DNA of 64,000 nt from Salipiger profundus (GTDB lineage Bacteria; Pseudomonadota; Alphaproteobacteria; Rhodobacterales; Rhodobacteraceae), in the NCBI RefSeq assembly GCF_001969385.1, contig NZ_CP014796.1:4481501-4545500 (forward strand), in the 5' to 3' direction. Shown one piece after another: positions 1 through 64,000 of this stretch. A program made the translations under genes and the position numbers. Below the pieces are notes generated by a model. It was not told the DNA's origin. It saw only the letters and a program-made list of their open reading frames with translations, and did no database searches. Numbering within the stretch: the stretch's first letter is position 1; every line of letters begins with the position of its first letter.

Positions 1-503
1 TGGTGGAGTATGCCGGGGTCGGTCAGCGCGTGGTGCGGCTGAAATCCGGCGACGGCGGCATCTTCGGCCGGCTCGAGGAAGAGCTGACCGCGCTCAGGGA
101 GGCCGGGATCGACTACGAGATCATCCCCGGTGTGCCCTCGGCCTGTGCGGCGGCGGCAGCGGCGGGCATCCCTCTGACCCGGCGGCTGACCGCGCGGCGG
201 GTGCAATTCGCCACCGGCCACGACCTGACCGGCGCGCTGCCCGAGGATGCCAATATCGCGGCTCTGGCCGACCCGATGGCGACCACGGCGATCTTCATGG
301 GCAAACGCACCTTCCCCGGCCTTGCCGCGCGCCTGATCGCAGAGGGGCTGCCCCCCGAGACGCCCGCGATGCTGGCGGAATCCGTCAGCCGCCCCGACCA
401 GCAGATCTCGCGCCATACCGTCGCGAGCCTGGCCGCGCGGCTTGCGAACGAGCCCGGCGACAAGGCCGGGCTCATCCTGTTCGGACCTTTGGCAGAGGAG
501 TGA
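1..503 (+). CDS. cobA: Uroporphyrinogen-III C-methyltransferase-like (SUMT/CobA family), 5' truncated
   Basis: C-terminal part of a tetrapyrrole methylase; the start lies before the window. The family uses S-adenosylmethionine to methylate uroporphyrinogen III to precorrin-2, entering the cobalamin/siroheme pathway in the cytoplasm. Visible family features are VVRLKSGDGGIFGR (compare the CobA motif VRLKGGDPFVFGRG), followed by EIIPGVPSA and the TTAIFMGKRTF segment. The usual GDP of the substrate loop reads GDGG here, so this may be a divergent paralogue rather than the main SUMT. It ends about 250 bases before the CbiM-like gene, and the cobalamin riboswitch lies between them, which fits a cobalamin locus. 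Assignment to the SUMT family is firm; the exact substrate is less so. Confidence 0.75.
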   Translation, partial: VEYAGVGQRVVRLKSGDGGIFGRLEEELTALREAGIDYEIIPGVPSACAAAAAAGIPLTRRLTARRVQFATGHDLTGALPEDANIAALADPMATTAIFMGKRTFPGLAARLIAEGLPPETPAMLAESVSRPDQQISRHTVASLAARLANEPGDKAGLILFGPLAEE

Positions 504-504
504 A

Positions 505-720
505 ACGACCCGGCCCCGCAAGGGGCCACCGCCGAGAGGGTGCGCCGCCATGCGCGGCCGCAGGGAACCGGGTGAAAGGCCCGGACTGCCCCCGCAACTG
601 TAAGCGAAGAGCGCCGAGGATCATCCCACTGGCAACCCTGCCGGGAAGGGCCGAGGCGCGGTGAGACGCGAGTCAGGAGACCTGCCCTTCGGCACCTCAA
701 CCGCCCCGCAAAGGGGCCAG
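505..720 (+). promoter_or_regulatory. Cobalamin (adenosylcobalamin) riboswitch
   Basis: The leader of the CbiM-like gene holds the conserved cobalamin-riboswitch blocks in order: GGGAA followed by CCGGGTG and CCCGG at about 563-583, ACTGCCCCCGCAACTGTAA (B12 box) at about 584-602, the CCACTGG...CCGGGAAGG block at 626-649, and GACGCGAGTCAGGAGACCTGCC at 665-686. Similar short hairpins with GCCCC/GGGGC arms lie at both ends (512-527 and 703-717); the 3' one may be the switching element that affects expression, which is inference. Cobalamin binding normally represses cobalt uptake and synthesis genes. The exact ends of the RNA are approximate. Confidence 0.93.
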
Positions 721-759
721 CGCTGCCGGTGGGGCAGCATAACGAGAAAGGACATATCA

Positions 760-1434
760 ATGCATATCGAACCCGGCGTCGTCGACGGCGCCAAGATGAT
801 GTTCGCGGTTGCCACGGCGGCGGGCGCGGCGGGCCATACCGCAAAGGAGGTCGTCCAGGACGTCAAGGCGGGCGGTGCACTGTCGCTGCTGCCGCGCACT
901 GTTCTCGCGGCCATCGGCACCTTTGTCTTCTTCGAGCTGCTGCCGCATTTCGCGGTGGGCATCTCGGAGGTGCACTTCATCCTCGGCTCGACCCTGTTCC
1001 TGTTGCTGGGCACCGCCCCTGCGGCGCTGGGGCTGGCGCTCGGCCTGCTGATCCAGGGGATGTTCTTTGCGCCGACCGACCTGCCGATGTATTTCGTCAA
1101 CGTCACCACGCTTCTGGTGCCGCTGTTCGCAGCCTCCGCTCTGGCCCGCCGCGTCGTCGCACCGGGCACCGCTTATGTCGATCTGCGCTATGCGGACGTG
1201 CTGAAACTCTCGGCGATCTACCAGGGCGGCGTTGTCGCCTGGGTCGCGTTCTGGGCCTTCTACGGCCAGGGCGTTTCGGTTGGCACGCTGGCGTCGGTCG
1301 GCACCTTCGGCGCGGCCTACATGATGGTGATCCTGATCGAGCCGCTGGCCGATCTGGCAGCCCTCGCTGCGGCCAAGTCCGCCCGTGACAGCGGTATCGC
1401 CCGCCTGTTCACCCCGCGTCTCTACGCGGCCTGA
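760..1434 (+). CDS. cbiM: CbiM-like energy-coupling-factor cobalt permease
   Basis: Integral membrane substrate-specific component for cobalt uptake, about 224 residues. It starts MHIEPGVVDGAK, the N-terminal signature of CbiM/NikM proteins, whose first residues coordinate the metal. Several hydrophobic segments follow (TVLAAIGTFVFFELL, FILGSTLFLLLG and others). The ATG at 760 has GAGAAAGGA upstream and begins exactly at the conserved motif. It lies directly behind the cobalamin riboswitch, so repression by cobalamin is likely. No CbiN, CbiQ or CbiO gene is next to it; the following gene is cobF, so the energising subunits must be elsewhere or it may work alone. A terminator follows at 1446. 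Confidence 0.85.
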   Translation: MHIEPGVVDGAKMMFAVATAAGAAGHTAKEVVQDVKAGGALSLLPRTVLAAIGTFVFFELLPHFAVGISEVHFILGSTLFLLLGTAPAALGLALGLLIQGMFFAPTDLPMYFVNVTTLLVPLFAASALARRVVAPGTAYVDLRYADVLKLSAIYQGGVVAWVAFWAFYGQGVSVGTLASVGTFGAAYMMVILIEPLADLAALAAAKSARDSGIARLFTPRLYAA

Positions 1435-1445
1435 AGCCATTGCCG

Positions 1446-1477
1446 CCGGAGCCCCCTCAATCGGGGCTCCGGCTTTT
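1446..1477 (+). terminator. Rho-independent terminator after cbiM
   Basis: Inverted repeat CCGGAGCCCC/CGGGGCTCCGG with a 6-base loop, followed by CTTTT. It separates the riboswitch-controlled permease from cobF, although cobF follows within 25 bases and may be reached by read-through. Confidence 0.75.
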
Positions 1478-1496
1478 GCATGCAGGAATGACACGG

Positions 1497-2267
1497 ATGG
1501 ACGATCTCTGGCTCATCGGCATCGGCACCGGAAGCCCGGCGCATGTCACGCTCGAAGGACTGCAGGCGCTGCGCGATGCAACGGTGATCCTCGTGCCCCA
1601 CAAGGGCGAGGGAAAGGACGCGCTTGCCGCGTTGCGATACGGGATCATCGAGGCCTCGGGGGCGCAGGCCGAAGTCCGAAGCTTTGATTACCCGGTGCGC
1701 GATCCCGCCCTGCCTTATAATCGACGGGTCATCGAATGGCACGACGAGATTGCCCGGCGCTGGGTCGCCGCGATGCAGAGCGCACCGCCGGGGCCGGTGG
1801 CGCTGCTGGTCTGGGGAGATCCCGCGCTCTACGACAGCACGCTACGGATCGCCGAACGGATGGTGCCCCGTCCCCGTCTGAGGGTGGTGCCCGGGATCAC
1901 CGCGATACAGGCGCTGACGGCGGCCCACGCGATCCCGCTCAACACGGTGAACGGACCGGTCAAGATCACCACCGGACGGCAGCTGCGCGACCATGGCTGG
2001 CCGGAAGACGAGGAAACGGTGGTGGTGATGCTGGACGCCGAATGCAGCTTTCAGGGCCTTGACCCCGAAGGGCTGCAGATCTGGTGGGGCGCCTATCTCG
2101 GATCCGAGGCGCAGGCGCTCGAGGCCGGATCGCTGGCCAAGGTCGGGGGCCGGATCATGGAGCGCCGTGCCGAGCTGCGCGCCCGGCACGGCTGGATCAT
2201 GGACACCTACCTGCTGCGGCGGCTGTGTTGCCCGGAGGGCGCGTCGCAACTGCGACGCGCTCGGTAG
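1497..2267 (+). CDS. cobF: Precorrin-6A synthase (deacetylating), CobF
   Basis: SAM-dependent methyltransferase of the aerobic cobalamin pathway, which methylates C1 of precorrin-5 and releases acetate. The N terminus LWLIGIGTGSP is the glycine-rich tetrapyrrole-methylase motif. Later segments LLVWGDPALYDS and VVPGITAIQAL fit CobF, and the length (about 256 residues) matches the family. I choose the ATG at 1497 because AGGA lies 9 bases upstream; the in-frame ATG at 1488 would touch that ribosome-binding site. It lies downstream of the cobalt permease, although the terminator at 1446 may uncouple them. CobF marks the oxygen-dependent route. Confidence 0.88.
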   Translation: MDDLWLIGIGTGSPAHVTLEGLQALRDATVILVPHKGEGKDALAALRYGIIEASGAQAEVRSFDYPVRDPALPYNRRVIEWHDEIARRWVAAMQSAPPGPVALLVWGDPALYDSTLRIAERMVPRPRLRVVPGITAIQALTAAHAIPLNTVNGPVKITTGRQLRDHGWPEDEETVVVMLDAECSFQGLDPEGLQIWWGAYLGSEAQALEAGSLAKVGGRIMERRAELRARHGWIMDTYLLRRLCCPEGASQLRRAR

Positions 2268-2495
2268 CCGGGTGGCCCGTTGCGGGAACAGGGCTGAGGC
2301 GACCAGACCTTGGGCTTTTCTAGGCATCCCCCTCCCTGATCTCGCCTCGACAGGGGCTTCCATCGAAGCCTTCCCTCACCACTCAGCAGGCGCATGAAAG
2401 CACGCCAGAGGGGCCCACTGGAGCGGGGCAGTCAGTGGGGCATTCTTCCGCCCCGAAGGGAAGAAGTGACGCCATCACGGTATGTTAGGAAGAAC

Positions 2496-2570
2496 TGGCT
2501 GGGGTGGCAGGATTCGAACCTGCGGTACGCGGTACCAAAAACCGTTGCCTTACCACTTGGCTACACCCCA
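2496..2570 (-). tRNA. tRNA-Gln (anticodon UUG)
   Basis: On the minus strand the sequence begins TGGGGTGTAGCCAAGTGGTAAGG, with a 7-bp acceptor stem (TGGGGTG/CACCCCA), a D-loop with GGTAAGGC, an anticodon loop TTTTGG giving TTG at 2538-2536, the T-arm GGTTCGAATCC, and an encoded 3' CCA at 2498-2496. Length is 75 nt including CCA. The flanking stretches 2268-2495 and 2571-2652 hold no gene that I can support. Confidence 0.95.
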
Positions 2571-2652
2571 ACCGTGGCGCGGGTATTACGATACGATTCC
2601 GGGGGGCGCAAGCCCCGGTTTCGCAAAAAAGATACAGATTTTTCATCTCGCC

Positions 2653-3642
2653 TCAGAGCGCCGCCTTCGGCGGGCCATCTTCGTGAAACGCGTATTGCGC
2701 GCGACCGTTTCGCTTGGCCGTGTATAGCGCGGTATCGGCGCGTCCGAGCAGGGTTTTGGTGTCCGAGAACGACGCCATCTCGGGGTCGCTTCGCACGATG
2801 CCGATGCTTGCCGAAATCCGGCAGACCTCGGTGTCGAGCGCGATCGGCTGCTCAATCCGGCCGACGAGTCGCTCGCAGAGCTCGGCGAGTCGCGTGCGGT
2901 CGGTGACCCCCGCGAGCAGAATCACGAACTCGTCGCCGCCGATGCGCGCGACGAGATCTTCCCTCCGGGTGACCTCGAGCATGATCTGCCCGACCCTCTG
3001 CAGGACCCGGTCCCCCGCGGCGTGGCCGCGGGTGTCGTTCACCTGCTTGAAGAAATCGAGGTCGACGTGGAGCAGCGCAAAGCGCTCGGCAGCGCGGACG
3101 AGGCGCTGAAGCGCCCGGTCGAGCCCACGACGGTTCTGCAACCCTGTGAGCGAGTCGGTATAGGCCCGCTGTTCCGCTGCGAGCATCGCCCCCTGCAGCC
3201 GCAGGTTCAGCGTGCGCGAGGCCTCCATCGCGGCGGATTTCGCCTCGACGAGATAGAGCATGTCGATGGCGAGGTCGGTCACGGCGAAATCGGTGCTGGT
3301 AAGCGCATGGCTGCGCACCGCCTCAACCACGCCGATGCCGAAGGAGAGGTTGAGCAAAACGCCCCCTTCCCCGTCCGGCATCGCCAGCCCCTTGAGCGCG
3401 CGGCCCGGCCCGTTGCGGAGGCGCAGTTGCAACTTGCGCCCCTCGAGCGCGCGCAGGTCGCGCAGGTTGCGGACACGCTTCGGGCGGTAGATGTCGATGA
3501 CCTCGTCGAACGGCACGCCCGCAAGGCGCCGCTCGCCCGTGAGCTTGCGAAGCGTGGGCCCGGCCCCCCGGACACGGCCATCGGAGCCGATCTGCAGGTG
3601 CATCGGGCACATCACCTCGAGCGTGCGTCCGGGCAGGCTCAT
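2653..3642 (-). CDS. HNOBA-type GGDEF diguanylate cyclase
   Basis: Cytoplasmic diguanylate cyclase of 329 residues that should make cyclic di-GMP from two GTP. Residues about 1-150 resemble the H-NOX-associated (HNOBA) PAS-like domain, with a short coiled-coil stretch before a GGDEF domain (about 161-320). The catalytic motif RIGGDEF is intact (GGDEF at 235-239), and an RxxD inhibitory site (RRED, 226-229) lies five residues before it, so product inhibition is likely. Its ATG overlaps the stop of the upstream H-NOX-like gene in an ATGA, so the two are translated together. In other bacteria H-NOX proteins bind nitric oxide and control a partner cyclase; that role here is inferred from the pairing. 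Confidence 0.85.
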   Translation of the reverse strand: MSLPGRTLEVMCPMHLQIGSDGRVRGAGPTLRKLTGERRLAGVPFDEVIDIYRPKRVRNLRDLRALEGRKLQLRLRNGPGRALKGLAMPDGEGGVLLNLSFGIGVVEAVRSHALTSTDFAVTDLAIDMLYLVEAKSAAMEASRTLNLRLQGAMLAAEQRAYTDSLTGLQNRRGLDRALQRLVRAAERFALLHVDLDFFKQVNDTRGHAAGDRVLQRVGQIMLEVTRREDLVARIGGDEFVILLAGVTDRTRLAELCERLVGRIEQPIALDTEVCRISASIGIVRSDPEMASFSDTKTLLGRADTALYTAKRNGRAQYAFHEDGPPKAAL

Positions 3643-4253
3643 GACACGACCTGGCGCGGCGGGAGCACCGCGCCGAGCTCGAAGGCCCGCCCCTCGCTGA
3701 AGCTGGCCTCGACCACGGTGATGTCGATGATCTCGGCCCCGTCGAGCACGCCACGGTGATCGAGCGTGACGAGCGCACCGTAATCGTCGGCCATGGCGCG
3801 CAGCACCCCCACCAGAACGTGCCCGAAGCCGGGCATCTCGCGCTGGCTACGCAGGCATGAGAGCAGGAACTGGCCCGGAGAGGAATCGGAGAGCTCGAGC
3901 TCGGGAAGCACCAGATCCGACACCGCCAGCTGCGCCCGCCCCGGCAGATCCTCGAGCGAGTGCAGGAAGTCGATGAAATCGACCCCGCCATACCGCATCA
4001 GGCGCCGGAGACCTTCGTTGTGCGGGTGGGTGATGAGATATGTTCCGATATCCTCGAGCATGGCGTCGCGGGGCTTGTCGAGATGCGCGACGGCGGCATC
4101 GAGCACGCCTTCGACGGTGCGCGTGTCATAGTCGAGCATGGCCTCGAAATCGCCCGCCTCGAAGATCGCGGCGGTGGTGATATCCTGCCATGCGGGGTGC
4201 CCGTAGGTATCCTGCAGGAAGCACTGGAGTGTCCTGGCGATCAGCCCATGCAT
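3639..4253 (-). CDS. H-NOX-like (heme NO-binding family) sensor protein
   Basis: A 204-residue protein with H-NOX family features: the start MHGLIARTLQCFLQDTYG, the LEDIGTYLITHP segment and the C-terminal GHVLVGVLRAMADDYG. H-NOX domains sense NO or oxygen through heme and regulate a partner, here the overlapping diguanylate cyclase. Two usual heme-contact features look altered. In the segment FLHSLEDLPGR (96-106) I find Pro104 where the proximal histidine would align, with a histidine instead at position 98. The YxSxR heme-propionate motif reads LRSQR (134-138), lacking the tyrosine. Whether it binds heme through His98, or not at all, cannot be told from the sequence. Family assignment is good; the sensing chemistry is uncertain. 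Confidence 0.8.
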   Translation of the reverse strand: MHGLIARTLQCFLQDTYGHPAWQDITTAAIFEAGDFEAMLDYDTRTVEGVLDAAVAHLDKPRDAMLEDIGTYLITHPHNEGLRRLMRYGGVDFIDFLHSLEDLPGRAQLAVSDLVLPELELSDSSPGQFLLSCLRSQREMPGFGHVLVGVLRAMADDYGALVTLDHRGVLDGAEIIDITVVEASFSEGRAFELGAVLPPRQVVS

Positions 4254-4352
4254 CTGGCGTTTTCCGCTTGCCTGTTGTCCTCCGCCACCCTTGCAGGAAA
4301 GGGTTTACGAAGGCTTCAGGCAGGACGGGTTTCCTCCCGGAGCTGGCGCGCC

Positions 4353-5051
4353 TCAGGCCGCGCCGAGCCAGTCGGGAAGATGACCGATGTGCGGCAGGAT
4401 GACGTCAGCATGGGGCGCGAGCACCTCGGCCGCGATCGGACCGGTCAGCACCGCGACGGTCTGCATCCCCGCCGCCCGCCCGGCGGTGAGATCGTGCGGG
4501 CTGTCGCCCACCATCACGATCCGCTCCGGCACCATCCCGACCGCCCGTGCGAAGGCCAGCAGCGGCGCCGGGTCCGGCTTGGCCCCGTGACCGCTGTCGA
4601 AACCGGCGATGAAGCGGAACGCCTGCTCGATGCCCGCCGCGCGCAGATGGGCGCGCGCGGCGAACTCGGCGTCATTGGTCATCACGCCCAGCGGCAGGCC
4701 CAGCCCGTCGAGCCGCGCCATCAGCGCCACGAGCGGCGCCGCCTCGACAAGAGGCGCCTCGGCGGCGGCGAGCATCAGGTAACGCTCGACCTCGTCCGCC
4801 ACGAGATGCGGCAGCGCGCCGGCAAGGCATTCGGCGGCCTCGCGGTTGGTACCGGCAATGATCGGGCTGTCGGGCAGAAAGACTTCACGCTCGAGATCGA
4901 ACCGCGAGGCCGCAGCGAGCGCCAGGAGCGCATCGCCATCGCCGCCGGAGAGATCGCGCAGGGCATCGCGACCCCAGGCGTTCCAGGTCGCGCCGAATTC
5001 GAAAAGCGTGCCGTCCTTGTCGAAGAGCACCGCGTCGGCGCGCAGGCTCAT
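4353..5051 (-). CDS. HAD-superfamily phosphatase, phosphoglycolate-phosphatase-like
   Basis: A 232-residue haloacid-dehalogenase hydrolase. Motif I is LFDKDGTLFEF (nucleophile Asp11, acid/base Asp13), motif II is VMTNDAE, and motifs III/IV are the Lys in GAKPDPAPLL and VMVGDSPHD. The helical cap between motifs I and II is of the C1 type, as in phosphoglycolate phosphatases. The substrate cannot be read from sequence. The ATG at 5051 overlaps the stop of the upstream DUF3572 gene (ATGA), so the two are co-translated. It ends about 100 bases upstream of the H-NOX-like gene, which has the same orientation. Confidence 0.8.
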   Translation of the reverse strand: MSLRADAVLFDKDGTLFEFGATWNAWGRDALRDLSGGDGDALLALAAASRFDLEREVFLPDSPIIAGTNREAAECLAGALPHLVADEVERYLMLAAAEAPLVEAAPLVALMARLDGLGLPLGVMTNDAEFAARAHLRAAGIEQAFRFIAGFDSGHGAKPDPAPLLAFARAVGMVPERIVMVGDSPHDLTAGRAAGMQTVAVLTGPIAAEVLAPHADVILPHIGHLPDWLGAA

Positions 5052-5329
5052 GTCCAGTGGACCTCGCCGCCGCCGGGCAGCATCGCGCGCGCCGCGGCGG
5101 GCTGATCGTAGGTCATGCCCTGCGCCTCGCAGAAGGCACCGACCCAGGCGTCGTCCATCAGGATGAAATCCAGCACCGCGCCCTGGAAGGACGGGTCTTC
5201 GAGCGCCGCGCGGAAATCGTCCTCCGCGGCCCCGGTCGCCCCGAGAAACACCGGCAGCAACTCGTCGTTGCCCGCCAGCCATGCGACGGCCTGAAGGCCG
5301 ATCAGTTCAGCGGCTTCCCGCGACAGCAT
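5048..5329 (-). CDS. DUF3572 family protein
   Basis: A 93-residue acidic protein that I recognise as DUF3572 from the pattern EAAELIGLQAVAWLAGNDELL and the C-terminal FLGATG...FILMDDAWV stretch. Its function is unknown. It has no signal peptide or membrane segment. In many alphaproteobacteria a DUF3572 gene sits divergently next to a PleD-type diguanylate cyclase, as it does here (next gene at 5441). It is translationally coupled to the HAD phosphatase downstream. Confidence 0.8.
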   Translation of the reverse strand: MLSREAAELIGLQAVAWLAGNDELLPVFLGATGAAEDDFRAALEDPSFQGAVLDFILMDDAWVGAFCEAQGMTYDQPAAARAMLPGGGEVHWT

Positions 5330-5440
5330 CCGTTTGCCTCAAATCCGAAAGAGTTTCTTAACCGTTCTGCAGGAAGACTGCACCTGCAGAAAGGCGCGCG
5401 TGATCGGTCATTTGCGTAGCTGATCGTCGAGAAAGGTGCA

Positions 5441-6874
5441 ATGACAGGACGGATACTCATCGCAGACGGCGTTCCGACGAACCGGATCGTGCTGAGGGTC
5501 AGGCTCTCCTCGGCCTACTACGAGGTCGCACAGGCGGGCTCGGGGGCAGAGGCTTTGCAAGTGGCCCGCCGCGAACGGCCCGATCTGGTGATCGCCGCAA
5601 CCGACCTGCCAGATACCGACGGCGAAACGCTCTGCCGGAAGCTGCGCGGAACGGCGGGCCTTTCCGACACGCCGGTGATCCTGCTGCATCCGGCCCCGGA
5701 CCGCGCGACGCGCCTGCGCTTGCTCGCGGCTGGCGCCGACGACGTGCTCGCCCGCCCGGTCGATGAACTGGCGCTTCTGGCCCGGCTGCGCAATCTCCTG
5801 CGCGCGCGCCACGCCGAGGACGAGCTGCGCCTGCGCGAGGACACCCGGCGCGCGCTCGGGCTGGCCGAGCCGCCACGGGCGTTCGAGCGTCCGGCCCGGA
5901 TCGCACTGGTCCCGGTGCAGGCCGATATTCCGTTGCGCCCGGCACTCGTGACACTGCACGCACGCCAGCCGCACCGTTTCGAAATCCTCGACCCCGAGCA
6001 GGCGCTGCGCGACGGCCCGACCCCGCCAGAGGTCATGGTGATCGCGGACACCGGCAGCCGCCCGGGCGCCGGGCTGTCGCTGCTGACCCAGCTGCGGGGC
6101 GGACCGAAGTCCCGGCGCGCCGCACTGTTCTACGCCACCCGGCCGGACTGCCGCAGCGCCGCGACGAGTGCGCTCGACCTCGGCGCCGACGACGTGCTGG
6201 CCGAGGGCTTCGACCCCGAGGAGCTGATGCTCAGGCTGCCGAGGCAGATCGCGCGCAAGCGCAGCGCCGACCGCTTGCGGGACACGATGCGCAGCGGGCT
6301 TCGGGCGGCTGTGACCGACCCGCTCACCGGCCTCCACAACCGCCGCTATGCACTGCCCCACCTCGCCCGCCTTGCCGAGCGCGCGGCGCGCCAGCATCGC
6401 GAGCACGCGCTGATCCTTCTCGACCTCGACCATTTCAAGCAGATCAACGACCGTCACGGTCATGCCGGCGGCGATGCCGTGCTGGTCGAGGTGGCGCGCC
6501 GGCTGACCGAGGGGCTGCGCATGGCCGACCTCGTGGCGCGGATCGGCGGGGAGGAATTCCTTGTCGCTCTTGCCGACACCGACGCGCCGCGCGCGCTACG
6601 GACCGCAGAGCGCCTCCGCGCCCGCATTGCCGACCTCGCCATCGATGTATCGGGCTGCGGAGACCTCGTTCCGGTGAGCGCGAGCCTCGGGGTTGCGCTG
6701 GCCTCCCGCGCGCGCCAGGAAACATCCGAAGAGCTCTTCGTGCGGGCTGACCGGGCGCTCTATTCCGCCAAGCGGGCGGGCCGCAACCGGGTCGTCATGG
6801 CAGACGCGCCGCCTGTCGCGGCGCCAGCAGAGCTGGTGCCGGACCTGCCAAGGGCGGCATCGGCCCGGCCCTGA
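5441..6874 (+). CDS. pleD: PleD-like diguanylate cyclase with degenerate receiver
   Basis: A 477-residue protein with the PleD layout: receiver (about 4-120), a second receiver-like domain (about 150-275) and a GGDEF domain (about 290-460). The cyclase motif is intact (RIGGEEF, GGEEF at 369-373), with an RxxD inhibitory site at 360-363 (RMAD). The first receiver is unusual. The phosphoacceptor position in PDLVIAATDLP holds Ala53, the acidic pair near the N terminus reads ADG rather than DD, and the conserved lysine is Arg105 (LARPVD). Activation by ordinary Asp phosphorylation is therefore doubtful. A ribosome-binding site (GAGAAAGG) precedes the ATG. The gene is divergent from DUF3572 and convergent with the sensor gene at 6903. 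Confidence 0.85.
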   Translation: MTGRILIADGVPTNRIVLRVRLSSAYYEVAQAGSGAEALQVARRERPDLVIAATDLPDTDGETLCRKLRGTAGLSDTPVILLHPAPDRATRLRLLAAGADDVLARPVDELALLARLRNLLRARHAEDELRLREDTRRALGLAEPPRAFERPARIALVPVQADIPLRPALVTLHARQPHRFEILDPEQALRDGPTPPEVMVIADTGSRPGAGLSLLTQLRGGPKSRRAALFYATRPDCRSAATSALDLGADDVLAEGFDPEELMLRLPRQIARKRSADRLRDTMRSGLRAAVTDPLTGLHNRRYALPHLARLAERAARQHREHALILLDLDHFKQINDRHGHAGGDAVLVEVARRLTEGLRMADLVARIGGEEFLVALADTDAPRALRTAERLRARIADLAIDVSGCGDLVPVSASLGVALASRARQETSEELFVRADRALYSAKRAGRNRVVMADAPPVAAPAELVPDLPRAASARP

Positions 6875-6902
6875 GAACAGGTCGGGGCACCCCGCCGGCA
6901 CC

Positions 6903-7421
6903 TCAGTGGCGCGCGTGATCGAACCGTTCGGCCATGCGCCCGATCTCGGCCTCGAGACGTTCTGCATAGGCGCGGCGCTCGTCGACGGACATCGCCTCGA
7001 CATAATCCATGAAGACCTGCTGTCCGACCTCCTGACGTCGCCGCGCGGCGGCGCCCTGGTCGGCGAGCGTGGCACGGAATGCCTCGGCGTCGAAAGGATC
7101 GGCCCGCAGCATGCCCAGCGCCGCGCGGTAGCCGTCGAGATAGCCGCCCTCACGCTGCTCCGACCGCCGCTCGGCGCGATCCTCGTCGAAGGCGCCGCGC
7201 AGCCGCCGGCCGAGTTCGTGGCGCTGATCCTCGCTGAATGCGCGGGTATAGGGGAAGACGAAGTCATGCCCCTGCGGAGGCCGCCGGTGCGGATGATCGG
7301 GGCCGAGCAGCAGCATGCCTGCCACAAGCCCCACCACGGCAAGGTTCGCCGCGAGCGAGACAAGCAGCAGTATCCGCATGCCGCGGCTCATCTTGGGTGT
7401 TCCGGAGTGCGTGTCGGCCAT
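6903..7421 (-). CDS. Periplasmic heavy-metal-sensor family protein (CnrX/CpxP-like)
   Basis: A 172-residue protein with one N-terminal transmembrane anchor (MRILLLVSLAANLAVVGLVAG, about residues 15-35), followed by a helical, charged domain (FSEDQRHELGRRLR, RRRQEVGQQVFMDYVEAM). This is typical of the CnrX/Spy/CpxP-type periplasmic sensors. A GPDHPHRRPP segment after the anchor could bind metal. It is the last gene of a three-gene operon (sigma factor, putative anti-sigma factor, sensor), three bases after the previous stop. The order recalls the CnrH/CnrY/CnrX signalling set for cobalt and nickel; that analogy is inference. Confidence 0.7.
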   Translation of the reverse strand: MADTHSGTPKMSRGMRILLLVSLAANLAVVGLVAGMLLLGPDHPHRRPPQGHDFVFPYTRAFSEDQRHELGRRLRGAFDEDRAERRSEQREGGYLDGYRAALGMLRADPFDAEAFRATLADQGAAARRRQEVGQQVFMDYVEAMSVDERRAYAERLEAEIGRMAERFDHARH

Positions 7422-7424
7422 CGT

Positions 7425-7811
7425 TCAAAGTCCCAGCATGGCGTAATCGAAGCCGCTCGCCGGCTCGAGCGCGGTGATCGTGTCGCCCGAGGCGGCATCA
7501 AGAAGATCGGTGAGGCCCGACGGGTCGGCGGCGCCGAACCAGATGCCCGTGGCGCAGGCGGCGACCAGCCCCGCCATCGCCGGCCAGCCGCCGAGCGCCC
7601 CGAGGGTCTCGCGCAGCCAGCCGCCGCGCCGTACCTGTGCCGCAGGGGTTTCGGGCGCAGCGGCGGGACGCGGCGCGGGCATCTCGTCCAGCGCCATGCG
7701 CTCCATCCGCGCGAGCCAGTCCTCCGACGCTGCCGGCGCCTCGGCGCGGCCGGCCTCGAACCACGGGGCGAGTGCCCCTTCCTCCGCCTTGCGCTTGTCA
7801 GTCATCGTCAT
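7425..7811 (-). CDS. Putative membrane-bound anti-sigma factor
   Basis: A 128-residue protein with a soluble N-terminal half (DWLARMERMALDEMP), a single hydrophobic segment (WPAMAGLVAACATGIWFGAA, about residues 75-95) and a short C-terminal periplasmic tail ending FDYAMLGL. It has no motif that I can name. The role is inferred from position: it overlaps the 3' end of the sigma-factor gene by 14 bases and precedes a periplasmic sensor gene, the usual place of an anti-sigma factor. The start at 7811 (MTMTDK) or 7805 (MTDK) is undecided. Confidence 0.55.
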   Translation of the reverse strand: MTMTDKRKAEEGALAPWFEAGRAEAPAASEDWLARMERMALDEMPAPRPAAAPETPAAQVRRGGWLRETLGALGGWPAMAGLVAACATGIWFGAADPSGLTDLLDAASGDTITALEPASGFDYAMLGL

Positions 7812-8397
7812 ATCCCAACTCTGCGCGCCGCGAGGCGAGAAGCCCCTCGAGCGCCTTGCGGCCCCGCGCGGTGAGGCTTTCCACCGCGCGCACGCCGATC
7901 TCCATGATCCCGGCGATCTCGGGGTTCGACAGCCCCTCGAGATGCCGCAGCACCACCGCCTGCCGCTGCCGCTCGGGCAGCGTGTCGAGCGCCGCCTGAA
8001 GCGCCGCGCCGCGGGCGGTCTCCTGCAATTCCTGCTCTGCCGAGCGTGCCGGGTCCAGCGGCTCTGCCACCGCGTCGAGGTCGACGCTGCCGCCGCGCCG
8101 CCGCCGGATGCGGTCGATGCAGAGATTGGACACCACCCGGTAGAGCCATGTCGAGACCTTCGCCTCGCCGGTCCGCCAGCCGGGTGCCGCGCGCCACAGC
8201 CGCAGAAGCGCTTCCTGCGCCACGTCCTCGGCCTCGGCCCGGTCGCCGAGCATCCGCATCGCGAGACCGAAGGCCTTGGGCCCCAGCCGCACGGTCAGCG
8301 CCCGCGCGGCGGCAGGTTCCCCCGCCGCGTAGGCACCGAGCAAGTCCTCGTCACTGCAGTCGCTCATGGCGTCGTATGGCATCCGGTCCATCCACAT
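7798..8397 (-). CDS. ECF-type RNA polymerase sigma factor
   Basis: A sigma-70 family factor of about 199 residues. Region 2 is visible as LGDRAEAEDVAQEALLRLWR and the following VSTWLYRVVSNLCIDRIRRRR. Region 4 is LPERQRQAVVLRHLEGLSNPEIAGIMEIGVRAVESLTARGRKAL. Together they show an extracytoplasmic-function sigma factor that directs transcription of a small regulon. The two downstream genes overlap or nearly touch it, forming sigma, anti-sigma and sensor. No ribosome-binding site clearly favours 8397 over the in-frame ATGs at 8382 and 8367 (MSDCSDEDLL), so the true N terminus may be up to ten residues shorter. Confidence 0.88.
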   Translation of the reverse strand: MWMDRMPYDAMSDCSDEDLLGAYAAGEPAAARALTVRLGPKAFGLAMRMLGDRAEAEDVAQEALLRLWRAAPGWRTGEAKVSTWLYRVVSNLCIDRIRRRRGGSVDLDAVAEPLDPARSAEQELQETARGAALQAALDTLPERQRQAVVLRHLEGLSNPEIAGIMEIGVRAVESLTARGRKALEGLLASRRAELGYDDD

Positions 8398-8476
8398 GCG
8401 CTAGCCCGAAGGCCGGCGCCGCGCAACGGGCGCGGGCGGCGGCACGATGCCGCCGCCCTGCCCCGTCGCGAAGGGC

Positions 8477-9109
8477 TCAGTCGTGGCGCCAGTAGGGCAT
8501 GCGCTCACCGTCCATGCGGTGATGCTCGCCGCGCGGGCCACGCATGTCACCGTGGTGACGGTCGAACCGCTCGCCGCCATGGCGCCCGTCGCCGTCGCGC
8601 ATCCCGCCGGGGCGCTTGTGCATCTGCTGCTGGGCGGCCGCCATCTCTTCCTGCGTCACGGTGCCGTCGTCATCGGCATCGAGCCGGTCGAACATGGCAG
8701 CCGGACCACGGTCGTTGGCCTGCAGTTCCTCGAGGCTGAGCGTGCCGTCCTCGTCGGTGTCGAACCGGTCGAGCATCCGCTGCTGCATCATCGCCTGCCG
8801 ACGCGCCTCGCGCTCGACCTTGCGCGCCTCGTGGAAGGCTGTGAGCTCATCGCCCTCGAGCATGCCGTTGCCGTTGGCATCCGCCTTGTCAAAGGCCGCG
8901 GCCGGGCCGACCGCCGAAAGCTCCTCCTGCGTGATGGCGCCGTCGCCATCCGCGTCGAGCCGCGAGAACATCATCTGCGCCATCTGCGGACGGCCGGTCT
9001 GGCCGTTGCCGGCCTGCGGTCCCTTGGTATCGGGGGCCGCAACCGCGAGACTGGTTGCCCCCATGACGACAAGCGCGGCGCCCGTGAGAAGTCTGGTCAT
9101 GCGTTTCAT
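8477..9109 (-). CDS. Secreted EF-hand calcium-binding protein
   Basis: A 210-residue protein with a signal peptide (MKRMTRLLTGAALVVMGATS, cleavage probably near AVAAP). Four EF-hand loops follow: LDADGDGAITQEEL, ADANGNGMLEGDEL, FDTDEDGTLSLEEL and LDADDDGTVTQEEM, each with the DxDxDG pattern or a close variant. The C terminus is rich in His, Arg, Asp and Gly, which suggests extra metal binding. The ATG at 9109 has CAGGAGA eight bases upstream. It probably acts in the periplasm as a calcium buffer or sensor. It lies 79 bases upstream of the sigma-factor gene with the same orientation, and could be a target of that system; this is inference. Confidence 0.82.
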   Translation of the reverse strand: MKRMTRLLTGAALVVMGATSLAVAAPDTKGPQAGNGQTGRPQMAQMMFSRLDADGDGAITQEELSAVGPAAAFDKADANGNGMLEGDELTAFHEARKVEREARRQAMMQQRMLDRFDTDEDGTLSLEELQANDRGPAAMFDRLDADDDGTVTQEEMAAAQQQMHKRPGGMRDGDGRHGGERFDRHHGDMRGPRGEHHRMDGERMPYWRHD

Positions 9110-9383
9110 TGCTGCGATCTCCTGTCTGTCGCGAAACCATCGACGCCCTCTCTGGCTGTCGATCTGCTCTTTCCACGCAGCAGCCGCGCAGTTCCGTCGC
9201 ATTTTTTTGGCAGATCTCCGAGCAGGCCCGTGCGAGCCCGTCTCCACGGTGGGGGTTGCCGCACACACCGGGGGGCGCCATCTATAAGTGGAAAGATGCA
9301 CGCGCGACCCGTCTTTGCGACATGGCGCCGCAAGGACAGTCTGCCCACTTCCTGTGCAGCGCTCCCTGCGGCAGGCTGCGCGG

Positions 9384-9863
9384 ATGATCCAAGGCGACCC
9401 AGTTCCAGACATGATGAAGACCGAGCAGCACACCGACACACCGCGCCCCACCGATCCGGCCGCCGCGCCGCTCGACGGGCCAGTCCACACCAGCGCCGAG
9501 CCGCAAGACACGCGCGACGCCTGGCCTGCCATCCGCAAGGGCTTTCGCCGGCGGTGCCCGAACTGCGGCACCGGCCACATCCTGCGCAGCTATCTCAAGC
9601 TGCGCGACCATTGCCCGGTCTGCCGCGAGGAACTCTTCCACGCCCGCGCCGACGACGGGCCGGCCTACCTGACGATCCTTTTCGTCGGGCACCTCATGGC
9701 GCCGGCGCTGCATATCGCCTTCGTCACATGGCGCCCCGAGCCGCTGACCCTCATCACCATTTTCTCGATTGGCTGCATCGGCTTGTCGCTTTATCTTCTG
9801 CCCAGGCTGAAGGGGGCGATCGTGGGCTTCCAGTGGGCGCGACGGATGCACGGCTTCTCGTGA
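9384..9863 (+). CDS. DUF983 family membrane protein
   Basis: A small membrane protein of about 159 residues. A soluble N-terminal part carries two CxxC zinc-ribbon-like knuckles (RCPNCGTG and CPVCREEL), followed by two hydrophobic segments (AYLTILFVGHLMAPALHIAFV and LITIFSIGCIGLSLYLLPRL). This arrangement is typical of DUF983. The function is unknown. The start is uncertain: 9384 has GCAGG eight bases upstream, and the ATG pair at 9411 is the alternative. It precedes the NUDIX gene by about 30 bases in the same direction. Confidence 0.75.
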   Translation: MIQGDPVPDMMKTEQHTDTPRPTDPAAAPLDGPVHTSAEPQDTRDAWPAIRKGFRRRCPNCGTGHILRSYLKLRDHCPVCREELFHARADDGPAYLTILFVGHLMAPALHIAFVTWRPEPLTLITIFSIGCIGLSLYLLPRLKGAIVGFQWARRMHGFS

Positions 9864-9894
9864 CCGCGCGGACGCTGCCACGGCGGGAGGAGAG

Positions 9895-10587
9895 ATGAGC
9901 ATCGACAAGACGGCAATCCGCGACGCGGCCACGGTGATCGTGCTGAGGGATCGCGACACCGCTCCGCGCGTGCTCATGGGCCAACGCGGCGCCAAGGCGG
10001 CCTTCATGCCGAACAAGTTCGTCTTCCCCGGCGGCGCCGTCGACGCCGCCGACGCCGAGGTGCCGCTCACGCGACCGCTCACACCGCTCTGCCGTGCCCG
10101 GCTCGAGGACGACGCGCCGTCCGGGGTGGCCGATGCGCTGGCCGTGGCCGCGATTCGCGAACTGTGGGAGGAAACCGGGCTGATTCTGGGCACGCCGGGC
10201 GATTGGCCCGCCCCGCCCGGCGACTGGCACGGTTTCGCCGCCACCGGCCACCGGCCCGACGCCTCGGGGCTGCAATTCGTGTTCCGGGCCATCACCCCGC
10301 CGGGTCGGACCCGCCGGTTCGACGCGCGTTTCTTCCTTGCCGATGCCGAGGCGCTGGCCTCGGATCCCGATGATTTCTCCGCCGCCTCCGACGAGCTGAG
10401 CCACCTTCAGTGGATTCGTCTCGACGCCCTGCGCTCCATCGACATGCCGTTCATCACCGAGGTCGTCCTTGCCGAGGTCGCCGCCCGCGCGCATGACGAA
10501 CGCCCACCTGCGTCGGTGCCCTTCTTCCGCAACGATGACGAGGAAAGCCTTTTCCTGCGCCTCTACGGGCGCCCGATGCAGGACTGA
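9895..10587 (+). CDS. NUDIX hydrolase
   Basis: A 230-residue NUDIX-fold hydrolase. The Nudix box is AIRELWEETGLILG (RExxEE core), preceded by the FVFPGGAVD segment. The spacing between GG and RELWEETG is longer than in the classical 23-residue box, as in NUDT7/NUDT19-like or CoA-pyrophosphatase-like members. The substrate is presumably a nucleoside-diphosphate derivative or CoA ester, which the sequence does not settle. The start ATG at 9895 has GGAGGAG just upstream. It likely shares a transcript with the DUF983 gene. Confidence 0.82.
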   Translation: MSIDKTAIRDAATVIVLRDRDTAPRVLMGQRGAKAAFMPNKFVFPGGAVDAADAEVPLTRPLTPLCRARLEDDAPSGVADALAVAAIRELWEETGLILGTPGDWPAPPGDWHGFAATGHRPDASGLQFVFRAITPPGRTRRFDARFFLADAEALASDPDDFSAASDELSHLQWIRLDALRSIDMPFITEVVLAEVAARAHDERPPASVPFFRNDDEESLFLRLYGRPMQD

Positions 10588-10603
10588 GCCCCGGGGCCCT
10601 GGC

Positions 10604-10978
10604 TCAGACGAGGCCGCGCCAGAGCAGCACCGCCATCACCAGCGCGAAGATGATCAGCAGGTTCAGCATGATCCCGCTCAGGAGCAAGAGCAGCCGCCCG
10701 CGCCGCCGATCGGCGATATCGACCGACTTGATGTATGCCTCGAGCCGCGATGACGCGGCATGCAGGGAAGCACCGTCGAGCATCCGCGCGAGTTTCGGAT
10801 GCCCCGCGACCTTGCGCGCCTCGAGCAACGCAGAGAGATCCCGCCGCAGGCGTCGGGGCAGCATCCCCCGCGCCCGCTTTGCACGCGCGTCGAAGTCGCC
10901 ACGCTTGAGCCGCAGCCTGTCCTCGAAGAGCCGGTCGAGCCGCGCGACGGCGCCGCCGATGTCGTGATCACTGGTCAT
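10604..10978 (-). CDS. Small hypothetical protein with C-terminal membrane anchor
   Basis: A 124-residue basic protein that I do not recognise. The first 95 residues are helical and charged (RLDRLFEDRLRLKRGDFDARAKRARG), and the C terminus is a single transmembrane segment (LLLLSGIMLNLLIIFALVMAVLL). It looks like a tail-anchored inner-membrane protein. It is convergent with the NUDIX gene and divergent from the esterase gene at 11105. Confidence 0.6.
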   Translation of the reverse strand: MTSDHDIGGAVARLDRLFEDRLRLKRGDFDARAKRARGMLPRRLRRDLSALLEARKVAGHPKLARMLDGASLHAASSRLEAYIKSVDIADRRRGRLLLLLSGIMLNLLIIFALVMAVLLWRGLV

Positions 10979-11104
10979 GGGCCAAGGCTACGGGCTCACG
11001 CGGCGCGGCGCAATACGACACCGGCGCGGCGCGCCCGGAGAAACGCGCGACAACGCGCGACGAGGGGCATTCCCTTCCGCGCCGCGCTCTCCTAAGAAAA
11101 GACC

Positions 11105-11866
11105 ATGCTGAACACCATCCTGCACGGCACGCCGGGTGCCGAACCGCCTCTGCTCATCGTCCACGGGCTCTACGGCTCGGCCCGCAACTGGGGAGTCATC
11201 GCCAAGCGCCTCTCGGATGAGCGGCAGGTGATCGCCGTTGACCAGCGCAACCACGGCGACTCGGACTGGACCGAGAGCCACAGCTATTTCGACATGGCGG
11301 AGGATCTGGCCGAGGTCATCGCGGCACACGGCGGCCGCGCCGACGTGCTCGGCCACTCGATGGGCGGCAAGGCGGCGATGGTGCTGGCGCTGACCCGGCC
11401 CGACCTCGTCAACCGGCTGATCCTCGCGGACATCGCGCCCGTCGGTTACGATCACTCGCAGATCCAGTATATCGAGGCGATGCGCGGCGTGGACCTTTCG
11501 ACGGTCGAGAAGCGCTCGGATGCCAGCGCCCAGCTTGCCCGGACCGTGCCCGAGCCGACCCTTCAGGCCTTCTTCACCCAGTCGCTCGACATCAAGGAGA
11601 AGCGCTGGAAGCTGAACCTGGACCTGCTGGCCGAGGAAATGCCCAAGATCATCGGCTTCCCCGAGATCGACGGGCAGTTCGACGGGCCGACGCTGTTCCT
11701 GTCGGGGGCAGAGAGCGATTACGTGAAGCCCGAGTATCGCGAGCGGATTCGCGCGCTCTTTCCCGCCGCGCGCTTCGCCAAGATCCCCGGCGCGGGCCAC
11801 TGGCTGCACGCCGAGAAACCGCGCGAATTCGAGGCAGCGGTGCGCGCCTACCTCGAGGCGACCTGA
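11105..11866 (+). CDS. Alpha/beta-fold hydrolase, YbfF-like esterase
   Basis: A 253-residue cytoplasmic hydrolase. HGLYGSARNW is the oxyanion-hole loop, GHSMGGK carries the nucleophilic serine, and GAGHWLHAEKP carries the catalytic histidine; the acid probably lies in SGAESDYV. The pattern AVDQRNHGDSD is characteristic of the YbfF/ABHD11 branch, which hydrolyses short acyl esters and thioesters. No signal peptide. The start ATG follows the AAGAAAAGACC sequence. Confidence 0.82.
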   Translation: MLNTILHGTPGAEPPLLIVHGLYGSARNWGVIAKRLSDERQVIAVDQRNHGDSDWTESHSYFDMAEDLAEVIAAHGGRADVLGHSMGGKAAMVLALTRPDLVNRLILADIAPVGYDHSQIQYIEAMRGVDLSTVEKRSDASAQLARTVPEPTLQAFFTQSLDIKEKRWKLNLDLLAEEMPKIIGFPEIDGQFDGPTLFLSGAESDYVKPEYRERIRALFPAARFAKIPGAGHWLHAEKPREFEAAVRAYLEAT

Positions 11867-11869
11867 CCA

Positions 11870-11892
11870 CAGTTTCGGTTTTTCCGAAACTG
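11870..11892. repeat. Perfect inverted repeat between esterase and LysR gene
   Basis: CAGTTTCGG, loop TTTTT, CCGAAACTG: nine perfect base pairs just after the esterase stop. It lacks a T-run after the stem, so it is a weak terminator candidate. A related AGTTCCGAAA follows within 12 bases. It may serve both convergent genes. Confidence 0.5.
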
Positions 11893-11989
11893 CCGGGTCC
11901 AGTTCCGAAATGAGCCCCCGCGCGGCTTGATGCCCGGCCCGGGCGCCCCTTTTCTCGAAAGGGAAAGGAGGCCGCCCGTGCCCAGTCGC

Positions 11990-12958
11990 TCAGTCGCCCG
12001 CAAGCACCCGCAAGTCGCCCTCGAGCCACGGCAATTGCCGCAGCGCCGGCGCGATCACGCAATCCGAGACCAGCTTGCGCATGGTCCGCGCCACGTCGCG
12101 CGGCACACGGTCCGTCCAGTCGGAGGCCGCGAAAAGCGAGATCGTCCGGGTGAAGGGGCGGAACGGCAGCGGGTGCGCCTCCATCCGGTCATGGAAGCGC
12201 CCTGCCCGCATGTAGCCGAGCGGCGTGGTGATGCCCCAGCCGACCCCGCGCGCGACCAGCGTCATCAGCGACAGGTGCGCGCCGATCTCGAAACGCTCCG
12301 GAAAGGTGAGCTTCTGGCGGTTCAGGTGGGTCTCGATCTGCCGCCCGATGAGCTGCTCTCGGTCGTAGCGCAGCAGCGGCAGCCCCTGCATCAGCTGCGC
12401 GGCACCGCCCGCGTCGGCCAGCGCGCCACGGGCGCAGACCAGCATGAACGGGTCGCGCACCAGCGGGTATTCGACCACTCCGTCGAGCACCTCGCCGGAG
12501 CTGGCGGCAATGGCGATGTGCAGCTTCCGCTCGCGCATCGCCTGCGCAATCTCGTGGCTCGGCGCCGTGGTCAGCTTGAAGCGGCAGCGGGTCATGTTCT
12601 CGGCAAGGATGGTGACCAGTTGCGGCGTGAGATCGTTGTCGAAGTCGTCGATCACCCCGAGGTTCAGCGTGCTGAGGTGGGTGAGGTCCATCACCGTCAA
12701 CTCGTTCTGCGCCAGCCGCAGCTGGCTCAGCACCGACTGGGTGCGCAGCAGGAACGAGCGCCCCGCCTGCGTGAGCTGCATCGGGCGGCGGCCGTGGTCG
12801 ACCAGATCGGTGCCGAGCGCGGCTTCGAGGTTACGCATCTGCTGGCTCACGGCGGGCTGGCTGAGGCCGGTCATCTCGGCCGCCTGCGCCACCGAGCCGG
12901 TCTGCGCCAGCGCTTCGAAGACCTCGAGCCCGCGCAGGGTCACCCCCTTCATCAGCAT
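11990..12958 (-). CDS. LysR-family transcriptional regulator
   Basis: A 322-residue LysR regulator. The N-terminal winged helix-turn-helix is LEVFEALAQTGSVAQAAEMTGLSQPAVSQQMRNLE, followed by the effector-binding domain (LNLGVIDDFDNDLTPQ...). I choose the ATG at 12958 because GAGGAGA lies eight bases upstream; the longer form from 12994 lacks such a site. It is divergent from the histidinol-dehydrogenase-family gene at 13035, with about 75 bases between the starts, so it probably regulates that gene. The inducer is unknown, though a C3 sulfonate would fit if the neighbour is HpsN. Confidence 0.85.
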   Translation of the reverse strand: MLMKGVTLRGLEVFEALAQTGSVAQAAEMTGLSQPAVSQQMRNLEAALGTDLVDHGRRPMQLTQAGRSFLLRTQSVLSQLRLAQNELTVMDLTHLSTLNLGVIDDFDNDLTPQLVTILAENMTRCRFKLTTAPSHEIAQAMRERKLHIAIAASSGEVLDGVVEYPLVRDPFMLVCARGALADAGGAAQLMQGLPLLRYDREQLIGRQIETHLNRQKLTFPERFEIGAHLSLMTLVARGVGWGITTPLGYMRAGRFHDRMEAHPLPFRPFTRTISLFAASDWTDRVPRDVARTMRKLVSDCVIAPALRQLPWLEGDLRVLAGD

Positions 12959-13034
12959 TCGGCCGCTCTCCTCGCGCGCTGCTCCGATATTCACCTTTTC
13001 TGAAACTCCACACCTCTCAGGTCAAGTCCAACCC

Positions 13035-14330
13035 ATGCCCATTCACCACCTCAAAGCCGCGCCCGGCCTGCCACCGCAGGATGCCTCGGACACTGCAGAC
13101 ACCGTCGCGATCATGCTCGCCCGCCTGCGCGCCGGTCGCGAGGAGGCGGCGCGCGACTATGCCCGTCGGCTCGATGGCTGGAGCGGCGACGGCACGCCGG
13201 AACTGTCGCAGGAGGCACTCGCCGGCGCACACCGACGCCTGCCGGTGACGCTCTGCGAGGACATCGCCTATGCCCATGCCAACATCCGCGCCTTCGCCGA
13301 GGCGCAGCGGGCGTCGATCACCGAGTTCGAGACCGAGCTTCGTCCCGGCCTTGTGGCGGGCCAGCGGCTGCTGCCGCTCACCTGCGCCGGGGCCTACGTG
13401 CCGGGCGGACGCTACGCGCATATCGCCTCGGCGCTGATGACCATCACCACCGCGCGAGCGGCGGGCGTGCCGCAGGTCACCGCCTGCACGCCGCCGGGCA
13501 AGGACGGCCCGCATCCGGCGATCCTGCACGCGATGCACGTCGCCGGCGTCGACCGGTTGCTCGCCATGGGCGGGGTGCAGGGCATCGCCGCGCTGGCCTT
13601 CGGTCTCTTCGACCTGCCCGAGGCGGACCTGCTTGCCGGTCCCGGCAATGCCTTCGTCGCCGAGGCGAAACGCCAGCTCTTCGGTCCGGTGGGCATCGAC
13701 ATGGTCGCGGGGCCGACGGATTCGATGATTCTCGCCGATGCTACCGCGAGCCCGCGCCGCGTCGCGCTCGACCTCGTGAGCCAGGCCGAACACGGCGGCA
13801 CCTCGCCGGTCTGGCTGGTCACCGACCACCGCCCGCTGGCCGAGGCCGTCCTGCACGAGGTGCCCCGGATCATCGAGACGCTGCCCGAGCCCAACCGACA
13901 GGCCGCCGCGACGGCCTGGGAGGCGCTCGGCGAGGTCATGCTGGCCGAGAACCGCGAGGAGATGGCGGCGCAGGCCGACGTCTACGCGCCCGAGCACCTG
14001 CACGCGCAATGCGCCGCGCTCGACTGGTGGCGTGATCGGCTGTCGGCCTACGGCTCGCTGTTCCTCGGCGCCGAGACCACGGTGGCCTTCGGCGACAAGG
14101 CGGCGGGGCCGAACCACGTGCTGCCGACGGGCCGCGCCGCGCGCTACACCGGCGGGCTGTCGGTGCACAAGTTCCTGAAATGCGTGACATGGCAGCGTGT
14201 CGAGCCGCGCGCCCTGCCCGAGCTCGCCCGCGCCAGCGCCGGCATCAGCCGCGCCGAGGGCATGGAAGGCCATGCCCGCGCCGCCGAAGACCGGCTGACC
14301 GGCCCGGAGGCCCGGCTCGGCGGCCTGTGA
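13035..14330 (+). CDS. hpsN: Histidinol-dehydrogenase-family enzyme, probably sulfopropanediol 3-dehydrogenase (HpsN-like)
   Basis: A 431-residue NAD-dependent dehydrogenase with the histidinol-dehydrogenase fold: PLTCAGAYVPGGRY, MGGVQGIAALAFG, DMVAGPTDS, SQAEHGGTSP and YAPEHLHAQ. The C-terminal LPTGRAARYTGGLSVHKFLK resembles the HpsN subgroup, which oxidises (R)-2,3-dihydroxypropane-1-sulfonate to sulfolactate, rather than HisD, whose usual motif is LPTGGAARF. No other his genes are near, and a divergent LysR regulator is, which supports a catabolic role. The substrate assignment is inference from the motif. No hpsO, hpsP or sulfonate transporter lies in the window. Confidence 0.72.
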   Translation: MPIHHLKAAPGLPPQDASDTADTVAIMLARLRAGREEAARDYARRLDGWSGDGTPELSQEALAGAHRRLPVTLCEDIAYAHANIRAFAEAQRASITEFETELRPGLVAGQRLLPLTCAGAYVPGGRYAHIASALMTITTARAAGVPQVTACTPPGKDGPHPAILHAMHVAGVDRLLAMGGVQGIAALAFGLFDLPEADLLAGPGNAFVAEAKRQLFGPVGIDMVAGPTDSMILADATASPRRVALDLVSQAEHGGTSPVWLVTDHRPLAEAVLHEVPRIIETLPEPNRQAAATAWEALGEVMLAENREEMAAQADVYAPEHLHAQCAALDWWRDRLSAYGSLFLGAETTVAFGDKAAGPNHVLPTGRAARYTGGLSVHKFLKCVTWQRVEPRALPELARASAGISRAEGMEGHARAAEDRLTGPEARLGGL

Positions 14331-14348
14331 AACAGTTGCGCGCCGGCC

Positions 14349-14687
14349 TCAGAGGCCGGTGCACATGTTCTCGGCGCGGTCGATGAAATCGTTGTAGCGG
14401 TCCCAGAAGGCGCGGTCCGACGAGCGGTCGGACTGGCGCACTTCCTGCGCCCGGTGCGGATCGCGGTAGAAGCGGACCGCCTTGCGCTGGTCCGAGCCCG
14501 AAAGCTCGATGTTCGCCGCCGCCTGGATGCAGCCGCAGAGCCGCGGGTTGCGGGCCTTGCGATCCGAGGAAATGCACGCCTTGCTGATCGGCCCGCTCGC
14601 CATGCGCGAGACCCGGTAGTCGTCCGCTCCGCCGCCGCCACAGCCGGCCACGACCGCCAGCACCATCACCATGGAAATCGTTCTCAT
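14349..14687 (-). CDS. Small predicted lipoprotein
   Basis: A 112-residue protein with a lipoprotein signal (MRTISMVMVLAVVAGCGGGG; lipidated Cys within VAGC). The mature part has cysteines in SKACISS, LCGCIQAA and ENMCTGL, which may form disulfides in the periplasm. I recognise no domain, although RFYRDPHRAQEVRQSDR looks like a conserved helical region. The ATG at 14687 starts the signal peptide. It is convergent with the HpsN-like gene. Confidence 0.65.
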   Translation of the reverse strand: MRTISMVMVLAVVAGCGGGGADDYRVSRMASGPISKACISSDRKARNPRLCGCIQAAANIELSGSDQRKAVRFYRDPHRAQEVRQSDRSSDRAFWDRYNDFIDRAENMCTGL

Positions 14688-14795
14688 GCGCCTGTCGTCC
14701 TTCCGCTCGATGCTCCTGCGGGGCTTTGCGCCTCCTGTTCCGGAGCTTCCCGACAAGATGCCCGAAATCGGGCACCGATTCAATTCACTCGGACG

Positions 14796-15074
14796 TCAGC
14801 GCCGCACGCTGAAGCCATGGATGCCCTCGAGCGCATCGGCTTCGGCCGGCGCATGCGAGACATCGCTCACACGGGCCGCTTGAGGCCCCTCGTGAAACAG
14901 CCGCAGCATCTCTGCCACGGCGTCTTCCTCACCGCCGATCAGCGCCTCGACCGTGCCGTCGGCGCGGTTGCGCACCCAGCCGGTGAGCCCCAGCCGCCTG
15001 GCCTCGCCTTCGGTCCAGCCGCGGAACCAGACGCCCTGCACCCGGCCCGTCACCACCACCGTTTCGATCCGCAT
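14796..15074 (-). CDS. acyP: Acylphosphatase
   Basis: A 92-residue acylphosphatase hydrolysing the carboxyl-phosphate bond of acyl phosphates. The family signature GRVQGVWFRGWT holds the catalytic arginine, and GWVRNRADGTVEA holds the catalytic asparagine. The length is typical of the family. It lies divergent to lepA, with about 160 bases between the starts. Confidence 0.93.
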   Translation of the reverse strand: MRIETVVVTGRVQGVWFRGWTEGEARRLGLTGWVRNRADGTVEALIGGEEDAVAEMLRLFHEGPQAARVSDVSHAPAEADALEGIHGFSVRR

Positions 15075-15198
15075 GCGCGCTCTCCCTTGCCATCAAGCTT
15101 GCCATGTCGCCCGGCGCAGAGGTATGGCGCGCGGCGTCCCTGCCAAGCCTGAGGCGGCACGAAGGTGCAGACAGCCGGACGCAACCGCAGAACTTACC

Positions 15199-15227
15199 TT
15201 GACCGGCCCCCTGTTCCACAGCATATC
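15199..15227 (+). promoter_or_regulatory. Candidate sigma-70 promoter of lepA, giving a near-leaderless mRNA
   Basis: TTGACC (15199-15204), a 17-base spacer and CATATC (15222-15227). The lepA ATG begins 9 bases after the -10 hexamer, so transcription would start at or within two or three bases of the start codon. No Shine-Dalgarno sequence is visible before the ATG, consistent with a leaderless transcript. Confidence 0.45.
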
Positions 15228-15236
15228 CAGCAAATC

Positions 15237-17039
15237 ATGACCGATCTCGCGCATATCCGTAATTTCTCCATCGTTGCCCACATCGACCACGGGAAATCCA
15301 CCCTGGCCGACCGGCTGATCCAGCTCACCGGCACCGTCGCCGAACGCGACATGCAGGAACAGCTTCTCGACTCGATGGACATCGAGCGGGAACGGGGCAT
15401 CACCATCAAGGCCAACACCGTGCGGATCGAGTATCCGGCGAAAAACGGTGAAACCTACGTCCTGAACCTGATCGACACCCCCGGCCACGTCGACTTCGCC
15501 TACGAGGTCGCGCGCTCGATGCAGGCCGTCGAGGGCTCGCTGCTGGTGGTCGACGCCACGCAGGGGGTCGAGGCGCAGACGCTCGCCAACGTCTACACCG
15601 CCATCGACGCCGACCACGAGATCGTGCCGGTGCTGAACAAGGTCGACCTGCCGGCGGCGGAACCCGACCGCGTGAAGGAACAGATCGAGGACGTGATCGG
15701 CATCGATGCCTCCGAGGCCTGCCTGATCTCGGCCAAGACCGGCGTCGGCATCCCCGACGTGCTGGAAGCCATCGTCAATCGCCTGCCGCCCCCGGACGAG
15801 GGCGACCGCGACAAGCCGCTCAAGGCGATGCTGGTGGATTCGAAATACGATCAGTATCTCGGCGTGATCGTCATCGTGCGGATCATCGACGGCACCCTGA
15901 AGAAGGGCGACCGCATCCGCATGATGAAGACCGGCGGCACCTACGACGTCGACGACGTCGGCGTCTACCGCCCCGCGATGACCGCCGTGAAAGAGCTCGG
16001 ACCGGGCGAGATCGGCTACCTCAACGCCTCGATCAAGCAGGTCCGCGACACCCGCGTCGGCGACACGATCACCCACGAGAAGAAGCCCTGCGAAACCGCG
16101 CTGCCGGGATTCAAACCCTCGGTGCCGGTGGTTTTCTGCGGCCTCTTCCCGGTCGATGCCAACGACTTCGAGGACATGCGCGACGCCATCGAGAAGCTGG
16201 CGCTGAACGACGCCTCCTTCACCTACGAGATGGAGACCTCGGCGGCGCTCGGCTTCGGCTTCCGCTGCGGCTTCCTCGGGCTGCTGCACCTCGAGGTGAT
16301 CCGCGACCGGCTGGAACGCGAATACAACATCGAGCTCATCACCACCGCGCCCTCGGTGATCTACCATCTCTACACCAAGGACGGCGAGCGGCGCGACCTG
16401 CACAATCCCGCCGACATGCCCGACCCGTCGACCGTCGCCCACGTCGAGGAGCCGCGCATCAAGGCCACCATCATGGTGCCGGACGAATACCTCGGCGACG
16501 TGCTGAAGCTCTGCCAGGAGCGGCGCGGCATCCAGCTCGACCTGACCTATGTCGGCGGCCGGGCGATGACGGTCTACGACCTGCCGCTCAACGAGGTGGT
16601 GTTCGACTTCTACGACCGCCTGAAATCGGTGACCAAGGGCTACGCGTCCTTCGATTACGAGATGATCGGCTACCGCGAGGACAATCTCGTGAAGATGTCG
16701 ATCCTGGTGAACGACGAGCCCGTCGACGCGCTGGCGATGATGGTGCACCGCGACCGCGCCGAGATGCGCGGCCGCGCCATGTGCGAGAAGCTCAAGGAGC
16801 TGATCCCGCGCCACATGTTCAAGATCCCGATCCAGGCGGCTATCGGCGGCAAGGTCATCGCCCGCGAGACCCTGTCCGCCATGCGCAAGGACGTGACGGC
16901 GAAGTGCTACGGCGGCGACGCCAGCCGGAAGAAGAAGCTTCTGGAAAAGCAGAAGGCCGGCAAGAAGAAGATGCGCCAGTTCGGCAAGGTCGAGATCCCG
17001 CAGGAAGCCTTCATCTCGGCCCTGAAGATGGACAGCTGA
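15237..17039 (+). CDS. lepA: Elongation factor 4 (LepA)
   Basis: A 600-residue translational GTPase that back-translocates or remodels stalled ribosomes. G1 is AHIDHGKST, the switch region contains RGITIKA, G3 is DTPGHVDF and G4 is NKVD. The LepA-specific C-terminal domain ends in the lysine-rich [20 protein letters not shown]. The start is set by the conserved [20 protein letters not shown]; an in-frame GTG at 15165 would add a non-conserved extension. There is no clear ribosome-binding site, while a promoter-like pair ends 9 bases before the ATG. A bidirectional terminator follows at 17119. Confidence 0.97.
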
Positions 17040-17118
17040 CCACATTGCAGTCGCTTGCGGCTGCGTCGTCCCGGCGCTGCGCGTCATCCGAACGGACTTG
17101 GACCATAGAACACAAAAA

Positions 17119-17151
17119 GAAAGCCGCCCCGAGGGGCGGCTTTCGTGTTTT
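17119..17151. terminator. Bidirectional rho-independent terminator (lepA / DUF4168 gene)
   Basis: GAAAGCCGCCCC, loop GAG, GGGGCGGCTTTC, flanked by AAAAA on the left and GTGTTTT on the right, so it can end transcription from lepA on the plus strand and from the convergent gene on the minus strand. Confidence 0.88.
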
Positions 17152-17168
17152 CAGGCAGCGGGCAGACC

Positions 17169-17603
17169 TTACTCGGTCTTGGTTTCCGCCTCGCCGTTTT
17201 CACCCTGGCGCGTCTGCACCATGGCGAGGATGCGCTGGTTCAGTTCCGGGTCGGACTGTGCCGCCTGGCCGATCTCGTTGTAGGTCTCGAGGTCCATGCC
17301 GTCGGTCTCCTTGACCGCGTTGGTCATCTCGGCCTGTGCTTCCTGCACGAGCGCCTGCTTGTCCTCGTCGGCCTCGGTTTCCTGGATGCGGGTCATGTAG
17401 TCCTGCTGGACCGCCTGCACCTGCATTGCGGCGTCGATGAACGAGCTCAGCTCGGCCTCGGAGAAGTTTGCGGCCTCGGTCGCGGGCGCGGTCTGCTCGG
17501 TCGCGCCGTCGGTTTCGGCCGTCTGGGCCATGACCGGCGCCATGGGGGCGGCGACGAGGGCCGCGATCACGGTGGACTTGAGCAGGGTGCCGTTGAGTTT
17601 CAT
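17169..17603 (-). CDS. DUF4168-type secreted protein
   Basis: A 144-residue protein with a signal peptide (MKLNGTLLKSTVIAALVAAPMAPVMA, then QTAETDG). The mature part is acidic and helical, with NFSEAELSSFIDAAMQVQAVQQDYM and DPELNQRILAMVQTRQ, the pattern of DUF4168 proteins. These are periplasmic or exported proteins of unknown function. The start ATG at 17603 has GGAAGGAGATCGC upstream. It ends against the bidirectional terminator shared with lepA. Confidence 0.78.
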   Translation of the reverse strand: MKLNGTLLKSTVIAALVAAPMAPVMAQTAETDGATEQTAPATEAANFSEAELSSFIDAAMQVQAVQQDYMTRIQETEADEDKQALVQEAQAEMTNAVKETDGMDLETYNEIGQAAQSDPELNQRILAMVQTRQGENGEAETKTE

Positions 17604-18026
17604 GCGATCTCCTTCCGGAATATCCGGCGTTCTGTCCTCTGACGCGGGCTCATCCCGCGCCGTCGCCCAAGACGTAGGAAACTCCGCGCGCCGCTCAAAG
17701 GGGTTCGGCCCGCCTGACGCTGCGTGAAGCGGGAGCCCGCCGAAACCGCCCATCCCCGCCGGCATGGCCCCGCCGACGCCGCTTTCCGGGCGTTCGGGCA
17801 GTCTGGTTCCATTGACGTTGCGTGAAGCCGGCCACTCCCTGCCGGCAGCTGCTCACATGCCGGCAAACCTTTGCCGATACAGCGAAAAACCCCGGAATCC
17901 GTCGCTGTTCCGCAACAGCAAAAAGTTGTGACCGGCCTGTGTGGAGCATCTCGCCCGGCGCGTCGTTACCTCCCCAGTCGCCGGGCCGTGAAAGGCACCG
18001 GACAGAATGACAAAGGAGCAGACACA
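17604..18026. other. Divergent intergenic region with a 16-bp direct repeat
   Basis: I see no gene in these 423 bases. A near-perfect direct repeat TGACGYTGCGTGAAGC occurs at 17715-17730 and 17813-17828 (15 of 16 identical). A CCGGC...GCCGG inverted repeat follows at about 17829-17845. The last 25 bases hold the ribosome-binding site (AAAGGAG) of the beta-barrel gene. The region should carry the promoters of both flanking envelope genes. Confidence 0.4.
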
Positions 18027-18626
18027 ATGACTCTCAAACCGCTTATCCTCCTCCCGTTCCTCGCCACCCCTGTCTTCGCGGGTTCGATGACCGCCCCCTC
18101 GCCCGAACCGGCACCGACCGTTCCGGTGACCCCGGCGCCCGCACAGCTCGGCGGTGACTGGACCGGCGCATCCACCGGCCTGCAACTCGGCTACGGCTAC
18201 GCCGACCCGGACGGCGCCGAGGACGAGCCTTCGGACGGTGCAGTCTATGGCCTGCGCGCGTTCTACGACCATGACTTCGGCAACTGGGTCGCAGGTGGCG
18301 GCGTCGAGTACGACGGCACCAACATCGACCTCGGCGACGCCGGCGACCTCGACAGCATGGCCAAGGTCGGCGGCCGCGTCGGCTACGACCTCGGCCGCAG
18401 CATGGTCTACGGCACCGGCGGCTACGCCCACGCCACCACCGATGGCGGCAGCCTCGATGCCGGCAGCTCCGACGGCTACTACGTCGGCGCGGGCATGGAG
18501 ACCTTCGTCGCGGACAACGTGACCGTGAGCGGCGAAGTCACCTACAACGAGTTCAACGACTTCGACGCCGATGATCTCGACGTCGGCGCCACCACGGCGA
18601 CCGTCGGCCTGAACTACCGCTTCTGA
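18027..18626 (+). CDS. Outer-membrane beta-barrel protein
   Basis: A 199-residue protein with a signal peptide (MTLKPLILLPFLATPVFA, then GSMTAP) and a proline-rich linker (PSPEPAPTVPVTPAPA). A repeated glycine/aromatic strand pattern follows (GLQLGYGYADP, VAGGGVEYDGTNIDL, KVGGRVGYDLG, YYVGAGMETF), ending NYRF with a C-terminal phenylalanine as outer-membrane proteins do. It is an OmpA/OmpW-like small eight-stranded barrel without a peptidoglycan-binding domain. The ATG has AAAGGAG upstream. Role unknown. Confidence 0.82.
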   Translation: MTLKPLILLPFLATPVFAGSMTAPSPEPAPTVPVTPAPAQLGGDWTGASTGLQLGYGYADPDGAEDEPSDGAVYGLRAFYDHDFGNWVAGGGVEYDGTNIDLGDAGDLDSMAKVGGRVGYDLGRSMVYGTGGYAHATTDGGSLDAGSSDGYYVGAGMETFVADNVTVSGEVTYNEFNDFDADDLDVGATTATVGLNYRF

Positions 18627-18821
18627 TGCGGCAAGGGCACGTCCGGAGACCCCGGACGTGCCCGCGGGCGCCCTGCCCGCCTCCCGGACGATCACCCGCC
18701 GCACCAGGCCGCGCGGATCGTCCCCTGCCCCCGGCGGAACCCGCGCCGAGGGCTTTCCCCCGCCCTGCGGCTCTGCCATACTCGCCTGCACTCAACGAGA
18801 TCAGAAAACGAGCAGCAGCCC

Positions 18822-20780
<1,959 letters not shown>

Positions 20781-21035
20781 GGCCAGTTCCTTCGCCCAGC
20801 GAAGGACGGTCCTGAACGACGAGTGAGCCGCGCCATCGTCGGCCCGCGGGGTTGCGATCCGACCGGCGAGCCTCTCGATTTATCCCAGCCAAATCGCCAG
20901 CCCGGGGGGCGGGTCATGCCGAAGGCATGACTCCGGCATGACGATGGCGCCGAACGCAGCACCGGCGACCGCTCTCCGCTTGCATCCGGCGCGCCGACGG
21001 GCTTCAACGTCTTGCACACCACGCAAGGCGCCACG

Positions 21036-21677
21036 ATGCTCGATCTTTCCGCCCCATGGCTCAGCTTCGCGCTCGGCCAGCCCATGCCGGTCCTGAGCTG
21101 GGCGCCGCATAACGGCGGGCTGGTGACGGCAGAGCGCATCCTCTGGCGCGAGGTGCGCAACGCGGATCTGACCGAGGATCTCGACGTGACCGACTGGCTC
21201 GCCAGGGAACTCGCGCAGCGCGAGGACCGGCGGGCCGTGTGCTTCCTGACCTCGCGCAAGCTCGACGCGCATGTCACCGCGACCGAGACCCAAGACGGCA
21301 TCACCGCAACCGCCGTGGTCACCGCCGGCCTAAGCAACGCCGAGCGCATCGGCACGCGGCTGCCGCAGACCTGGAAGGTCTGGGGCACGATCAACATCGC
21401 CCTGCGGCTTTCGGCCGGGCTCACCCTGCCCGCCCGGATCGAGGCGCTGAGCCTCGTGGCCGAGGCGCGCACCGCCGCCGTGCTAGAAGCGGGCGTCACG
21501 CTGCCCTCGGGGGCGGCCACCGGCACGGGCACCGACTGCATCGCCGTCGCCGCGCCGGAGGGCCACGAGATGCATTGCGGCAAGCACACCGCCGCAGGCC
21601 ACGCCATCGGCCGCGCGGTCTTCGAGGCCACCCGCCGCGCCGTTGCCGACTGGCAGCGCGACGCCGCGCGCTGGTAG
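21036..21677 (+). CDS. cbiZ: Adenosylcobinamide amidohydrolase (CbiZ)
   Basis: A 213-residue CbiZ enzyme. It cleaves the aminopropanol side chain of adenosylcobinamide (or pseudocobalamin) to adenosylcobyric acid, so that salvaged corrinoids can be rebuilt. Family motifs are TAGLSNAERIG, ATGTGTDCIAVAAP and HCGKHTAAGHAIGRAVFEA. The ATG at 21036 follows AAGGCGCC. It complements the de novo cobalamin genes at the start of the window but is not next to them, and I see no riboswitch before it. The 255-base gap after parE holds only short hairpins, for example GTCATGCC/GGCATGAC near 20913. Confidence 0.88.
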   Translation: MLDLSAPWLSFALGQPMPVLSWAPHNGGLVTAERILWREVRNADLTEDLDVTDWLARELAQREDRRAVCFLTSRKLDAHVTATETQDGITATAVVTAGLSNAERIGTRLPQTWKVWGTINIALRLSAGLTLPARIEALSLVAEARTAAVLEAGVTLPSGAATGTGTDCIAVAAPEGHEMHCGKHTAAGHAIGRAVFEATRRAVADWQRDAARW

Positions 21678-21774
21678 CCGCGCGCCGCTCACATTCGCGC
21701 CAGCCTCGCATTCCGGCGCTTCGCAGATGCAGAAGTGCAGGCTAGCCTGATCCGGACCTGCCAAGGAGACCCGG

Positions 21775-22479
21775 ATGCGCCGCCTCTGCCTCGCCCTCGC
21801 CCTGCTGGCCACGCCCGCCGCCGCGCAGGACACCGACCTCGAACTGGTGCTGCTGGCCGACGCCTCGGGCTCGATCACCCCCGACGAGCTGATGTTCCAG
21901 CGCGAAGGCTACGCGCAGGCGATCACCGACCCCGAGGTGCTCGCCGCCATCGGCAACACCGCCTATGGCGAGATCGCCGTCACCTACGTGGAATGGGCGG
22001 CGAACCAGGCGCAGGTGGTCGACTGGACCCGGATCCGCGGCGCCGAGGACGCGGCAGACTTCGCCGGGGCGCTGCTGGTGCAGCCACGGCAGGCCTACGG
22101 GCGCAACGCCATCGGCGCGGCACTGCTCGAGGGGCTGCGGCTGATGGAGGAAAATGACATCGACGGCTGGCGCAGGGTCATCGACTTCTCGGGCGACAGC
22201 GCCAACAACTGGTCCGGCCCCCGCATCGAGGACGCCCGCGCCATGGTCCTGGCCGAGGGCGTCACGATCAACGCGCTGCCGATCCTGCGCCCCGACGATC
22301 CGGGCCGCGCGCAGGGCGGGCTCGAAGCGCTCTACGAGGAACGCATCATCGGCGGCATGGGCGCCTTCGTGGAGACCGCCCACAGCCGCGACCGCTTCGC
22401 GGAAGCCGTGAAGCGCAAGCTCATCCTCGAGATTTCCACCTCCGGGCTGCCCGCCACGCGGCGCGCGGCGCTCGATTGA
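21775..22479 (+). CDS. DUF1194 secreted von Willebrand-A-like protein
   Basis: A 234-residue protein with a signal peptide (MRRLCLALALLATPAAAQ). It has a VWA-like fold with a MIDAS-type motif LVLLADASGSITPDE and later segments RVIDFSGDSANNW and VTINALPIL, characteristic of DUF1194. It probably binds a divalent metal and protein partners in the periplasm. The ATG has AAGGAGACCCGG upstream. It is followed by a lipoprotein gene in the same direction after about 60 bases. Confidence 0.85.
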   Translation: MRRLCLALALLATPAAAQDTDLELVLLADASGSITPDELMFQREGYAQAITDPEVLAAIGNTAYGEIAVTYVEWAANQAQVVDWTRIRGAEDAADFAGALLVQPRQAYGRNAIGAALLEGLRLMEENDIDGWRRVIDFSGDSANNWSGPRIEDARAMVLAEGVTINALPILRPDDPGRAQGGLEALYEERIIGGMGAFVETAHSRDRFAEAVKRKLILEISTSGLPATRRAALD

Positions 22480-22538
22480 CAGCGTTTCGCCCCGCTCCGG
22501 GGCTTGCGTCCGGCCCGCCAAGCTGTCCCTATCGCGCC

Positions 22539-23222
22539 ATGCGTCACCTGATCCTCTGCCTCTGCCTGCTCACCGCCGCCTGCGGCCGCCCGCTTACCGG
22601 GAACGAGACCGCGTTCCTGCGCGACATCCAGGGCGACCAGCTCGACACCGGGCGGATCCGCTTCCACGACGGGCTCGCGGCGGGGTCGATCACCTACCAG
22701 CGCCCGATCCGGCCGCGCCTCACCTGCATGGAGCGGATCTGGCCGCCGTCGCGGGGCGAGACGGTCACCGTCGCCCCCGGCGCCATGACGGTGTTCAACC
22801 GGGTGTTCTACCGCGACGACCTCTACCGCGAGGATTTCATGGCGGCCTACCCCGAGCGGGTCGACCTGCTCGACGCCATGCTGCTCGCCCACGAGGCGGT
22901 GCACGTCTGGCAGTGGCAGAACCGCGACCGCACGGGCTATTCGCCGCTCAAGGCGCTGTTCGAACACGGGCGGTCCGACGATCCCTACCTGTTCGACCCC
23001 GAGCAGGAGAGCCGCTTCCTCGACCACGGCTACGAGCAGCAGGGCGCAATCATGGAGGAATACGTCTGCTGCCGTCTTCTCGACCCCGAGGCACCGCGCA
23101 CCGCAAGGCTGCACGCCATGATCGGTGCCGAGATGCCGCTTTCGGGTCTCGACGCGGCGCTCGACGATCCGGATATCCTCGTGCCGTGGTCCGGGATGCA
23201 GACCTCTGGCATCTGCCGCTGA
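22539..23222 (+). CDS. Lipoprotein with an HExxH-like motif
   Basis: A 227-residue protein starting with a lipoprotein signal (MRHLILCLCLLTAACG; lipidation at Cys in TAAC). The central segment LAHEAVHVWQWQNR has the HExxH form of zinc metallopeptidases (compare DUF4157-type HExxHxxQ), and a downstream EEYVCC could supply a third ligand. It may therefore be a periplasmic metalloprotease-like protein, but activity is not shown by sequence. It is the second gene after DUF1194, convergent with the L,D-transpeptidase. Confidence 0.7.
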   Translation: MRHLILCLCLLTAACGRPLTGNETAFLRDIQGDQLDTGRIRFHDGLAAGSITYQRPIRPRLTCMERIWPPSRGETVTVAPGAMTVFNRVFYRDDLYREDFMAAYPERVDLLDAMLLAHEAVHVWQWQNRDRTGYSPLKALFEHGRSDDPYLFDPEQESRFLDHGYEQQGAIMEEYVCCRLLDPEAPRTARLHAMIGAEMPLSGLDAALDDPDILVPWSGMQTSGICR

Positions 23223-23231
23223 GATCGCGCG

Positions 23232-23660
23232 TCAGCGGTGAATGACGATCCGCGTCTGGGCGAGCCCCACCGCCTGAACCGCGTCGAAGAGCAGTTGCGC
23301 GTTCTCGGGCGCGAGCCGCACGCAGCCCGCCGAAGCAGGCGTGCCCAGCCGGTCGACGGCGGTCGTGCCGTGGATCGCGTAGTTCCCCGCGAAGAAGATC
23401 GACCACGGCATCGGCGCGTTGTCGTAAAGGGTCGAGTAATGCATCCGCTTCAGCAGGTAGGGCGTGAAGGTGCCCACGGGCGTCACCTTGCCCTCGCGCG
23501 CGGTGGAAACCGGCCAGACGTGCTGCACGATACCGTCCTGCATCACCCACATCTCCTGGTCGGAAAGGTCGATCTCGACCCGCAGCGCCTCGGCCAGCGC
23601 GGGGGCACCGAGCAGGCAGACAGCGAGGGCCAGCAGCAGGGCGGAAAGGACGGCTTTCAT
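23232..23660 (-). CDS. L,D-transpeptidase (YkuD family)
   Basis: A 142-residue exported protein: a signal peptide (MKAVLSALLLALAVCLLGAPALAEA) followed by a YkuD domain. The catalytic motif is IHGTTAVDRLGTPASAGCVRL, with the nucleophilic cysteine in SAGCVRL and the conserved HGT histidine. It would form 3-3 cross-links in peptidoglycan or attach proteins to it. It is short for the family and has no LysM or peptidoglycan-binding domain. The cytochrome c gene lies 14 bases upstream in the same direction. Confidence 0.88.
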   Translation of the reverse strand: MKAVLSALLLALAVCLLGAPALAEALRVEIDLSDQEMWVMQDGIVQHVWPVSTAREGKVTPVGTFTPYLLKRMHYSTLYDNAPMPWSIFFAGNYAIHGTTAVDRLGTPASAGCVRLAPENAQLLFDAVQAVGLAQTRIVIHR

Positions 23661-23674
23661 CGTAGGTCCGTCCC

Positions 23675-24082
23675 CTACTCCTGTTTCTGGATCTCGAGCA
23701 GGTAGGCCACGAGGTTCACCACCGGCCGCGAGGTCAGGACCGGCTGGCCTGCCGGGGTCTTGATCGGCACGTCGAAGATGCCTTCAAAGTAGTCGCCGTA
23801 GACCGGCATGGGCGAGCCGTGGCTGACCAGCGGATCGCGCCCGTCGATGCGCTTCACCACCCGCTCCAGCGGGAAGGTTCCGCCGTTGGCGGCGGTGAGC
23901 TCGGTCAGGTTCACCGGCTTGATGAGCAGCACGCCGGACATCGGGCCATCGCCGCGCCCTTCCAGCCCGTGGCAGGTGGCGCAATGGGTGTGGTAGAGAC
24001 CGCGGCCGATGTCGGCATCCTGCGCCGAAGCGCCCGTGACGACGACCGCGAGGGCCAAGGCAAGCGTCAGTGTCGTGCGCAT
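23675..24082 (-). CDS. Periplasmic monoheme cytochrome c
   Basis: A 135-residue protein with a signal peptide (MRTTLTLALALAVVVTGASA) and one heme-binding motif CATCH in HTHCATCHGLEGRGDGP. The probable sixth ligand is the methionine in GSPMPVYG. This is a class I cytochrome c acting as an electron carrier in the periplasm. The ATG at 24082 has CGGGAGG upstream. The partner oxidoreductase is not evident from its neighbours. Confidence 0.85.
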   Translation of the reverse strand: MRTTLTLALALAVVVTGASAQDADIGRGLYHTHCATCHGLEGRGDGPMSGVLLIKPVNLTELTAANGGTFPLERVVKRIDGRDPLVSHGSPMPVYGDYFEGIFDVPIKTPAGQPVLTSRPVVNLVAYLLEIQKQE

Positions 24083-24167
24083 CGGTTCCTCCCGTGATGT
24101 CGGGCGAGTGTGGCACCGCCCCCGGCCCGCCGCCTTGATCCCGGTCAACCGGAGCGGCGCCGCCCGA

Positions 24168-25658
24168 TCACACCACCGCGAGATGCCCGCTGCCGCGCAG
24201 CGCCTCCATCGGCCAGGGGGCAAGGCGCCCGTCCCTGCGGAAGCTGGCCGAGACGCGACCGGCGTTGGCGGCATGGGTCGAGAGGCTGACCTCGCTGCCG
24301 TCGAAATCGGTGAACCCGAGGGCGAGTGCGCCGCCGTGCCGCTCGAGCCGGTGCCGCAGAACCTGGCAGGCCAGCGCCTCGCCGAGCCGCAGGTCGCGGT
24401 GGTTCTCGGCCTGGAACCAGCCGCCCGCGACCGACCGGGCAAGCGCGATGTCGGCGGCGAGCCGGTCGGCCTCGGCGGCGACGTCGACGCCGCTGCAGCC
24501 CGCGCCCACCATCCGCAACCGACGGTGCGGGCGCGAGTCGAACAGTGCCTTCAGCAGCGTCGAGAGCGCGCCCGCGATGACTGCCTGTGCCGCGCAATCC
24601 GCCCGGTGCGCGGACGCGACCTCCTTCATGGCCGGCAGAAGGAGCACGGGGCCCGTCCGGGTCTCGCGCCCCTGCACGCGGTTGAGCCGGTCGACCCAGT
24701 GCAGCAGCTGCGGCGCCCGCGCCGAGAGTTCCTCGGCGGCGGCCCGGTGCGCAGCGTCATCCGCGCCCTTAGCATCGCCCGAGACCAGCGCGGTCAACCG
24801 CGCGGCAGAGACCCCGGGCCGGCTGAGCCGGTCGGCGCGCCCCTGCATCCGCATCGCGGCGGAAAAGCCCAGCTCGGCGGTCTCGGCCATCAGCGACAGG
24901 ATCGCCTGCGCCGAAAGGGTCTCGGCCGCGCCCGCCGCCCGAAGGCCCGGATCGAGAGGCGCCCCCCGTGCCAGCAGACGCAGCGTGGCGTTGTAGTAGA
25001 TCCGGCAGGGATGGCTTTCCCGCACGCGCGCCACGAGGTCGCGCGGCGTGGCAAGCCCGGGCCGGAACGCGGCCTCCTGCCCCGGCGGGACCAGTGCCGC
25101 GCCCGAGCAGCGCTGCACCCAGTCGAGCCACTGCGACATCGGCGCGTCGGCCGGCGGGGCGGCGCAGGGTTCGGGATCGTTCGCGGCATGCGCGTCGGCA
25201 TCGTGAAAGGCCGAGAGCCTCGGCTGCGGCCCGCCGCTCCGGGCAACCACGCCGCGAAACAGCGTGCGCAGGGTGAGCTGCCCATCGTGGTTGCGGCGCA
25301 GCCCCCGGCGGTGCTCGGCCTCGGCGCTGCCCCTTGTGGCGCTGAACGACCCGGCGGGCAAAGGCAGTGCCGGCGCATCGAACCAGCTGAGGCTACGCAG
25401 TTCGCACAACAACTCATGCAGGGTGAACCGGGTGCCGGCCTCGATCCAGATCTCGCAATGCGGATCGCCCATCACCGGGAACGGCAGGTCGCGCACCAGC
25501 GACAGCGCGTAGAGTTCGGCAAGCTCGGCGGCCAGTTCCTCGGGCCCCATGCGCGGCGCGGGCGGCAGCATTAGCTCTACGCTCCGGGGAGTCTCGGCGG
25601 TGAGCCCACCATCGATCACGCGAAAGCGCGGGGCATGTGTATCACTCGGTACGGGCAT
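24168..25658 (-). CDS. Vanadium-haloperoxidase/PAP2-like protein, catalytically degenerate
   Basis: A 496-residue protein without a signal peptide. Several segments match vanadium-dependent haloperoxidases of the PAP2 superfamily: AELYALSLVRDLPF, YYNATLRLLARGAPLDPG, AVIAGALSTLLKALF, RLAADIALARSVAGGWF and FTDFDGSEVSL. By-eye alignment suggests loss of catalytic groups. The vanadate/phosphate-binding lysine before the RP motif is replaced, the (P)xGH loop reads RADCAAQ, and the catalytic histidine and following aspartate of RxxxxxHxxxD read Trp and Glu in ARSVAGGWFQAE. It is probably a non-enzymatic paralogue of the intact protein at 28048. The ATG at 25658 has CAGGACAGGGA upstream. It is divergent from the subtilase gene. 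Confidence 0.6.
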   Translation of the reverse strand: MPVPSDTHAPRFRVIDGGLTAETPRSVELMLPPAPRMGPEELAAELAELYALSLVRDLPFPVMGDPHCEIWIEAGTRFTLHELLCELRSLSWFDAPALPLPAGSFSATRGSAEAEHRRGLRRNHDGQLTLRTLFRGVVARSGGPQPRLSAFHDADAHAANDPEPCAAPPADAPMSQWLDWVQRCSGAALVPPGQEAAFRPGLATPRDLVARVRESHPCRIYYNATLRLLARGAPLDPGLRAAGAAETLSAQAILSLMAETAELGFSAAMRMQGRADRLSRPGVSAARLTALVSGDAKGADDAAHRAAAEELSARAPQLLHWVDRLNRVQGRETRTGPVLLLPAMKEVASAHRADCAAQAVIAGALSTLLKALFDSRPHRRLRMVGAGCSGVDVAAEADRLAADIALARSVAGGWFQAENHRDLRLGEALACQVLRHRLERHGGALALGFTDFDGSEVSLSTHAANAGRVSASFRRDGRLAPWPMEALRGSGHLAVV

Positions 25659-25745
25659 CGCTGCGTTCCCTGTCCTGACAATCGTCTCGCGCCGCTTCAC
25701 CGGGCGCTTATGTTGACCAAAGGTAAACGCAACCTGCGCATGCCC

Positions 25746-25848
25746 CGTGATCGCAGCGTGAACGCGGCGCAAAATCTGCGTGACCGCCACAAGTTTTCAC
25801 TGATCTGCACAGGGCGAACGCGGCCCGTTTCCGTGAACACCGCGCAAA
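25746..25848. promoter_or_regulatory. Phased CGTGAA-type repeats in the divergent promoter region
   Basis: On the plus strand, hexamers CGTGAT (25746), CGTGAA (25757), CGCAAA (25768) and CGTGAC (25779) are spaced exactly 11 bases apart. A second pair CGTGAA (25832) and CGCAAA (25843) has the same spacing. SARP-type regulators typically bind direct repeats with 11-base periodicity, and a SARP-like gene closes this island. The same CGTGAA pair with 11-base spacing lies upstream of that gene. Operator function is inference. The rest of the 283-base intergenic region holds no gene. Confidence 0.5.
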
Positions 25849-25941
25849 TCCTGGCTCTCTCGGGCCGCAGTCGCTTGACCGTTGCGTCAACCACGGCTTT
25901 GCTGGCCGCATAGTTTCAAGACCTTTTGCAAGGAGCCCGCC

Positions 25942-27963
25942 ATGGCGCTGATCTGGACCGACGCCGAAGCGTCCGATTTCCGCGACCCCTACATCGATTT
26001 CTCGTGGGAGTTGCGGCAGCGCCGCGAGCCCCCGGTCGGGAATGCCGTATTCGAGCCGATCTTCGTGCGACTGAAGACGCCGGGCCGCACGGCCCGGCAA
26101 ACGCTGCTCGGGCTGGTAAAGGACGAGCGCGCCCCGTTGCTCATGGAGCCGTTCGAGCAGGCGGTGCTGGCGCGGCGCTGTGCCGCCACGGATCCCGACG
26201 CTGGGCTTCCCGACGAATACGCCCTCTACCGCGCCCTCGGCACGCCCGACGCGGAGCATGCCGCGCTCTTCGACGTTCTCGACACCGGCACGCCCGTCGC
26301 GCTCGATCCCTCGGGCATCCCCGACACCGATGCCCTGCCCGGCCCGGCGGCCCTGGAGGCAGGCACACCCGCGCAACCCATCGTCGCCATCGTCGACGAC
26401 GGCATCGGCTTTCTCAACGCGCGGTTCCGCAAGGGCACGCACAGCCGCTTCCACGCGGTCTGGCTTCAGGCCCTCGAACGCCGCGAAGCCGGAAGCCGCC
26501 GCGCCTGCCTTGGCGAGGTGCTGACCCGCGAGGAGATCGACACGCTCTTGCAGGCCGGGCCCGCGCTCAACGAAGCCGCGGTCTACGCCGATCAGAATGC
26601 CCGGCTGGCACGCCACGACGCGCGGCGCTCGACCGATCACGGCACCAGCCACGGCACCCATATGCTCGACCTCGCCGCCGGAGCCGATCCCGACGACGCC
26701 CGCGACCCTGCCCGCGACTGGCCGCTGCTCGCGGTCCAGCTGCCGCCGCAGGCGGTGGCCGACACCTCGGGGACCAGGTTCGAGAGCTACGTCGTGCAGG
26801 CGATGCGCTGGATCCTGCGGCAGGCCGAGGCCATAGATCCGCGCGCGCCGGTCATCGTCAACCTGTCGCTGGGGATGCTCGCCGGACCCAAGGACGGCTC
26901 GCGCTTCGCCAGCTACCAGCTCGCCCGCGAGGCGGCGGAATGGGAGCGCGTGAAGAAACAGCCGGTGCGGGTGGTCTGGTCCTTCGGCAACGACTACCGC
27001 AAGCGGCTGGTGGCCGGGCTCGACTTCGCCATCGTGCGCGACGAAGACGATGACACGCAGGCGGTCGACTGGAGGATCCAGCCGGGCGACCAGACCGAGA
27101 GCTTTCTCGAGCTGCGCGCCGCCCCGGGCCAAAGCCTCGACGGGCTGGCACTGTCGCTCGAGACGCCGGCGGGGCTTGCCTCGGGGTTCGTTCAGGTGGC
27201 GCCGGGCGAGACGCGCAGCCTCATGCGGGGCGACAAGGCAGTGGCGCGGATCTACCACGTGCCGGAGCGAAGGCTCGATTCCGAAACCGTGCAGCGCGCG
27301 CACTACCTTCTGGCCATCGGCCCGACCGACTCCCGCCACCGCGAACCGCTGGCACCGGCGGGCCGCTGGCGCCTGCACTGCCGCTACGAGACGCGCGCGC
27401 GGCTGAACCTCGTGCTGCAGATCCAGCGCGACGACAGCCTGAGCGGTTACCGGGCGCGGGCCCGGCAAAGCTACTTCGACGACCCCGGCGCGCACGACTG
27501 GAGCGCCGGTTATCTCGACTACTCCGCCCTTTCGTCGCCGGGCGCCATCCGCCACGCCGGAAGCCACAACGCGCTGGCCTCGTCGACCGCGCGGCAGGTG
27601 TTTCTGGTCGGCGCCGCGCGATGCAGCCGTGAAGACGACGACCTGCCCCCCGCCGACTACACCGGCGAAGGCGCACACTGGTCGGTCGAGGGCCCGACCG
27701 TCGCCACCGTCGCCGATCGCAGCCGCATTCGGGCCGGGGTGCTGGCCAGCGGCACACTGAGCGGCAGCAGCCGCGCGCTCAACGGTACGAGCGCCGCCGC
27801 GGGGCGCCTGACCCGGGCACTCGCGCTCTCTGCCACGACGCTCAAGGCCAATGCCACCAGCCCGCATGTGGCGGATCTGGCCAGCCCGGCTCTTGCGCTG
27901 CATGAGGTGCCGCGCGACCGGCGGTCCCGGCTGGGCGACTACGTCGTGGAGCCATCGACCTGA
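25942..27963 (+). CDS. Subtilisin-like serine peptidase (S8 family), apparently intracellular
   Basis: A 673-residue S8-family protease with an intact triad: Asp152 in PIVAIVDDGIGF, His237 in TSHGTHMLDLAAG, and Ser617 in LNGTSAAAGRLTRA. The oxyanion asparagine is probably in VVWSFGND. The catalytic domain is interrupted by a long insert between the Asn and Ser motifs (about residues 350-600) rich in beta-type segments. No signal peptide, transmembrane segment or type I secretion repeat is visible, so it is either cytoplasmic or exported by an unknown route. The N-terminal 140 residues are not a recognisable I9 propeptide. The ATG has AAGGAG upstream. It is divergent from the degenerate haloperoxidase-like gene and convergent with the intact one. 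Confidence 0.82.
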   Translation: MALIWTDAEASDFRDPYIDFSWELRQRREPPVGNAVFEPIFVRLKTPGRTARQTLLGLVKDERAPLLMEPFEQAVLARRCAATDPDAGLPDEYALYRALGTPDAEHAALFDVLDTGTPVALDPSGIPDTDALPGPAALEAGTPAQPIVAIVDDGIGFLNARFRKGTHSRFHAVWLQALERREAGSRRACLGEVLTREEIDTLLQAGPALNEAAVYADQNARLARHDARRSTDHGTSHGTHMLDLAAGADPDDARDPARDWPLLAVQLPPQAVADTSGTRFESYVVQAMRWILRQAEAIDPRAPVIVNLSLGMLAGPKDGSRFASYQLAREAAEWERVKKQPVRVVWSFGNDYRKRLVAGLDFAIVRDEDDDTQAVDWRIQPGDQTESFLELRAAPGQSLDGLALSLETPAGLASGFVQVAPGETRSLMRGDKAVARIYHVPERRLDSETVQRAHYLLAIGPTDSRHREPLAPAGRWRLHCRYETRARLNLVLQIQRDDSLSGYRARARQSYFDDPGAHDWSAGYLDYSALSSPGAIRHAGSHNALASSTARQVFLVGAARCSREDDDLPPADYTGEGAHWSVEGPTVATVADRSRIRAGVLASGTLSGSSRALNGTSAAAGRLTRALALSATTLKANATSPHVADLASPALALHEVPRDRRSRLGDYVVEPST

Positions 27964-28009
27964 CGGGAGGCGCAAAATGGGCCCGGAGCCACGCGGCCCC
28001 GGGTCCAGG

Positions 28010-28037
28010 ATCCCTTTCCCTGCATCCCTTTCCCTGC
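28010..28037. repeat. Tandem 14-bp direct repeat between convergent genes
   Basis: Two perfect adjacent copies of ATCCCTTTCCCTGC, between the stops of the subtilase and the PAP2/haloperoxidase genes. It is probably a simple slippage duplication. Confidence 0.6.
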
Positions 28038-28047
28038 GCGGATCGCC

Positions 28048-29145
28048 TCAGGCCTCGGTCTTCGCCTCGGCCCACATCGCGCGCAGCCACGCCGGCACCG
28101 CCTCGGGGTCGATGTCGATCTCGGTCTCGGTGATCGCGCCCGCCGGGTCGATCTCGGCATCGAGGAGCGACAGGTTGAAGTCACCGGCGTAGTCGGCGCC
28201 GTGGTAGCTGCGCGCGGTGGTCTTGTCGCGGCCCTCGAGCAGGTTGACCAGCGCCTCGGCAAGCGTCACCCCGAGCACCGCCCCCGCCATGCTGTCGGTC
28301 GGGAAATGCACGCCCGCCACGGTGCGGTTGATGGCGATGCGCTCGGCATGCCGGTAGAGCGGGGTCTGCGCCGCCAGCAGCTCGCGCGGCGCGAAGGGCG
28401 CAGGCTCAGCCCAGTCGGTGTCCTGGAACAGGAATGAGAGCAGCGTGGCACCGGCAAAGCTTTCGGTGGCGTGCCCGCTCGGCCAGGCGCCGTGACCGGG
28501 GGTCTGGATGATCGGCTGCACCTCGTAGGCAAAGGTGATCGGGCGCGGCACGTCGAAGCCCAGCTTGATCGGCATCTCGACATGGGTGCAGAGCCGGAAG
28601 ATCGCCTGAGTCAGCGCCAGCGACCATTTCGTCGCCCCCGAGGACATGTAGCTGACCCCGGCAAAGAACGACTGGATGTTGCTCGTCTCGACCCGGATCT
28701 CGGTCAGCCGGTCGCCGCGCAGGTCCGCCGCCGCGCGCAGGTAGGGCAGCTGGTGGTCGCGCAGCACCGACATCTTCGGGCGCTCGAGCGTCACCAGCGG
28801 CGTGCCCTGCAAGGTCAGCGCTCCGGTGACGTTCGGCGCATCGCTGCGATCGAAGCTGACGCCGAACAGGCCCTGGATCGCCTGGTCCATCACCGCCCGG
28901 CGCGGCACCGTGTCGAGCCGCTTCACCGCCAGCCAGGCCTCGCGCCCCTCGACCCGGTTCACGTCGCGCGAGGGCTTGCCGTCCCAGTAACCGAGCGTGC
29001 CGTCGCGCGCCCGGCCAAGCGCAGAGCTCAGCGCGCCGGATCCGCCGCCGCCCTCGTGGCCCTCGTGACCTTCGTGCCCCTCATGGCCTTCGTGTCCCTC
29101 GTGACCTTCATGGCCCTCGTGGCCTTCATGTCCGTAAATCGGCAT
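28048..29145 (-). CDS. PAP2 / vanadium-dependent haloperoxidase-family enzyme with GHE-repeat N terminus
   Basis: A 365-residue protein with all three PAP2 signature motifs: KLGFDVPRP (KxxxxxxRP), WPSGHA, and INRTVAGVHFPTDS (RxxxxxHxxxD). It could be a vanadium haloperoxidase or an acid phosphatase, and sequence alone does not decide. There is no signal peptide. After MPIY come nine tandem Gly-His-Glu triplets and a GGGGSG linker, a likely metal-binding tail. The ATG at 29145 (GGGGAGA upstream) is preferred; an in-frame TTG lies at 29151. It lies between the subtilase and the SARP-like regulator, and mirrors the degenerate relative at 24168. Confidence 0.78.
   Translation of the reverse strand: MPIYGHEGHEGHEGHEGHEGHEGHEGHEGHEGGGGSGALSSALGRARDGTLGYWDGKPSRDVNRVEGREAWLAVKRLDTVPRRAVMDQAIQGLFGVSFDRSDAPNVTGALTLQGTPLVTLERPKMSVLRDHQLPYLRAAADLRGDRLTEIRVETSNIQSFFAGVSYMSSGATKWSLALTQAIFRLCTHVEMPIKLGFDVPRPITFAYEVQPIIQTPGHGAWPSGHATESFAGATLLSFLFQDTDWAEPAPFAPRELLAAQTPLYRHAERIAINRTVAGVHFPTDSMAGAVLGVTLAEALVNLLEGRDKTTARSYHGADYAGDFNLSLLDAEIDPAGAITETEIDIDPEAVPAWLRAMWAEAKTEA
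29053..29133 (-). repeat. Nine 9-bp units coding (Gly-His-Glu)9
   Basis: In-frame tandem units of 9 bases with silent variation at codon third positions (GGC/GGT/GGG/GGA, CAC/CAT, GAG/GAA). The variation suggests that selection keeps the peptide repeat, rather than a very recent DNA expansion. Confidence 0.9.
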
Positions 29146-29257
29146 CTGCAATCTCCCCGGGCGGACAGCCCCAAAATAGTCAAAGCGACGAATTTCACGT
29201 CAAAGTGGCGGAATACTGCCCAACCGACGCAACGCGCGAAAGGAAATTCCATCGCGA

Positions 29258-29274
29258 TTCACGCAAGTTTCACG
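29258..29274 (+). promoter_or_regulatory. Paired TTCACG (CGTGAA) repeat upstream of the SARP-like gene
   Basis: TTCACG at 29258-29263 and 29269-29274, 11 bases apart, lie about 70-84 bases before the ATG of the regulator. In the direction of transcription they read as do the copies upstream of the minus-strand gene at 24168. A further TTTCACG lies at 29193. This is a candidate autoregulatory or regulon operator. Confidence 0.5.
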
Positions 29275-29341
29275 ATCGTTGCCGCCTTCGGGGCACAATG
29301 CTAGGCTCCGGCCTGAAGCATTCCCCGAGACGGACACCTGC

Positions 29342-30949
29342 ATGAGCGAAACCGCGTTGCCGATCCGCATATCGGTTCTTGGCCCGCTGCACGCCGAGGG
29401 CGGCAACGGCAGCGTGCTCACGCCCAAGGGGGCGAAGAACCAGGCGCTGCTCGCCCTGCTCGCGCTTGCGCCCGAGATGACGCGCCCGCGCCGCTGGCTC
29501 GAGGACAAGCTCTGGAGCCAGTTCGGCCCGGAGCAGGCCAGCGCCAACCTGAGGCAGGCGCTGAGCAAGCTGCGCGGCGCGCTGGGCCCATTTGCCGACA
29601 TCCTTCAGGCCGACCGCGCCTCGGTCGCGCTGGACCGGGCCCGCGTGCGCGTCGATCTGATCGAGGACGGCCCGCCGCTCGATGCGCGCGTCGAGCTTCT
29701 GGAGGGGCTGGACGCCCGCGACCCGGAGTTCGAGGAATGGCTGCGGATGGAGCGCGCCGACCTGCAGGCGCGGATCGCCCGCGCCGCCCCGCGCGAGGCC
29801 AAGGGCATTCTCATCAGCTGCAGCACCGCCTCGCACGGCGCCACGACCGACGAAAGCGACCTGATGGCCGAGATCCTCGCCAACCAGATCGGCGAGAACA
29901 TCGGCGAGCAGATCCGCGCGTGGCGGCAGGCCAATGACCCGGACTTTCCGGCCGAGCTGCCGCCCGCCGACCTGTCGGTGACCTGCGACATCCTCGCATC
30001 CGAGGGCGGGCACACGGTCTTCGTGAAGGGCATACACCTGCCGAGCGGGCGGATCCTTTATTCCAAGCTGCAGAAGGTGCGCCATCTCGAGGACGTGCTG
30101 ACCTCGGAACAGCAGGTCGCCAAGCTGGTGTTCGAGGCCGCGGACTGCATCATCGGCAAGCTGCCGCAGGTGCTCGACAGTGCCCGGCCCGAAAGCCGCG
30201 CGACGGCGCTGTCGCGGCTCAGCATGTACCGGATGTTCAGCTTCGAGCGCGACGCCCTGCGCGAGGCCTACACGCTGCTGCGGCAGGCGCACGAGCTGGA
30301 CGGCAACGGCATCTACCTCGCCTGGAGCAGCATGGTGCGGATGATCCAGTTGATGGAGCTGCTCGAGGACGACCGCGACGCGCTGCGCGAAGAGGCCATC
30401 GCGCTCAACTATCGCGCCATCGAGGACTCCGAGGACAATCCGCTGGTGCACGCGCTCATCAGCAAGGTGCGCGGCACCGCGCAGCGCGATGCCTACGGCG
30501 CCTTCGACCTTGCCGAGACGGCGGTGGACCGCAACCCCGCCTCGGCCTTCGCGTGGAAATCGCTTGCCGAGGCGCACATGATGAAGGGGGATCTTGCCGC
30601 AGCCTTCGATGCCTCCGCACGGGGCCGGGCGATCGCCCGCAACTCGCCCTTCCGGCAGTGGTGGGACATGGGGCACTGCATCATCGCCATCGCCTGCAAC
30701 CGCGCACAGGAGGCGATCGAGGCCGGCGAGGCCGCCGCGCGCTCGGCCCCACTGTCACGTCCGGCGCACCGGCACCTGCTCGCGCTCTACGCGCTCGACG
30801 GCCAGCTCGACAAGGCGCAGGCGACGGCGGTGAAGCTCGCCAAGATCGAGCCGGGATTCACCCTCGACCAGATCGTCAACGACGAGAGTTACCCGGTGCG
30901 CACGCTGAGACGGAACGGCCTTCTCGAACCGATCCGCGCCCTGCTTTAG
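29342..30949 (+). CDS. SARP-like transcriptional regulator with TolB-like and TPR regions
   Basis: A 535-residue protein. Residues about 8-95 form an OmpR/SARP-type winged helix (IRISVLGPLHAEG, KNQALLALLALAPEMTRPR, SANLRQALSKLRGAL). A middle region (about 150-260) begins GILISCSTASHGATTDESDLMAEILANQI and resembles the TolB-like domain found between winged helices and TPRs in CadC/adenylate-cyclase-like proteins. The C-terminal half has TPR-type helical repeats (ALREAYTLLRQAHELDGNG, AFDLAETAVDRNPASAFAWKSLAEAHM). No transmembrane segment or ATPase motif. It closes the haloperoxidase/subtilase island and is its probable regulator, given the phased repeats; this is inference. Confidence 0.8.
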   Translation: MSETALPIRISVLGPLHAEGGNGSVLTPKGAKNQALLALLALAPEMTRPRRWLEDKLWSQFGPEQASANLRQALSKLRGALGPFADILQADRASVALDRARVRVDLIEDGPPLDARVELLEGLDARDPEFEEWLRMERADLQARIARAAPREAKGILISCSTASHGATTDESDLMAEILANQIGENIGEQIRAWRQANDPDFPAELPPADLSVTCDILASEGGHTVFVKGIHLPSGRILYSKLQKVRHLEDVLTSEQQVAKLVFEAADCIIGKLPQVLDSARPESRATALSRLSMYRMFSFERDALREAYTLLRQAHELDGNGIYLAWSSMVRMIQLMELLEDDRDALREEAIALNYRAIEDSEDNPLVHALISKVRGTAQRDAYGAFDLAETAVDRNPASAFAWKSLAEAHMMKGDLAAAFDASARGRAIARNSPFRQWWDMGHCIIAIACNRAQEAIEAGEAAARSAPLSRPAHRHLLALYALDGQLDKAQATAVKLAKIEPGFTLDQIVNDESYPVRTLRRNGLLEPIRALL

Positions 30950-30981
30950 ATTTTCACTGAAATGGAATGGGCGCGCCCCGC

Positions 30982-31482
30982 TCAGGAGGCGCGCTTGCGC
31001 TCGCTCTTGTCCGTATCGAGCGCACCCACGGTCAGAACCGGCGAGGCGTCGATGTCGCGCGCGTCAAGCATCGTGGCAACGCGTTCGAGCGATGACAGAA
31101 GCTGTGCCTGCTCCCAGTCCTCGAGCTGTTCGAACTCGCGCACGAAGCGCTGCTGAAGCGCGTCCGGTGCGCGGCTGAGCGTCTCGAGGCCGCGCGGCGT
31201 GAGTGTCACGTTGATCTGCCGCCGGTCCCGCTCGGAGGGGACGCGACTGACCATGCTGTCCTTGACGAGCTTGTCGACCAGCCCCGTGATCGTGGCCTGG
31301 CTCACGCCCATCTGGGTCGCGAGCGCCTTGGGGGTCGCGCTGCCGCCTTTCATCTGTACGATCTGCATCACGCGCAGCTTTGCCGGCGTGACGCCCGCGG
31401 CACTGGCGAGGTCGCGTTCATAGAGCTCGGTGGCCCGCAATATGCGGCGCAATGCGATCAAGCTTTCATCCGTTCGATCCAT
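30982..31482 (-). CDS. ectR: MarR-family regulator of ectoine genes (EctR)
   Basis: A 166-residue MarR protein. The winged helix contains PKALATQMGVSQATITGLVDKLVKDSMVSRVPSERDRRQINVTLT, with the DRR wing motif. It lies divergent to ectA with about 265 bases between the starts, the standard position of EctR, which represses ectABC at low osmolarity in methylotrophs and others. The role is inferred from family and position. TTCAAGT and its inverse ACTTGAA in the intergenic region are possible half-sites. Confidence 0.85.
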   Translation of the reverse strand: MDRTDESLIALRRILRATELYERDLASAAGVTPAKLRVMQIVQMKGGSATPKALATQMGVSQATITGLVDKLVKDSMVSRVPSERDRRQINVTLTPRGLETLSRAPDALQQRFVREFEQLEDWEQAQLLSSLERVATMLDARDIDASPVLTVGALDTDKSERKRAS

Positions 31483-31688
31483 CGGACCCCTGCCCTTTCA
31501 TAGCTGGCGAATGGCCCTTGGTTGCATGAATCGGTCAAATCCTTCAAGTATCGAAGCATCGACCGGGTTTGTTTCGTGTCACTAAGGATATCCCCGGACA
31601 GAAATTTTTCAAGCCCTTCGAATTTTTCCAGTAATATCAGTATAAAGCGGCCAATGGTGACGTTTTTCCGCCGAAAATACTTTATCAC

Positions 31689-31717
31689 TTGAAACTTTTC
31701 CGCGGCATCCCTAGTTT
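31689..31717 (+). promoter_or_regulatory. ectA promoter with possible EctR site
   Basis: TTGAAA (31689-31694), a 17-base spacer and TAGTTT (31712-31717), giving a transcript start near 31724, 25 bases before the ectA ATG. ACTTGAA (31687-31693) overlaps the -35 element and is the inverse of TTCAAGT at 31543, itself inside CTTCAAGTATCGAAG (31542-31556). The remaining A/T-rich intergenic bases hold no gene; the short minus-strand reading frame there is not convincing. Confidence 0.55.
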
Positions 31718-31748
31718 ATCTTCCAAAGCGAAAGAGAGGGACCACCCG

Positions 31749-32288
31749 ATGCCGAAAGACAGCTTCACGCCCCGCAAACAGGATGCACTCGTGCTCCGTA
31801 AGCCTGAGTCGACCGATGGCGCCGCCATCTGGGAGCTCGTGCGCGCGTGCAAGCCGCTCGACGAAAACTCCATGTACTGCAACATCGTGCAGGCCGAGCA
31901 CTTCCGCGACACCTGTGTCGTGGCCGAGCTCGATGGCGATGTCGTGGGCTGGATTTCGGGTCACATGATCCCCGGACAGGAGGCCTTCTTCGTGTGGCAG
32001 GTCGCCGTGAGCTCCAAGGCGCGCGGTCTTGGTCTCGGTCGCAAGATGCTGACGCATCTGGTGAACCGCGACGAGTGCGCCGACGCCAAGGAACTCAAGA
32101 CGACGATCACCGAGGACAACGATGCTTCCTGGGGTCTCTTCCGCAGCTTCGCCCGCAATATCGGCGGCGAGCTGACCGATGAACCCCATTACGTCAAGGA
32201 CATTCACTTCGACGGGCAGCACGACACCGAGCACATGGTGACGATCTCGCTGCCCCGGGAAGAGGCCGAAGTGCTGCGCGCCGCTTGA
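31749..32288 (+). CDS. ectA: L-2,4-diaminobutyrate acetyltransferase (EctA)
   Basis: A 179-residue GNAT acetyltransferase making N-gamma-acetyl-2,4-diaminobutyrate, the second step of ectoine synthesis. Family features: LRKPESTDGAAIWELVRACKPLDENSMYCN and the acetyl-CoA loop ARGLGLGRKML. The ATG at 31749 has GAGAGGGA upstream; the longer in-frame ATG at 31689 lies inside the promoter. It is the first gene of ectABC-ask_ect, with ectB following after 53 bases. Expression is expected at high salinity. Confidence 0.95.
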   Translation: MPKDSFTPRKQDALVLRKPESTDGAAIWELVRACKPLDENSMYCNIVQAEHFRDTCVVAELDGDVVGWISGHMIPGQEAFFVWQVAVSSKARGLGLGRKMLTHLVNRDECADAKELKTTITEDNDASWGLFRSFARNIGGELTDEPHYVKDIHFDGQHDTEHMVTISLPREEAEVLRAA

Positions 32289-32341
32289 GGTGCGCCCGCC
32301 CGGCCCTACTTCCTGACGAACATCAGACGAAAGGACGTCTC

Positions 32342-33616
32342 ATGAATCCCGATATCTACACGCGCCGCGAAAGCGAAGCGCGCTCCTACTGCCGTAGCTT
32401 TCCGACCAGCTTCGTGAAGGCCAGCGGCTCGATCCTCACGGACGAGAAGGGCACCGACTACATCGACTTTCTCGCCGGTTGCTCGTCGCTGAACTACGGT
32501 CACAACGACCCCGACATGAAGGCGGCGCTCATCGAGCACATCTCGAACGATGGCGTCACCCATGGTCTCGACATGCACACCGAGCAGAAAGAGGCCTTCC
32601 TGACCGCGTTCGAGGACATCATCCTCAAGCCGCGCGGCATGGACCACAAGGTGATGATGGTCGGCCCGACCGGCACCAACGCCGTCGAAGCCGCCATGAA
32701 GCTGGCGCGCAAGACGACCGGCCGCCATAACATCGTGGCCTTCACCAACGGCTTCCACGGCATGACCATGGGCGCACTCGCCGCGACCGGCAATGCCGGC
32801 AAGCGGAACGGTGGCGCGATGCCGCTACAAGGTGTCACCCACCTTCCCTACGACGGCGCGATGGGCCCGGACGTGAACACGCTCGACCAGATCGAGTTCA
32901 TGCTCGAGAACCCGTCCTCGGGCCTCGACGCTCCGGCCGCGTTCCTCGTCGAGCCGGTCCAGGGCGAAGGCGGCCTGAACGCCGCATCCGCCGAATGGCT
33001 GCGTGGCATCGCGGCGCTCGCCAAGAAGAACGGCGCGCTGCTGATCCTCGACGACATCCAGGCAGGGATCGGCCGCACCGGCACCTTCTTCTCCTTCGAG
33101 GAGATGGGCATCGAGCCCGACATGGTGCCGATGGCCAAGTCGCTCTCGGGCATGGGCCTGCCGTTCGCGGCGCTGCTGCTCAAGCCGGAGCTCGACGTCT
33201 GGAAGCCGGCCGAGCACAACGGCACCTTCCGCGGCAACACCCATGCCTTCGTCACCGCCCGCGTGGCGCTCGAGAAGTTCTGGAAGGACGACTCGTTCCA
33301 GACCGAGCTCAAGTCGAAGGCCCGCACCATCGAAATGGGCCTGACCTCGATCGCCGACATGGTCGACGGTGCCCGTCTCAAGGGCCGTGGCCTGATGCGC
33401 GGTGTCGACGTCGGCTCGGGCGACCTTGCCGAGAAGATCTGTGCCGAAGCGTTCAAGCGTGGCCTCATCATCGAGACCTCGGGCGCGCACGACGAAGTGG
33501 TCAAGGTGCTCGCACCGCTGACCACCACGGAAGAGCAGTTCGAGAAGGGCTTCGAGATCCTTCGCGACGCCACCCGTGCCGCCCTGACCGAGAACAACCA
33601 GATTGCAGCGGAGTAA
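32342..33616 (+). CDS. ectB: Diaminobutyrate-2-oxoglutarate aminotransferase (EctB)
   Basis: A 424-residue class III PLP-dependent aminotransferase converting aspartate semialdehyde and glutamate to 2,4-diaminobutyrate, the first step of ectoine synthesis. Visible features are GPTGTNAVEAAMKLARKTTGR, FHGMTMGAL, ILDDIQAGIGRTG and the PLP lysine in MAKSLSGMGLP. The ATG at 32342 follows GAAAGGACG. It lies within the ect operon, six bases before ectC. Confidence 0.96.
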   Translation: MNPDIYTRRESEARSYCRSFPTSFVKASGSILTDEKGTDYIDFLAGCSSLNYGHNDPDMKAALIEHISNDGVTHGLDMHTEQKEAFLTAFEDIILKPRGMDHKVMMVGPTGTNAVEAAMKLARKTTGRHNIVAFTNGFHGMTMGALAATGNAGKRNGGAMPLQGVTHLPYDGAMGPDVNTLDQIEFMLENPSSGLDAPAAFLVEPVQGEGGLNAASAEWLRGIAALAKKNGALLILDDIQAGIGRTGTFFSFEEMGIEPDMVPMAKSLSGMGLPFAALLLKPELDVWKPAEHNGTFRGNTHAFVTARVALEKFWKDDSFQTELKSKARTIEMGLTSIADMVDGARLKGRGLMRGVDVGSGDLAEKICAEAFKRGLIIETSGAHDEVVKVLAPLTTTEEQFEKGFEILRDATRAALTENNQIAAE

Positions 33617-33622
33617 ATCATC

Positions 33623-34015
33623 ATGATCGTTCGCGACTTCAACGAACTCAAGAAAACCGACAAGCACGTGGCCGACGCGCAGTGGACCTCCACCCGGATG
33701 CTGCTGGCCGACGATGGCATGGGCTTCTCGTTCCACATCACCATCCTCGAGGCGGGCTCGGAGCACACGTTCCACTACAAGCACCACTTCGAGAGCGTCT
33801 ACTGCATGGCCGGCAAGGGCTCGATCACCGACCTTGCCACCGGCGAGACGCACGAGATCAAGCCGGGCGTGATGTATGCGCTGAACCTGCACGACAAGCA
33901 CACGCTGCGTGCCGAGGAAGACCTGCACATGGCCTGCTGCTTCAACCCGCCGGTCACCGGCAAGGAGGTGCACCGCGAAGACGGCTCCTACGCCCCGGCC
34001 GAGGAGGTGGCGTAA
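33623..34015 (+). CDS. ectC: L-ectoine synthase (EctC)
   Basis: A 130-residue cupin enzyme cyclising N-gamma-acetyl-diaminobutyrate to ectoine. The pattern MIVRDFNELKKTD, HYKHHFESVYCMAGKGSITD and LNLHDKHTLRAEEDL is characteristic, with the metal-binding His/Glu residues in ESVYC and DKH. It sits between ectB and ask_ect with 6 and 3 intervening bases. No ectD hydroxylase follows, so ectoine rather than hydroxyectoine is the product of this locus. Confidence 0.96.
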   Translation: MIVRDFNELKKTDKHVADAQWTSTRMLLADDGMGFSFHITILEAGSEHTFHYKHHFESVYCMAGKGSITDLATGETHEIKPGVMYALNLHDKHTLRAEEDLHMACCFNPPVTGKEVHREDGSYAPAEEVA

Positions 34016-34018
34016 GCC

Positions 34019-35446
34019 ATGGCCCAGCACACGGTTGAAAAGATCGGCGGGACGTCGATGTCCCGCGTCAACGAACTGCGCGACGAGCTGCTGATCGGTG
34101 ACCGCAAGGGCGATGATCTCTACGGCCGCATCTTCGTGGTCTCCGCCTTCGGCGGCATCACCAACCTGCTGCTCGAGCACAAGAAGACCGGCGAGCCTGG
34201 CGTCTACGGCCAGTTCGCCGCGTCCGACAACAGCCACGGGTGGCACGATGCGCTGAACCGCGTCGGCGATGCGATGATCGAAGCGCACAAGGAGGTGCTC
34301 GACCACGACGGCGACGTGCAGCTGGCGACGGATTTCGTCCGCACCCGCATCGACGGGGCCCGCAACTGCCTGATCGATCTGGCGCGCGTGTGCTCCTACG
34401 GCCACTTCCGCCTGTCCGAGCACATGCTGCAGACCCGTGAACTGCTCTCCGGTCTCGGCGAGGCGCATTCGGCCTTCGTCACCGTGCTGATGCTTCAGCG
34501 CGCCGGCGTCGATGCCCGCCTCGTGGACCTCAGCGGCTGGCGCGGCGAAGGCGACGTGACCCTCGAGGAACGCATCCTCGGTGCCATGGAAGGCGTCGAC
34601 CCGATGCGCGAGATGCCGATCGTCACCGGCTACGCCCAGTGCAAGGAAGGCCTGATGCGCGAGTTCGACCGCGGCTACTCCGAGGTCACCTTCTCGCATC
34701 TCGCTGCCCTTACCGGCGCGCGCGAAGCCATCATCCACAAGGAGTTCCACCTGTCCTCCGCCGACCCGAACCTCGTCGGTGCAGAGGCGGTGCGCAAGCT
34801 CGGCCGTACGAACTACGACGTGGCGGACCAGCTCTCCAACATGGGGATGGAGGCGATCCACCCGAAGGCCGCCAAGACGCTGCGCCAGGCCGACGTGCCG
34901 CTGCGCGTGACCAACGCCTTCGAGCCCGAGGACCCGGGCACGCTGATCGACGACAAGCCTGCCGAAAACCCGGCGGTCGAGATCGTCACCGGCCTCGACA
35001 TCATCGCGCTGGAAGTGTTCGAACAGGACATGGTCGGCGTGAAGGGCTATGACGCCACGATCCTCGACGTGCTGACGCGTCACGACGTGCGCATCGTGTC
35101 CAAGGTGTCCAACGCCAACACGATCACGCACTACGTGGATGCCTCGCTCAGCACGATGCGCCGCGTGGAGAAGGATCTCGAGAAGCACTACCCCTCGGCG
35201 CAGATCACCTCGCGCACCCTGGCCATGGCCTCGGTCATCGGTCGCGACCTGAACGGACTGTCGGTCCTTCAGCGCGGGCTCGTGGCCATCGCCGATGGCG
35301 GCCTCGAGGCGATCGGTGCCACCCAGGGGCCGCGCAACGTGGACGTGCAGTTCATCCTCGAGCGCGACATCCTCAAGCCGGTCATCAAGGCGCTGCACAA
35401 GACCTTCATCGAGGACAGCAGCCCGGCCATTCAGAAAGCCGCCTGA
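34019..35446 (+). CDS. ask_ect: Ectoine-specific aspartate kinase (Ask_Ect)
   Basis: A 475-residue aspartokinase that feeds aspartate into ectoine synthesis and, in characterised cases, is less feedback-sensitive than the housekeeping kinase. The N-terminal HTVEKIGGTSMSR is the kinase motif, AFGGITN and LTGAREAIIHKEFH lie in the catalytic domain, and ACT-type regions follow (DMVGVKGYDATILDVLTRHDVRI). It starts three bases after ectC and ends the operon before a strong terminator. Confidence 0.93.
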   Translation: MAQHTVEKIGGTSMSRVNELRDELLIGDRKGDDLYGRIFVVSAFGGITNLLLEHKKTGEPGVYGQFAASDNSHGWHDALNRVGDAMIEAHKEVLDHDGDVQLATDFVRTRIDGARNCLIDLARVCSYGHFRLSEHMLQTRELLSGLGEAHSAFVTVLMLQRAGVDARLVDLSGWRGEGDVTLEERILGAMEGVDPMREMPIVTGYAQCKEGLMREFDRGYSEVTFSHLAALTGAREAIIHKEFHLSSADPNLVGAEAVRKLGRTNYDVADQLSNMGMEAIHPKAAKTLRQADVPLRVTNAFEPEDPGTLIDDKPAENPAVEIVTGLDIIALEVFEQDMVGVKGYDATILDVLTRHDVRIVSKVSNANTITHYVDASLSTMRRVEKDLEKHYPSAQITSRTLAMASVIGRDLNGLSVLQRGLVAIADGGLEAIGATQGPRNVDVQFILERDILKPVIKALHKTFIEDSSPAIQKAA

Positions 35447-35471
35447 GCCAGGCCCTTCTGACCGACACACC

Positions 35472-35503
35472 GCCCGCTCCGCACTCCGCGGGGCGGGCTT
35501 TTT
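35472..35503 (+). terminator. Rho-independent terminator of the ect operon
   Basis: GCCCGCTCCGC/GCGGGGCGGGC stem with a short loop, then TTTTT, 26 bases after the ask_ect stop. Confidence 0.9.
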
Positions 35504-35895
35504 CATGTCCAAGCCGCCGTTCCGTCCGGCCGCAGGCACCGGCGCGTTCTCGACGCCTCGCCCCCCTTGGCGCACTCGCCCGACACCCATGGCCGACGAC
35601 GCGGCCGCCACGCCACATGACGAGCCACCGGCAGCACAAGCAACGCGCACGCCCGCAAGCCACCCATGTCGGGGTCGAACACGCACCAGAGTCCAAAGCG
35701 AGCCGCCGCCTACCAAGCTGAACGCCCCGGACACCGGCCCGCGCACCGCCGCTCCATCATCCGGCAACCCACTCCGCACCCGGCGCTGCCCGACCCCTTC
35801 TTCTCTTTCCAAATACCCTCGGGGGTGAATGCGGCGCAGCCGCAGAGGGGGCAGCGCCCCCTGCCCCGCGCGGCACGCGCGGAGACCATGCAAGG
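35504..35895. other. Intergenic region between the convergent ect operon and katG
   Basis: About 390 bases with no gene I can support. An open frame on the plus strand (reading MSKPPFRPAAGTGAF...) is proline/arginine-rich with no recognisable domain, and a minus-strand frame is equally unconvincing. The region includes one copy of the dispersed repeat at 35794-35865. Confidence 0.5.
35794..35865 (+). repeat. Dispersed intergenic repeat, copy A
   Basis: CCCCTTCTTCTCTTTCCAAA then TACCCTCGGGGG, later GGGGGCAGCGCCCCC. It shares the CTTCTTCT...AAATA-C-CGGGG...GGGCAGCGCCC layout with copies at 47017-47064 (minus) and 60522-60569 (plus). This copy has extra bases inserted between the CGGGGG and GGGCAGCGCCCC blocks. 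Confidence 0.6.
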
Positions 35896-35930
35896 AAAAA
35901 CCCCGCGCTGCCGGAAACGGCAGCGCGGGG
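35896..35930 (-). terminator. Rho-independent terminator of katG
   Basis: On the minus strand, CCCCGCGCTGCCG, loop TTTC, CGGCAGCGCGGGG, then TTTTTCC, about 54 bases after the katG stop. Confidence 0.93.
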
Positions 35931-35983
35931 CTCATAACGCCTATTCGGACGAAGCGGGGCGGCGCACCGCCCCGGTCCGGGGA

Positions 35984-38287
<2,304 letters not shown>

Positions 38288-38302
38288 CTAGAATCGTTCT
38301 AG
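38288..38302. promoter_or_regulatory. Perfect palindrome in the katG-oxyR promoter region (Irr-box-like)
   Basis: CTAGAA TCG TTCTAG is a perfect 6+3+6 palindrome. Its core TAGAA-NNN-TTCTA matches the core of the iron-control element (TTTAGAANNNTTCTAAA) bound by Irr in alphaproteobacteria. An A/T-rich stretch with GATAATGC...CCGATAAG follows at 38313-38352 and could hold OxyR contacts. Which protein binds is inference. Confidence 0.45.
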
Positions 38303-38359
38303 CAGCCCCGTGCGATAATGCCCAATTGCATTTTCTTACACATCCGATAAGTTCCCCTG

Positions 38360-39298
38360 ATGCTGAATCTGTCGATGAAACACCTGCGCTATTTCGATGC
38401 GCTCGCCCGTCTCGGGCATTTCGGACGCGCCGCCGAGACCTGCGCCATCAGCCAGCCGGCGCTGTCGATGCAGATCCGCGAACTCGAGCAGCTGGTCGGC
38501 GCGCCGCTGGTGGAACGCGGCCACCGGCAGATCCGGCTCACCGGCCTTGGCGAGGAATTCGCCGACCGGGTGCGCGACATCCTGCGCTCGGTGGACGACC
38601 TGACCGACCTTGCCCGCGCCTCGCAGAGCCCGCTGGTGGGCCGGCTGCGCATCGGCGTCATCCCCACCGTGGCCCCCTACCTGCTGCCCGACGTGATCAC
38701 CGCGCTTGCCCGCGACTACCCGGCGCTCGACCTGCGCCCGCGCGAAGCGGTCACCGGCACGCTGATCGAGGATCTGATGGCGTCGCGCCTCGACACCGCG
38801 ATCGTCGCGCTGCCGGTGTCGGAGCCATCGCTCGAAGAGGTCGCGCTGTTCGACGAGGAATTCGTGCTGGTGCGCCACGTCACCGAGGCCGACAAGCCGG
38901 TGCCCGATCCGGAGGCGCTGCAGGAAATGCGGCTGCTGCTGCTCGAGGAGGGGCACTGCTTCCGCAACCAGGCGCTGTCATTCTGCAACATGTCCCCCAG
39001 CGTGGCGCGCGACCTGATGGAGGGCAGCTCGCTTTCGACGCTGGTGCAGATGGTCGGCGCGGGCATCGGCGTGACGCTGGTCCCCGAGATGGCGCTGCCG
39101 ATCGAGACCCGGTCGGCGCAGGTGTCGCTCGCGCGGCTGCCCGAACCGCGCCCCACCCGCACCATCGGCATGGTCTGGCGCAAGTCGAACCCGCTGGCCG
39201 AGCAACTCTCGCACATCGCGGGGATCGTCCGGCAGGCCGGGCAGACCCGCCCCGAGGTCGCGGAACCTCCGGGCGATTTACCGAGCCGCCACGCCTGA
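38360..39298 (+). CDS. oxyR: Peroxide-sensing LysR regulator OxyR
   Basis: A 312-residue LysR regulator. The helix-turn-helix is FDALARLGHFGRAAETCAISQPALSMQIRELE. The redox switch is visible as EEGHCFRNQALSFC, with Cys200 and Cys209 corresponding to the disulfide-forming pair of E. coli OxyR (Cys199/Cys208). It is divergent from katG across about 180 bases, so it should control katG and itself. Confidence 0.95.
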   Translation: MLNLSMKHLRYFDALARLGHFGRAAETCAISQPALSMQIRELEQLVGAPLVERGHRQIRLTGLGEEFADRVRDILRSVDDLTDLARASQSPLVGRLRIGVIPTVAPYLLPDVITALARDYPALDLRPREAVTGTLIEDLMASRLDTAIVALPVSEPSLEEVALFDEEFVLVRHVTEADKPVPDPEALQEMRLLLLEEGHCFRNQALSFCNMSPSVARDLMEGSSLSTLVQMVGAGIGVTLVPEMALPIETRSAQVSLARLPEPRPTRTIGMVWRKSNPLAEQLSHIAGIVRQAGQTRPEVAEPPGDLPSRHA

Positions 39299-39388
39299 AA
39301 CGCGGCGCGCGGCTGCAGGGCGGTGCTGCCCGCGCGTGACTGTCGCGAGACCCAGATCGTCAAAGGCGAAAATGGCGCAGGCCCCTCA

Positions 39389-39485
39389 AGGGCCGGACCG
39401 GACATGACGCCCCGGGGCTCCGCCCGTGATGTCCTCAATCGCTCCCCCGGAGCGATTGCCGGCCCAGGAGGGCCGGACCGGACAT
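39389..39485. repeat. 17-bp direct repeat flanking a perfect hairpin between oxyR and purU
   Basis: AGGGCCGGACCGGACAT occurs at 39389-39405 and again, identical, at 39469-39485. Between them CAATCGCTCC, loop CCC, GGAGCGATTG (39436-39458) is a perfect 10-bp stem. The hairpin lies just downstream of purU on the minus strand and may end its transcript, although no T-run follows. Confidence 0.65.
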
Positions 39486-40369
39486 CACCCCATGCGCTCG
39501 CTGGCGTAGCTGCCGGGGTTTGCCGGGAACACCACCGTCTTGTTGCCGTTCAGGAAGACCCGGCGGTGGATGTGCGCGTGGATGGCGCGCGCCAGCACCG
39601 AGGCCTCGACGTCTCGGCCAAGCGAGACGTAGTCCTCGGGCGATTGCGCATGCGTCACCCGCACGGTGTCCTGCTCGATGATCGGCCCCTCGTCGAGATC
39701 GGCGGTCACGTAGTGCGACGTCGCCCCGATCAGCTTCACGCCCCGCTCGAAGGCCTGCTTGTAGGGGTTCGCGCCCTTGAACGACGGCAGGAACGAGTGG
39801 TGGATGTTGATGATCCGGCCCGACATCTTCTTGCACATCTCGTCCGAGAGGATCTGCATGTAGCGCGCCAGCACCACGAGCTCGGCGCCGGTTTCCTCGA
39901 CCACCTCCATGATCCGCGCCTCGGCCTGCGGTTTGTTCTCCTTGGTCACGCGGATGCAGTGGAAGGGAATGTCGTGGTTCACCACCAGCTTCTGGTAGTC
40001 CATGTGGTTCGAGATCACCGCCACGATGTCGATCGGCAGCGCTCCGATGCGCCAGCGGTAGAGCAGGTCGTTCAGGCAGTGCCCGAAGCGCGAGACCATG
40101 ATGATGACCTTCATCTTCTCGGCCTCGTCATGGAACGCGTAGTCCATCTCGAAGGTCTTGGCGGTCTCGGCAAGGCCCGCCTGCAGCTCGTCGAGCGTCG
40201 CCCCGGTCTCGCTCTGGAAGCTCACGCGCATGAAGAAGTTGCCGGTCTCGAAATCGTCGAACTGCGAGCTGTCCGTGATGTTGCAGCCCTTCTCGGCAAG
40301 GAAGGTTGCGATGGCGGCCACGATCCCGCGCGTCGAGGGGCAGGTCACGGTCAGGGCGAATTTGCTCAT
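39485..40369 (-). CDS. purU: Formyltetrahydrofolate deformylase (PurU)
   Basis: A 294-residue enzyme releasing formate from 10-formyl-tetrahydrofolate. An N-terminal ACT domain (ALTVTCPSTRGIVAAIATFLAEKGCNI) precedes a formyltransferase-fold domain with the active-site segment INIHHSFLPSFKGANPYKQAF and a later GPIIEQD. The ATG at 40369 overlaps the stop of mgdD (ATGA). At the end of the N-methylglutamate operon it probably disposes of C1 units freed from methylamine. Confidence 0.94.
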   Translation of the reverse strand: MSKFALTVTCPSTRGIVAAIATFLAEKGCNITDSSQFDDFETGNFFMRVSFQSETGATLDELQAGLAETAKTFEMDYAFHDEAEKMKVIIMVSRFGHCLNDLLYRWRIGALPIDIVAVISNHMDYQKLVVNHDIPFHCIRVTKENKPQAEARIMEVVEETGAELVVLARYMQILSDEMCKKMSGRIINIHHSFLPSFKGANPYKQAFERGVKLIGATSHYVTADLDEGPIIEQDTVRVTHAQSPEDYVSLGRDVEASVLARAIHAHIHRRVFLNGNKTVVFPANPGSYASERMG

Positions 40370-40929
40370 TCGTTGGTCTCCAGTCGTTTCGCGGCCGCGT
40401 CGAGCACATGCCAGAGCGTCCCGGCCGCCGAGCGCATCCCGAGGACCGCGAGCCGGTCCTCCGAACGACGAATGACGAACACGCTCATGTGGTGCAATAC
40501 CGTCCGCGTCGCACGATCCGGCGAAAGCGACGCGGGAGGGATGTTCACGAGCTTTTCCAGCAGCCTCTCGACCGGCGCGGCGCCCTGCGACGAGGCGATC
40601 TCGACGGCGACCCAGCCGTCGGTCTGCTCGGTCACCGAACAGCCCGGCGCCTCGGCGGCGAGTTCTGCCGCCACGTCCTGGTCCGCCCCGCCCTCGCGCA
40701 GGATCATCCACTGCCCGGGCCCGGTCCAGAAGGCCTGCGCCCCCTCGCCCGCCACGAATGCGCCCGGCCCGGGCAGCGCCAGTCCGAAGGGCTGCGGCGC
40801 GGCGGCCCCCCGGCGCAGCGCCAGCGAGGCAAGCCCGACGTCCGCGTTCTCGCGAAGCATGAGCGCGCCACGGGTGGCAACGCGGGGCTCGGCCGTGCCG
40901 AGCGCAGAGATCGGTTCCAGCTCAGACAC
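40366..40929 (-). CDS. mgdD: N-methylglutamate dehydrogenase subunit D (SoxG-like)
   Basis: A 187-residue protein like the gamma subunit of heterotetrameric sarcosine oxidase, with FVAGEGAQAFWTGPGQWMIL and SVTEQTDGWVAVEI. It starts with GTG at 40929, inside the 3' end of mgdC (8-base overlap), and its stop overlaps the purU start. The neighbouring gmaS and mgsABC genes favour N-methylglutamate dehydrogenase over sarcosine oxidase; sequence alone would allow either. Confidence 0.82.
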   Translation of the reverse strand: MSELEPISALGTAEPRVATRGALMLRENADVGLASLALRRGAAAPQPFGLALPGPGAFVAGEGAQAFWTGPGQWMILREGGADQDVAAELAAEAPGCSVTEQTDGWVAVEIASSQGAAPVERLLEKLVNIPPASLSPDRATRTVLHHMSVFVIRRSEDRLAVLGMRSAAGTLWHVLDAAAKRLETNE

Positions 40930-43852
40930 GCAGACGGTCTCCTTCCGGGTCGATGAAATGCGGACTCACCACGGTCACCTCGACCTGCTCGCCCTCGAGC
41001 GGGTTGGCGGCGACGATGGTCTCGCCCATCCGGGCCTCGCCGTCCTCGAGGAACCCCAGCGCAATGTGGCTCTCGAGATGCGGCGAGTAACAGGCCGAAG
41101 TCACCCAGCCCTGGTCGGTCCCGGTGGCCTGCGGTGCGCCGGTCACGAAAAGATGCGCCCCCGCCGGAATGCGCTGCTGCGGGTCCAGCGGTCTCAGCCC
41201 CACGAGCCGGCGGGTGTCGGCCTCGAGCGCCTCGCGCCGTGACATCACCGCACCAATGGAGTCCTTCTTGCGCGACACCATCCGACCCAGCCCCAGCATC
41301 TGCGCGGTGGTCTGGCCGTTCAGTTCGGCCCCGGCTGCATGGCCCTTCTCGATCCGCAGAACCGCCAGTGCCTCGGTGCCGTAGGGCGTCACGCCAAGGT
41401 CGTCGCCCGCTTCCATCAGCCGCGCCATCAGCGCGTTGCCGTAGCGGGCGGGCACCGCGAGCTCATAGGCAAGCTCGCCCGAGAACGAGATCCGGAAGAG
41501 CCGCGCGCGCAGGCCCCCGCACACCGTGAGTTCGGCGCAGCCCATGAACGGGAAGGCCTCGGTCGAGAGATCGAAATCGTCGACGATCCGCGACAGCAGT
41601 GTCCGCGACTTCGGCCCTGCCACGGCGATCTGCGCCCAGGCGTCGGTGGTCGAGATCAGCTGCACGTCCATCTCGGGCCAGAGGCACTGGCGGGCGAATT
41701 CCATCTGCCGGTAGACCAGCCCGGCGTTGGCGGTGGTGGTGGTGACCACGTAGTGATCCTCGGCCAGCCGCGCGCAGGTGCCGTCGTCGTAGAGGAAGCC
41801 GTCCTCGCGCAGCATGATCCCGTAGCGGACGCGGCCCACCTTCAGCGTGCCCATCATGTTGGCGTAGACCCGGTGCAGGAAGGCGCCGGCATCCGCGCCC
41901 TGCACGTCGATCTTGCCCAGCGTGGTCACGTCGCAGAGCCCGACACCGGAGCGCACCGCCAGCACCTCGCGGTCGACGCTATGGCGCCAGTGGGTTTCGC
42001 CCGGACGGGGGAAATACTGCGCCCGCATCCATTGCCCGACCTCGACGAAGGCCGCGCCCCGCGCTTCGGCCCAGGGGTGCGTGGGCGTGAGCCGCGTCGG
42101 CCGGAAGTGGGCGCCGCTGTCGCCGCCGCCGAGCACGCCGAGCGCCACCGGCGTGTAGGGCGGGCGGAAGATCGTCGTGCCTGTCTCGGGGATGCCCTTG
42201 CCGGTCAGCTCCGCCATCACCGCGAGCGCCGTGACGTTCGAGGTCTTGCCCTGATCCGTGGCCATCCCGAGCGTCGTCCAGCGCTTGAGATGCTCGACCG
42301 AGCGCATGTTCTCGCGATGCGCCAGCGCGATGTCCTTGACGGTCACGTCGTTCTGGAAGTCGACCCAGGCGCGGCCGCGTCCCGGCACATGCCAGAGGGC
42401 GACCTGCGCGGCGGGCCGGTCCTCGGCCACCGGCAGCTCCGGCAGACGGTCGAGATCGAGCGCCGCCCGTGCGGCCTCGGCGCCCGAGCGCAGCGCGGCG
42501 TGGGTGGTGCCCTGCCCCGCCGCCGCGCCCGCGACCGACATGCCCGACGGCAGCTCGGCGGGCGGCAGGAAGGCAAGATGCGCCTCGGACCAGACCGGCC
42601 GGCCGCGATGATGCGAGGCCAGCGCGTGGTTCGGGTTCCATCCGCCCGAGACGCCAAGCGCCGCGCATTCCAGCCACTCGCTGCGGCCGTCCCGGGTGAT
42701 CTCGATGGACGACAGTGCGCGGCGCCCCTTGGCGCCGCTGACCACCGCGCCGCGGAAGACGTGGTAGTCTCCGAAGCGCGGCGCGTCCTCGCGTGGGTCG
42801 ATCACCCCCAGCAGCGGCACCCCGTGGGCCACGAGGTCCCGCGCCGTGCGGTGGCCGTCGTCGGTGCTTGTGAAGATCGCCACGCGGTCGGCAGGTGTGG
42901 CCTGCGGGCTCACCGCCCAACGGTTGGCATAGGCCCGCATGGCGCCCGCGAGCATGATGCCCGGTCGGTCGTTGCCGGCAAACGGAATGTGCCGCTCGAG
43001 CGCCCCGGCGGCAAGCACCGAGCGCCGCGTGGTGATCCGCCAGAGCGTCTGTCGGACGCCTCGCGGCGCGGGCATGTGGTCGCCCACCCGCTCGACCGCG
43101 CCGAAGACGCCGTGGTCGTAGCTGCCGAAGACCGTGGTCCGCGGCATGAGCCGGACGTTCGGCAGGCCCGCAAGCTCCGCCGCGACGGCCTCGATCCACT
43201 CGGAGGCCGGTGCATCGTCGAGCGCGTGGCTTTCTGCCAGCAGCCGCCCGCCGAGCCGGAAGTCCTCGTCCGCGAGGATCACCCGCGCACCGCTCCGCCC
43301 GGCGGTGAGCGCGGCGGCGAGCCCCGCCGCGCCACCGCCGATGACCAGCAGATCGCAGTGCAGGTAGCCGCGGTCGTAGGCATCGGGATCGGGTTCGGTC
43401 GAAAGCCGGCCCAAGCCCGCCGCGCGGCGGATCATCGGCTCGTAGAACTTTTCCCAGAACGCGGCCGGCTGCATGAAGGTCTTGTAGTAAAAGCCCGCCG
43501 CGAAGAACGGCGCCAGCGCGTCGTTCACCGCCAGCGCGTCGAAGCCGAGCGACGGCCAGCGGTTCTGGCTGCTGGCGGTCAGCCCGTCGAAGAGCTCGAC
43601 GCAGGTGGCACGGGTGTTGGGTTCGGCGCGCGCCCCCTGCCCCAGCGTCACCAGCGCGTTGGGCTCTTCCGAGCCGGCGGTGAAGATGCCGCGCGGGCGG
43701 TGATACTTGAAGCTGCGCCCCACCAGCCGCACGCCGTTCGCCAGCAGCGCCGAGGCCAGGGTGTCGCCCGGGTGCCCCTCGTAGCGCGTGCCGTCGAAGG
43801 TGAAGGACAGCGTCCTGCCGCGGTCGATCGCGCCGCCTGCGAGCCGGGTCAT
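40922..43852 (-). CDS. mgdC: N-methylglutamate dehydrogenase subunit C (SoxA-like alpha subunit)
   Basis: A 976-residue protein with the layout of the sarcosine oxidase alpha subunit. A small N-terminal 2Fe-2S-ferredoxin-like fold (YEGHPGDTLASALLANG) is followed by a dinucleotide-binding domain (LLVIGGGAAGLAAALTAG, about 170-190) and a C-terminal GcvT-like tetrahydrofolate domain from about residue 600. It oxidises the N-methyl group of N-methylglutamate and passes the C1 unit to tetrahydrofolate. Its ATG overlaps the mgdB stop (ATGA). Assignment to Mgd rather than Sox rests on the operon. Confidence 0.87.
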   Translation of the reverse strand: MTRLAGGAIDRGRTLSFTFDGTRYEGHPGDTLASALLANGVRLVGRSFKYHRPRGIFTAGSEEPNALVTLGQGARAEPNTRATCVELFDGLTASSQNRWPSLGFDALAVNDALAPFFAAGFYYKTFMQPAAFWEKFYEPMIRRAAGLGRLSTEPDPDAYDRGYLHCDLLVIGGGAAGLAAALTAGRSGARVILADEDFRLGGRLLAESHALDDAPASEWIEAVAAELAGLPNVRLMPRTTVFGSYDHGVFGAVERVGDHMPAPRGVRQTLWRITTRRSVLAAGALERHIPFAGNDRPGIMLAGAMRAYANRWAVSPQATPADRVAIFTSTDDGHRTARDLVAHGVPLLGVIDPREDAPRFGDYHVFRGAVVSGAKGRRALSSIEITRDGRSEWLECAALGVSGGWNPNHALASHHRGRPVWSEAHLAFLPPAELPSGMSVAGAAAGQGTTHAALRSGAEAARAALDLDRLPELPVAEDRPAAQVALWHVPGRGRAWVDFQNDVTVKDIALAHRENMRSVEHLKRWTTLGMATDQGKTSNVTALAVMAELTGKGIPETGTTIFRPPYTPVALGVLGGGDSGAHFRPTRLTPTHPWAEARGAAFVEVGQWMRAQYFPRPGETHWRHSVDREVLAVRSGVGLCDVTTLGKIDVQGADAGAFLHRVYANMMGTLKVGRVRYGIMLREDGFLYDDGTCARLAEDHYVVTTTTANAGLVYRQMEFARQCLWPEMDVQLISTTDAWAQIAVAGPKSRTLLSRIVDDFDLSTEAFPFMGCAELTVCGGLRARLFRISFSGELAYELAVPARYGNALMARLMEAGDDLGVTPYGTEALAVLRIEKGHAAGAELNGQTTAQMLGLGRMVSRKKDSIGAVMSRREALEADTRRLVGLRPLDPQQRIPAGAHLFVTGAPQATGTDQGWVTSACYSPHLESHIALGFLEDGEARMGETIVAANPLEGEQVEVTVVSPHFIDPEGDRLRV

Positions 43853-44127
43853 TGGCCCCTCCGCTTCACGTCCGAGGCGAGCTCGGCCGAGACGATCTCA
43901 TGCGTGGTGGTGTCGCGCGTCACGACGAGCCACGACCGGTCGCCCTGCTCGTGGAACCAGAGCTCGCGGTGCAGGCCGGCCGGGTTGTCGCGCAGGTAGG
44001 TGTAGTCGAAGAACGCGGCTTCGGCGCCCTCGGCCATGCCGTCGGGGCGGTCGAGCAGCGACGCATCGCCGAGATAGGTGAACTCCTGTGCGTCGCGGGG
44101 CCCGAGAAGCGGATGGGGAATCAGCAT
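43849..44127 (-). CDS. mgdB: N-methylglutamate dehydrogenase subunit B (SoxD-like) lacking zinc cysteines
   Basis: A 92-residue delta-subunit-like protein. The pattern is FDYTYLRDNPAGLHRELWFHEQGDRSWLVVTRDT, as in SoxD (REYWYHxxGCRRW...). The N terminus reads MLIPHPLLGPRDAQEF, where sarcosine oxidase delta subunits have a CPxCG-type zinc site, and the later GC is GD. No cysteine is present, so the zinc site is absent. The ATG at 44127 has GAGGA upstream. It lies eight bases after mgdA. Confidence 0.82.
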   Translation of the reverse strand: MLIPHPLLGPRDAQEFTYLGDASLLDRPDGMAEGAEAAFFDYTYLRDNPAGLHRELWFHEQGDRSWLVVTRDTTTHEIVSAELASDVKRRGQ

Positions 44128-44134
44128 GATGTCC

Positions 44135-45385
44135 TCAGTGCAGGTTCGGCTGGGCGCCCACGCCCTTTTCGTCGATGAGTTCGCCACGCGCGAAGCGGTC
44201 GAGCCGGAAGGCGGTGGCGGTCGGATGCGGGCGGCCGGTGGCGAGCAGATGGGCGAAGGCGTAGCCGCTGGCGGGCGTCGCCTTGAAGCCGCCGTAACAC
44301 CAGCCCGCGTTCAGGTAGAGACCGTCGATGTGGGTGGCGTCGATGATCGGCGAGCCGTCCATCGACATGTCCATGATGCCGCCCCAGCTGCGCAGCAGCC
44401 GGGCCCGACCGAGCATCGGCATCAGTGCCATGCCGCCCTCGATCACGTCCTCGACCACCGGCAGGTTGCCGCGCTGCGCGTAGGAGTTGTAGCCGTCGAT
44501 GTCGCCGCCGAAGACCAGCCCGCCCTTGTCGGACTGGCTGACGTAGAAATGCCCCGCACCGAAGGTGATGACGCCGTCGAGCACCGGCTTCAGCCCCTCG
44601 GAGACGAAGGCCTGCAGAACGTGGCTTTCGATCGGAAGGCGCATCCCGGCCTTTGCCATCACCCGCGAGGACGAACCCGCGACGGCGACGCCGACCTTCC
44701 TCGCGCCGATGAAGCCGCGCGAGGTCTCGACGCCGCGGACCGCGCCCGCCTCGATGCGGAAGCCGGTGACCTCGCAGTTCTGGATGATGTCGACGCCCTT
44801 GCGGTCGGCGCCGCGGGCATAGCCCCAGGCCACGCCGTCGTGCCGCGCAGTGCCGGCGCGGCGTTGCAGCAGCCCGCCCTTGATGGGAAAGCGGGCGTTG
44901 TCGAAGTTGAGGAACGGATACATCGACCGCACCGCTTCGGCGCCGAGCAGTTCGGCATCGGCGCCGGAGAGCAGCATCGCGTTTCCACGCCGCCGGAAGG
45001 CATCGCGCTGGCCGTCGCTGTGGCAGAGGTTCAGGATGCCGCGCTGCGACACCATGGCGTTGAAGTTGAATTCCTGCTCGAGCCCCTCCCAGAGCTTCAT
45101 CGAGAACTCGTAGAAGGGCTGGTTGCCGGGCAGCAGGTAGTTGGAGCGGATGATCGTGGTGTTGCGCCCGATGTTGCCCGAGCCGAGCCAGCCCTTTTCA
45201 AGAACCGCGACGCGCGCCTCGCCGAAGGTGTTGGCAAGGTAGTAGGCGGTGGCGAGCCCGTGCCCGCCGCCGCCGACGACGATGAAGTCGTATTCGGGCT
45301 GCGGCTCGGGATCGCGCCAGAGCGGTTTCCAGCCCCGGTGACCGGTCAGCCCCTCCCAGAGGACGCGGAGGCCGTTGAACTGCAT
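44135..45385 (-). CDS. mgdA: N-methylglutamate dehydrogenase subunit A (SoxB-like beta subunit)
   Basis: A 416-residue FAD-dependent oxidoreductase of the DAO/sarcosine-oxidase-beta type. It has DFIVVGGGGHGLATAYYLA (dinucleotide fold, about 31-50), the GTARHDGVAWGYA segment containing the histidine that carries covalent FMN in sarcosine oxidase, and the C-terminal NAGWCYGGFKATPASGYAFAHLLA. It is the catalytic subunit. gmaS lies about 270 bases upstream; those bases (45386-45655) hold no supported gene. Confidence 0.87.
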   Translation of the reverse strand: MQFNGLRVLWEGLTGHRGWKPLWRDPEPQPEYDFIVVGGGGHGLATAYYLANTFGEARVAVLEKGWLGSGNIGRNTTIIRSNYLLPGNQPFYEFSMKLWEGLEQEFNFNAMVSQRGILNLCHSDGQRDAFRRRGNAMLLSGADAELLGAEAVRSMYPFLNFDNARFPIKGGLLQRRAGTARHDGVAWGYARGADRKGVDIIQNCEVTGFRIEAGAVRGVETSRGFIGARKVGVAVAGSSSRVMAKAGMRLPIESHVLQAFVSEGLKPVLDGVITFGAGHFYVSQSDKGGLVFGGDIDGYNSYAQRGNLPVVEDVIEGGMALMPMLGRARLLRSWGGIMDMSMDGSPIIDATHIDGLYLNAGWCYGGFKATPASGYAFAHLLATGRPHPTATAFRLDRFARGELIDEKGVGAQPNLH

Positions 45386-45655
45386 GGGTCAGCCCCCTTT
45401 CGGAAGGTTGCGGGATATAGTTTGCATCCTGGCGCCCGGCCGCAGGACGGGCCACGCCCGCCCTTCCCCCCGGGCGGGCGTCACGGTGCCGGCCCGCGCG
45501 GCTCGTGCGTGACCCGCGATCTGACCGCTGCACATCGAGCAATCGCACCAGACGCCCACCCAAGGTCGGCCGCGGCCCGTTTCCGGCCGGAAGACCCGGG
45601 CCGCCAGCGGTGGCGCCTCAGCCCGTCGGAGGCTTGCAGACATGTTCCCGCGCCC

Positions 45656-46960
45656 TCAGATGTCGAGCGTGTGCTCGCGTTCCCAGTTCGAGAAATGCGA
45701 CACGAAGCTGTCCCATTCCTCGCGCTTCTTCTTGATGAAGGAGGCGGCGAAATCGGTGCCCATCATCTCCTTCAGTTCCTCGTCGGCGTCGAGCGCGCGG
45801 ATCGCGTCGAGCATGTTGAGCGGCAGTTTCGGCGCGTCGCGCACCGTGTGGCCCTCGGCATACATGTCGATGTCGTAACGCGGCCCGGGGCTGGCCTTGG
45901 AGCGGATGCCCGAGAGACCCGCGGCGATGATGACCGCCTGCAGCAGGTAGGGGTTCGCCGCGCCGTCGGGCAGCCGCAGCTCGAAGCGGCCCGGCCCCGG
46001 CACGCGCACCATGTGGGTGCGGTTGTTGCCGGTCCATGTGACCGTGTTGGGCGCCCATGTCGCGCCCGACAGCGTGCGCGGCGCGTTGATGCGCTTGTAG
46101 CTGTTGACCGTGGGGTTGGTGATCGCCGCCATCGCGGTGGCGTGCTTCATGATGCCGCCGAGGAAAGTGCGGCCCTTGTCGGACAGACCCAGCTCCTTCG
46201 AGGGGTCCGCGAAGGCATTGGTTTCCCCCGCGAGATCCCAGACCGAGATATGCGCGTGGCAGCCGTTGCCGGTCAGCCCCTCGATCGGCTTGGGCATGAA
46301 GGTGGCGCGCAGCCCGTGCTTCTCGGCCACCGACTTGACCATGAACTTGAAGAAGCTGTGGCGGTCGGCGGTGACGAGTGCGTCGTCGAATTCCCAGTTC
46401 ATCTCGAACTGGCCGTTGGCGTCCTCGTGGTCGTTCTGGTACGGGCCCCAGCCCAGCTCGAGCATGTAGTCGCAGATCTCGGCGATGACGTCGTAGCGGC
46501 GCATCACCGCCTGCTGATCGTAGCAGGGCTTCTCGGCGGTGTCGGCCTCGTCCGAGATCTTCGTGCCCTCGGGGGTGAGCAGGAAGAACTCGGCCTCGAT
46601 GCCGGTCTTCACGCGCAATCCCTCCTTTTCGGCCTCGGCCACCAGCGCGCGCAGCACGTTGCGAGGGGCCTGCGGCACCTCCTCGTCCTCCATGACGCAG
46701 TTGGCGGCGACCCAGGCGACCTCGGGCTTCCAGGGCAGCTGGATCACCGTTTCGGGGTCGGGCACCGCCAGCATGTCGGGATGCGCGGGCGTCATGTCGA
46801 GCCAGGTGGCGAAGCCCGCGAAGCCCGCGCCATCCCGTGCCATGTCGGTGATGGCCTGCGCCGGCACGAGCTTGGCCCGCTGGCCGCCGAACAGGTCGGT
46901 GAAGGAGATCATGAAGTACTTCACGCCCTTTTCGCGGGCGAAGGCGGCGAGATCGGTCAT
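45656..46960 (-). CDS. gmaS: Gamma-glutamylmethylamide synthetase (GmaS, glutamine-synthetase family)
   Basis: A 434-residue glutamine-synthetase-family ligase. Visible motifs are TGIEAEFFLL, NDHEDANGQFEMNWEF, GNGCHAHISVWD, TNPTVNSYKRI and GPGRFELRLPDGAANPYL, for ATP, glutamate and metal binding. With mgsABC upstream and mgdABCD downstream it is almost certainly GmaS, which joins methylamine to glutamate using ATP and is the first step of the N-methylglutamate pathway. GlnT-type glutamine synthetase is the alternative. A paralogue lies at 61846. Confidence 0.88.
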   Translation of the reverse strand: MTDLAAFAREKGVKYFMISFTDLFGGQRAKLVPAQAITDMARDGAGFAGFATWLDMTPAHPDMLAVPDPETVIQLPWKPEVAWVAANCVMEDEEVPQAPRNVLRALVAEAEKEGLRVKTGIEAEFFLLTPEGTKISDEADTAEKPCYDQQAVMRRYDVIAEICDYMLELGWGPYQNDHEDANGQFEMNWEFDDALVTADRHSFFKFMVKSVAEKHGLRATFMPKPIEGLTGNGCHAHISVWDLAGETNAFADPSKELGLSDKGRTFLGGIMKHATAMAAITNPTVNSYKRINAPRTLSGATWAPNTVTWTGNNRTHMVRVPGPGRFELRLPDGAANPYLLQAVIIAAGLSGIRSKASPGPRYDIDMYAEGHTVRDAPKLPLNMLDAIRALDADEELKEMMGTDFAASFIKKKREEWDSFVSHFSNWEREHTLDI

Positions 46961-46990
46961 TGTTCTTTGTGTCCCTGTTGTGCCGGTTTC

Positions 46991-47064
46991 GAAGCGCCTT
47001 GCGGCGCTTCGATCCACCGGGGGCGCTGCCCCCGGACCCCCGGGATATTTTCAGCCAGAAGAAG
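46991..47064 (-). repeat. Dispersed intergenic repeat, copy C, with an adjacent hairpin
   Basis: On the minus strand 47064-47017 reads CTTCTTCTGGCTGAAAATAT then CCCGGGGGTCCGGGGGCAGC and GCCCCCGG. Just beyond it GAAGCGCC, loop TTGC, GGCGCTTC (46991-47010 on the plus strand) is a perfect hairpin. It lies between mgsC and gmaS and could attenuate or protect the transcript there. Confidence 0.65.
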
Positions 47065-47115
47065 CAGCCTGCCGGGGGAGAGCGGTGCCGTTCGGCCGGT
47101 TGTCGTGGCCGTGGC

Positions 47116-48441
47116 TCAGAACCCGGGCTTGCCGGGATACCAGTCGGTGCCGGCGAGCGGCACCTGCGCCATCGCGGCGGCCTCCATGGTGAGCGCGCAG
47201 AGATCCTCGGGTTCGAGGTTGTGCACGTGGTTGTGGCCGCAGGCGCGGGCCAGCGTCTGGCATTCGAGCGTGAGCACGTTGAGGTAGTTGCGCAGGCGCC
47301 GCCCGGCCTCGACCGGGTCGAGCCGCGCCATCAGCTCGGGGTCCTGCGTGGTGATGCCGGCGGGATCGCGGCCTTCGTGCCAGTCGTCATAGGCGCCGGT
47401 GGTCGAGCCGAGGGCGCGGTATTCCTGCTCCCATTTCGGGTCGTTGTCGCCGAGGGCCACGAGGGCGGCGGTGCCGATGGAGACCGCGTCGGCGCCGAGC
47501 GCCAGCGCCTTGGCGACATCGGCGCCGGTGCGGATGCCGCCCGAGACCACCAGCTGAACCTTGCGGTGCATGCCGAGGTCCTGCAGCGCCTTCACGGCGG
47601 GCCGGATGCAGGCCAGCGTCGGCTGGCCGACGTGCTCGATGAATACGTCCTGCGTGGCCGCCGTGCCGCCCTGCATGCCATCGAGGACGATGACGTCGGC
47701 GCCGGCCTTCACCGAGAGCGCCACGTCGTAGTAGGGGCGCGCGCCGCCGACCTTGATGTAGATGGGCTTTTCCCAGCCGGTGATCTCGCGCAGTTCGAGG
47801 ATCTTGATCTCGAGGTCGTCCGGTCCGGTCCAGTCCGGGTGACGGCAGGCGGAGCGCTGGTCGATGCCCTGCGGAAGGTCGCGCATGCCGGCGACGCGCT
47901 CGGTGATCTTCTGCCCCAGCAGCATGCCGCCGCCGCCGGGCTTGGCGCCCTGCCCCACCACCACCTCGATGGCGTCGGCGCGGCGCAGGTCGTCGGGGTT
48001 CATGCCGTAGCGGCTGGGCAGGTACTGGTAGACGAGCTTTTCGGAATGGCCGCGCTCTTCCTCGGTCATGCCGCCGTCGCCGGTGGTGGTCGAGGTGCCG
48101 GCCATCGTCGCGCCGCGCCCGAGCGCCTCTTTCGCCGGACCCGACAGCGAGCCGAAGGACATGCCGGCGATGGTGATCGGGATCTTCAGCTCGATGGGTT
48201 TCTTGGCAAACCGGGTGCCGAGAGTGACGGAGGTCTCGCATTTCTCGCGGTAGCCCTCGAGCGGGTAGCGCGACATCGACGCGCCGAGAAACAGCAGGTC
48301 ATCGAAATGCGGCACCCGGCGTTTCGCGCCGCCGCCACGGATGTCGTAGATGCCGGTATGGGCGGCGCGCCGGATCTCGGAGTTCACCTCGTTGGAGAAG
48401 GTCCAGGACTGGCGCGGCATGGTCTGGGGCGTGTCTTTCAT
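47116..48441 (-). CDS. mgsC: N-methylglutamate synthase subunit C (FMN-binding glutamate-synthase domain)
   Basis: A 441-residue protein homologous to the central FMN domain of glutamate synthase. It has MSFGSLSGPAKEALGRGA, TGDGGM, GQGAKPGGGGMLLG, IYIKVGGARPYYDVA, the phosphate-binding GGIRTGADVAKALALGADAV and cysteines LECQTLARACG...LCALT for a 3Fe-4S cluster. It transfers the methylamino group from gamma-glutamylmethylamide to 2-oxoglutarate, giving N-methylglutamate. The ATG at 48441 follows GAAGGA, 11 bases after mgsB. Confidence 0.9.
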   Translation of the reverse strand: MKDTPQTMPRQSWTFSNEVNSEIRRAAHTGIYDIRGGGAKRRVPHFDDLLFLGASMSRYPLEGYREKCETSVTLGTRFAKKPIELKIPITIAGMSFGSLSGPAKEALGRGATMAGTSTTTGDGGMTEEERGHSEKLVYQYLPSRYGMNPDDLRRADAIEVVVGQGAKPGGGGMLLGQKITERVAGMRDLPQGIDQRSACRHPDWTGPDDLEIKILELREITGWEKPIYIKVGGARPYYDVALSVKAGADVIVLDGMQGGTAATQDVFIEHVGQPTLACIRPAVKALQDLGMHRKVQLVVSGGIRTGADVAKALALGADAVSIGTAALVALGDNDPKWEQEYRALGSTTGAYDDWHEGRDPAGITTQDPELMARLDPVEAGRRLRNYLNVLTLECQTLARACGHNHVHNLEPEDLCALTMEAAAMAQVPLAGTDWYPGKPGF

Positions 48442-48452
48442 GGCGGCGTCCT

Positions 48453-49166
48453 TCAGTATTCGTCGGCGTGGTCGATGTTGAAGTGGTAGAGCTTGCGGGC
48501 CGAGCCGTAGCGCTTGAAGTCCTCGGGCTTCGCGTCGGCGCCCGCCTTTTCCAGCAGGTCGGCCAGCAGCTCGAGATGCTCGGGGCGCATCTCCTTCTCG
48601 ATGCAGTCGGCGCCGAGCGAGGCCACCGAGCCGCGCACGAAGAGCCGGGCCTCGTAGACCGAGTCGCCGAGCGCAGAGCCCGCATCGCCCAGCACCACGA
48701 GGTTGCCCTTCTGCGCCATGAAGGCGGACATGTGGCCGATGTTGCCATGCACCACGATGTCGATGCCCTTCATCGAGATACCGCAGCGCGACGAGGCGTT
48801 GCCCTTGATCACCAGCAGCCCGCCATGCGCCGTGGCGCCGGCGTATTGCGAGGCGTCGCCGTCGACGATCACCGTGCCGCTCATCATGTTCTCGGCCACG
48901 CCCGGGCCCACGGAGCCGGTGACATGCACCGTGGCCTGCTTGTTCATGCCGGCGCAATAGTAGCCGGTGGAGCCCTTCACGGTGACCTCGATGTCGGCGT
49001 CGAGGCCCACGGCGATGGCATGGCTGCCACGGGTGTTGAGCACCTCGAACTGCGTGCGGTTGGTGGCGGGCGCCCCCTGCAGGGTGCTGTTGACCTCGCG
49101 CAGCTCGATCTCGGCCATGTCGAGCGTCTGCACGTCGGAGGTGGTGGCCTGTGCGGTGGCGGTCAT
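48453..49166 (-). CDS. mgsB: N-methylglutamate synthase subunit B (GXGXG domain)
   Basis: A 237-residue right-handed beta-helix protein like the C-terminal GXGXG domain of glutamate synthase: IEVTVKGSTGYYCAGMNKQ, VTGSVGPGVAENMMSG and VVHGNIGHMSAFMAQKG, with regular glycine spacing. It is a structural subunit between the amidotransferase-like MgsA and FMN subunit MgsC. Its ATG overlaps the mgsA stop (ATGA). Confidence 0.9.
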   Translation of the reverse strand: MTATAQATTSDVQTLDMAEIELREVNSTLQGAPATNRTQFEVLNTRGSHAIAVGLDADIEVTVKGSTGYYCAGMNKQATVHVTGSVGPGVAENMMSGTVIVDGDASQYAGATAHGGLLVIKGNASSRCGISMKGIDIVVHGNIGHMSAFMAQKGNLVVLGDAGSALGDSVYEARLFVRGSVASLGADCIEKEMRPEHLELLADLLEKAGADAKPEDFKRYGSARKLYHFNIDHADEY

Positions 49167-50056
49167 GCGTCGCGCTCCCAGAAATAGACGGTGGCGGGTT
49201 CGGGCTCCCAGATCTTCGCGGTGTCGATCCCCGGCAGGTCGGCAAAGGCGCGGTATTCGCTGCCGAAGGCGACGTAATCGTCGGTTTCGGCCATCACCGC
49301 GGGCTTGCAGGCGATCGGGTCACGGACCACGCCGAAGCCGGTTTTCGTGCCCATGACGAAGGTGAAGAAGCCGTCGAGATCGCGGATCGTGCCCTCGAGC
49401 GCCTCGCCGAGGTTGGCTCCCTCGGCCAGCCGCGAGGAGATGTAGCAGGCGGCGACCTCGGTATCGTTCTCGGTCTTCGGCGCGAAGCCCTTCTCGGTCA
49501 GCAGCCGGCGCATCGAGTTGTGGTTCGACAGCGAGCCGTTGTGCACGAGGCACTGGTCCTCGTCGGTCGAGAACGGGTGCGCACCAAGCGTGGTGACGGC
49601 GCTTTCGGTGGCCATGCGGGTATGGCCGATGCCGTGGGTGCCGCCCATCGAGCGCAGGTCGAAGCGCGCGGCCACGTCGCGCGGCAGCCCCACCTCCTTG
49701 TAGATCTCCATCGCCTCGCCGGCGCCCATGATGCGCAGGCCGCGCGCCTCGAGGAAGGCGGCCGCCGGCTTCAGGGCATCGCCGGGCACGGTGAGCACCG
49801 CGTGGGTGTCCGCCTGCTTCATCGCCACGGGCGCCCCAAGGGCCTCGCCGAGCGCGATGTCGAGCCCGGCGAAATCCTCGACCGGGGTGTCGGACTGGAC
49901 GGTGATCTTGTGCCCCTCGCCCTGCGCCCCGTAGATCGCGATCCCGGCGCTGTCGGGGCCGCGGTCGGTCATGGTGATGAGCATGTCGGTCAGCATGTCG
50001 CCCAGGCGGGGGCGGAGGTCATCCTTCTTCAGGAACAATCCTACGATGCCACACAT
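49163..50056 (-). CDS. mgsA: N-methylglutamate synthase subunit A (class II glutamine amidotransferase domain)
   Basis: A 297-residue Ntn-type amidotransferase starting MCGIVGLFLKK; the cysteine becomes the N-terminal nucleophile after Met removal. TRMATESAV, LVHNGSLSNH and NDTEVAACY are the glutamine-site motifs. It should hydrolyse gamma-glutamylmethylamide. The ATG at 50056 has CGGAGACAACC upstream; a longer in-frame start would hide Cys1. It is the first gene of mgsABC-gmaS-mgdABCD-purU. Confidence 0.9.
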   Translation of the reverse strand: MCGIVGLFLKKDDLRPRLGDMLTDMLITMTDRGPDSAGIAIYGAQGEGHKITVQSDTPVEDFAGLDIALGEALGAPVAMKQADTHAVLTVPGDALKPAAAFLEARGLRIMGAGEAMEIYKEVGLPRDVAARFDLRSMGGTHGIGHTRMATESAVTTLGAHPFSTDEDQCLVHNGSLSNHNSMRRLLTEKGFAPKTENDTEVAACYISSRLAEGANLGEALEGTIRDLDGFFTFVMGTKTGFGVVRDPIACKPAVMAETDDYVAFGSEYRAFADLPGIDTAKIWEPEPATVYFWERDA

Positions 50057-50518
50057 GGTTGTCTCCGTTCGTCTCGGGCGGGTCTGCCCTCTGTCGCACA
50101 TGGAGTAACCACAACGCATTATTCACTACAAGGAAAAAAACTTCACTCGCAGAAAATACGACGGGCGCGGCGGAAATGCTCGTTTCGCAGGCAATATCCG
50201 ACCGTTGCCGAACGCGGCGCTGGCGCCCTTGGCAACGGGACAACCGCGCGGGAAAGTCTTCAGGACGCGCCCCGAGCGCAGGGAATCAGGGTGTCCGGAA
50301 AGGTCTGCCGTTTCACTATCGAGACAGGGCGCAGGCGCGTGACAGCCGGGGCTGATCGCCTAATTCTTGTGCAATCGCTTCCGAGGTGCCACCATCCCAC
50401 CACTCCGCGGTTGGGGACGCTTTCCTTCGTCCTCGACGCGTTGCGGGGTGTAGATTAACGGCGCGGCACCACACCACCGGCAGATGCACGGCCAACCACA
50501 ATCCGAACGGAGACCGCC
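50057..50518. promoter_or_regulatory. Divergent control region of the methylamine operon and the NCS1 permease
   Basis: These 462 bases hold no gene I can support. On the minus strand TTGTAG (50131-50126), 17 bases and TTACTC (50108-50103) form a weak promoter candidate, with the mgsA ATG about 45 bases downstream. A/T-rich sequence continues to about 50160. The permease ATG is preceded by CGGAGACCGCC. I do not see a clear regulator site. Confidence 0.35.
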
Positions 50519-51955
50519 ATGACACTGAACACAGACGCCGAGGGCTACGCGGCGCCCCCGCACGCGCAGGACGACACGCTGAGCCCGGTGTCACCCTCCG
50601 AGAAGACGTGGAGCTGGTTCGCGATCTTCAACATCTGGGCGAACGACATCCAGTCGCTGTTCGGCTACTCGCTGGTGGCCTCGCTCTTCATCTCGTTCGG
50701 GGTGAGCGGCTGGACCGCCTTTGCCGCGCTGATCGCCGCCGGGGTCTTCGTGATGTTCCTCGTCAACCTCTCGGGACGGCCGGGCGAGACCTACGGCATC
50801 CCCTACCCGGTGTTCGCCCGCGCGAGCCTCGGCACGGCGGGCGCCAAGCTGCCGGCGGTGCTGCGGGCGACGGTGGCGGTGTTCTGGTACGGCGTGCAGG
50901 TCTACTTCGCCTCGACCGCGCTGGCGCTGCTGATCCGCTCGCTCACCGGGGCCGAGGGCGGCACCACGGTGCTGGGCCTCACCGGTATCGACTGGCTGTC
51001 CTTCGTGATCGTCTGGGCCTTTCACATCGTGATCTTCTGGCGCGGCATGAACTGGGTCGAGGGCTTCCTCAACGTGGCCGGGCCCTTCGTCTACCTGGTG
51101 ATGATCGGCCTCGTGATCCTGCTCTGGCAGAAATCCGACGGCCAGCTGCTGGCGCAGGCGCAAACCATCTTCGCCAACCCCGAGGCGACCTTCGCGACCG
51201 AGTTCAACGGGTTCGTCGCCATCGTCGGCACCATGGTGGCCTATTTCGCCGCGGTGATGATCAACTTCAGCGACTTCTCGCGCTACGCCAGGGACCGGCG
51301 CGCCATGGTGCTCGGCAACCTCGTCGGGCTGCCCTTCAACATGATCCTGTTCTCGGCGCTGGCGCTGCTGACGACCGCCGGCGCGGCGGTCGTCTACGGC
51401 GAGGAGATCATCAACCCGACCGAGATCGTCGGCCGCACCGACAGCGTCATCCTCGGCATGATCGCCGCCGTCACCTTCTTCGCGGCGACCGTGGGCATCA
51501 ACCTCGTGGCGAACTTCATCCCGGCGGTGAACGGCATCGCCAACCTCGCGCCGACGAAGATCGGCTTCCGGGCTGCGGGGCTCATCACCTCGGGCTTCGC
51601 GCTGGTGATCGGCGGCTTCTGGAACAGCTTCATCAGCCAGTTCGGCATCTCGGGTTTCGTGAACACGCTCGGCGCGACGCTGGCGCCGATCTACGGCATC
51701 ATGATCGTCGACTACTACCTGCTGCGGAAGCAGGTGCTGAACCGCGATGCGCTGTATGACCTGCGCGGCGGCGAATACCACTACGGCAACGGCTGGAACA
51801 ATTCGGCGCTGATCGCCTTCTGCATCGCGGCGGTGTTCTCGGTGGCAACGGTCTGGGTGCCGGTGCTGGCGAGCCTGTCGGGCTATGCCTGGGTGTTCGG
51901 CGCGGTGATCGGCGGCGCGATCTTCTACCTGCTGGCGAAGAAGCGCACAGCCTGA
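50519..51955 (+). CDS. NCS1-family nucleobase/cation symporter
   Basis: A 478-residue membrane protein with about twelve hydrophobic segments. Family features are the N-terminal SEKTWSWFAIFNIWANDIQSL (compare codB/NCS1), RPGETYGIPYPVFARASLGT and NFSDFSRYARDRR, plus GAATLAPIYG-like TLAPIYGIMIVDYYLLRK near the C terminus. NCS1 members import cytosine, allantoin, hydantoins or uracil. Between the methylamine operon and an XRE-cupin regulator it may carry a nitrogen compound that feeds amine metabolism; the substrate is unknown. Confidence 0.86.
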   Translation: MTLNTDAEGYAAPPHAQDDTLSPVSPSEKTWSWFAIFNIWANDIQSLFGYSLVASLFISFGVSGWTAFAALIAAGVFVMFLVNLSGRPGETYGIPYPVFARASLGTAGAKLPAVLRATVAVFWYGVQVYFASTALALLIRSLTGAEGGTTVLGLTGIDWLSFVIVWAFHIVIFWRGMNWVEGFLNVAGPFVYLVMIGLVILLWQKSDGQLLAQAQTIFANPEATFATEFNGFVAIVGTMVAYFAAVMINFSDFSRYARDRRAMVLGNLVGLPFNMILFSALALLTTAGAAVVYGEEIINPTEIVGRTDSVILGMIAAVTFFAATVGINLVANFIPAVNGIANLAPTKIGFRAAGLITSGFALVIGGFWNSFISQFGISGFVNTLGATLAPIYGIMIVDYYLLRKQVLNRDALYDLRGGEYHYGNGWNNSALIAFCIAAVFSVATVWVPVLASLSGYAWVFGAVIGGAIFYLLAKKRTA

Positions 51956-51992
51956 GCCATGCGCGCGGGGCGGGCCGCCGGCCCGCCCGACC

Positions 51993-52631
51993 TCAGCGCG
52001 CCTGAGGGTAGGTGATGATCGACAGGTAGCGTGCCGGCAGCTGCACCAGCCCCTCGGGCCCGTGCGGCGCATCGGAATCGAACAGCAGCGAGTCGCCGGG
52101 CTCGAGCAGGTAGAGCTGGTCGCCGTGGCGGTAGTCGAGCACGCCCTCGAGCATGTAGATCAGTTCGATCCCCTCGTGCTGGAAGGCCGGGAAGCGGTCG
52201 GAGTCGTTGTCGAGCGTGATCAGGTAGGGCTCGACCACCACGCCCGAGTTGTTCGAGCCGATGTGGCCCAGCAGGTTGTACTGGTGCCCCGCCCGGGTGC
52301 CCGCGCGCTCTATCTCGACACCCTGCCCCGCCTTGACGTGCATCGCGCCGCGCGGCTCCTCGAAGCCCGAGAACAGCTGCACCAGCGGCACCCGCAGCGC
52401 GTTGGCAAGCGCCTGCAGCGTGTTGAGCGAAGGCGAGATCACCCCGTTCTCGATCTTGGACAGCATCCCCACCGACAGCCCGGTCTGCGTCGCCAGCTCG
52501 GAGCCGGTCATGCGCTGGCGCTTTCGCAGCTCGCGCACCTGTCGCCCGATGGCGACCTCGAGGTTCTTTTCCCGCTGCTCGCGAACGGCGTGCGGGTTCT
52601 GGGTGAGCTTGGTCTGCGTCTCGCTCTTCAT
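51993..52631 (-). CDS. XRE-family regulator with cupin sensor domain
   Basis: A 212-residue regulator. The N-terminal helix-turn-helix is VRELRKRQRMTGSELATQTGLSVGMLSKIENGVISPSLNTLQALANAL. The C-terminal cupin has HEGIELIYMLEGVLDYRHGDQLYLLEPGDSLLFDSDAPHG, a small-molecule pocket as in PuuR-type proteins. The ATG at 52631 has GGAAGA upstream. It is convergent with the NCS1 permease and lies downstream of the iron alcohol dehydrogenase, so it may control nitrogen-compound genes here. Confidence 0.88.
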   Translation of the reverse strand: MKSETQTKLTQNPHAVREQREKNLEVAIGRQVRELRKRQRMTGSELATQTGLSVGMLSKIENGVISPSLNTLQALANALRVPLVQLFSGFEEPRGAMHVKAGQGVEIERAGTRAGHQYNLLGHIGSNNSGVVVEPYLITLDNDSDRFPAFQHEGIELIYMLEGVLDYRHGDQLYLLEPGDSLLFDSDAPHGPEGLVQLPARYLSIITYPQAR

Positions 52632-52760
52632 GCGTCTTCCATTTCCGGTCCGGGCGCCCCGTCGTGCAGGCGGTGGCAGGTTCATGTCAAGCCTCCCGTC
52701 CAGGGGCGCAGGCGGCAGGGCATGACGGTGCGGGACCGGAAACGGAAGATCATGCGCAGC

Positions 52761-53912
52761 TCATGACTGGAAACAGCTCTCGTAGAGCGGGCGGACGTTC
52801 TCGGCCGTGAGCGGCACCGGATTGGTGCCGGCAGTCGGATCGACGAGCGCCGCGGCACAGAGCGCATCGAGGTCGGGATCGGTGACGCCAAGCGCATCGA
52901 GCGTCGTGGGGATCTGCAACTCGGCAAGCAGCGCCTCGATCCAGCTCAGGAAGGCGTCGAAGCTCGGCTCGAGCCCGAGATAGGCGGCGGCGCGGGCGAT
53001 CTTCTCCTCGATGGCGGGACGGTTGAAGCGCAAGACCGGCAGCATGACCACGCCGTTCGTCGTGCCGTGGTGGGTGTCGTGATGCGCGCCGACGGGATGC
53101 GAGAGCGCATGGATCGCGCCCAGCCCTTTCTGAAAGGCCGTCGCCCCGGCGGCGGCGGCGGTCATCATCTGCGCCCGCGCCTCGATGTCGGTGCCGTCGC
53201 GGTAGGCGCGCGGCAGGTAGTCCTTGCACAGCCGCAAACCTTCGAGCGCGACGCCGTCGTGCATCGGCGCATAGGTCGGCGAGCAATAGGCCTCGATGCA
53301 ATGCGCCAGCGCATCGACACCGGTGCCGGCGGTGATGAAGGGCGGCATCCCGACGGTCAGTTCCGGGTCGCAGATCACCTGCGCGGGCATCATCTGCGGA
53401 TGGAAGATGATCTTCTTCCGGTGCGTTTCCGAGTCCGTCAGCACCGAGGCCCGGCCGACCTCGGCGCCGGTACCGGCGGTGGTGGGGATCGCGACGATGG
53501 AGGCGATGGCCTCGGCATCGGCGCGGGTCCACCAGTCGCCGATATCCTCGAAATCCCAGACCGGGCGCGACTGCCCCGCCATGAACGCGATGAGCTTCCC
53601 GAGATCCAGCCCCGAGCCGCCGCCCAGCGCTACGACCCCGTCGTGCCGGCCCTGCTTGAAGGTCACCACGCCGACGCCGAGGTTGCGCTCGTTGGGGTTG
53701 GGGTCGACGTCCGCGAAGAGATCCGCGTCGAAGCCCGCCTTCCGGAGGATGTCGAGCACCAGCGCCGTCATCGGCAGCGCCGCGAGCCCGCGGTCGGTGA
53801 CCACCAGCGGTTTCCTGATGCCGGCGGCGCGGCAGGCGTCGGGCAGGTCGTCGATCCGGCCCGCGCCGAAGCGGATCGGGGTGGGCCATGCCCAGTTTGC
53901 AGCGTAGCTCAT
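52761..53912 (-). CDS. Iron-containing alcohol dehydrogenase
   Basis: A 383-residue group III alcohol dehydrogenase. The NAD-binding loop is VALGGGSGLDLGKLIA, followed by IPTTAGTGAEVG. Iron ligands lie in DALAHCIEAYCS (Asp, His) and HALSHPVGAHHDTHHGTTNGV (two His). It lies about 110 bases downstream of tdm in the same direction. Tdm releases formaldehyde, so a role in aldehyde or alcohol balance is plausible, but other alcohols are equally possible. Confidence 0.86.
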   Translation of the reverse strand: MSYAANWAWPTPIRFGAGRIDDLPDACRAAGIRKPLVVTDRGLAALPMTALVLDILRKAGFDADLFADVDPNPNERNLGVGVVTFKQGRHDGVVALGGGSGLDLGKLIAFMAGQSRPVWDFEDIGDWWTRADAEAIASIVAIPTTAGTGAEVGRASVLTDSETHRKKIIFHPQMMPAQVICDPELTVGMPPFITAGTGVDALAHCIEAYCSPTYAPMHDGVALEGLRLCKDYLPRAYRDGTDIEARAQMMTAAAAGATAFQKGLGAIHALSHPVGAHHDTHHGTTNGVVMLPVLRFNRPAIEEKIARAAAYLGLEPSFDAFLSWIEALLAELQIPTTLDALGVTDPDLDALCAAALVDPTAGTNPVPLTAENVRPLYESCFQS

Positions 53913-54021
53913 GTGGGAGCGTCCTTTTCGTCTTCATCGTCTCGGCCGGCCCCCGTGGGAGACCGGCCGCGTGGTAATGCTGTCACCGAAACGGGCGGCC
54001 CGTGATACCGCCCGTATGGGA

Positions 54022-56385
54022 TCAGGTGCCGTAGTCACCCTTTGCCCGCGCCTTGGTCGGGTCGAAATGCGGGAACGGCACGATGCGCGCGGCAAGCCGC
54101 TTCTGGTGGCCGTCGAGCTGGCCGACCTCCACCTCGGCTCCGATCTCGGCATGGGGCATATCAATCCGCGCCAGCGCAATGGTCTTCGACAGGATCGGCG
54201 AGCGCGTCGCCGAGGTGACGACCCCGACCTGCTGCCGCCCGATCCGCACGCAGTCGCCATGCGCCGGCACCGTGGTCGCGTCGATCTCGAGCCCGACCAG
54301 CCGCCGTTGCGGATGCGCCTTGCGCTCCTCCAGCGCCGCCCTCCCCGAGAAATCGCAGGTCTTGGACTTGAGCGGCACGGTGAAGCCGATGCCCGCCTCG
54401 AAGGGGTCGGTCCGGTCATCGAACTCGTGCCCGGCGAAGGCGAGCCCGCTCTCGATGCGCAGGATGTCGAGCGCGGCAAGGCCGAGCGGCTTCAGCCCGT
54501 AGGGCTGCCCCGCCTCCCAGATCGCGTCGAACACCGCACCCGCGTCCTTGGGGTGGCAGAAGACCTCGTAGCCCAGCTCACCGGTGTAGCCGGTGCGCGA
54601 GATCACCACCGGCACCCCCTGGAAGTCGCCGATGCGGGCGACGGTGAAGCGGAACCAGCCCAGCTCGTCCACCGTCGGGCGGTCGGGGGCAGTCCAGAAC
54701 ACCTGCGACAGGATCGCCCGCGAATGCCGCCCCTGCAGCGCCACGTTGCAGAGCTGGTCGGTCGAGCTGCGCACATGCGCGTCGAGACCCAGCCGCTCGG
54801 CCTGCTCGCGCAGGAACGCGCCCGAGCCGTCGCAACCGCCGATCCAGCGGAAATTGTGGTCGGACATGCGAAAGACCGTGCCATCGTCGATCATCCCGCC
54901 GTTCTCGCTGCAGACGGCGGTATAGACCACCTGCCCTACCGCGAGCTTCTCCATGTTGCGGGTGACGCAATACTGCATGAGCGCCTCGGCGTCCGGGCCC
55001 GTCACCTCGAACTTGCGCAGCGGCGACAGGTCCATGATCGCGACCTTCTCGCGGCAGGCCCAGTATTCGCCGAGCGTGCCCTCGCCCGGAAAGCCGTTGG
55101 GCAGCCAGTAGCCGTTGTATTCCACGAAATCGCGGGTATGCCGGGCAAAGCTGGCATGAAAGCCCGTCTCCTGCGTGTGCGCCACGTCGTCCTCCGGTCG
55201 TTTGCGCCAGCCGATCGAGCGGCGGAAGTCCTCGTTCGCGCCATACGTGCGCAGCTGAATGTCGGTGGGGTTCCAGCCGTTGGCCGGGTCGATGTCGTCG
55301 GGACAGGCGGTCGACACGCAGACGAGGTCGGTCATCGCGCGCAGCAGCACGTAGTCGCCGGGCCGCGACCAGGGTTCCTCGGTGACGATCCCGTGGTCGG
55401 CGTCGATCAGCGTGTTGAAGAAGAAGTTGATCGCCGGCCAGCCGCCGCGCGGGCGCACCCCGTAGGGATCGAGACCGGCGTTGATGTTGTCGGTGCAGTT
55501 GACGTGGCCCGGGTAGCCCATGTCGTCGTAGTAGCGCGAGGTGCAGGCCAGCCCGAAGGTGTCGTGCCGCCCGCAGGTGTCCTGCACGATCTCGACCAGC
55601 GGCTCGAGATCGACCGTCCAGTATTTCGCGGCAAGTCCCGGCCTCGGGTAGATCGTCCCGGTCATCGTGCGTGTCGCGGTCGGGTCGATCTCGCGCGGGG
55701 TGCCCGCGTCGAGCGAGCGCGCCGAGAACGCCTGGAAGTCCGAGCACTCGCGCCCCTGCACGTCGAGGATCTGGATGAAACCGCCCTTCGGCACCTCGTA
55801 GACGAAGGCCTCGCCGGGGCGGATGTTGCGGTCGGTGAGCGGGTCGGCCAGCGGATCGGGCGGCGGATGCGCGCCCTTGAAATTGCGCCGGTCGGCACGC
55901 CGGATGTAGAGCAGGAGCTCGGTCGGCGCGTCCTGCGCGTCGGGCGCCATCGGCCCGCCGGGAGCCGCGACCACCAGCAGCCCGTCGCCCCCGGCGGTGA
56001 ACTGCGCGCTGTCGCCCGGCCGCGAGCCCTCGCCGAAGCGCCGCACCGCCCGCGCCGCACCGAGGTCAAAGCCCGCCGCCGCCAGCGCCCGCGCCACGCC
56101 GCGCCCCGAGACCGAGTCACGCAGCGTCGCAAGCAGCCCCTCGGGCGCGCCGCTGGCCACTGCGCCGATCAGCCCCGCGTCGCCCGCGCCCGAAGGCGTG
56201 AACGCCACGATCTCGGCCAGCTGCCCGCCTTCGCGGTCGGTCACGGTGATCTCGTCGCCGGCGCGGATCTCGACCGCGCGCGAACCGCCACCCGGCACAG
56301 GGTGACGCTCGACGCCCGGCGGCAGCGCAAGACCGGGGGTCAGCACGCCCCGCCGCGGCGCGCGCGTCTCGAAGGGAAGGCCCAT
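54022..56385 (-). CDS. tdm: Trimethylamine N-oxide demethylase (Tdm)
   Basis: A 787-residue two-domain protein: an N-terminal DUF1989-type metal-binding region (about 1-380) with QGRECSDFQAFS, CGRHDTFGLACTSRYYDD and YPGHVNCTDN, whose Cys/His residues probably hold zinc, and a C-terminal GcvT-like tetrahydrofolate domain (about 400-780; MDLSPLRKFEVTGPDAE, RTGYTGELGYEVF). Known Tdm converts TMAO to dimethylamine and formaldehyde, with tetrahydrofolate as acceptor. It starts three bases after tmm, which supports the call strongly over other GcvT fusions. Confidence 0.9.
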   Translation of the reverse strand: MGLPFETRAPRRGVLTPGLALPPGVERHPVPGGGSRAVEIRAGDEITVTDREGGQLAEIVAFTPSGAGDAGLIGAVASGAPEGLLATLRDSVSGRGVARALAAAGFDLGAARAVRRFGEGSRPGDSAQFTAGGDGLLVVAAPGGPMAPDAQDAPTELLLYIRRADRRNFKGAHPPPDPLADPLTDRNIRPGEAFVYEVPKGGFIQILDVQGRECSDFQAFSARSLDAGTPREIDPTATRTMTGTIYPRPGLAAKYWTVDLEPLVEIVQDTCGRHDTFGLACTSRYYDDMGYPGHVNCTDNINAGLDPYGVRPRGGWPAINFFFNTLIDADHGIVTEEPWSRPGDYVLLRAMTDLVCVSTACPDDIDPANGWNPTDIQLRTYGANEDFRRSIGWRKRPEDDVAHTQETGFHASFARHTRDFVEYNGYWLPNGFPGEGTLGEYWACREKVAIMDLSPLRKFEVTGPDAEALMQYCVTRNMEKLAVGQVVYTAVCSENGGMIDDGTVFRMSDHNFRWIGGCDGSGAFLREQAERLGLDAHVRSSTDQLCNVALQGRHSRAILSQVFWTAPDRPTVDELGWFRFTVARIGDFQGVPVVISRTGYTGELGYEVFCHPKDAGAVFDAIWEAGQPYGLKPLGLAALDILRIESGLAFAGHEFDDRTDPFEAGIGFTVPLKSKTCDFSGRAALEERKAHPQRRLVGLEIDATTVPAHGDCVRIGRQQVGVVTSATRSPILSKTIALARIDMPHAEIGAEVEVGQLDGHQKRLAARIVPFPHFDPTKARAKGDYGT

Positions 56386-56388
56386 GCG

Positions 56389-57738
56389 CTACTCGGCCGC
56401 TTCCGAGGTCTGCAGGTAGGCCTCGAGGCTGTCGTCCATCGCGTGCCGCCACGGGGTGTGGTGCGGCGGCGCGATGGTACCGGTGATCGGTGAGACATAG
56501 CCGTTGTCGCGGAACGACATGATCGCCTTCTTCTTGTGCTTCTTCCACTCGAAGAACGCCTGGTTCGCTCCCTCGACGTCGAAGCTCGGATAGTCGGTCT
56601 CGGCGATCAGCTCCTTCACGTAGTCGCCCTGGTAGACGATGGCGCCGTGGTCATCCTCGATGGCGTCCTCGTCGGCCTGCCGCTGCTGCCAGTCGGCCTC
56701 CATTGTAGCCGCATCCGGCAGCGCGATGCGCCCCAAGATGCAGTCACGCACCCACCACGCCTGCGCGTCGAACATGTTGAAGGTGAACCACTGGTCCTGC
56801 ATCCCGAGGTAGAAGAGCTTTGGGTTCTTCACCCACACCACGCCCTTGTAGAGGTCGGTGGCCGCGAGCCGGTTGGCGGTCTTCAGCCGCAGGTCGTCGG
56901 GCAGGAACGGGAAGTGGTGCTTGTAGCCGGTGCACAGGATGATCGCGTCGACGGTCTTCCTGCTGCCGTCCTTGAAATGCGCGGTCTTGCCCTCGACGGA
57001 TTCGAGCGCCGGCACCTCGCGCCAGTTGTCGGGCCAGTCGTAGCCCATCGGCGCGGTGCGATGCGCCACGGTGATCGACCTGGCGCCGTATTTCCAGCAC
57101 TGCGACCCGATGTCCTCGGCCGAGTAGGAGGTGCCGAGGATGAGGATGTCCTTGCCCTCGAACTCGCGCGCGTCGCGGAAATCATGGGCGTGCAGGATAC
57201 GGCCGTTGAAGCCCTCGAAGCCCGGATAATAGGGCACGTTCGGAAAGCTGAAATGCCCCGAGGCCACGATGACGTGGTCGAAGGTCTCAAAGCTCTCGGT
57301 ATCGGCCTCGCAGTCGCGGGCGGTAACGGTGAAGAGCCCGGTGGTCTCGTCGTAGGAGACATCGCGCACCACCGTCGAGAAGCGGATCCAGTCGCGCACG
57401 CCGGCCTTCTTCACCCGCCCCTCGATGTAGTCAAAGAGCACCGCGCGCGGCGGGTAGCTGGCGATGGCCTTCCCGAAATGCGCGTCGAAGGAGTAGTCGG
57501 CGAACTCCAGCCCCTCCTTGGGGCCGTTGGACCACAGGTAGCGATACATCGAACCATGCACCGGGTTGCCGTATTCGTCGACACCGGTGCGCCAGTCGTA
57601 GCGCCAGAGACCGCCCCAGTCGGGCTGCTTCTCGTAGCAGACGATCTCGGGAATCGCCGCGCCCTTCTCGCTGGCGGACTGAAAGGCCCGAAGCTGTGCG
57701 AGGCCCGACGGCCCGGCACCGATGATGCAAATCCTCAT
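56389..57738 (-). CDS. tmm: Trimethylamine monooxygenase (Tmm)
   Basis: A 449-residue bacterial flavin monooxygenase oxidising trimethylamine to TMAO with NADPH. The FAD motif is [12 protein letters not shown] (start at the N terminus), the FMO-type segment is [14 protein letters not shown], the NADPH motif is [15 protein letters not shown], and the C-terminal [11 protein letters not shown] is typical. The [18 protein letters not shown] region fits Tmm rather than general FMOs. The ATG at 57738 starts the Rossmann motif. It is followed immediately by tdm, giving the two-step route to dimethylamine. Confidence 0.93.
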
Positions 57739-57779
57739 GTCCCTGAACTCCCTGTGTGCAACTTTTTCCTGATGGTCAC

Positions 57780-57808
57780 AAATATTCACTGTGGCGCAAT
57801 AAATATTC
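57780..57808. promoter_or_regulatory. AAATATTC direct repeat upstream of tmm
   Basis: AAATATTC at 57780-57787 and 57801-57808, 21 bases apart (two helical turns), in the otherwise G/C-rich region between tmm and the divergent hydrolase gene. This may be an operator or part of the tmm promoter. Confidence 0.35.
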
Positions 57809-57953
57809 TTGCCGCCCGATCCGAGCGATGGGAATTTGCAGGCCTGACATGATCGGCTGCACAATGAGCAGGCAGCGGCGCGGAACAGGGAGACGGTGGC
57901 ATGATGGCAGGCAGGCAGGGCAAGGTTCGCGCCACGCGGACGGGGGCGCCGGC

Positions 57954-58973
57954 ATGAGCGCGGAGATGACCCCATACGAGGTGTTCGAGGCGGGCAACGT
58001 CGCCCTGCAATGCGGCATCACGCTGACGAACGCGCGGCTCGCCTATGCCACGCATGGCACGCTCAACGCCGCCAGGGACAACGTGATCGTCTATCCCACC
58101 CGATACGGCGGCAACCATGCCGACAACGACTTTCTCATCGGGCCGGGCATGGCGCTCGATCCCGGGAAATACTTCATCGTCGTGCCGAACATGCTGGGCA
58201 ACGGCGTGTCGTCCTCGCCGTCGAACACGCCGATCCCGCTTGCGGGACCCGATTTCCCTGCCATCACCCAGTATGACAACGTCATGCTGCAGGAGCGGCT
58301 GCTGCGCGAGGTCTTCGGCGTCGAGACGGTGCGGCTCGCCTGCGGCTGGTCGATGGGCGGGCAGCAGGCGTTTCACTGGGCCGCGCTCTTCCCCGACCGT
58401 GTCGCCGCCATGGCCTGTTTCTGCGGGCAGGCGATCACCGCACCGCATACCTACGTCTTCCTCGAAGGGGTGAAACACGCGCTCATCACCGATCCGGAAT
58501 GGAAGCAGGGCCGCTACAGCGAACAGCCGTGGCGCGGCCTGACCGCCAAGGGCCGGGTCTGGGCCGGCTGGGTCCTCTCGCAGGAATGGTTCCGGCAGGA
58601 GATCTGGCGCGACATGGGCTTCCAGACCGTCGAGGATTACCTCAAGAACACCTGGGACGCAATGTACTACGGGCTCGATGCCAACGACATGCTGTCGCTG
58701 ATCGCGACGTGGCAGGCCTGCGACATCTCGGCGAACCCGCTCTACAACGGCGACCGGGCGGCGGCACTGGGCGCGATCACCGCGCGCTCCATCGTCATGC
58801 CCTGCCGCACCGACTTCTATTTCCCGCCCGAGGACAATGCCGCCGAGGTCGCGGGGATGCACAATGCCGAGCTGCGGGTGATCGACAGCATCTGGGGCCA
58901 TTACGCCGGCGGCGGCCGCAACCCGGCCGACACCGCGTTCATCGATACCGCGCTCAGGGAGCTTCTCGCATGA
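57954..58973 (+). CDS. MetX-like alpha/beta hydrolase or acyltransferase
   Basis: A 339-residue protein of the homoserine-acetyltransferase-like alpha/beta family. The nucleophile elbow is [15 protein letters not shown], with a catalytic Asp probably in [12 protein letters not shown] and the histidine in IWGHYAGGG. It also has [14 protein letters not shown] near the N terminus. Unlike true MetX it lacks obvious Met-pathway neighbours; its stop overlaps the GMC oxidoreductase start (ATGA), so they work together. The ATG at 57954 is chosen because the upstream in-frame sequence is not conserved-looking and carries the divergent promoter. Confidence 0.78.
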
Positions 58974-60511
58974 GCCGGGACGTCATCGTCGTCGGCGCCG
59001 GCAGCGCGGGCTGCGCCGTGGCCGAGCGGCTGTCGCGCGATCCCGCCTGCCGCGTGCTGCTGGTCGAGGCCGGGCCGCCGGACCGCCACCCGTTCATCGC
59101 GATGCCGGCAGGCGTGGCCAAGGCCATCGCCTCGCCTCGATTCAACTGGCATTTCCAGACGGTGCCGCAGCGTCACATGGACAACCGCCGGCTCTACGTG
59201 CCGCGCGGCCGGGTGCTGGGCGGCTCCTCGGCGATCAACGCGATGGTCTGGGTGACCGGCCACGCCTCGGACTACGACCACTGGGAGGCGCAGGGCTGCA
59301 CCGGCTGGGGATGGTCCTTGGTCAAGCCGGCGCTCGACGAGGTGACCCGCGTGATGGCGCCCGCCCTGCCCGAAAGCGGCCCCTCCTACGACGGCTTCGT
59401 CGAGGCGGGCGGCCAGATGGGCTACCCGGTGCACCAGGCGGTCGAGGGCCAGTCCGAGGGCTTCGGCCTGTTCCGGGTCAACGTGAAGGACGGCACGCGG
59501 CACAGCGCGGCGGCGGCCTGGCTCGGGCGCGCGAAGCGGCGCGCCAACCTCGAGGTGCGGACCGGCGTGCAGGTCCTCGGGCTCACCGGCAGCGGCGCCC
59601 GGATCGACGGGCTGCGGGTGATGACCGCCTCGGGCGAAGAGCTGCTGTCCGCCGGCCACGTGGTGCTATGCGCCGGAGCCATCGGCACGCCGCACCTGCT
59701 GCTGCACGCCGGGATCGGGCCCGCCGACCTGCTGCGCCCGCTCGGCATCCGGTCGCGCGTCGACCTGCCGGGGGTGGGCGAGAACCTGCACGACCACCTC
59801 GAGGTGAAGGTGAAGCACCGCATGACCGAGCCGCTGTCGCTCTGGGACCACGCGAAATTTCCCAACAACCTCGCCGTCGGCGCGCAGTGGCTCTTCACCC
59901 GGCAGGGTGTGGGCCAGCAGCAGGGGCTCGAGGCCGGCGCCTTCATCCGTCTCGGCGGCGGCGACGGCCCGCCCGACACGCAGCTGCATTTCATCAACGC
60001 GCTGGCCTTCGACGGCGCGACCGCCGAAGACCGCGGCCACGGTTTTGCCATCGACGTGACCCAGCTCCGGCCGGAGAGCCGCGGCCGGCTGACCATCGCC
60101 TCGAACGACCCGCGACAGGCGCCGCTGATCGACCCGAACTTCCTCGCATCCGAAACCGACCGCATCGCCCTGCGCGACGGGCTGAAGATGCTGCGCGAAC
60201 TCTGCCGCCAGCCCGCCATCGCCCGCTTCGCCGGCGAGGAGCTGCGCCCCGGCCCCTCGGTCACGACGGATGCAGCGCTCGACGCGGTCGTCCGTGCGAC
60301 GGCGGATTCGATCTACCACCCGGTCGGCACCGCGAAGATGGGCACCGACGCGCTCGCGGTCGTCGACCCGGAAACCATGGGCGTGCACGGCGTCTCGGGG
60401 CTCTCGGTGGCCGACGCCAGCGTGATGCCGAGGATCGTCGGCGGCAACACCAACGCCCCCGCCATCCTCATCGGCGCGCTGGGCGCAGAGCGCATCGCCG
60501 CAGCCCTCTAG
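58970..60511 (+). CDS. GMC-family flavin oxidoreductase (choline-dehydrogenase-like)
   Basis: A 513-residue FAD enzyme of the glucose-methanol-choline family. The dinucleotide motif is VIVVGAGSAGCAVAERLS, the GMC signature region is RGRVLGGSSAINAMVWVTG, and the C-terminal part has the catalytic histidine in YHPVGTAKMG and VADASVMPRIVGGNTNAP. It oxidises an alcohol, possibly choline-like, to an aldehyde. Co-translation with the MetX-like hydrolase (ATGA overlap) and absence of betB or betI make ordinary choline-to-betaine conversion less certain. Confidence 0.85.
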   Translation: MSRDVIVVGAGSAGCAVAERLSRDPACRVLLVEAGPPDRHPFIAMPAGVAKAIASPRFNWHFQTVPQRHMDNRRLYVPRGRVLGGSSAINAMVWVTGHASDYDHWEAQGCTGWGWSLVKPALDEVTRVMAPALPESGPSYDGFVEAGGQMGYPVHQAVEGQSEGFGLFRVNVKDGTRHSAAAAWLGRAKRRANLEVRTGVQVLGLTGSGARIDGLRVMTASGEELLSAGHVVLCAGAIGTPHLLLHAGIGPADLLRPLGIRSRVDLPGVGENLHDHLEVKVKHRMTEPLSLWDHAKFPNNLAVGAQWLFTRQGVGQQQGLEAGAFIRLGGGDGPPDTQLHFINALAFDGATAEDRGHGFAIDVTQLRPESRGRLTIASNDPRQAPLIDPNFLASETDRIALRDGLKMLRELCRQPAIARFAGEELRPGPSVTTDAALDAVVRATADSIYHPVGTAKMGTDALAVVDPETMGVHGVSGLSVADASVMPRIVGGNTNAPAILIGALGAERIAAAL

Positions 60512-60521
60512 CCACCGCCCG

Positions 60522-60569
60522 CCCCTTCTTCTCTTTGAAAATACCTCGGGGTCCGGGGCAGCGCCCCGG
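60522..60569 (+). repeat. Dispersed intergenic repeat, copy B
   Basis: CCCCTTCTTCTCTTTGAAAA then TACCTCGGGGTCCGGGGCAG and CGCCCCGG, just after the GMC oxidoreductase stop and before the convergent P450 stop. It matches copies A and C. Confidence 0.65.
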
Positions 60570-60646
60570 TCCTGCCCGCCCCACCGGGCCCGACGGTCGC
60601 AGCAGGGGCGCCACCGCAAGGCCCGCGCCCCGCACGCCGCCTCTCG

Positions 60647-61849
60647 TCAGCGCGGCGCGAAGGTGATCGGCAGCGAGATCGGCCCGGTGTTGCCGCTGTC
60701 GGCGAGCCAGGTCGCGCCCTCGCCCACGACCGGCGGGCCCATCCGCGCCGAGAGCACCCGGTAGGCCACTGCCATGTCGTTGCGCGCCACGAGATTGCCG
60801 AGGCAGTGATGGATGCCGCCACCGAAGCCGTAGTTGCGCGCGCGCTTCGCGGTGATGTCGAAGGGCGCCTCGCCCATCACCTGCGGGTCGGTGCCGGCGC
60901 TCTCGGAGTAGAGATGCAGCACGGTCCCCTGCGGGATCGTCACGCCTCCGTATTCGAAATCCTCCGTCGCCTCGCGCGACACCCATGTGATCGTCGGGCG
61001 CATCCGCATGACCTCGGTCGCCGCCGCCATGTCGAGCGACGGGTCCGCCGCCAGCGTCTCCCATTGCTCCGGGTGCGCCGCGAACATCGACATGCCGAGC
61101 CCGAGCTGGTTGCGCGTCGTGTCGACGCCGGCGAAGGCCAGCATCAGCGCGATGTTCCACAGCTCGTCGTGGCTCAGCCGGTCGCCCTCGGCGCGGACCT
61201 GCACCAGCGTCGACAGGATGTCGTCGCCGGGATCGGTCTCGCGCGCCTTCAGCACCTCCGAGATATAGTCGCCAAGCTCGACCGTCGCCGCCTCGATCTC
61301 GTCCACGAGGTCGGGAAAATTGACGCCCAGCGCCAACCCCATGGTGGCCGAGGTGCGCAGGATGAAGGGCGCCTCGGTCTCCGGCAGGCCGAGCAGCAGG
61401 CAGAGCACCCGCGCCGCGTAGGGGTCGGCGAACTCGGCCATGAAATCGCAGCTGCCGCTCTCGATGAAGCCGTCCGCCAGGTCATTGGCAATACGTTCGA
61501 ACTCGGGCATCAGCGCCTTGACCACCTTCGGCGAGAACGCCGGGTTCACCAGCCGCCGCAGGCGCCAGTGGTCGTCGCCCTCGGTGACGAGGATCGAGCT
61601 GTTCCACCAGTCCGCGAAGGTGCCGCTGGTCACGCCGTTGAGCGCCGGCCAGGCGTGGCTGCCCTGGATCAGCGACTTGTGGGTGAGAAGCTCGCCCATC
61701 TCCTTGTGGCGCAGCACCGCGAGCCCGTAGGGCGTGCGGGCGTACCAGCTTTGCGCCCGCGCCTCCCGCACCGGCTCGGACCGGAGCGAGAACGCGGGGT
61801 TCGCCACGTCGAGAAAGGGGGCGTCGGGAAACTGCGCCTCGAGGCTCAT
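60647..61849 (-). CDS. Cytochrome P450
   Basis: A 400-residue soluble bacterial P450. The I-helix oxygen-binding motif is AFAGVDTTRNQ, the ExxR motif is EVMR (in AAATEVMRMRP), and the heme-binding loop is FGGGIHHCLG with the cysteine ligand. It needs ferredoxin and reductase partners, none of which is nearby. Its ATG at 61849 overlaps the stop of the upstream glutamine-synthetase-like gene (ATGA), a strong sign that both act in one pathway, for example on an amine, but the substrate is unknown. Confidence 0.92.
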   Translation of the reverse strand: MSLEAQFPDAPFLDVANPAFSLRSEPVREARAQSWYARTPYGLAVLRHKEMGELLTHKSLIQGSHAWPALNGVTSGTFADWWNSSILVTEGDDHWRLRRLVNPAFSPKVVKALMPEFERIANDLADGFIESGSCDFMAEFADPYAARVLCLLLGLPETEAPFILRTSATMGLALGVNFPDLVDEIEAATVELGDYISEVLKARETDPGDDILSTLVQVRAEGDRLSHDELWNIALMLAFAGVDTTRNQLGLGMSMFAAHPEQWETLAADPSLDMAAATEVMRMRPTITWVSREATEDFEYGGVTIPQGTVLHLYSESAGTDPQVMGEAPFDITAKRARNYGFGGGIHHCLGNLVARNDMAVAYRVLSARMGPPVVGEGATWLADSGNTGPISLPITFAPR

Positions 61850-63315
61850 GGCAGGCACTCCATGTAGGTATCCTTGTCCCAGTCGGTGACGGTGGACATG
61901 AAGCGGGCCCATTCGTCCGACTTGTACTCATGGTAGAGCCGATACATCTCGCCCGGAAGCCCGCGTTGCACGACCTCGTCGTTCTCGAGATGCACCAGCG
62001 CCTCGCCAAGGCTCATCGGCAGTTTCTTGACCTTCTTGCCCTGCGCCATGGCGTCGTAGATGTTGCGCTCTTCCGGTGCACCCGGGTCGAGGTTGTTGTC
62101 CAGCCCGTCGTCCATCGCCGCGAGCAGCGCCGAGCCCATGAGATAGGGGTTCACCATGCTGTCCACGGACCGATATTCGAACCGCCCCGGCGCCGAGACG
62201 CGCAGGCCGGTGGTGCGGTTCTGGAAGCCCCAGTCCGAGAACACCGGCGCCCAGAAGCCGGTGTCCCAAAGCCGGCGGTAGGAGTTGACCGTCGAGGCGC
62301 CGATCGCGGTCAGCGCCTGCAGGTGCTGCACCACGCCGCCGATGGCCTTGAGGCCGGTCTTGCCGGGCATCTGCGGATCGTCGGTATCGGGCATGAAGGT
62401 GTTGTCGCCGCCCGAGACGTACATGTAGTTCTCTGCCATCCCCGGCAGCGCGTCGGGATCGTTGCCGGTGCGCTTGAACACGTCCTCGCCGGCGGTCCAC
62501 AGCGACATGTTGTGGTGACAGCCCGAGGCCGAGACGCCCATGAAGGGCTTGGTCATGAAGCAGGCGAAGATGCCGTTCTCGCGCGCCACCTGCGCGCAGA
62601 GCTGGCGATAGGTGGTCAGGCGGTCGGCGTTGCGCAGCACGTCGTCGAAGGTCCAGTTCAGCTCGAGCTGGCCGGGCGCGTCCTCGTGGTCGCCCTGGAT
62701 CATGTCGAGCCCCATCTTGCGGGCGTAGCGGATCACCTGCATCGACACCGGGCGCAGGCTCTCGAACTGGTCGATGTGGTAGCAGTAGGGCTTCGACATG
62801 CCGTCGGTGGGCTTGCCGTTCTCGTCGTACTTCAACCACATCATCTCGGGCTCGGTGCCCATGCGCAGCTGCAGCCCGTGCTTTTCCTGGAACGCCTTGT
62901 GCATCCGGCGCAGGTTGCCGCGGCAGTCGGCCGTCAGGAACGCCCCCGGGTCGACCTTTTCCTCGCGGTTGCGGAACAGCGTGCAATACATGCGGCCGAT
63001 CTCGGGCGCCCAGGGCAGCTGCATGAAGGTCTCGGGCTCGGGGATGCCGACCAGCTCGGCGGCCTCGGGACCGTAGCCGAGATAGTCTCCGGCGCGGTTG
63101 GTGAACAGGTTCACCGTGGCGCCGTAGACCAGCTGGAAGCCCTTCTTCGCGACGCTCTCCCAGTGGTCGGCGGGAATGCCCTTGCCCATGATCTTGCCGG
63201 TCACCGACACGAACTGGAGGTAGAGATACTCGATGCCCAGCGCGTCGATCTTCTCGCGCACCGCCTTGATCTTCTCGTCGCGTCCCGTCTCTTCGACGAA
63301 GCTTTCGATATCCAT
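61846..63315 (-). CDS. Glutamine-synthetase-family ligase, second copy (GlnT/GmaS/PuuA-like)
   Basis: A 489-residue glutamine-synthetase-family protein, longer than gmaS. Motifs are MGTEPEMMWL, QGDHEDAPGQLELNW, SASGCHHNMSLW, GASTVNSYRRLW and APGRFEYRSVDSMVNPYL. The family joins ammonia or an amine to glutamate with ATP. Differences from the gmaS copy in the glutamate/amine pocket (for example GCHHNMS against GCHAHIS) suggest another amine substrate. The ATG at 63315 has AGGGA upstream. It is co-translated with a P450 and divergent from an ammonium transporter. Confidence 0.83.
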   Translation of the reverse strand: MDIESFVEETGRDEKIKAVREKIDALGIEYLYLQFVSVTGKIMGKGIPADHWESVAKKGFQLVYGATVNLFTNRAGDYLGYGPEAAELVGIPEPETFMQLPWAPEIGRMYCTLFRNREEKVDPGAFLTADCRGNLRRMHKAFQEKHGLQLRMGTEPEMMWLKYDENGKPTDGMSKPYCYHIDQFESLRPVSMQVIRYARKMGLDMIQGDHEDAPGQLELNWTFDDVLRNADRLTTYRQLCAQVARENGIFACFMTKPFMGVSASGCHHNMSLWTAGEDVFKRTGNDPDALPGMAENYMYVSGGDNTFMPDTDDPQMPGKTGLKAIGGVVQHLQALTAIGASTVNSYRRLWDTGFWAPVFSDWGFQNRTTGLRVSAPGRFEYRSVDSMVNPYLMGSALLAAMDDGLDNNLDPGAPEERNIYDAMAQGKKVKKLPMSLGEALVHLENDEVVQRGLPGEMYRLYHEYKSDEWARFMSTVTDWDKDTYMECLP

Positions 63316-63642
63316 GTATATGCGTCCCTGCTGGCTGTCTGTTCGGTCTTTTTCTGACCAAAGACAGCCCCAGCGACTCACCGTCTGTCCAGAAAAAGCT
63401 ATTACTGAGGGGAAATTTTTATTCCCAAGGGTGGAAAAGCCCGCGGAAGCGGCAGGCCGCGTTCACATCTCGCCCAATTTGAATACATCAAGGAGGCAAA
63501 GTCGCCTTCGAACGAACAAAACAAGGCTTCGCCCGGAGCCACCGGGGCGCCGCGTTTTGCCGTGAGGAAACTTTATTCACTCCTAGGGTCAGGAGGCCCC
63601 GCGTCTCCCCAATAACGAACATCCGCAATGGGGATATGAACG
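63316..63642. promoter_or_regulatory. Divergent region between the GS-like gene and the ammonium transporter
   Basis: These 327 bases hold no gene. GGCTGTCT and AGACAGCC (about 63334-63371) form an 8-bp inverted repeat with an inner GGTC/GACC pair just upstream of the GS-like gene. GGGAA...TTCCC lies at 63410-63426. I found no clear NtrC or sigma-54 consensus. The transporter start is preceded by GGGGA. Confidence 0.35.
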
Positions 63643-64000
63643 ATGGAACAGGAACTCGCCGCGCTGACAGAGCGGTTGGCTGCTCTGGAGAGCAGCTCCG
63701 GTATGTCCGGCACGATCAATTCGGAAATCTTCTACTGGTGGTGCACGGCGCTGATGATCGCCATCCACGCCGGCTTCCTCGCCTACGAGATGGGCGCGAG
63801 CCGGGTGAAGAACGTGCTCGCCTCGGGGATCAAGAACATCCTCGCCTTCGCCTTCATGGTGCCGACCTTCTACTTCTTCGGCTGGTACATCTACCTTGCC
63901 TTCTACAACGGCCTGATCCCGGCCGCCGACGGCGCCGCCGGCCTGCCGTGGGACATGTCGATGGGCCCGAACCTCGCCGACAACGCCACCGGCATCTTCT
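63643..64000 (+). CDS. amtB: Ammonium transporter (Amt family), 3' truncated by the window end
   Basis: The first 119 residues of an Amt-family channel. After a polar start (MEQELAALTERLAALESSSG) comes NSEIFYWWCTALMIAIHAGF, then LAYEMGASRVKNVLASGIKN and a hydrophobic segment ILAFAFMVPTFYFFGWYIY. The SRxKN segment after the first membrane helix is typical of Amt proteins. Beside a GS-like ligase, and near methylamine genes, it may carry ammonium or methylammonium. The ATG at 63643 has GGGGA eight bases upstream. Confidence 0.85.
   Translation, partial: MEQELAALTERLAALESSSGMSGTINSEIFYWWCTALMIAIHAGFLAYEMGASRVKNVLASGIKNILAFAFMVPTFYFFGWYIYLAFYNGLIPAADGAAGLPWDMSMGPNLADNATGIF

Follow-up and report, generated by a model that had tools for sequence, protein, structure and literature searches.

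A conserved regulator-protease-PAP2 module in Salipiger profundus and relatives, with a perfectly repeated peptide array on the PAP2 enzyme

A TPR regulator, a protease and a PAP2 enzyme are conserved together as a single unit, and the PAP2 enzyme opens with a perfectly repeated peptide array that is disordered in the structural model. In Salipiger profundus, of which we analysed a stretch of 64,000 nucleotides (contig NZ_CP014796.1; hereafter the window), a degenerate bromoperoxidase, P1, completes a group of four genes. We propose that they encode a regulated protease-PAP2 module in which the partner protease would dock on or cleave the array, a reading to which we give a probability of roughly one in three. 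No published description of the module or its arrays was found by title or opening of abstract among open-licence PMC papers. Nor did we find in that literature a known example of a lineage-variable perfect array on a PAP2 enzyme beside a regulator and a protease.

Conservation of the neighbourhood

The four genes at 24168-30949 alternate in orientation (Table 1), as described in the initial annotation of this DNA, and they belong together. All four are found in the window, in 7 of 19 further genomes of the genus and in a single genome from another genus, while the core of regulator, PAP2 and protease recurs far outside the genus, at 132 of 140 loci. In this co-occurrence check, which had been set beforehand, the families were thus not found apart. 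Since the neighbourhood is kept across other species and genera, the grouping exceeds chance. The alternating orientation would be compatible with four unrelated genes side by side, as would the several related genomes in which P1 is kept at its place without the other three; nonetheless, the cross-genus neighbourhood and the similar promoter repeats described below rule out chance neighbours, and we give this explanation practically no credence. A role in defence had also been suggested and finds no support here: the four window proteins have no PADLOC match at E up to 1, and the same flanks are kept around the module within the genus.

The 140 loci are non-redundant PAP2 loci with a regulator within 6 kb. 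Loci L101-L180 represent the 80 best of 573 confirmed matches, and L188-L227 were hand-picked among the matches listed, 20 outside the family and 20 weaker ones inside it. Five loci (L101, L102, L104, L112 and L177) were dropped from the count as repeat records, and L071 and L082 were also dropped from the word, neighbouring-unit and TTCACG operator analyses; no two PAP2 cores in the word analysis are identical. Five further loci have no regulator in view. Of these, L205 and L206 have no array; at L122, PAP2 is cut off at the contig start and has no array; L168 and L216 carry an array, and because their PAP2 sits at the contig start, a regulator may lie beyond the end of the contig. Of the 394 genomes of the family, 128 contain related PAP2 genes. 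The module is also present in named strains.

Table 1. Features of the locus, with positions in the window
Feature	Position	Strand	Basis
P1, degenerate vanadium bromoperoxidase	24168..25658	-	Profile against 1qhb; ligand residues changed; names of relatives
Divergent promoter region P1/S8	25659..25941	.	TCACG at 25750, 25761, 25783 (- strand) and 25836
S8 subtilase, CspB-like	25942..27963	+	Pfam S8; AF2 pLDDT 93.5; Foldseek 4i0w; triad invariant
14-bp repeat, two exact copies, in the S8/PAP2 interval	28010..28037	.	
PAP2 enzyme (class A acid phosphatase / vanadium haloperoxidase superfamily), N-terminal array	28048..29145	-	Pfam, motifs, Foldseek
Repeat array, 9 perfect Gly-His-Glu units within PAP2	29053..29133	-	
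Divergent promoter region PAP2/SARP	29146..29341	.	TTCACG-N5-TTCACG at 29258-29274 (+); TCACG at 29195
SARP-like regulator: winged helix, middle domain, TPR repeats	29342..30949	+	AfsR 8hvr, TPR matches; weak Pfam

The repeat array of the PAP2 enzyme

The Gly-His-Glu run had been noticed at first, but as a tail; it is an N-terminal array, and its defining, lineage-variable nature emerged only from the comparison of loci. The model has pLDDT below 50 at residues 8-33. A repeat motif shared by the four genes had also been claimed. No peptide repeat was found in S8, SARP or P1, and nowhere else in the genome do three GHE units follow one another, so that a GHE repeat common to the four genes, or recurring elsewhere in runs of three, is rejected. 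The common element lies in the DNA: TCACG, repeated at distances of 11 or 22 bp, is present in the two divergent intergenic regions. The layout and the families of the initial annotation stand, and its tail and shared-repeat claims are corrected.

Of the 140 regulator-bearing PAP2 proteins, 134 carry at the N-terminus a word of 2 to 6 residues repeated in perfect tandem. The arrays are short (median 26 residues, range 12-57), and 133 of them comprise 78 different words, which are rich in G, S, A, N, Q, H and T and span basic, acidic, aliphatic and aromatic kinds. Comparable arrays are found in none of the 529 other genes surrounding the loci and in none of the 8 weaker PAP2 relatives that lack a regulator nearby. 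Several of these relatives start with a signal-peptide-like stretch (judged by eye), unlike the window PAP2, which has the array and no such opening. The array-less controls L228-L233 are weak matches chosen late, and L206, L231, L232 and L233 come from one genus.

Within arrays, we counted 1323 synonymous against 22 amino-acid differences, half of the codons differing synonymously; as at most one mismatch per unit was accepted when extending, and arrays are thus detected by their perfection, it is the size of this effect and not its exact value that counts. Neighbouring units with identical DNA are also rare (40 pairs observed against 110 expected from codon usage), and in the Gly-His-Glu array no two adjacent units are identical in DNA. 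Between homologues, the word changes as a whole: two PAP2 proteins that are 93% identical carry SGGL and SGGI, respectively, in all copies. Almost exclusively synonymous change, varied words and the absence of arrays elsewhere indicate strong selection on exact repetition while the word turns over.

These numbers bear on two other readings of the array. First, it could be merely a soluble spacer made by slippage, for which any low-complexity sequence would suffice. The composition is indeed constrained, each of the 133 words having at least one of G, A, N, S, T or Q, and imperfect units are tolerated at L219. However, a spacer would tolerate replacements, and slippage predicts alike neighbouring DNA units, contrary to both counts; we hold this reading to be improbable. 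Second, the array could be a self-association tag by which PAP2 forms clusters, filaments or condensates, its private sequence preventing the mixing of modules and the protease dismantling the assembly. Perfect periodicity, wide sequence choice, the residues favoured in the words, limited length and disorder in the model would all suit such a tag. Yet words of such different chemical kinds should not all assemble by one mechanism, and word similarity follows the protease (see below), which makes self-association unlikely.

The partner proteins and their relation to the array

S8 matches Pfam Peptidase_S8 (2e-9). Its residues D152, H237, N350 (oxyanion N) and S617 are invariant across 60 aligned sequences and no signal peptide was seen by eye, which bears out the first description of a protease with an intact triad and no signal peptide. 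A single-sequence PDB search gave no meaningful match. The best Foldseek match of the model is CspB (E 4.8e-21, TM 0.47 by query); the N-terminus is modelled as a folded, prodomain-like domain (about 1-118), followed by a catalytic domain with an insert (about 357-540). Within 7 kb of PAP2, the protease is S8 type a at 102 loci, S8 type b at 19, papain-like at 6 and an A4 peptidase at 5, counts that depend on the flank length of each stretch. Because several protease families occupy the slot, it is proteolysis rather than any single protein that is kept, in support of the regulated proteolysis suggested initially.

The kind of repeat follows the kind of protease: four-residue words at 6/6 papain-like loci with a regulator, x-[G/S]-N words at 5/5 A4 loci and words with [N/S][R/K] at 15/17 S8b loci, kinship between loci not being removed from these counts. 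In a Mantel run on fuller alignments (3116 of 4465 pairs; partial r beyond general relatedness), word similarity gave 0.12 with the inserted domain of S8 and 0.11 with its first catalytic part. The PAP2 core gave 0.00, and 0.11 in closer pairs; the SARP winged-helix part gave -0.105 (p 0.04) and -0.127 in closer pairs (p 0.003), which is unexplained. A first run on shortened S8 alignments (1315 pairs), from which the second also differed in covariates, gave r 0.14 for the S8 middle part (p 0.002) and 0.23 for the PAP2 core. These effects are small, and this type of test is prone to inflation.

The same analysis bears on a peptide signal, in which the protease would cut the array into copies of a short peptide sensed by the TPR domain of the regulator, in the likeness of tandem pheromone precursors and RRNPP receptors. 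A TPR regulator, a multi-copy peptide and a protease do adjoin, the words are lineage-specific, and the TPRs are retained even where the regulator has a cyclase domain. Against this, no signal peptide is apparent by eye and word similarity does not track the TPR part (-0.03, p 0.52 over all pairs; 0.07, p 0.08 in closer pairs), so that TPR-peptide co-evolution is not supported by what is a weak test. We consider a peptide signal rather unlikely.

The regulator matches AfsR (E 7e-4) and TPR proteins, with weak Pfam matches, in line with the SARP-like regulator with TPRs first described. BTAD was detected in its relatives L198 and L217 only, and one branch has a class III cyclase domain on the N-terminal side instead. 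The TCACG direct repeats in both divergent regions look operator-like. In the P1/S8 region, there are four sites against a shuffle mean of 0.78 (p 0.006, the motif being chosen after inspection), three of them spaced 11 and 22 bp; TCACG at an 11-bp period occurs in 10 of 21 regions of this type, window included, a count without shuffle control, and the stricter TTCACG form in 4 of 21 against 0.005 expected, the window not being among the four. The PAP2/SARP region has three sites (p 0.0045, with the same choice after inspection), and TTCACG-N5-TTCACG in the same orientation is present in 10 of 59 regions of this type against 0.01 expected. In their 11-bp period, these direct repeats resemble operators of Streptomyces.

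PAP2 matches Pfam PAP2 (1.7e-14). Its active-site residues (K194, R201, P202, PSGH 222-225, N273-R274, H280 and D284) fit the motif K-x6-RP, PSGH, SR-x5-H-x3-D, which we take to be the class A acid phosphatase / PAP2 signature; the S of SR is replaced by N in PAP2 alignments, and some relatives have N or A in place of G224. Foldseek matched acid phosphatase 7f17, the haloperoxidase-side matches 4usz and 3w36 being weaker than the phosphatases. By its modelled fold, PAP2 lies closer to the class A acid phosphatases than to the haloperoxidases, and it could be a phosphatase. Of the intact PAP2/haloperoxidase initially annotated, the kept active-site residues are upheld, while the fold points to acid phosphatases.

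P1, whose start (ATG at 25658) was picked from the length of database relatives, belongs to a family whose profile matches Corallina bromoperoxidase 1qhb (E 6.3e-40), and several relatives carry the NCBI name bromoperoxidase. At the positions of the vanadate ligands, which we assume to be K, R, (S/A)-G-H, R and H, the window protein has Q, R, A-A-Q, R and W; K has thus become Q, S-G-H A-A-Q and the axial H W, both R being retained. The ligand K is present in 6 of 77 aligned rows, exactly those with the full ligand set. The protein was rightly called degenerate and vanadium-haloperoxidase-like, and is predicted from its sequence to be a pseudoenzyme. BLAST found no similarity between P1 and PAP2.

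PAP2 could also act as a vanadium haloperoxidase beside peroxidase partners, yielding reactive halogen against invaders or for signalling. Animal-type haem peroxidase genes do lie within 8 kb of PAP2 in 10 cases against 0.19 expected (among the matches listed, 150 PAP2 places in 123/128 genomes and 98 haem peroxidase places in 83/85 genomes, second fragments of one gene excluded), and bromoperoxidases with a full ligand set adjoin the module at L097, L129 and L137. However, P1 of the window has lost most ligands, the PAP2 fold is nearest to acid phosphatases, PADLOC gave no match, and 102 of the 140 loci have neither peroxidase family in the flank covered (28 bromoperoxidase-type, 10 haem peroxidase), which again depends on flank length. 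We regard this reading as quite improbable. From the first interpretation, grouping and regulated proteolysis are thus retained, a peroxide or halogenation link has some support from these neighbours, tempered by the ligand loss in P1 and a possible phosphatase, and defence is not supported.

A possible proteolytic switch and its known counterparts

In the protease-docking reading that we prefer, all module proteins would act intracellularly. The protease would be held by its own prodomain, as in CspB, until a signal frees it; the freed protease would bind or trim the array, and the PAP2 enzyme would be switched, released or removed. Many identical sites would give a graded or cooperative response, so that no unit could diverge from the rest, and each lineage would be free to use its own word. 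SARP would bind the TCACG direct repeats and drive two divergent gene pairs, and P1, as a dead bromoperoxidase, may be retained as a binding or structural subunit in the Salipiger branch and relatives.

We favour this explanation because the protease is near-universal and the kind of repeat follows it, because word similarity tracks parts of S8 and not the SARP TPR part, and because the array is under strong amino-acid selection, S8 folds like CspB and the promoter repeats look operator-like. It is weakened by six loci (L197, L198, L221 and L224-L226, two of them near contig ends) that retain arrays with no recognised protease within 7 kb, by the small Mantel effects and by the negative value of one SARP part. 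Moreover, N307, S309, G311, A314 and G315 near the S8 active site are nearly invariant while array words vary widely, which disfavours cleavage specific to the word, except if the enzyme selects for small residues.

More tentatively still, the array may be a private peptide code, an arbitrary repeated word per module read only by its own partner protease, with copies held identical, codons scrambled against slippage and the whole word replaced in concert. If so, protease and PAP2 would be matched to one another and would ignore modules from other lineages. The arrays join two seemingly incompatible traits, near-absolute copy identity within a protein and word replacement between homologues, even close ones. 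They offer a natural experiment, a repeated peptide word under strong selection and yet changing as a whole, in which the natural scrambling of a repeat at the DNA level can be measured. The module may represent a novel type of proteolytic switch or of address system, and the spread of PAP2 relatives in the family and the presence of the module in named strains make protease recognition, switching and regulation directly testable.

Several known systems share parts of this module. Clostridial Csp subtilases such as CspB combine a subtilisin fold, an N-terminal prodomain and an inserted domain, as does the S8 model; a retained prodomain and an inserted jellyroll domain are the trait of this subfamily. 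Model topology and Foldseek agree with such a build, and the S8 prodomain may likewise be retained. An account of CspB (PMC3567191) describes its activity as required for partner cleavage and its prodomain as remaining bound. S8 differs in being about 15% identical to CspB and in adjoining a PAP2 enzyme and a TPR regulator. We know of no spore formation in the S8-bearing bacteria considered here. Class A bacterial acid phosphatases (7f17) have in common with PAP2 the fold and the spacing K-x6-RP, PSGH, R-x5-H-x3-D. The P1 family is homologous to vanadium-dependent bromoperoxidases across about 300 residues, while P1 itself no longer has the ligand lysine, S/A-G-H triplet or axial histidine. 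The winged helix and TPRs of SARP/AfsR regulators are also found in the window regulator, BTAD occurs in its relatives L198 and L217, and the direct repeats of 11-bp period are a further likeness; the branch with a cyclase domain differs. Finally, tandem-repeat proteins generally hold several peptide copies within one protein, as PAP2 does. Their copies are described as diverging fast under relaxed selection (Persi et al. 2016, PMC5120217), whereas in PAP2 the copies within an array remain identical and it is the array as a whole that differs from one homologue to the next.

Gene content and recurrence of the module

The window occupies G000:C1:4481501-4545500 of a 5.4-Mb genome and carries four genes on alternating strands, encoding a degenerate vanadium bromoperoxidase (P1), an S8 subtilase, a PAP2 phosphatase/haloperoxidase superfamily enzyme and a SARP regulator with TPRs. 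They are flanked on the left by genes for a YkuD protein and a cytochrome c, and on the right by what we take to be an ectoine operon, its gene names being presumed from the translations.

Features of the four-gene set and its surroundings (window coordinates)
Feature	Position	Strand	Remark
P1	24168-25658	-	alternating-strand gene set
S8	25942-27963	+	alternating-strand gene set
S8/PAP2 intergenic stretch	28010-28037		exact 14-bp tandem duplication
PAP2	28048-29145	-	alternating-strand gene set
SARP	29342-30949	+	alternating-strand gene set
Right flank, including a MarR-type gene	30982-35446		MarR by Pfam

The initial annotation had singled out these four genes as a group, and this grouping is borne out. 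In a locus-by-locus survey of 61 genomes, the host genome included, the four genes occur together in the window, in seven further genomes of the genus (G001, G006, G007, G008, G013, G017, G018) and in one of another genus (G021). In G019, P1 lies about 30 kb from the rest of the set, and in G004, S8 and most of PAP2 are lost; the G004 locus (L082) is a decaying module that retains P1, SARP and a PAP2 fragment with two GHE units. In other genera, the regulator, PAP2 and S8 are found without P1, whose named close relatives are mostly from Salipiger.

A PAP2 profile (E <=1e-15) had matches in 128 of the 394 family genomes, in 13 of 385 sampled from the class (4 of them family members) and in 26 of 398 sampled from the phylum (11 family members), counts that include some weak matches to relatives with neither regulator nor array. 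Hosts with names among the matches listed include Roseivivax, Mameliella, Antarctobacter, Sulfitobacter, Rhizobium, Bradyrhizobium, Microvirga, Kiloniella and Hydrogenophaga. At 140 of 145 non-redundant loci a regulator lies within 6 kb of PAP2, and 134 of these 140 carry an N-terminal tandem array of 12 residues or more. The others are L082 (PAP2 broken), L174 (frame split), L171 (9 residues only), L218, L219 (imperfect LHKS-like units) and L223 (S8 fragmented). The array is present but no regulator is seen at L168 and L216, both of which lie at contig starts. The regulator combines a class III cyclase domain with TPRs at L192-L195, L197, L221 and L224-L226 (L196 lay outside the scan). At G232:C42, two PAP2 family genes (32237 and 38220) stand 6 kb apart on opposite strands, possibly as back-to-back modules.

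The same 140 loci have a protease slot, filled within 7 kb by one of two S8 types (S8a, 102; S8b, 19), a papain-like protein (6) or an A4 protein (5), with none recognised at 8 (L082, L119 at a contig end, L197, L198, L221, L224-L226). The papain-like call draws on Pfam matches that narrowly miss the cut-off in two proteins (0.0016, 0.0021; two others gave no match), on motifs seen by eye and on resemblance among the seven proteins, and the A4 call on matches well above cut-off in two scanned proteins, the other three being recognised by a profile built from those.

P1, neighbouring peroxidases and a candidate operator

P1 gave nothing useful against Pfam and NCBIfam. Its family alignment (A1, 35 proteins), searched against the PDB, retrieved vanadium bromoperoxidases (top eight E 6e-40 to 1e-37). 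At the positions that we take to be the vanadate ligands, intact enzymes have K, R, (S/A)-G-H, R and H, and the window P1 has Q, R, A-A-Q, R and W. Since most of these positions are changed, P1 is, as judged by its sequence, a pseudoenzyme. The full ligand set occurs in 6 of 77 P1-family rows (L078, L079, L080, L097, L129, L137), the rows being 42 frames from loci, with some duplicates and two fragments, plus the A1 proteins. In L078, L079 and L080, from relatives of the genus, the stretch around it contains no module gene. P1 is kept between similar flanks in the related genomes G003, G005, G011, G014, G015 and G016, at a place that has lost S8, PAP2 and any intact regulator, and it therefore seems to have a function of some sort of its own; these six genomes have other modules elsewhere.

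A bromoperoxidase-family gene adjoins the module at 28 of the 140 loci; an animal-type haem peroxidase does so at 10 (L066, L068, L093, L123, L133, L150, L152, L154, L155, L220). Among the matches listed for 394 genomes, PAP2 and a haem peroxidase gene are paired within 8 kb 10 times, where 0.19 such pairs would be expected (150 PAP2 places in 123 of 128 genomes, 98 haem peroxidase places in 83 of 85, second gene fragments dropped). A second, separate bromoperoxidase decay adjoins the module in L098 (6949-9012, minus strand), with A, P and G at the K, H485 and R545 positions.

The motif TTCACG-N5-TTCACG, first chosen by eye in the window, is present in 10 of 59 PAP2/SARP intergenic regions (0.01 expected), always towards SARP. 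With relaxed letters, period 11 is seen in 11 of these regions, and each of the periods 8-10 and 12-14 in none or one. Of 21 regions that separate a P1-type gene from S8, 4 have the strict form and 8 the relaxed one, towards P1. The window is not one of the 4, its second copy there being ATCACG; TCACG at period 11 is found in 10 of the 21, the window included, as a raw count with no shuffled control. As the strict form was not found in 49 of the 59 PAP2/SARP regions, the candidate operator, if real, must vary between loci.

The PAP2 array, its word and its possible reader

The active-site residues of PAP2 vary little or not at all across 19 diverse and 61 closer sequences (PSGH becomes PSNH or PSAH in some of the 19). 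In a structure search its fold comes closest to class A acid phosphatases, and vanadium iodoperoxidase ranks lower. Its N-terminus in the window reads MPIY followed by nine GHE units, and residues 8-33 are modelled with pLDDT <50. No further run of three GHE units occurs in the host genome. In 41 stretches, a perfect tandem repeat (at least 12 residues and four units) was found in 19 of 21 called PAP2 genes and in none of 529 other called genes. The array is absent from L205, L206 and L228-L233, eight weaker PAP2 relatives in whose stretches no regulator was recognised; four of the eight belong to one genus.

These arrays are under selection. In 101 arrays with 61 words, 1323 of 2601 compared codons are synonymous variants of the most frequent codon at their position and only 22 differ in residue; single changes made at random would be synonymous in about 24% of cases. 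Over 132 arrays, adjacent units have the same codon at 951 of 3215 places (0.296, against 0.443 predicted from locus codon usage). Adjacent units are identical in 40 cases, where 110 would be expected (500 simulations gave no fewer than 80) and where within-array codon shuffling gives 71 (lowest, 46). The peptide word is therefore kept exact and its DNA scrambled, as is also practised in the design of engineered repetitive genes.

The word itself turns over, with 78 words of period 2-6 in 133 arrays. It is common to both members in 49 of 81 pairs at PAP2 core identity of at least 60% and in 19 of 629 at 40-60%; words one residue apart make up 33 of 224 pairs at 50-60%, 80 of 405 at 40-50% and 259 of 3499 at 30-40%. 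Whole arrays differ between close pairs: SGGL (L166) and SGGI (L180) at 93% PAP2 identity, SGGA (L175) and both of these at 82-85%, and SGV (L188) and TGL (L169) at 89%. These changes suggest that the word evolves stepwise, one residue being swapped across all copies at once. The close PAP2 homologues L166, L180, L172, L175 and L203 (78-93% identical; words SGGL, SGGI, SGA and SGGA) are a suitable set for tracing word change.

All 60 aligned S8 sequences (A3) keep the catalytic triad and the oxyanion residue. In the confident AlphaFold model (pLDDT 93.5), a weak linker at ~121-140 lies between the folded N-terminal domain and the catalytic domain; the top PDB matches of the model are clostridial CspB (E 4.8e-21), CspA and CspC. 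CspB has a jellyroll insertion and a prodomain that remains bound, and cleavage of its partner SleC requires CspB activity (PMC3567191). Word class is associated with protease class. Given the other S8 and SARP parts, word distance correlates with the S8 inserted domain (r 0.122, 0/300 permutations) and the first catalytic part (r 0.11, p 0.01) and shows no association with the SARP TPR part (r -0.027, p 0.52), effects that are small and from which phylogeny is only partly removed. For the SARP winged-helix part (r -0.105, p 0.04) we offer no explanation. We infer, with a probability of about one in three, that the partner protease reads the array.

Such a module is described neither in the family libraries used nor in the open-licence literature searched. 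Tandem repeats in general are reported to show relaxed selection between copies, the opposite of the PAP2 arrays (PMC5120217).
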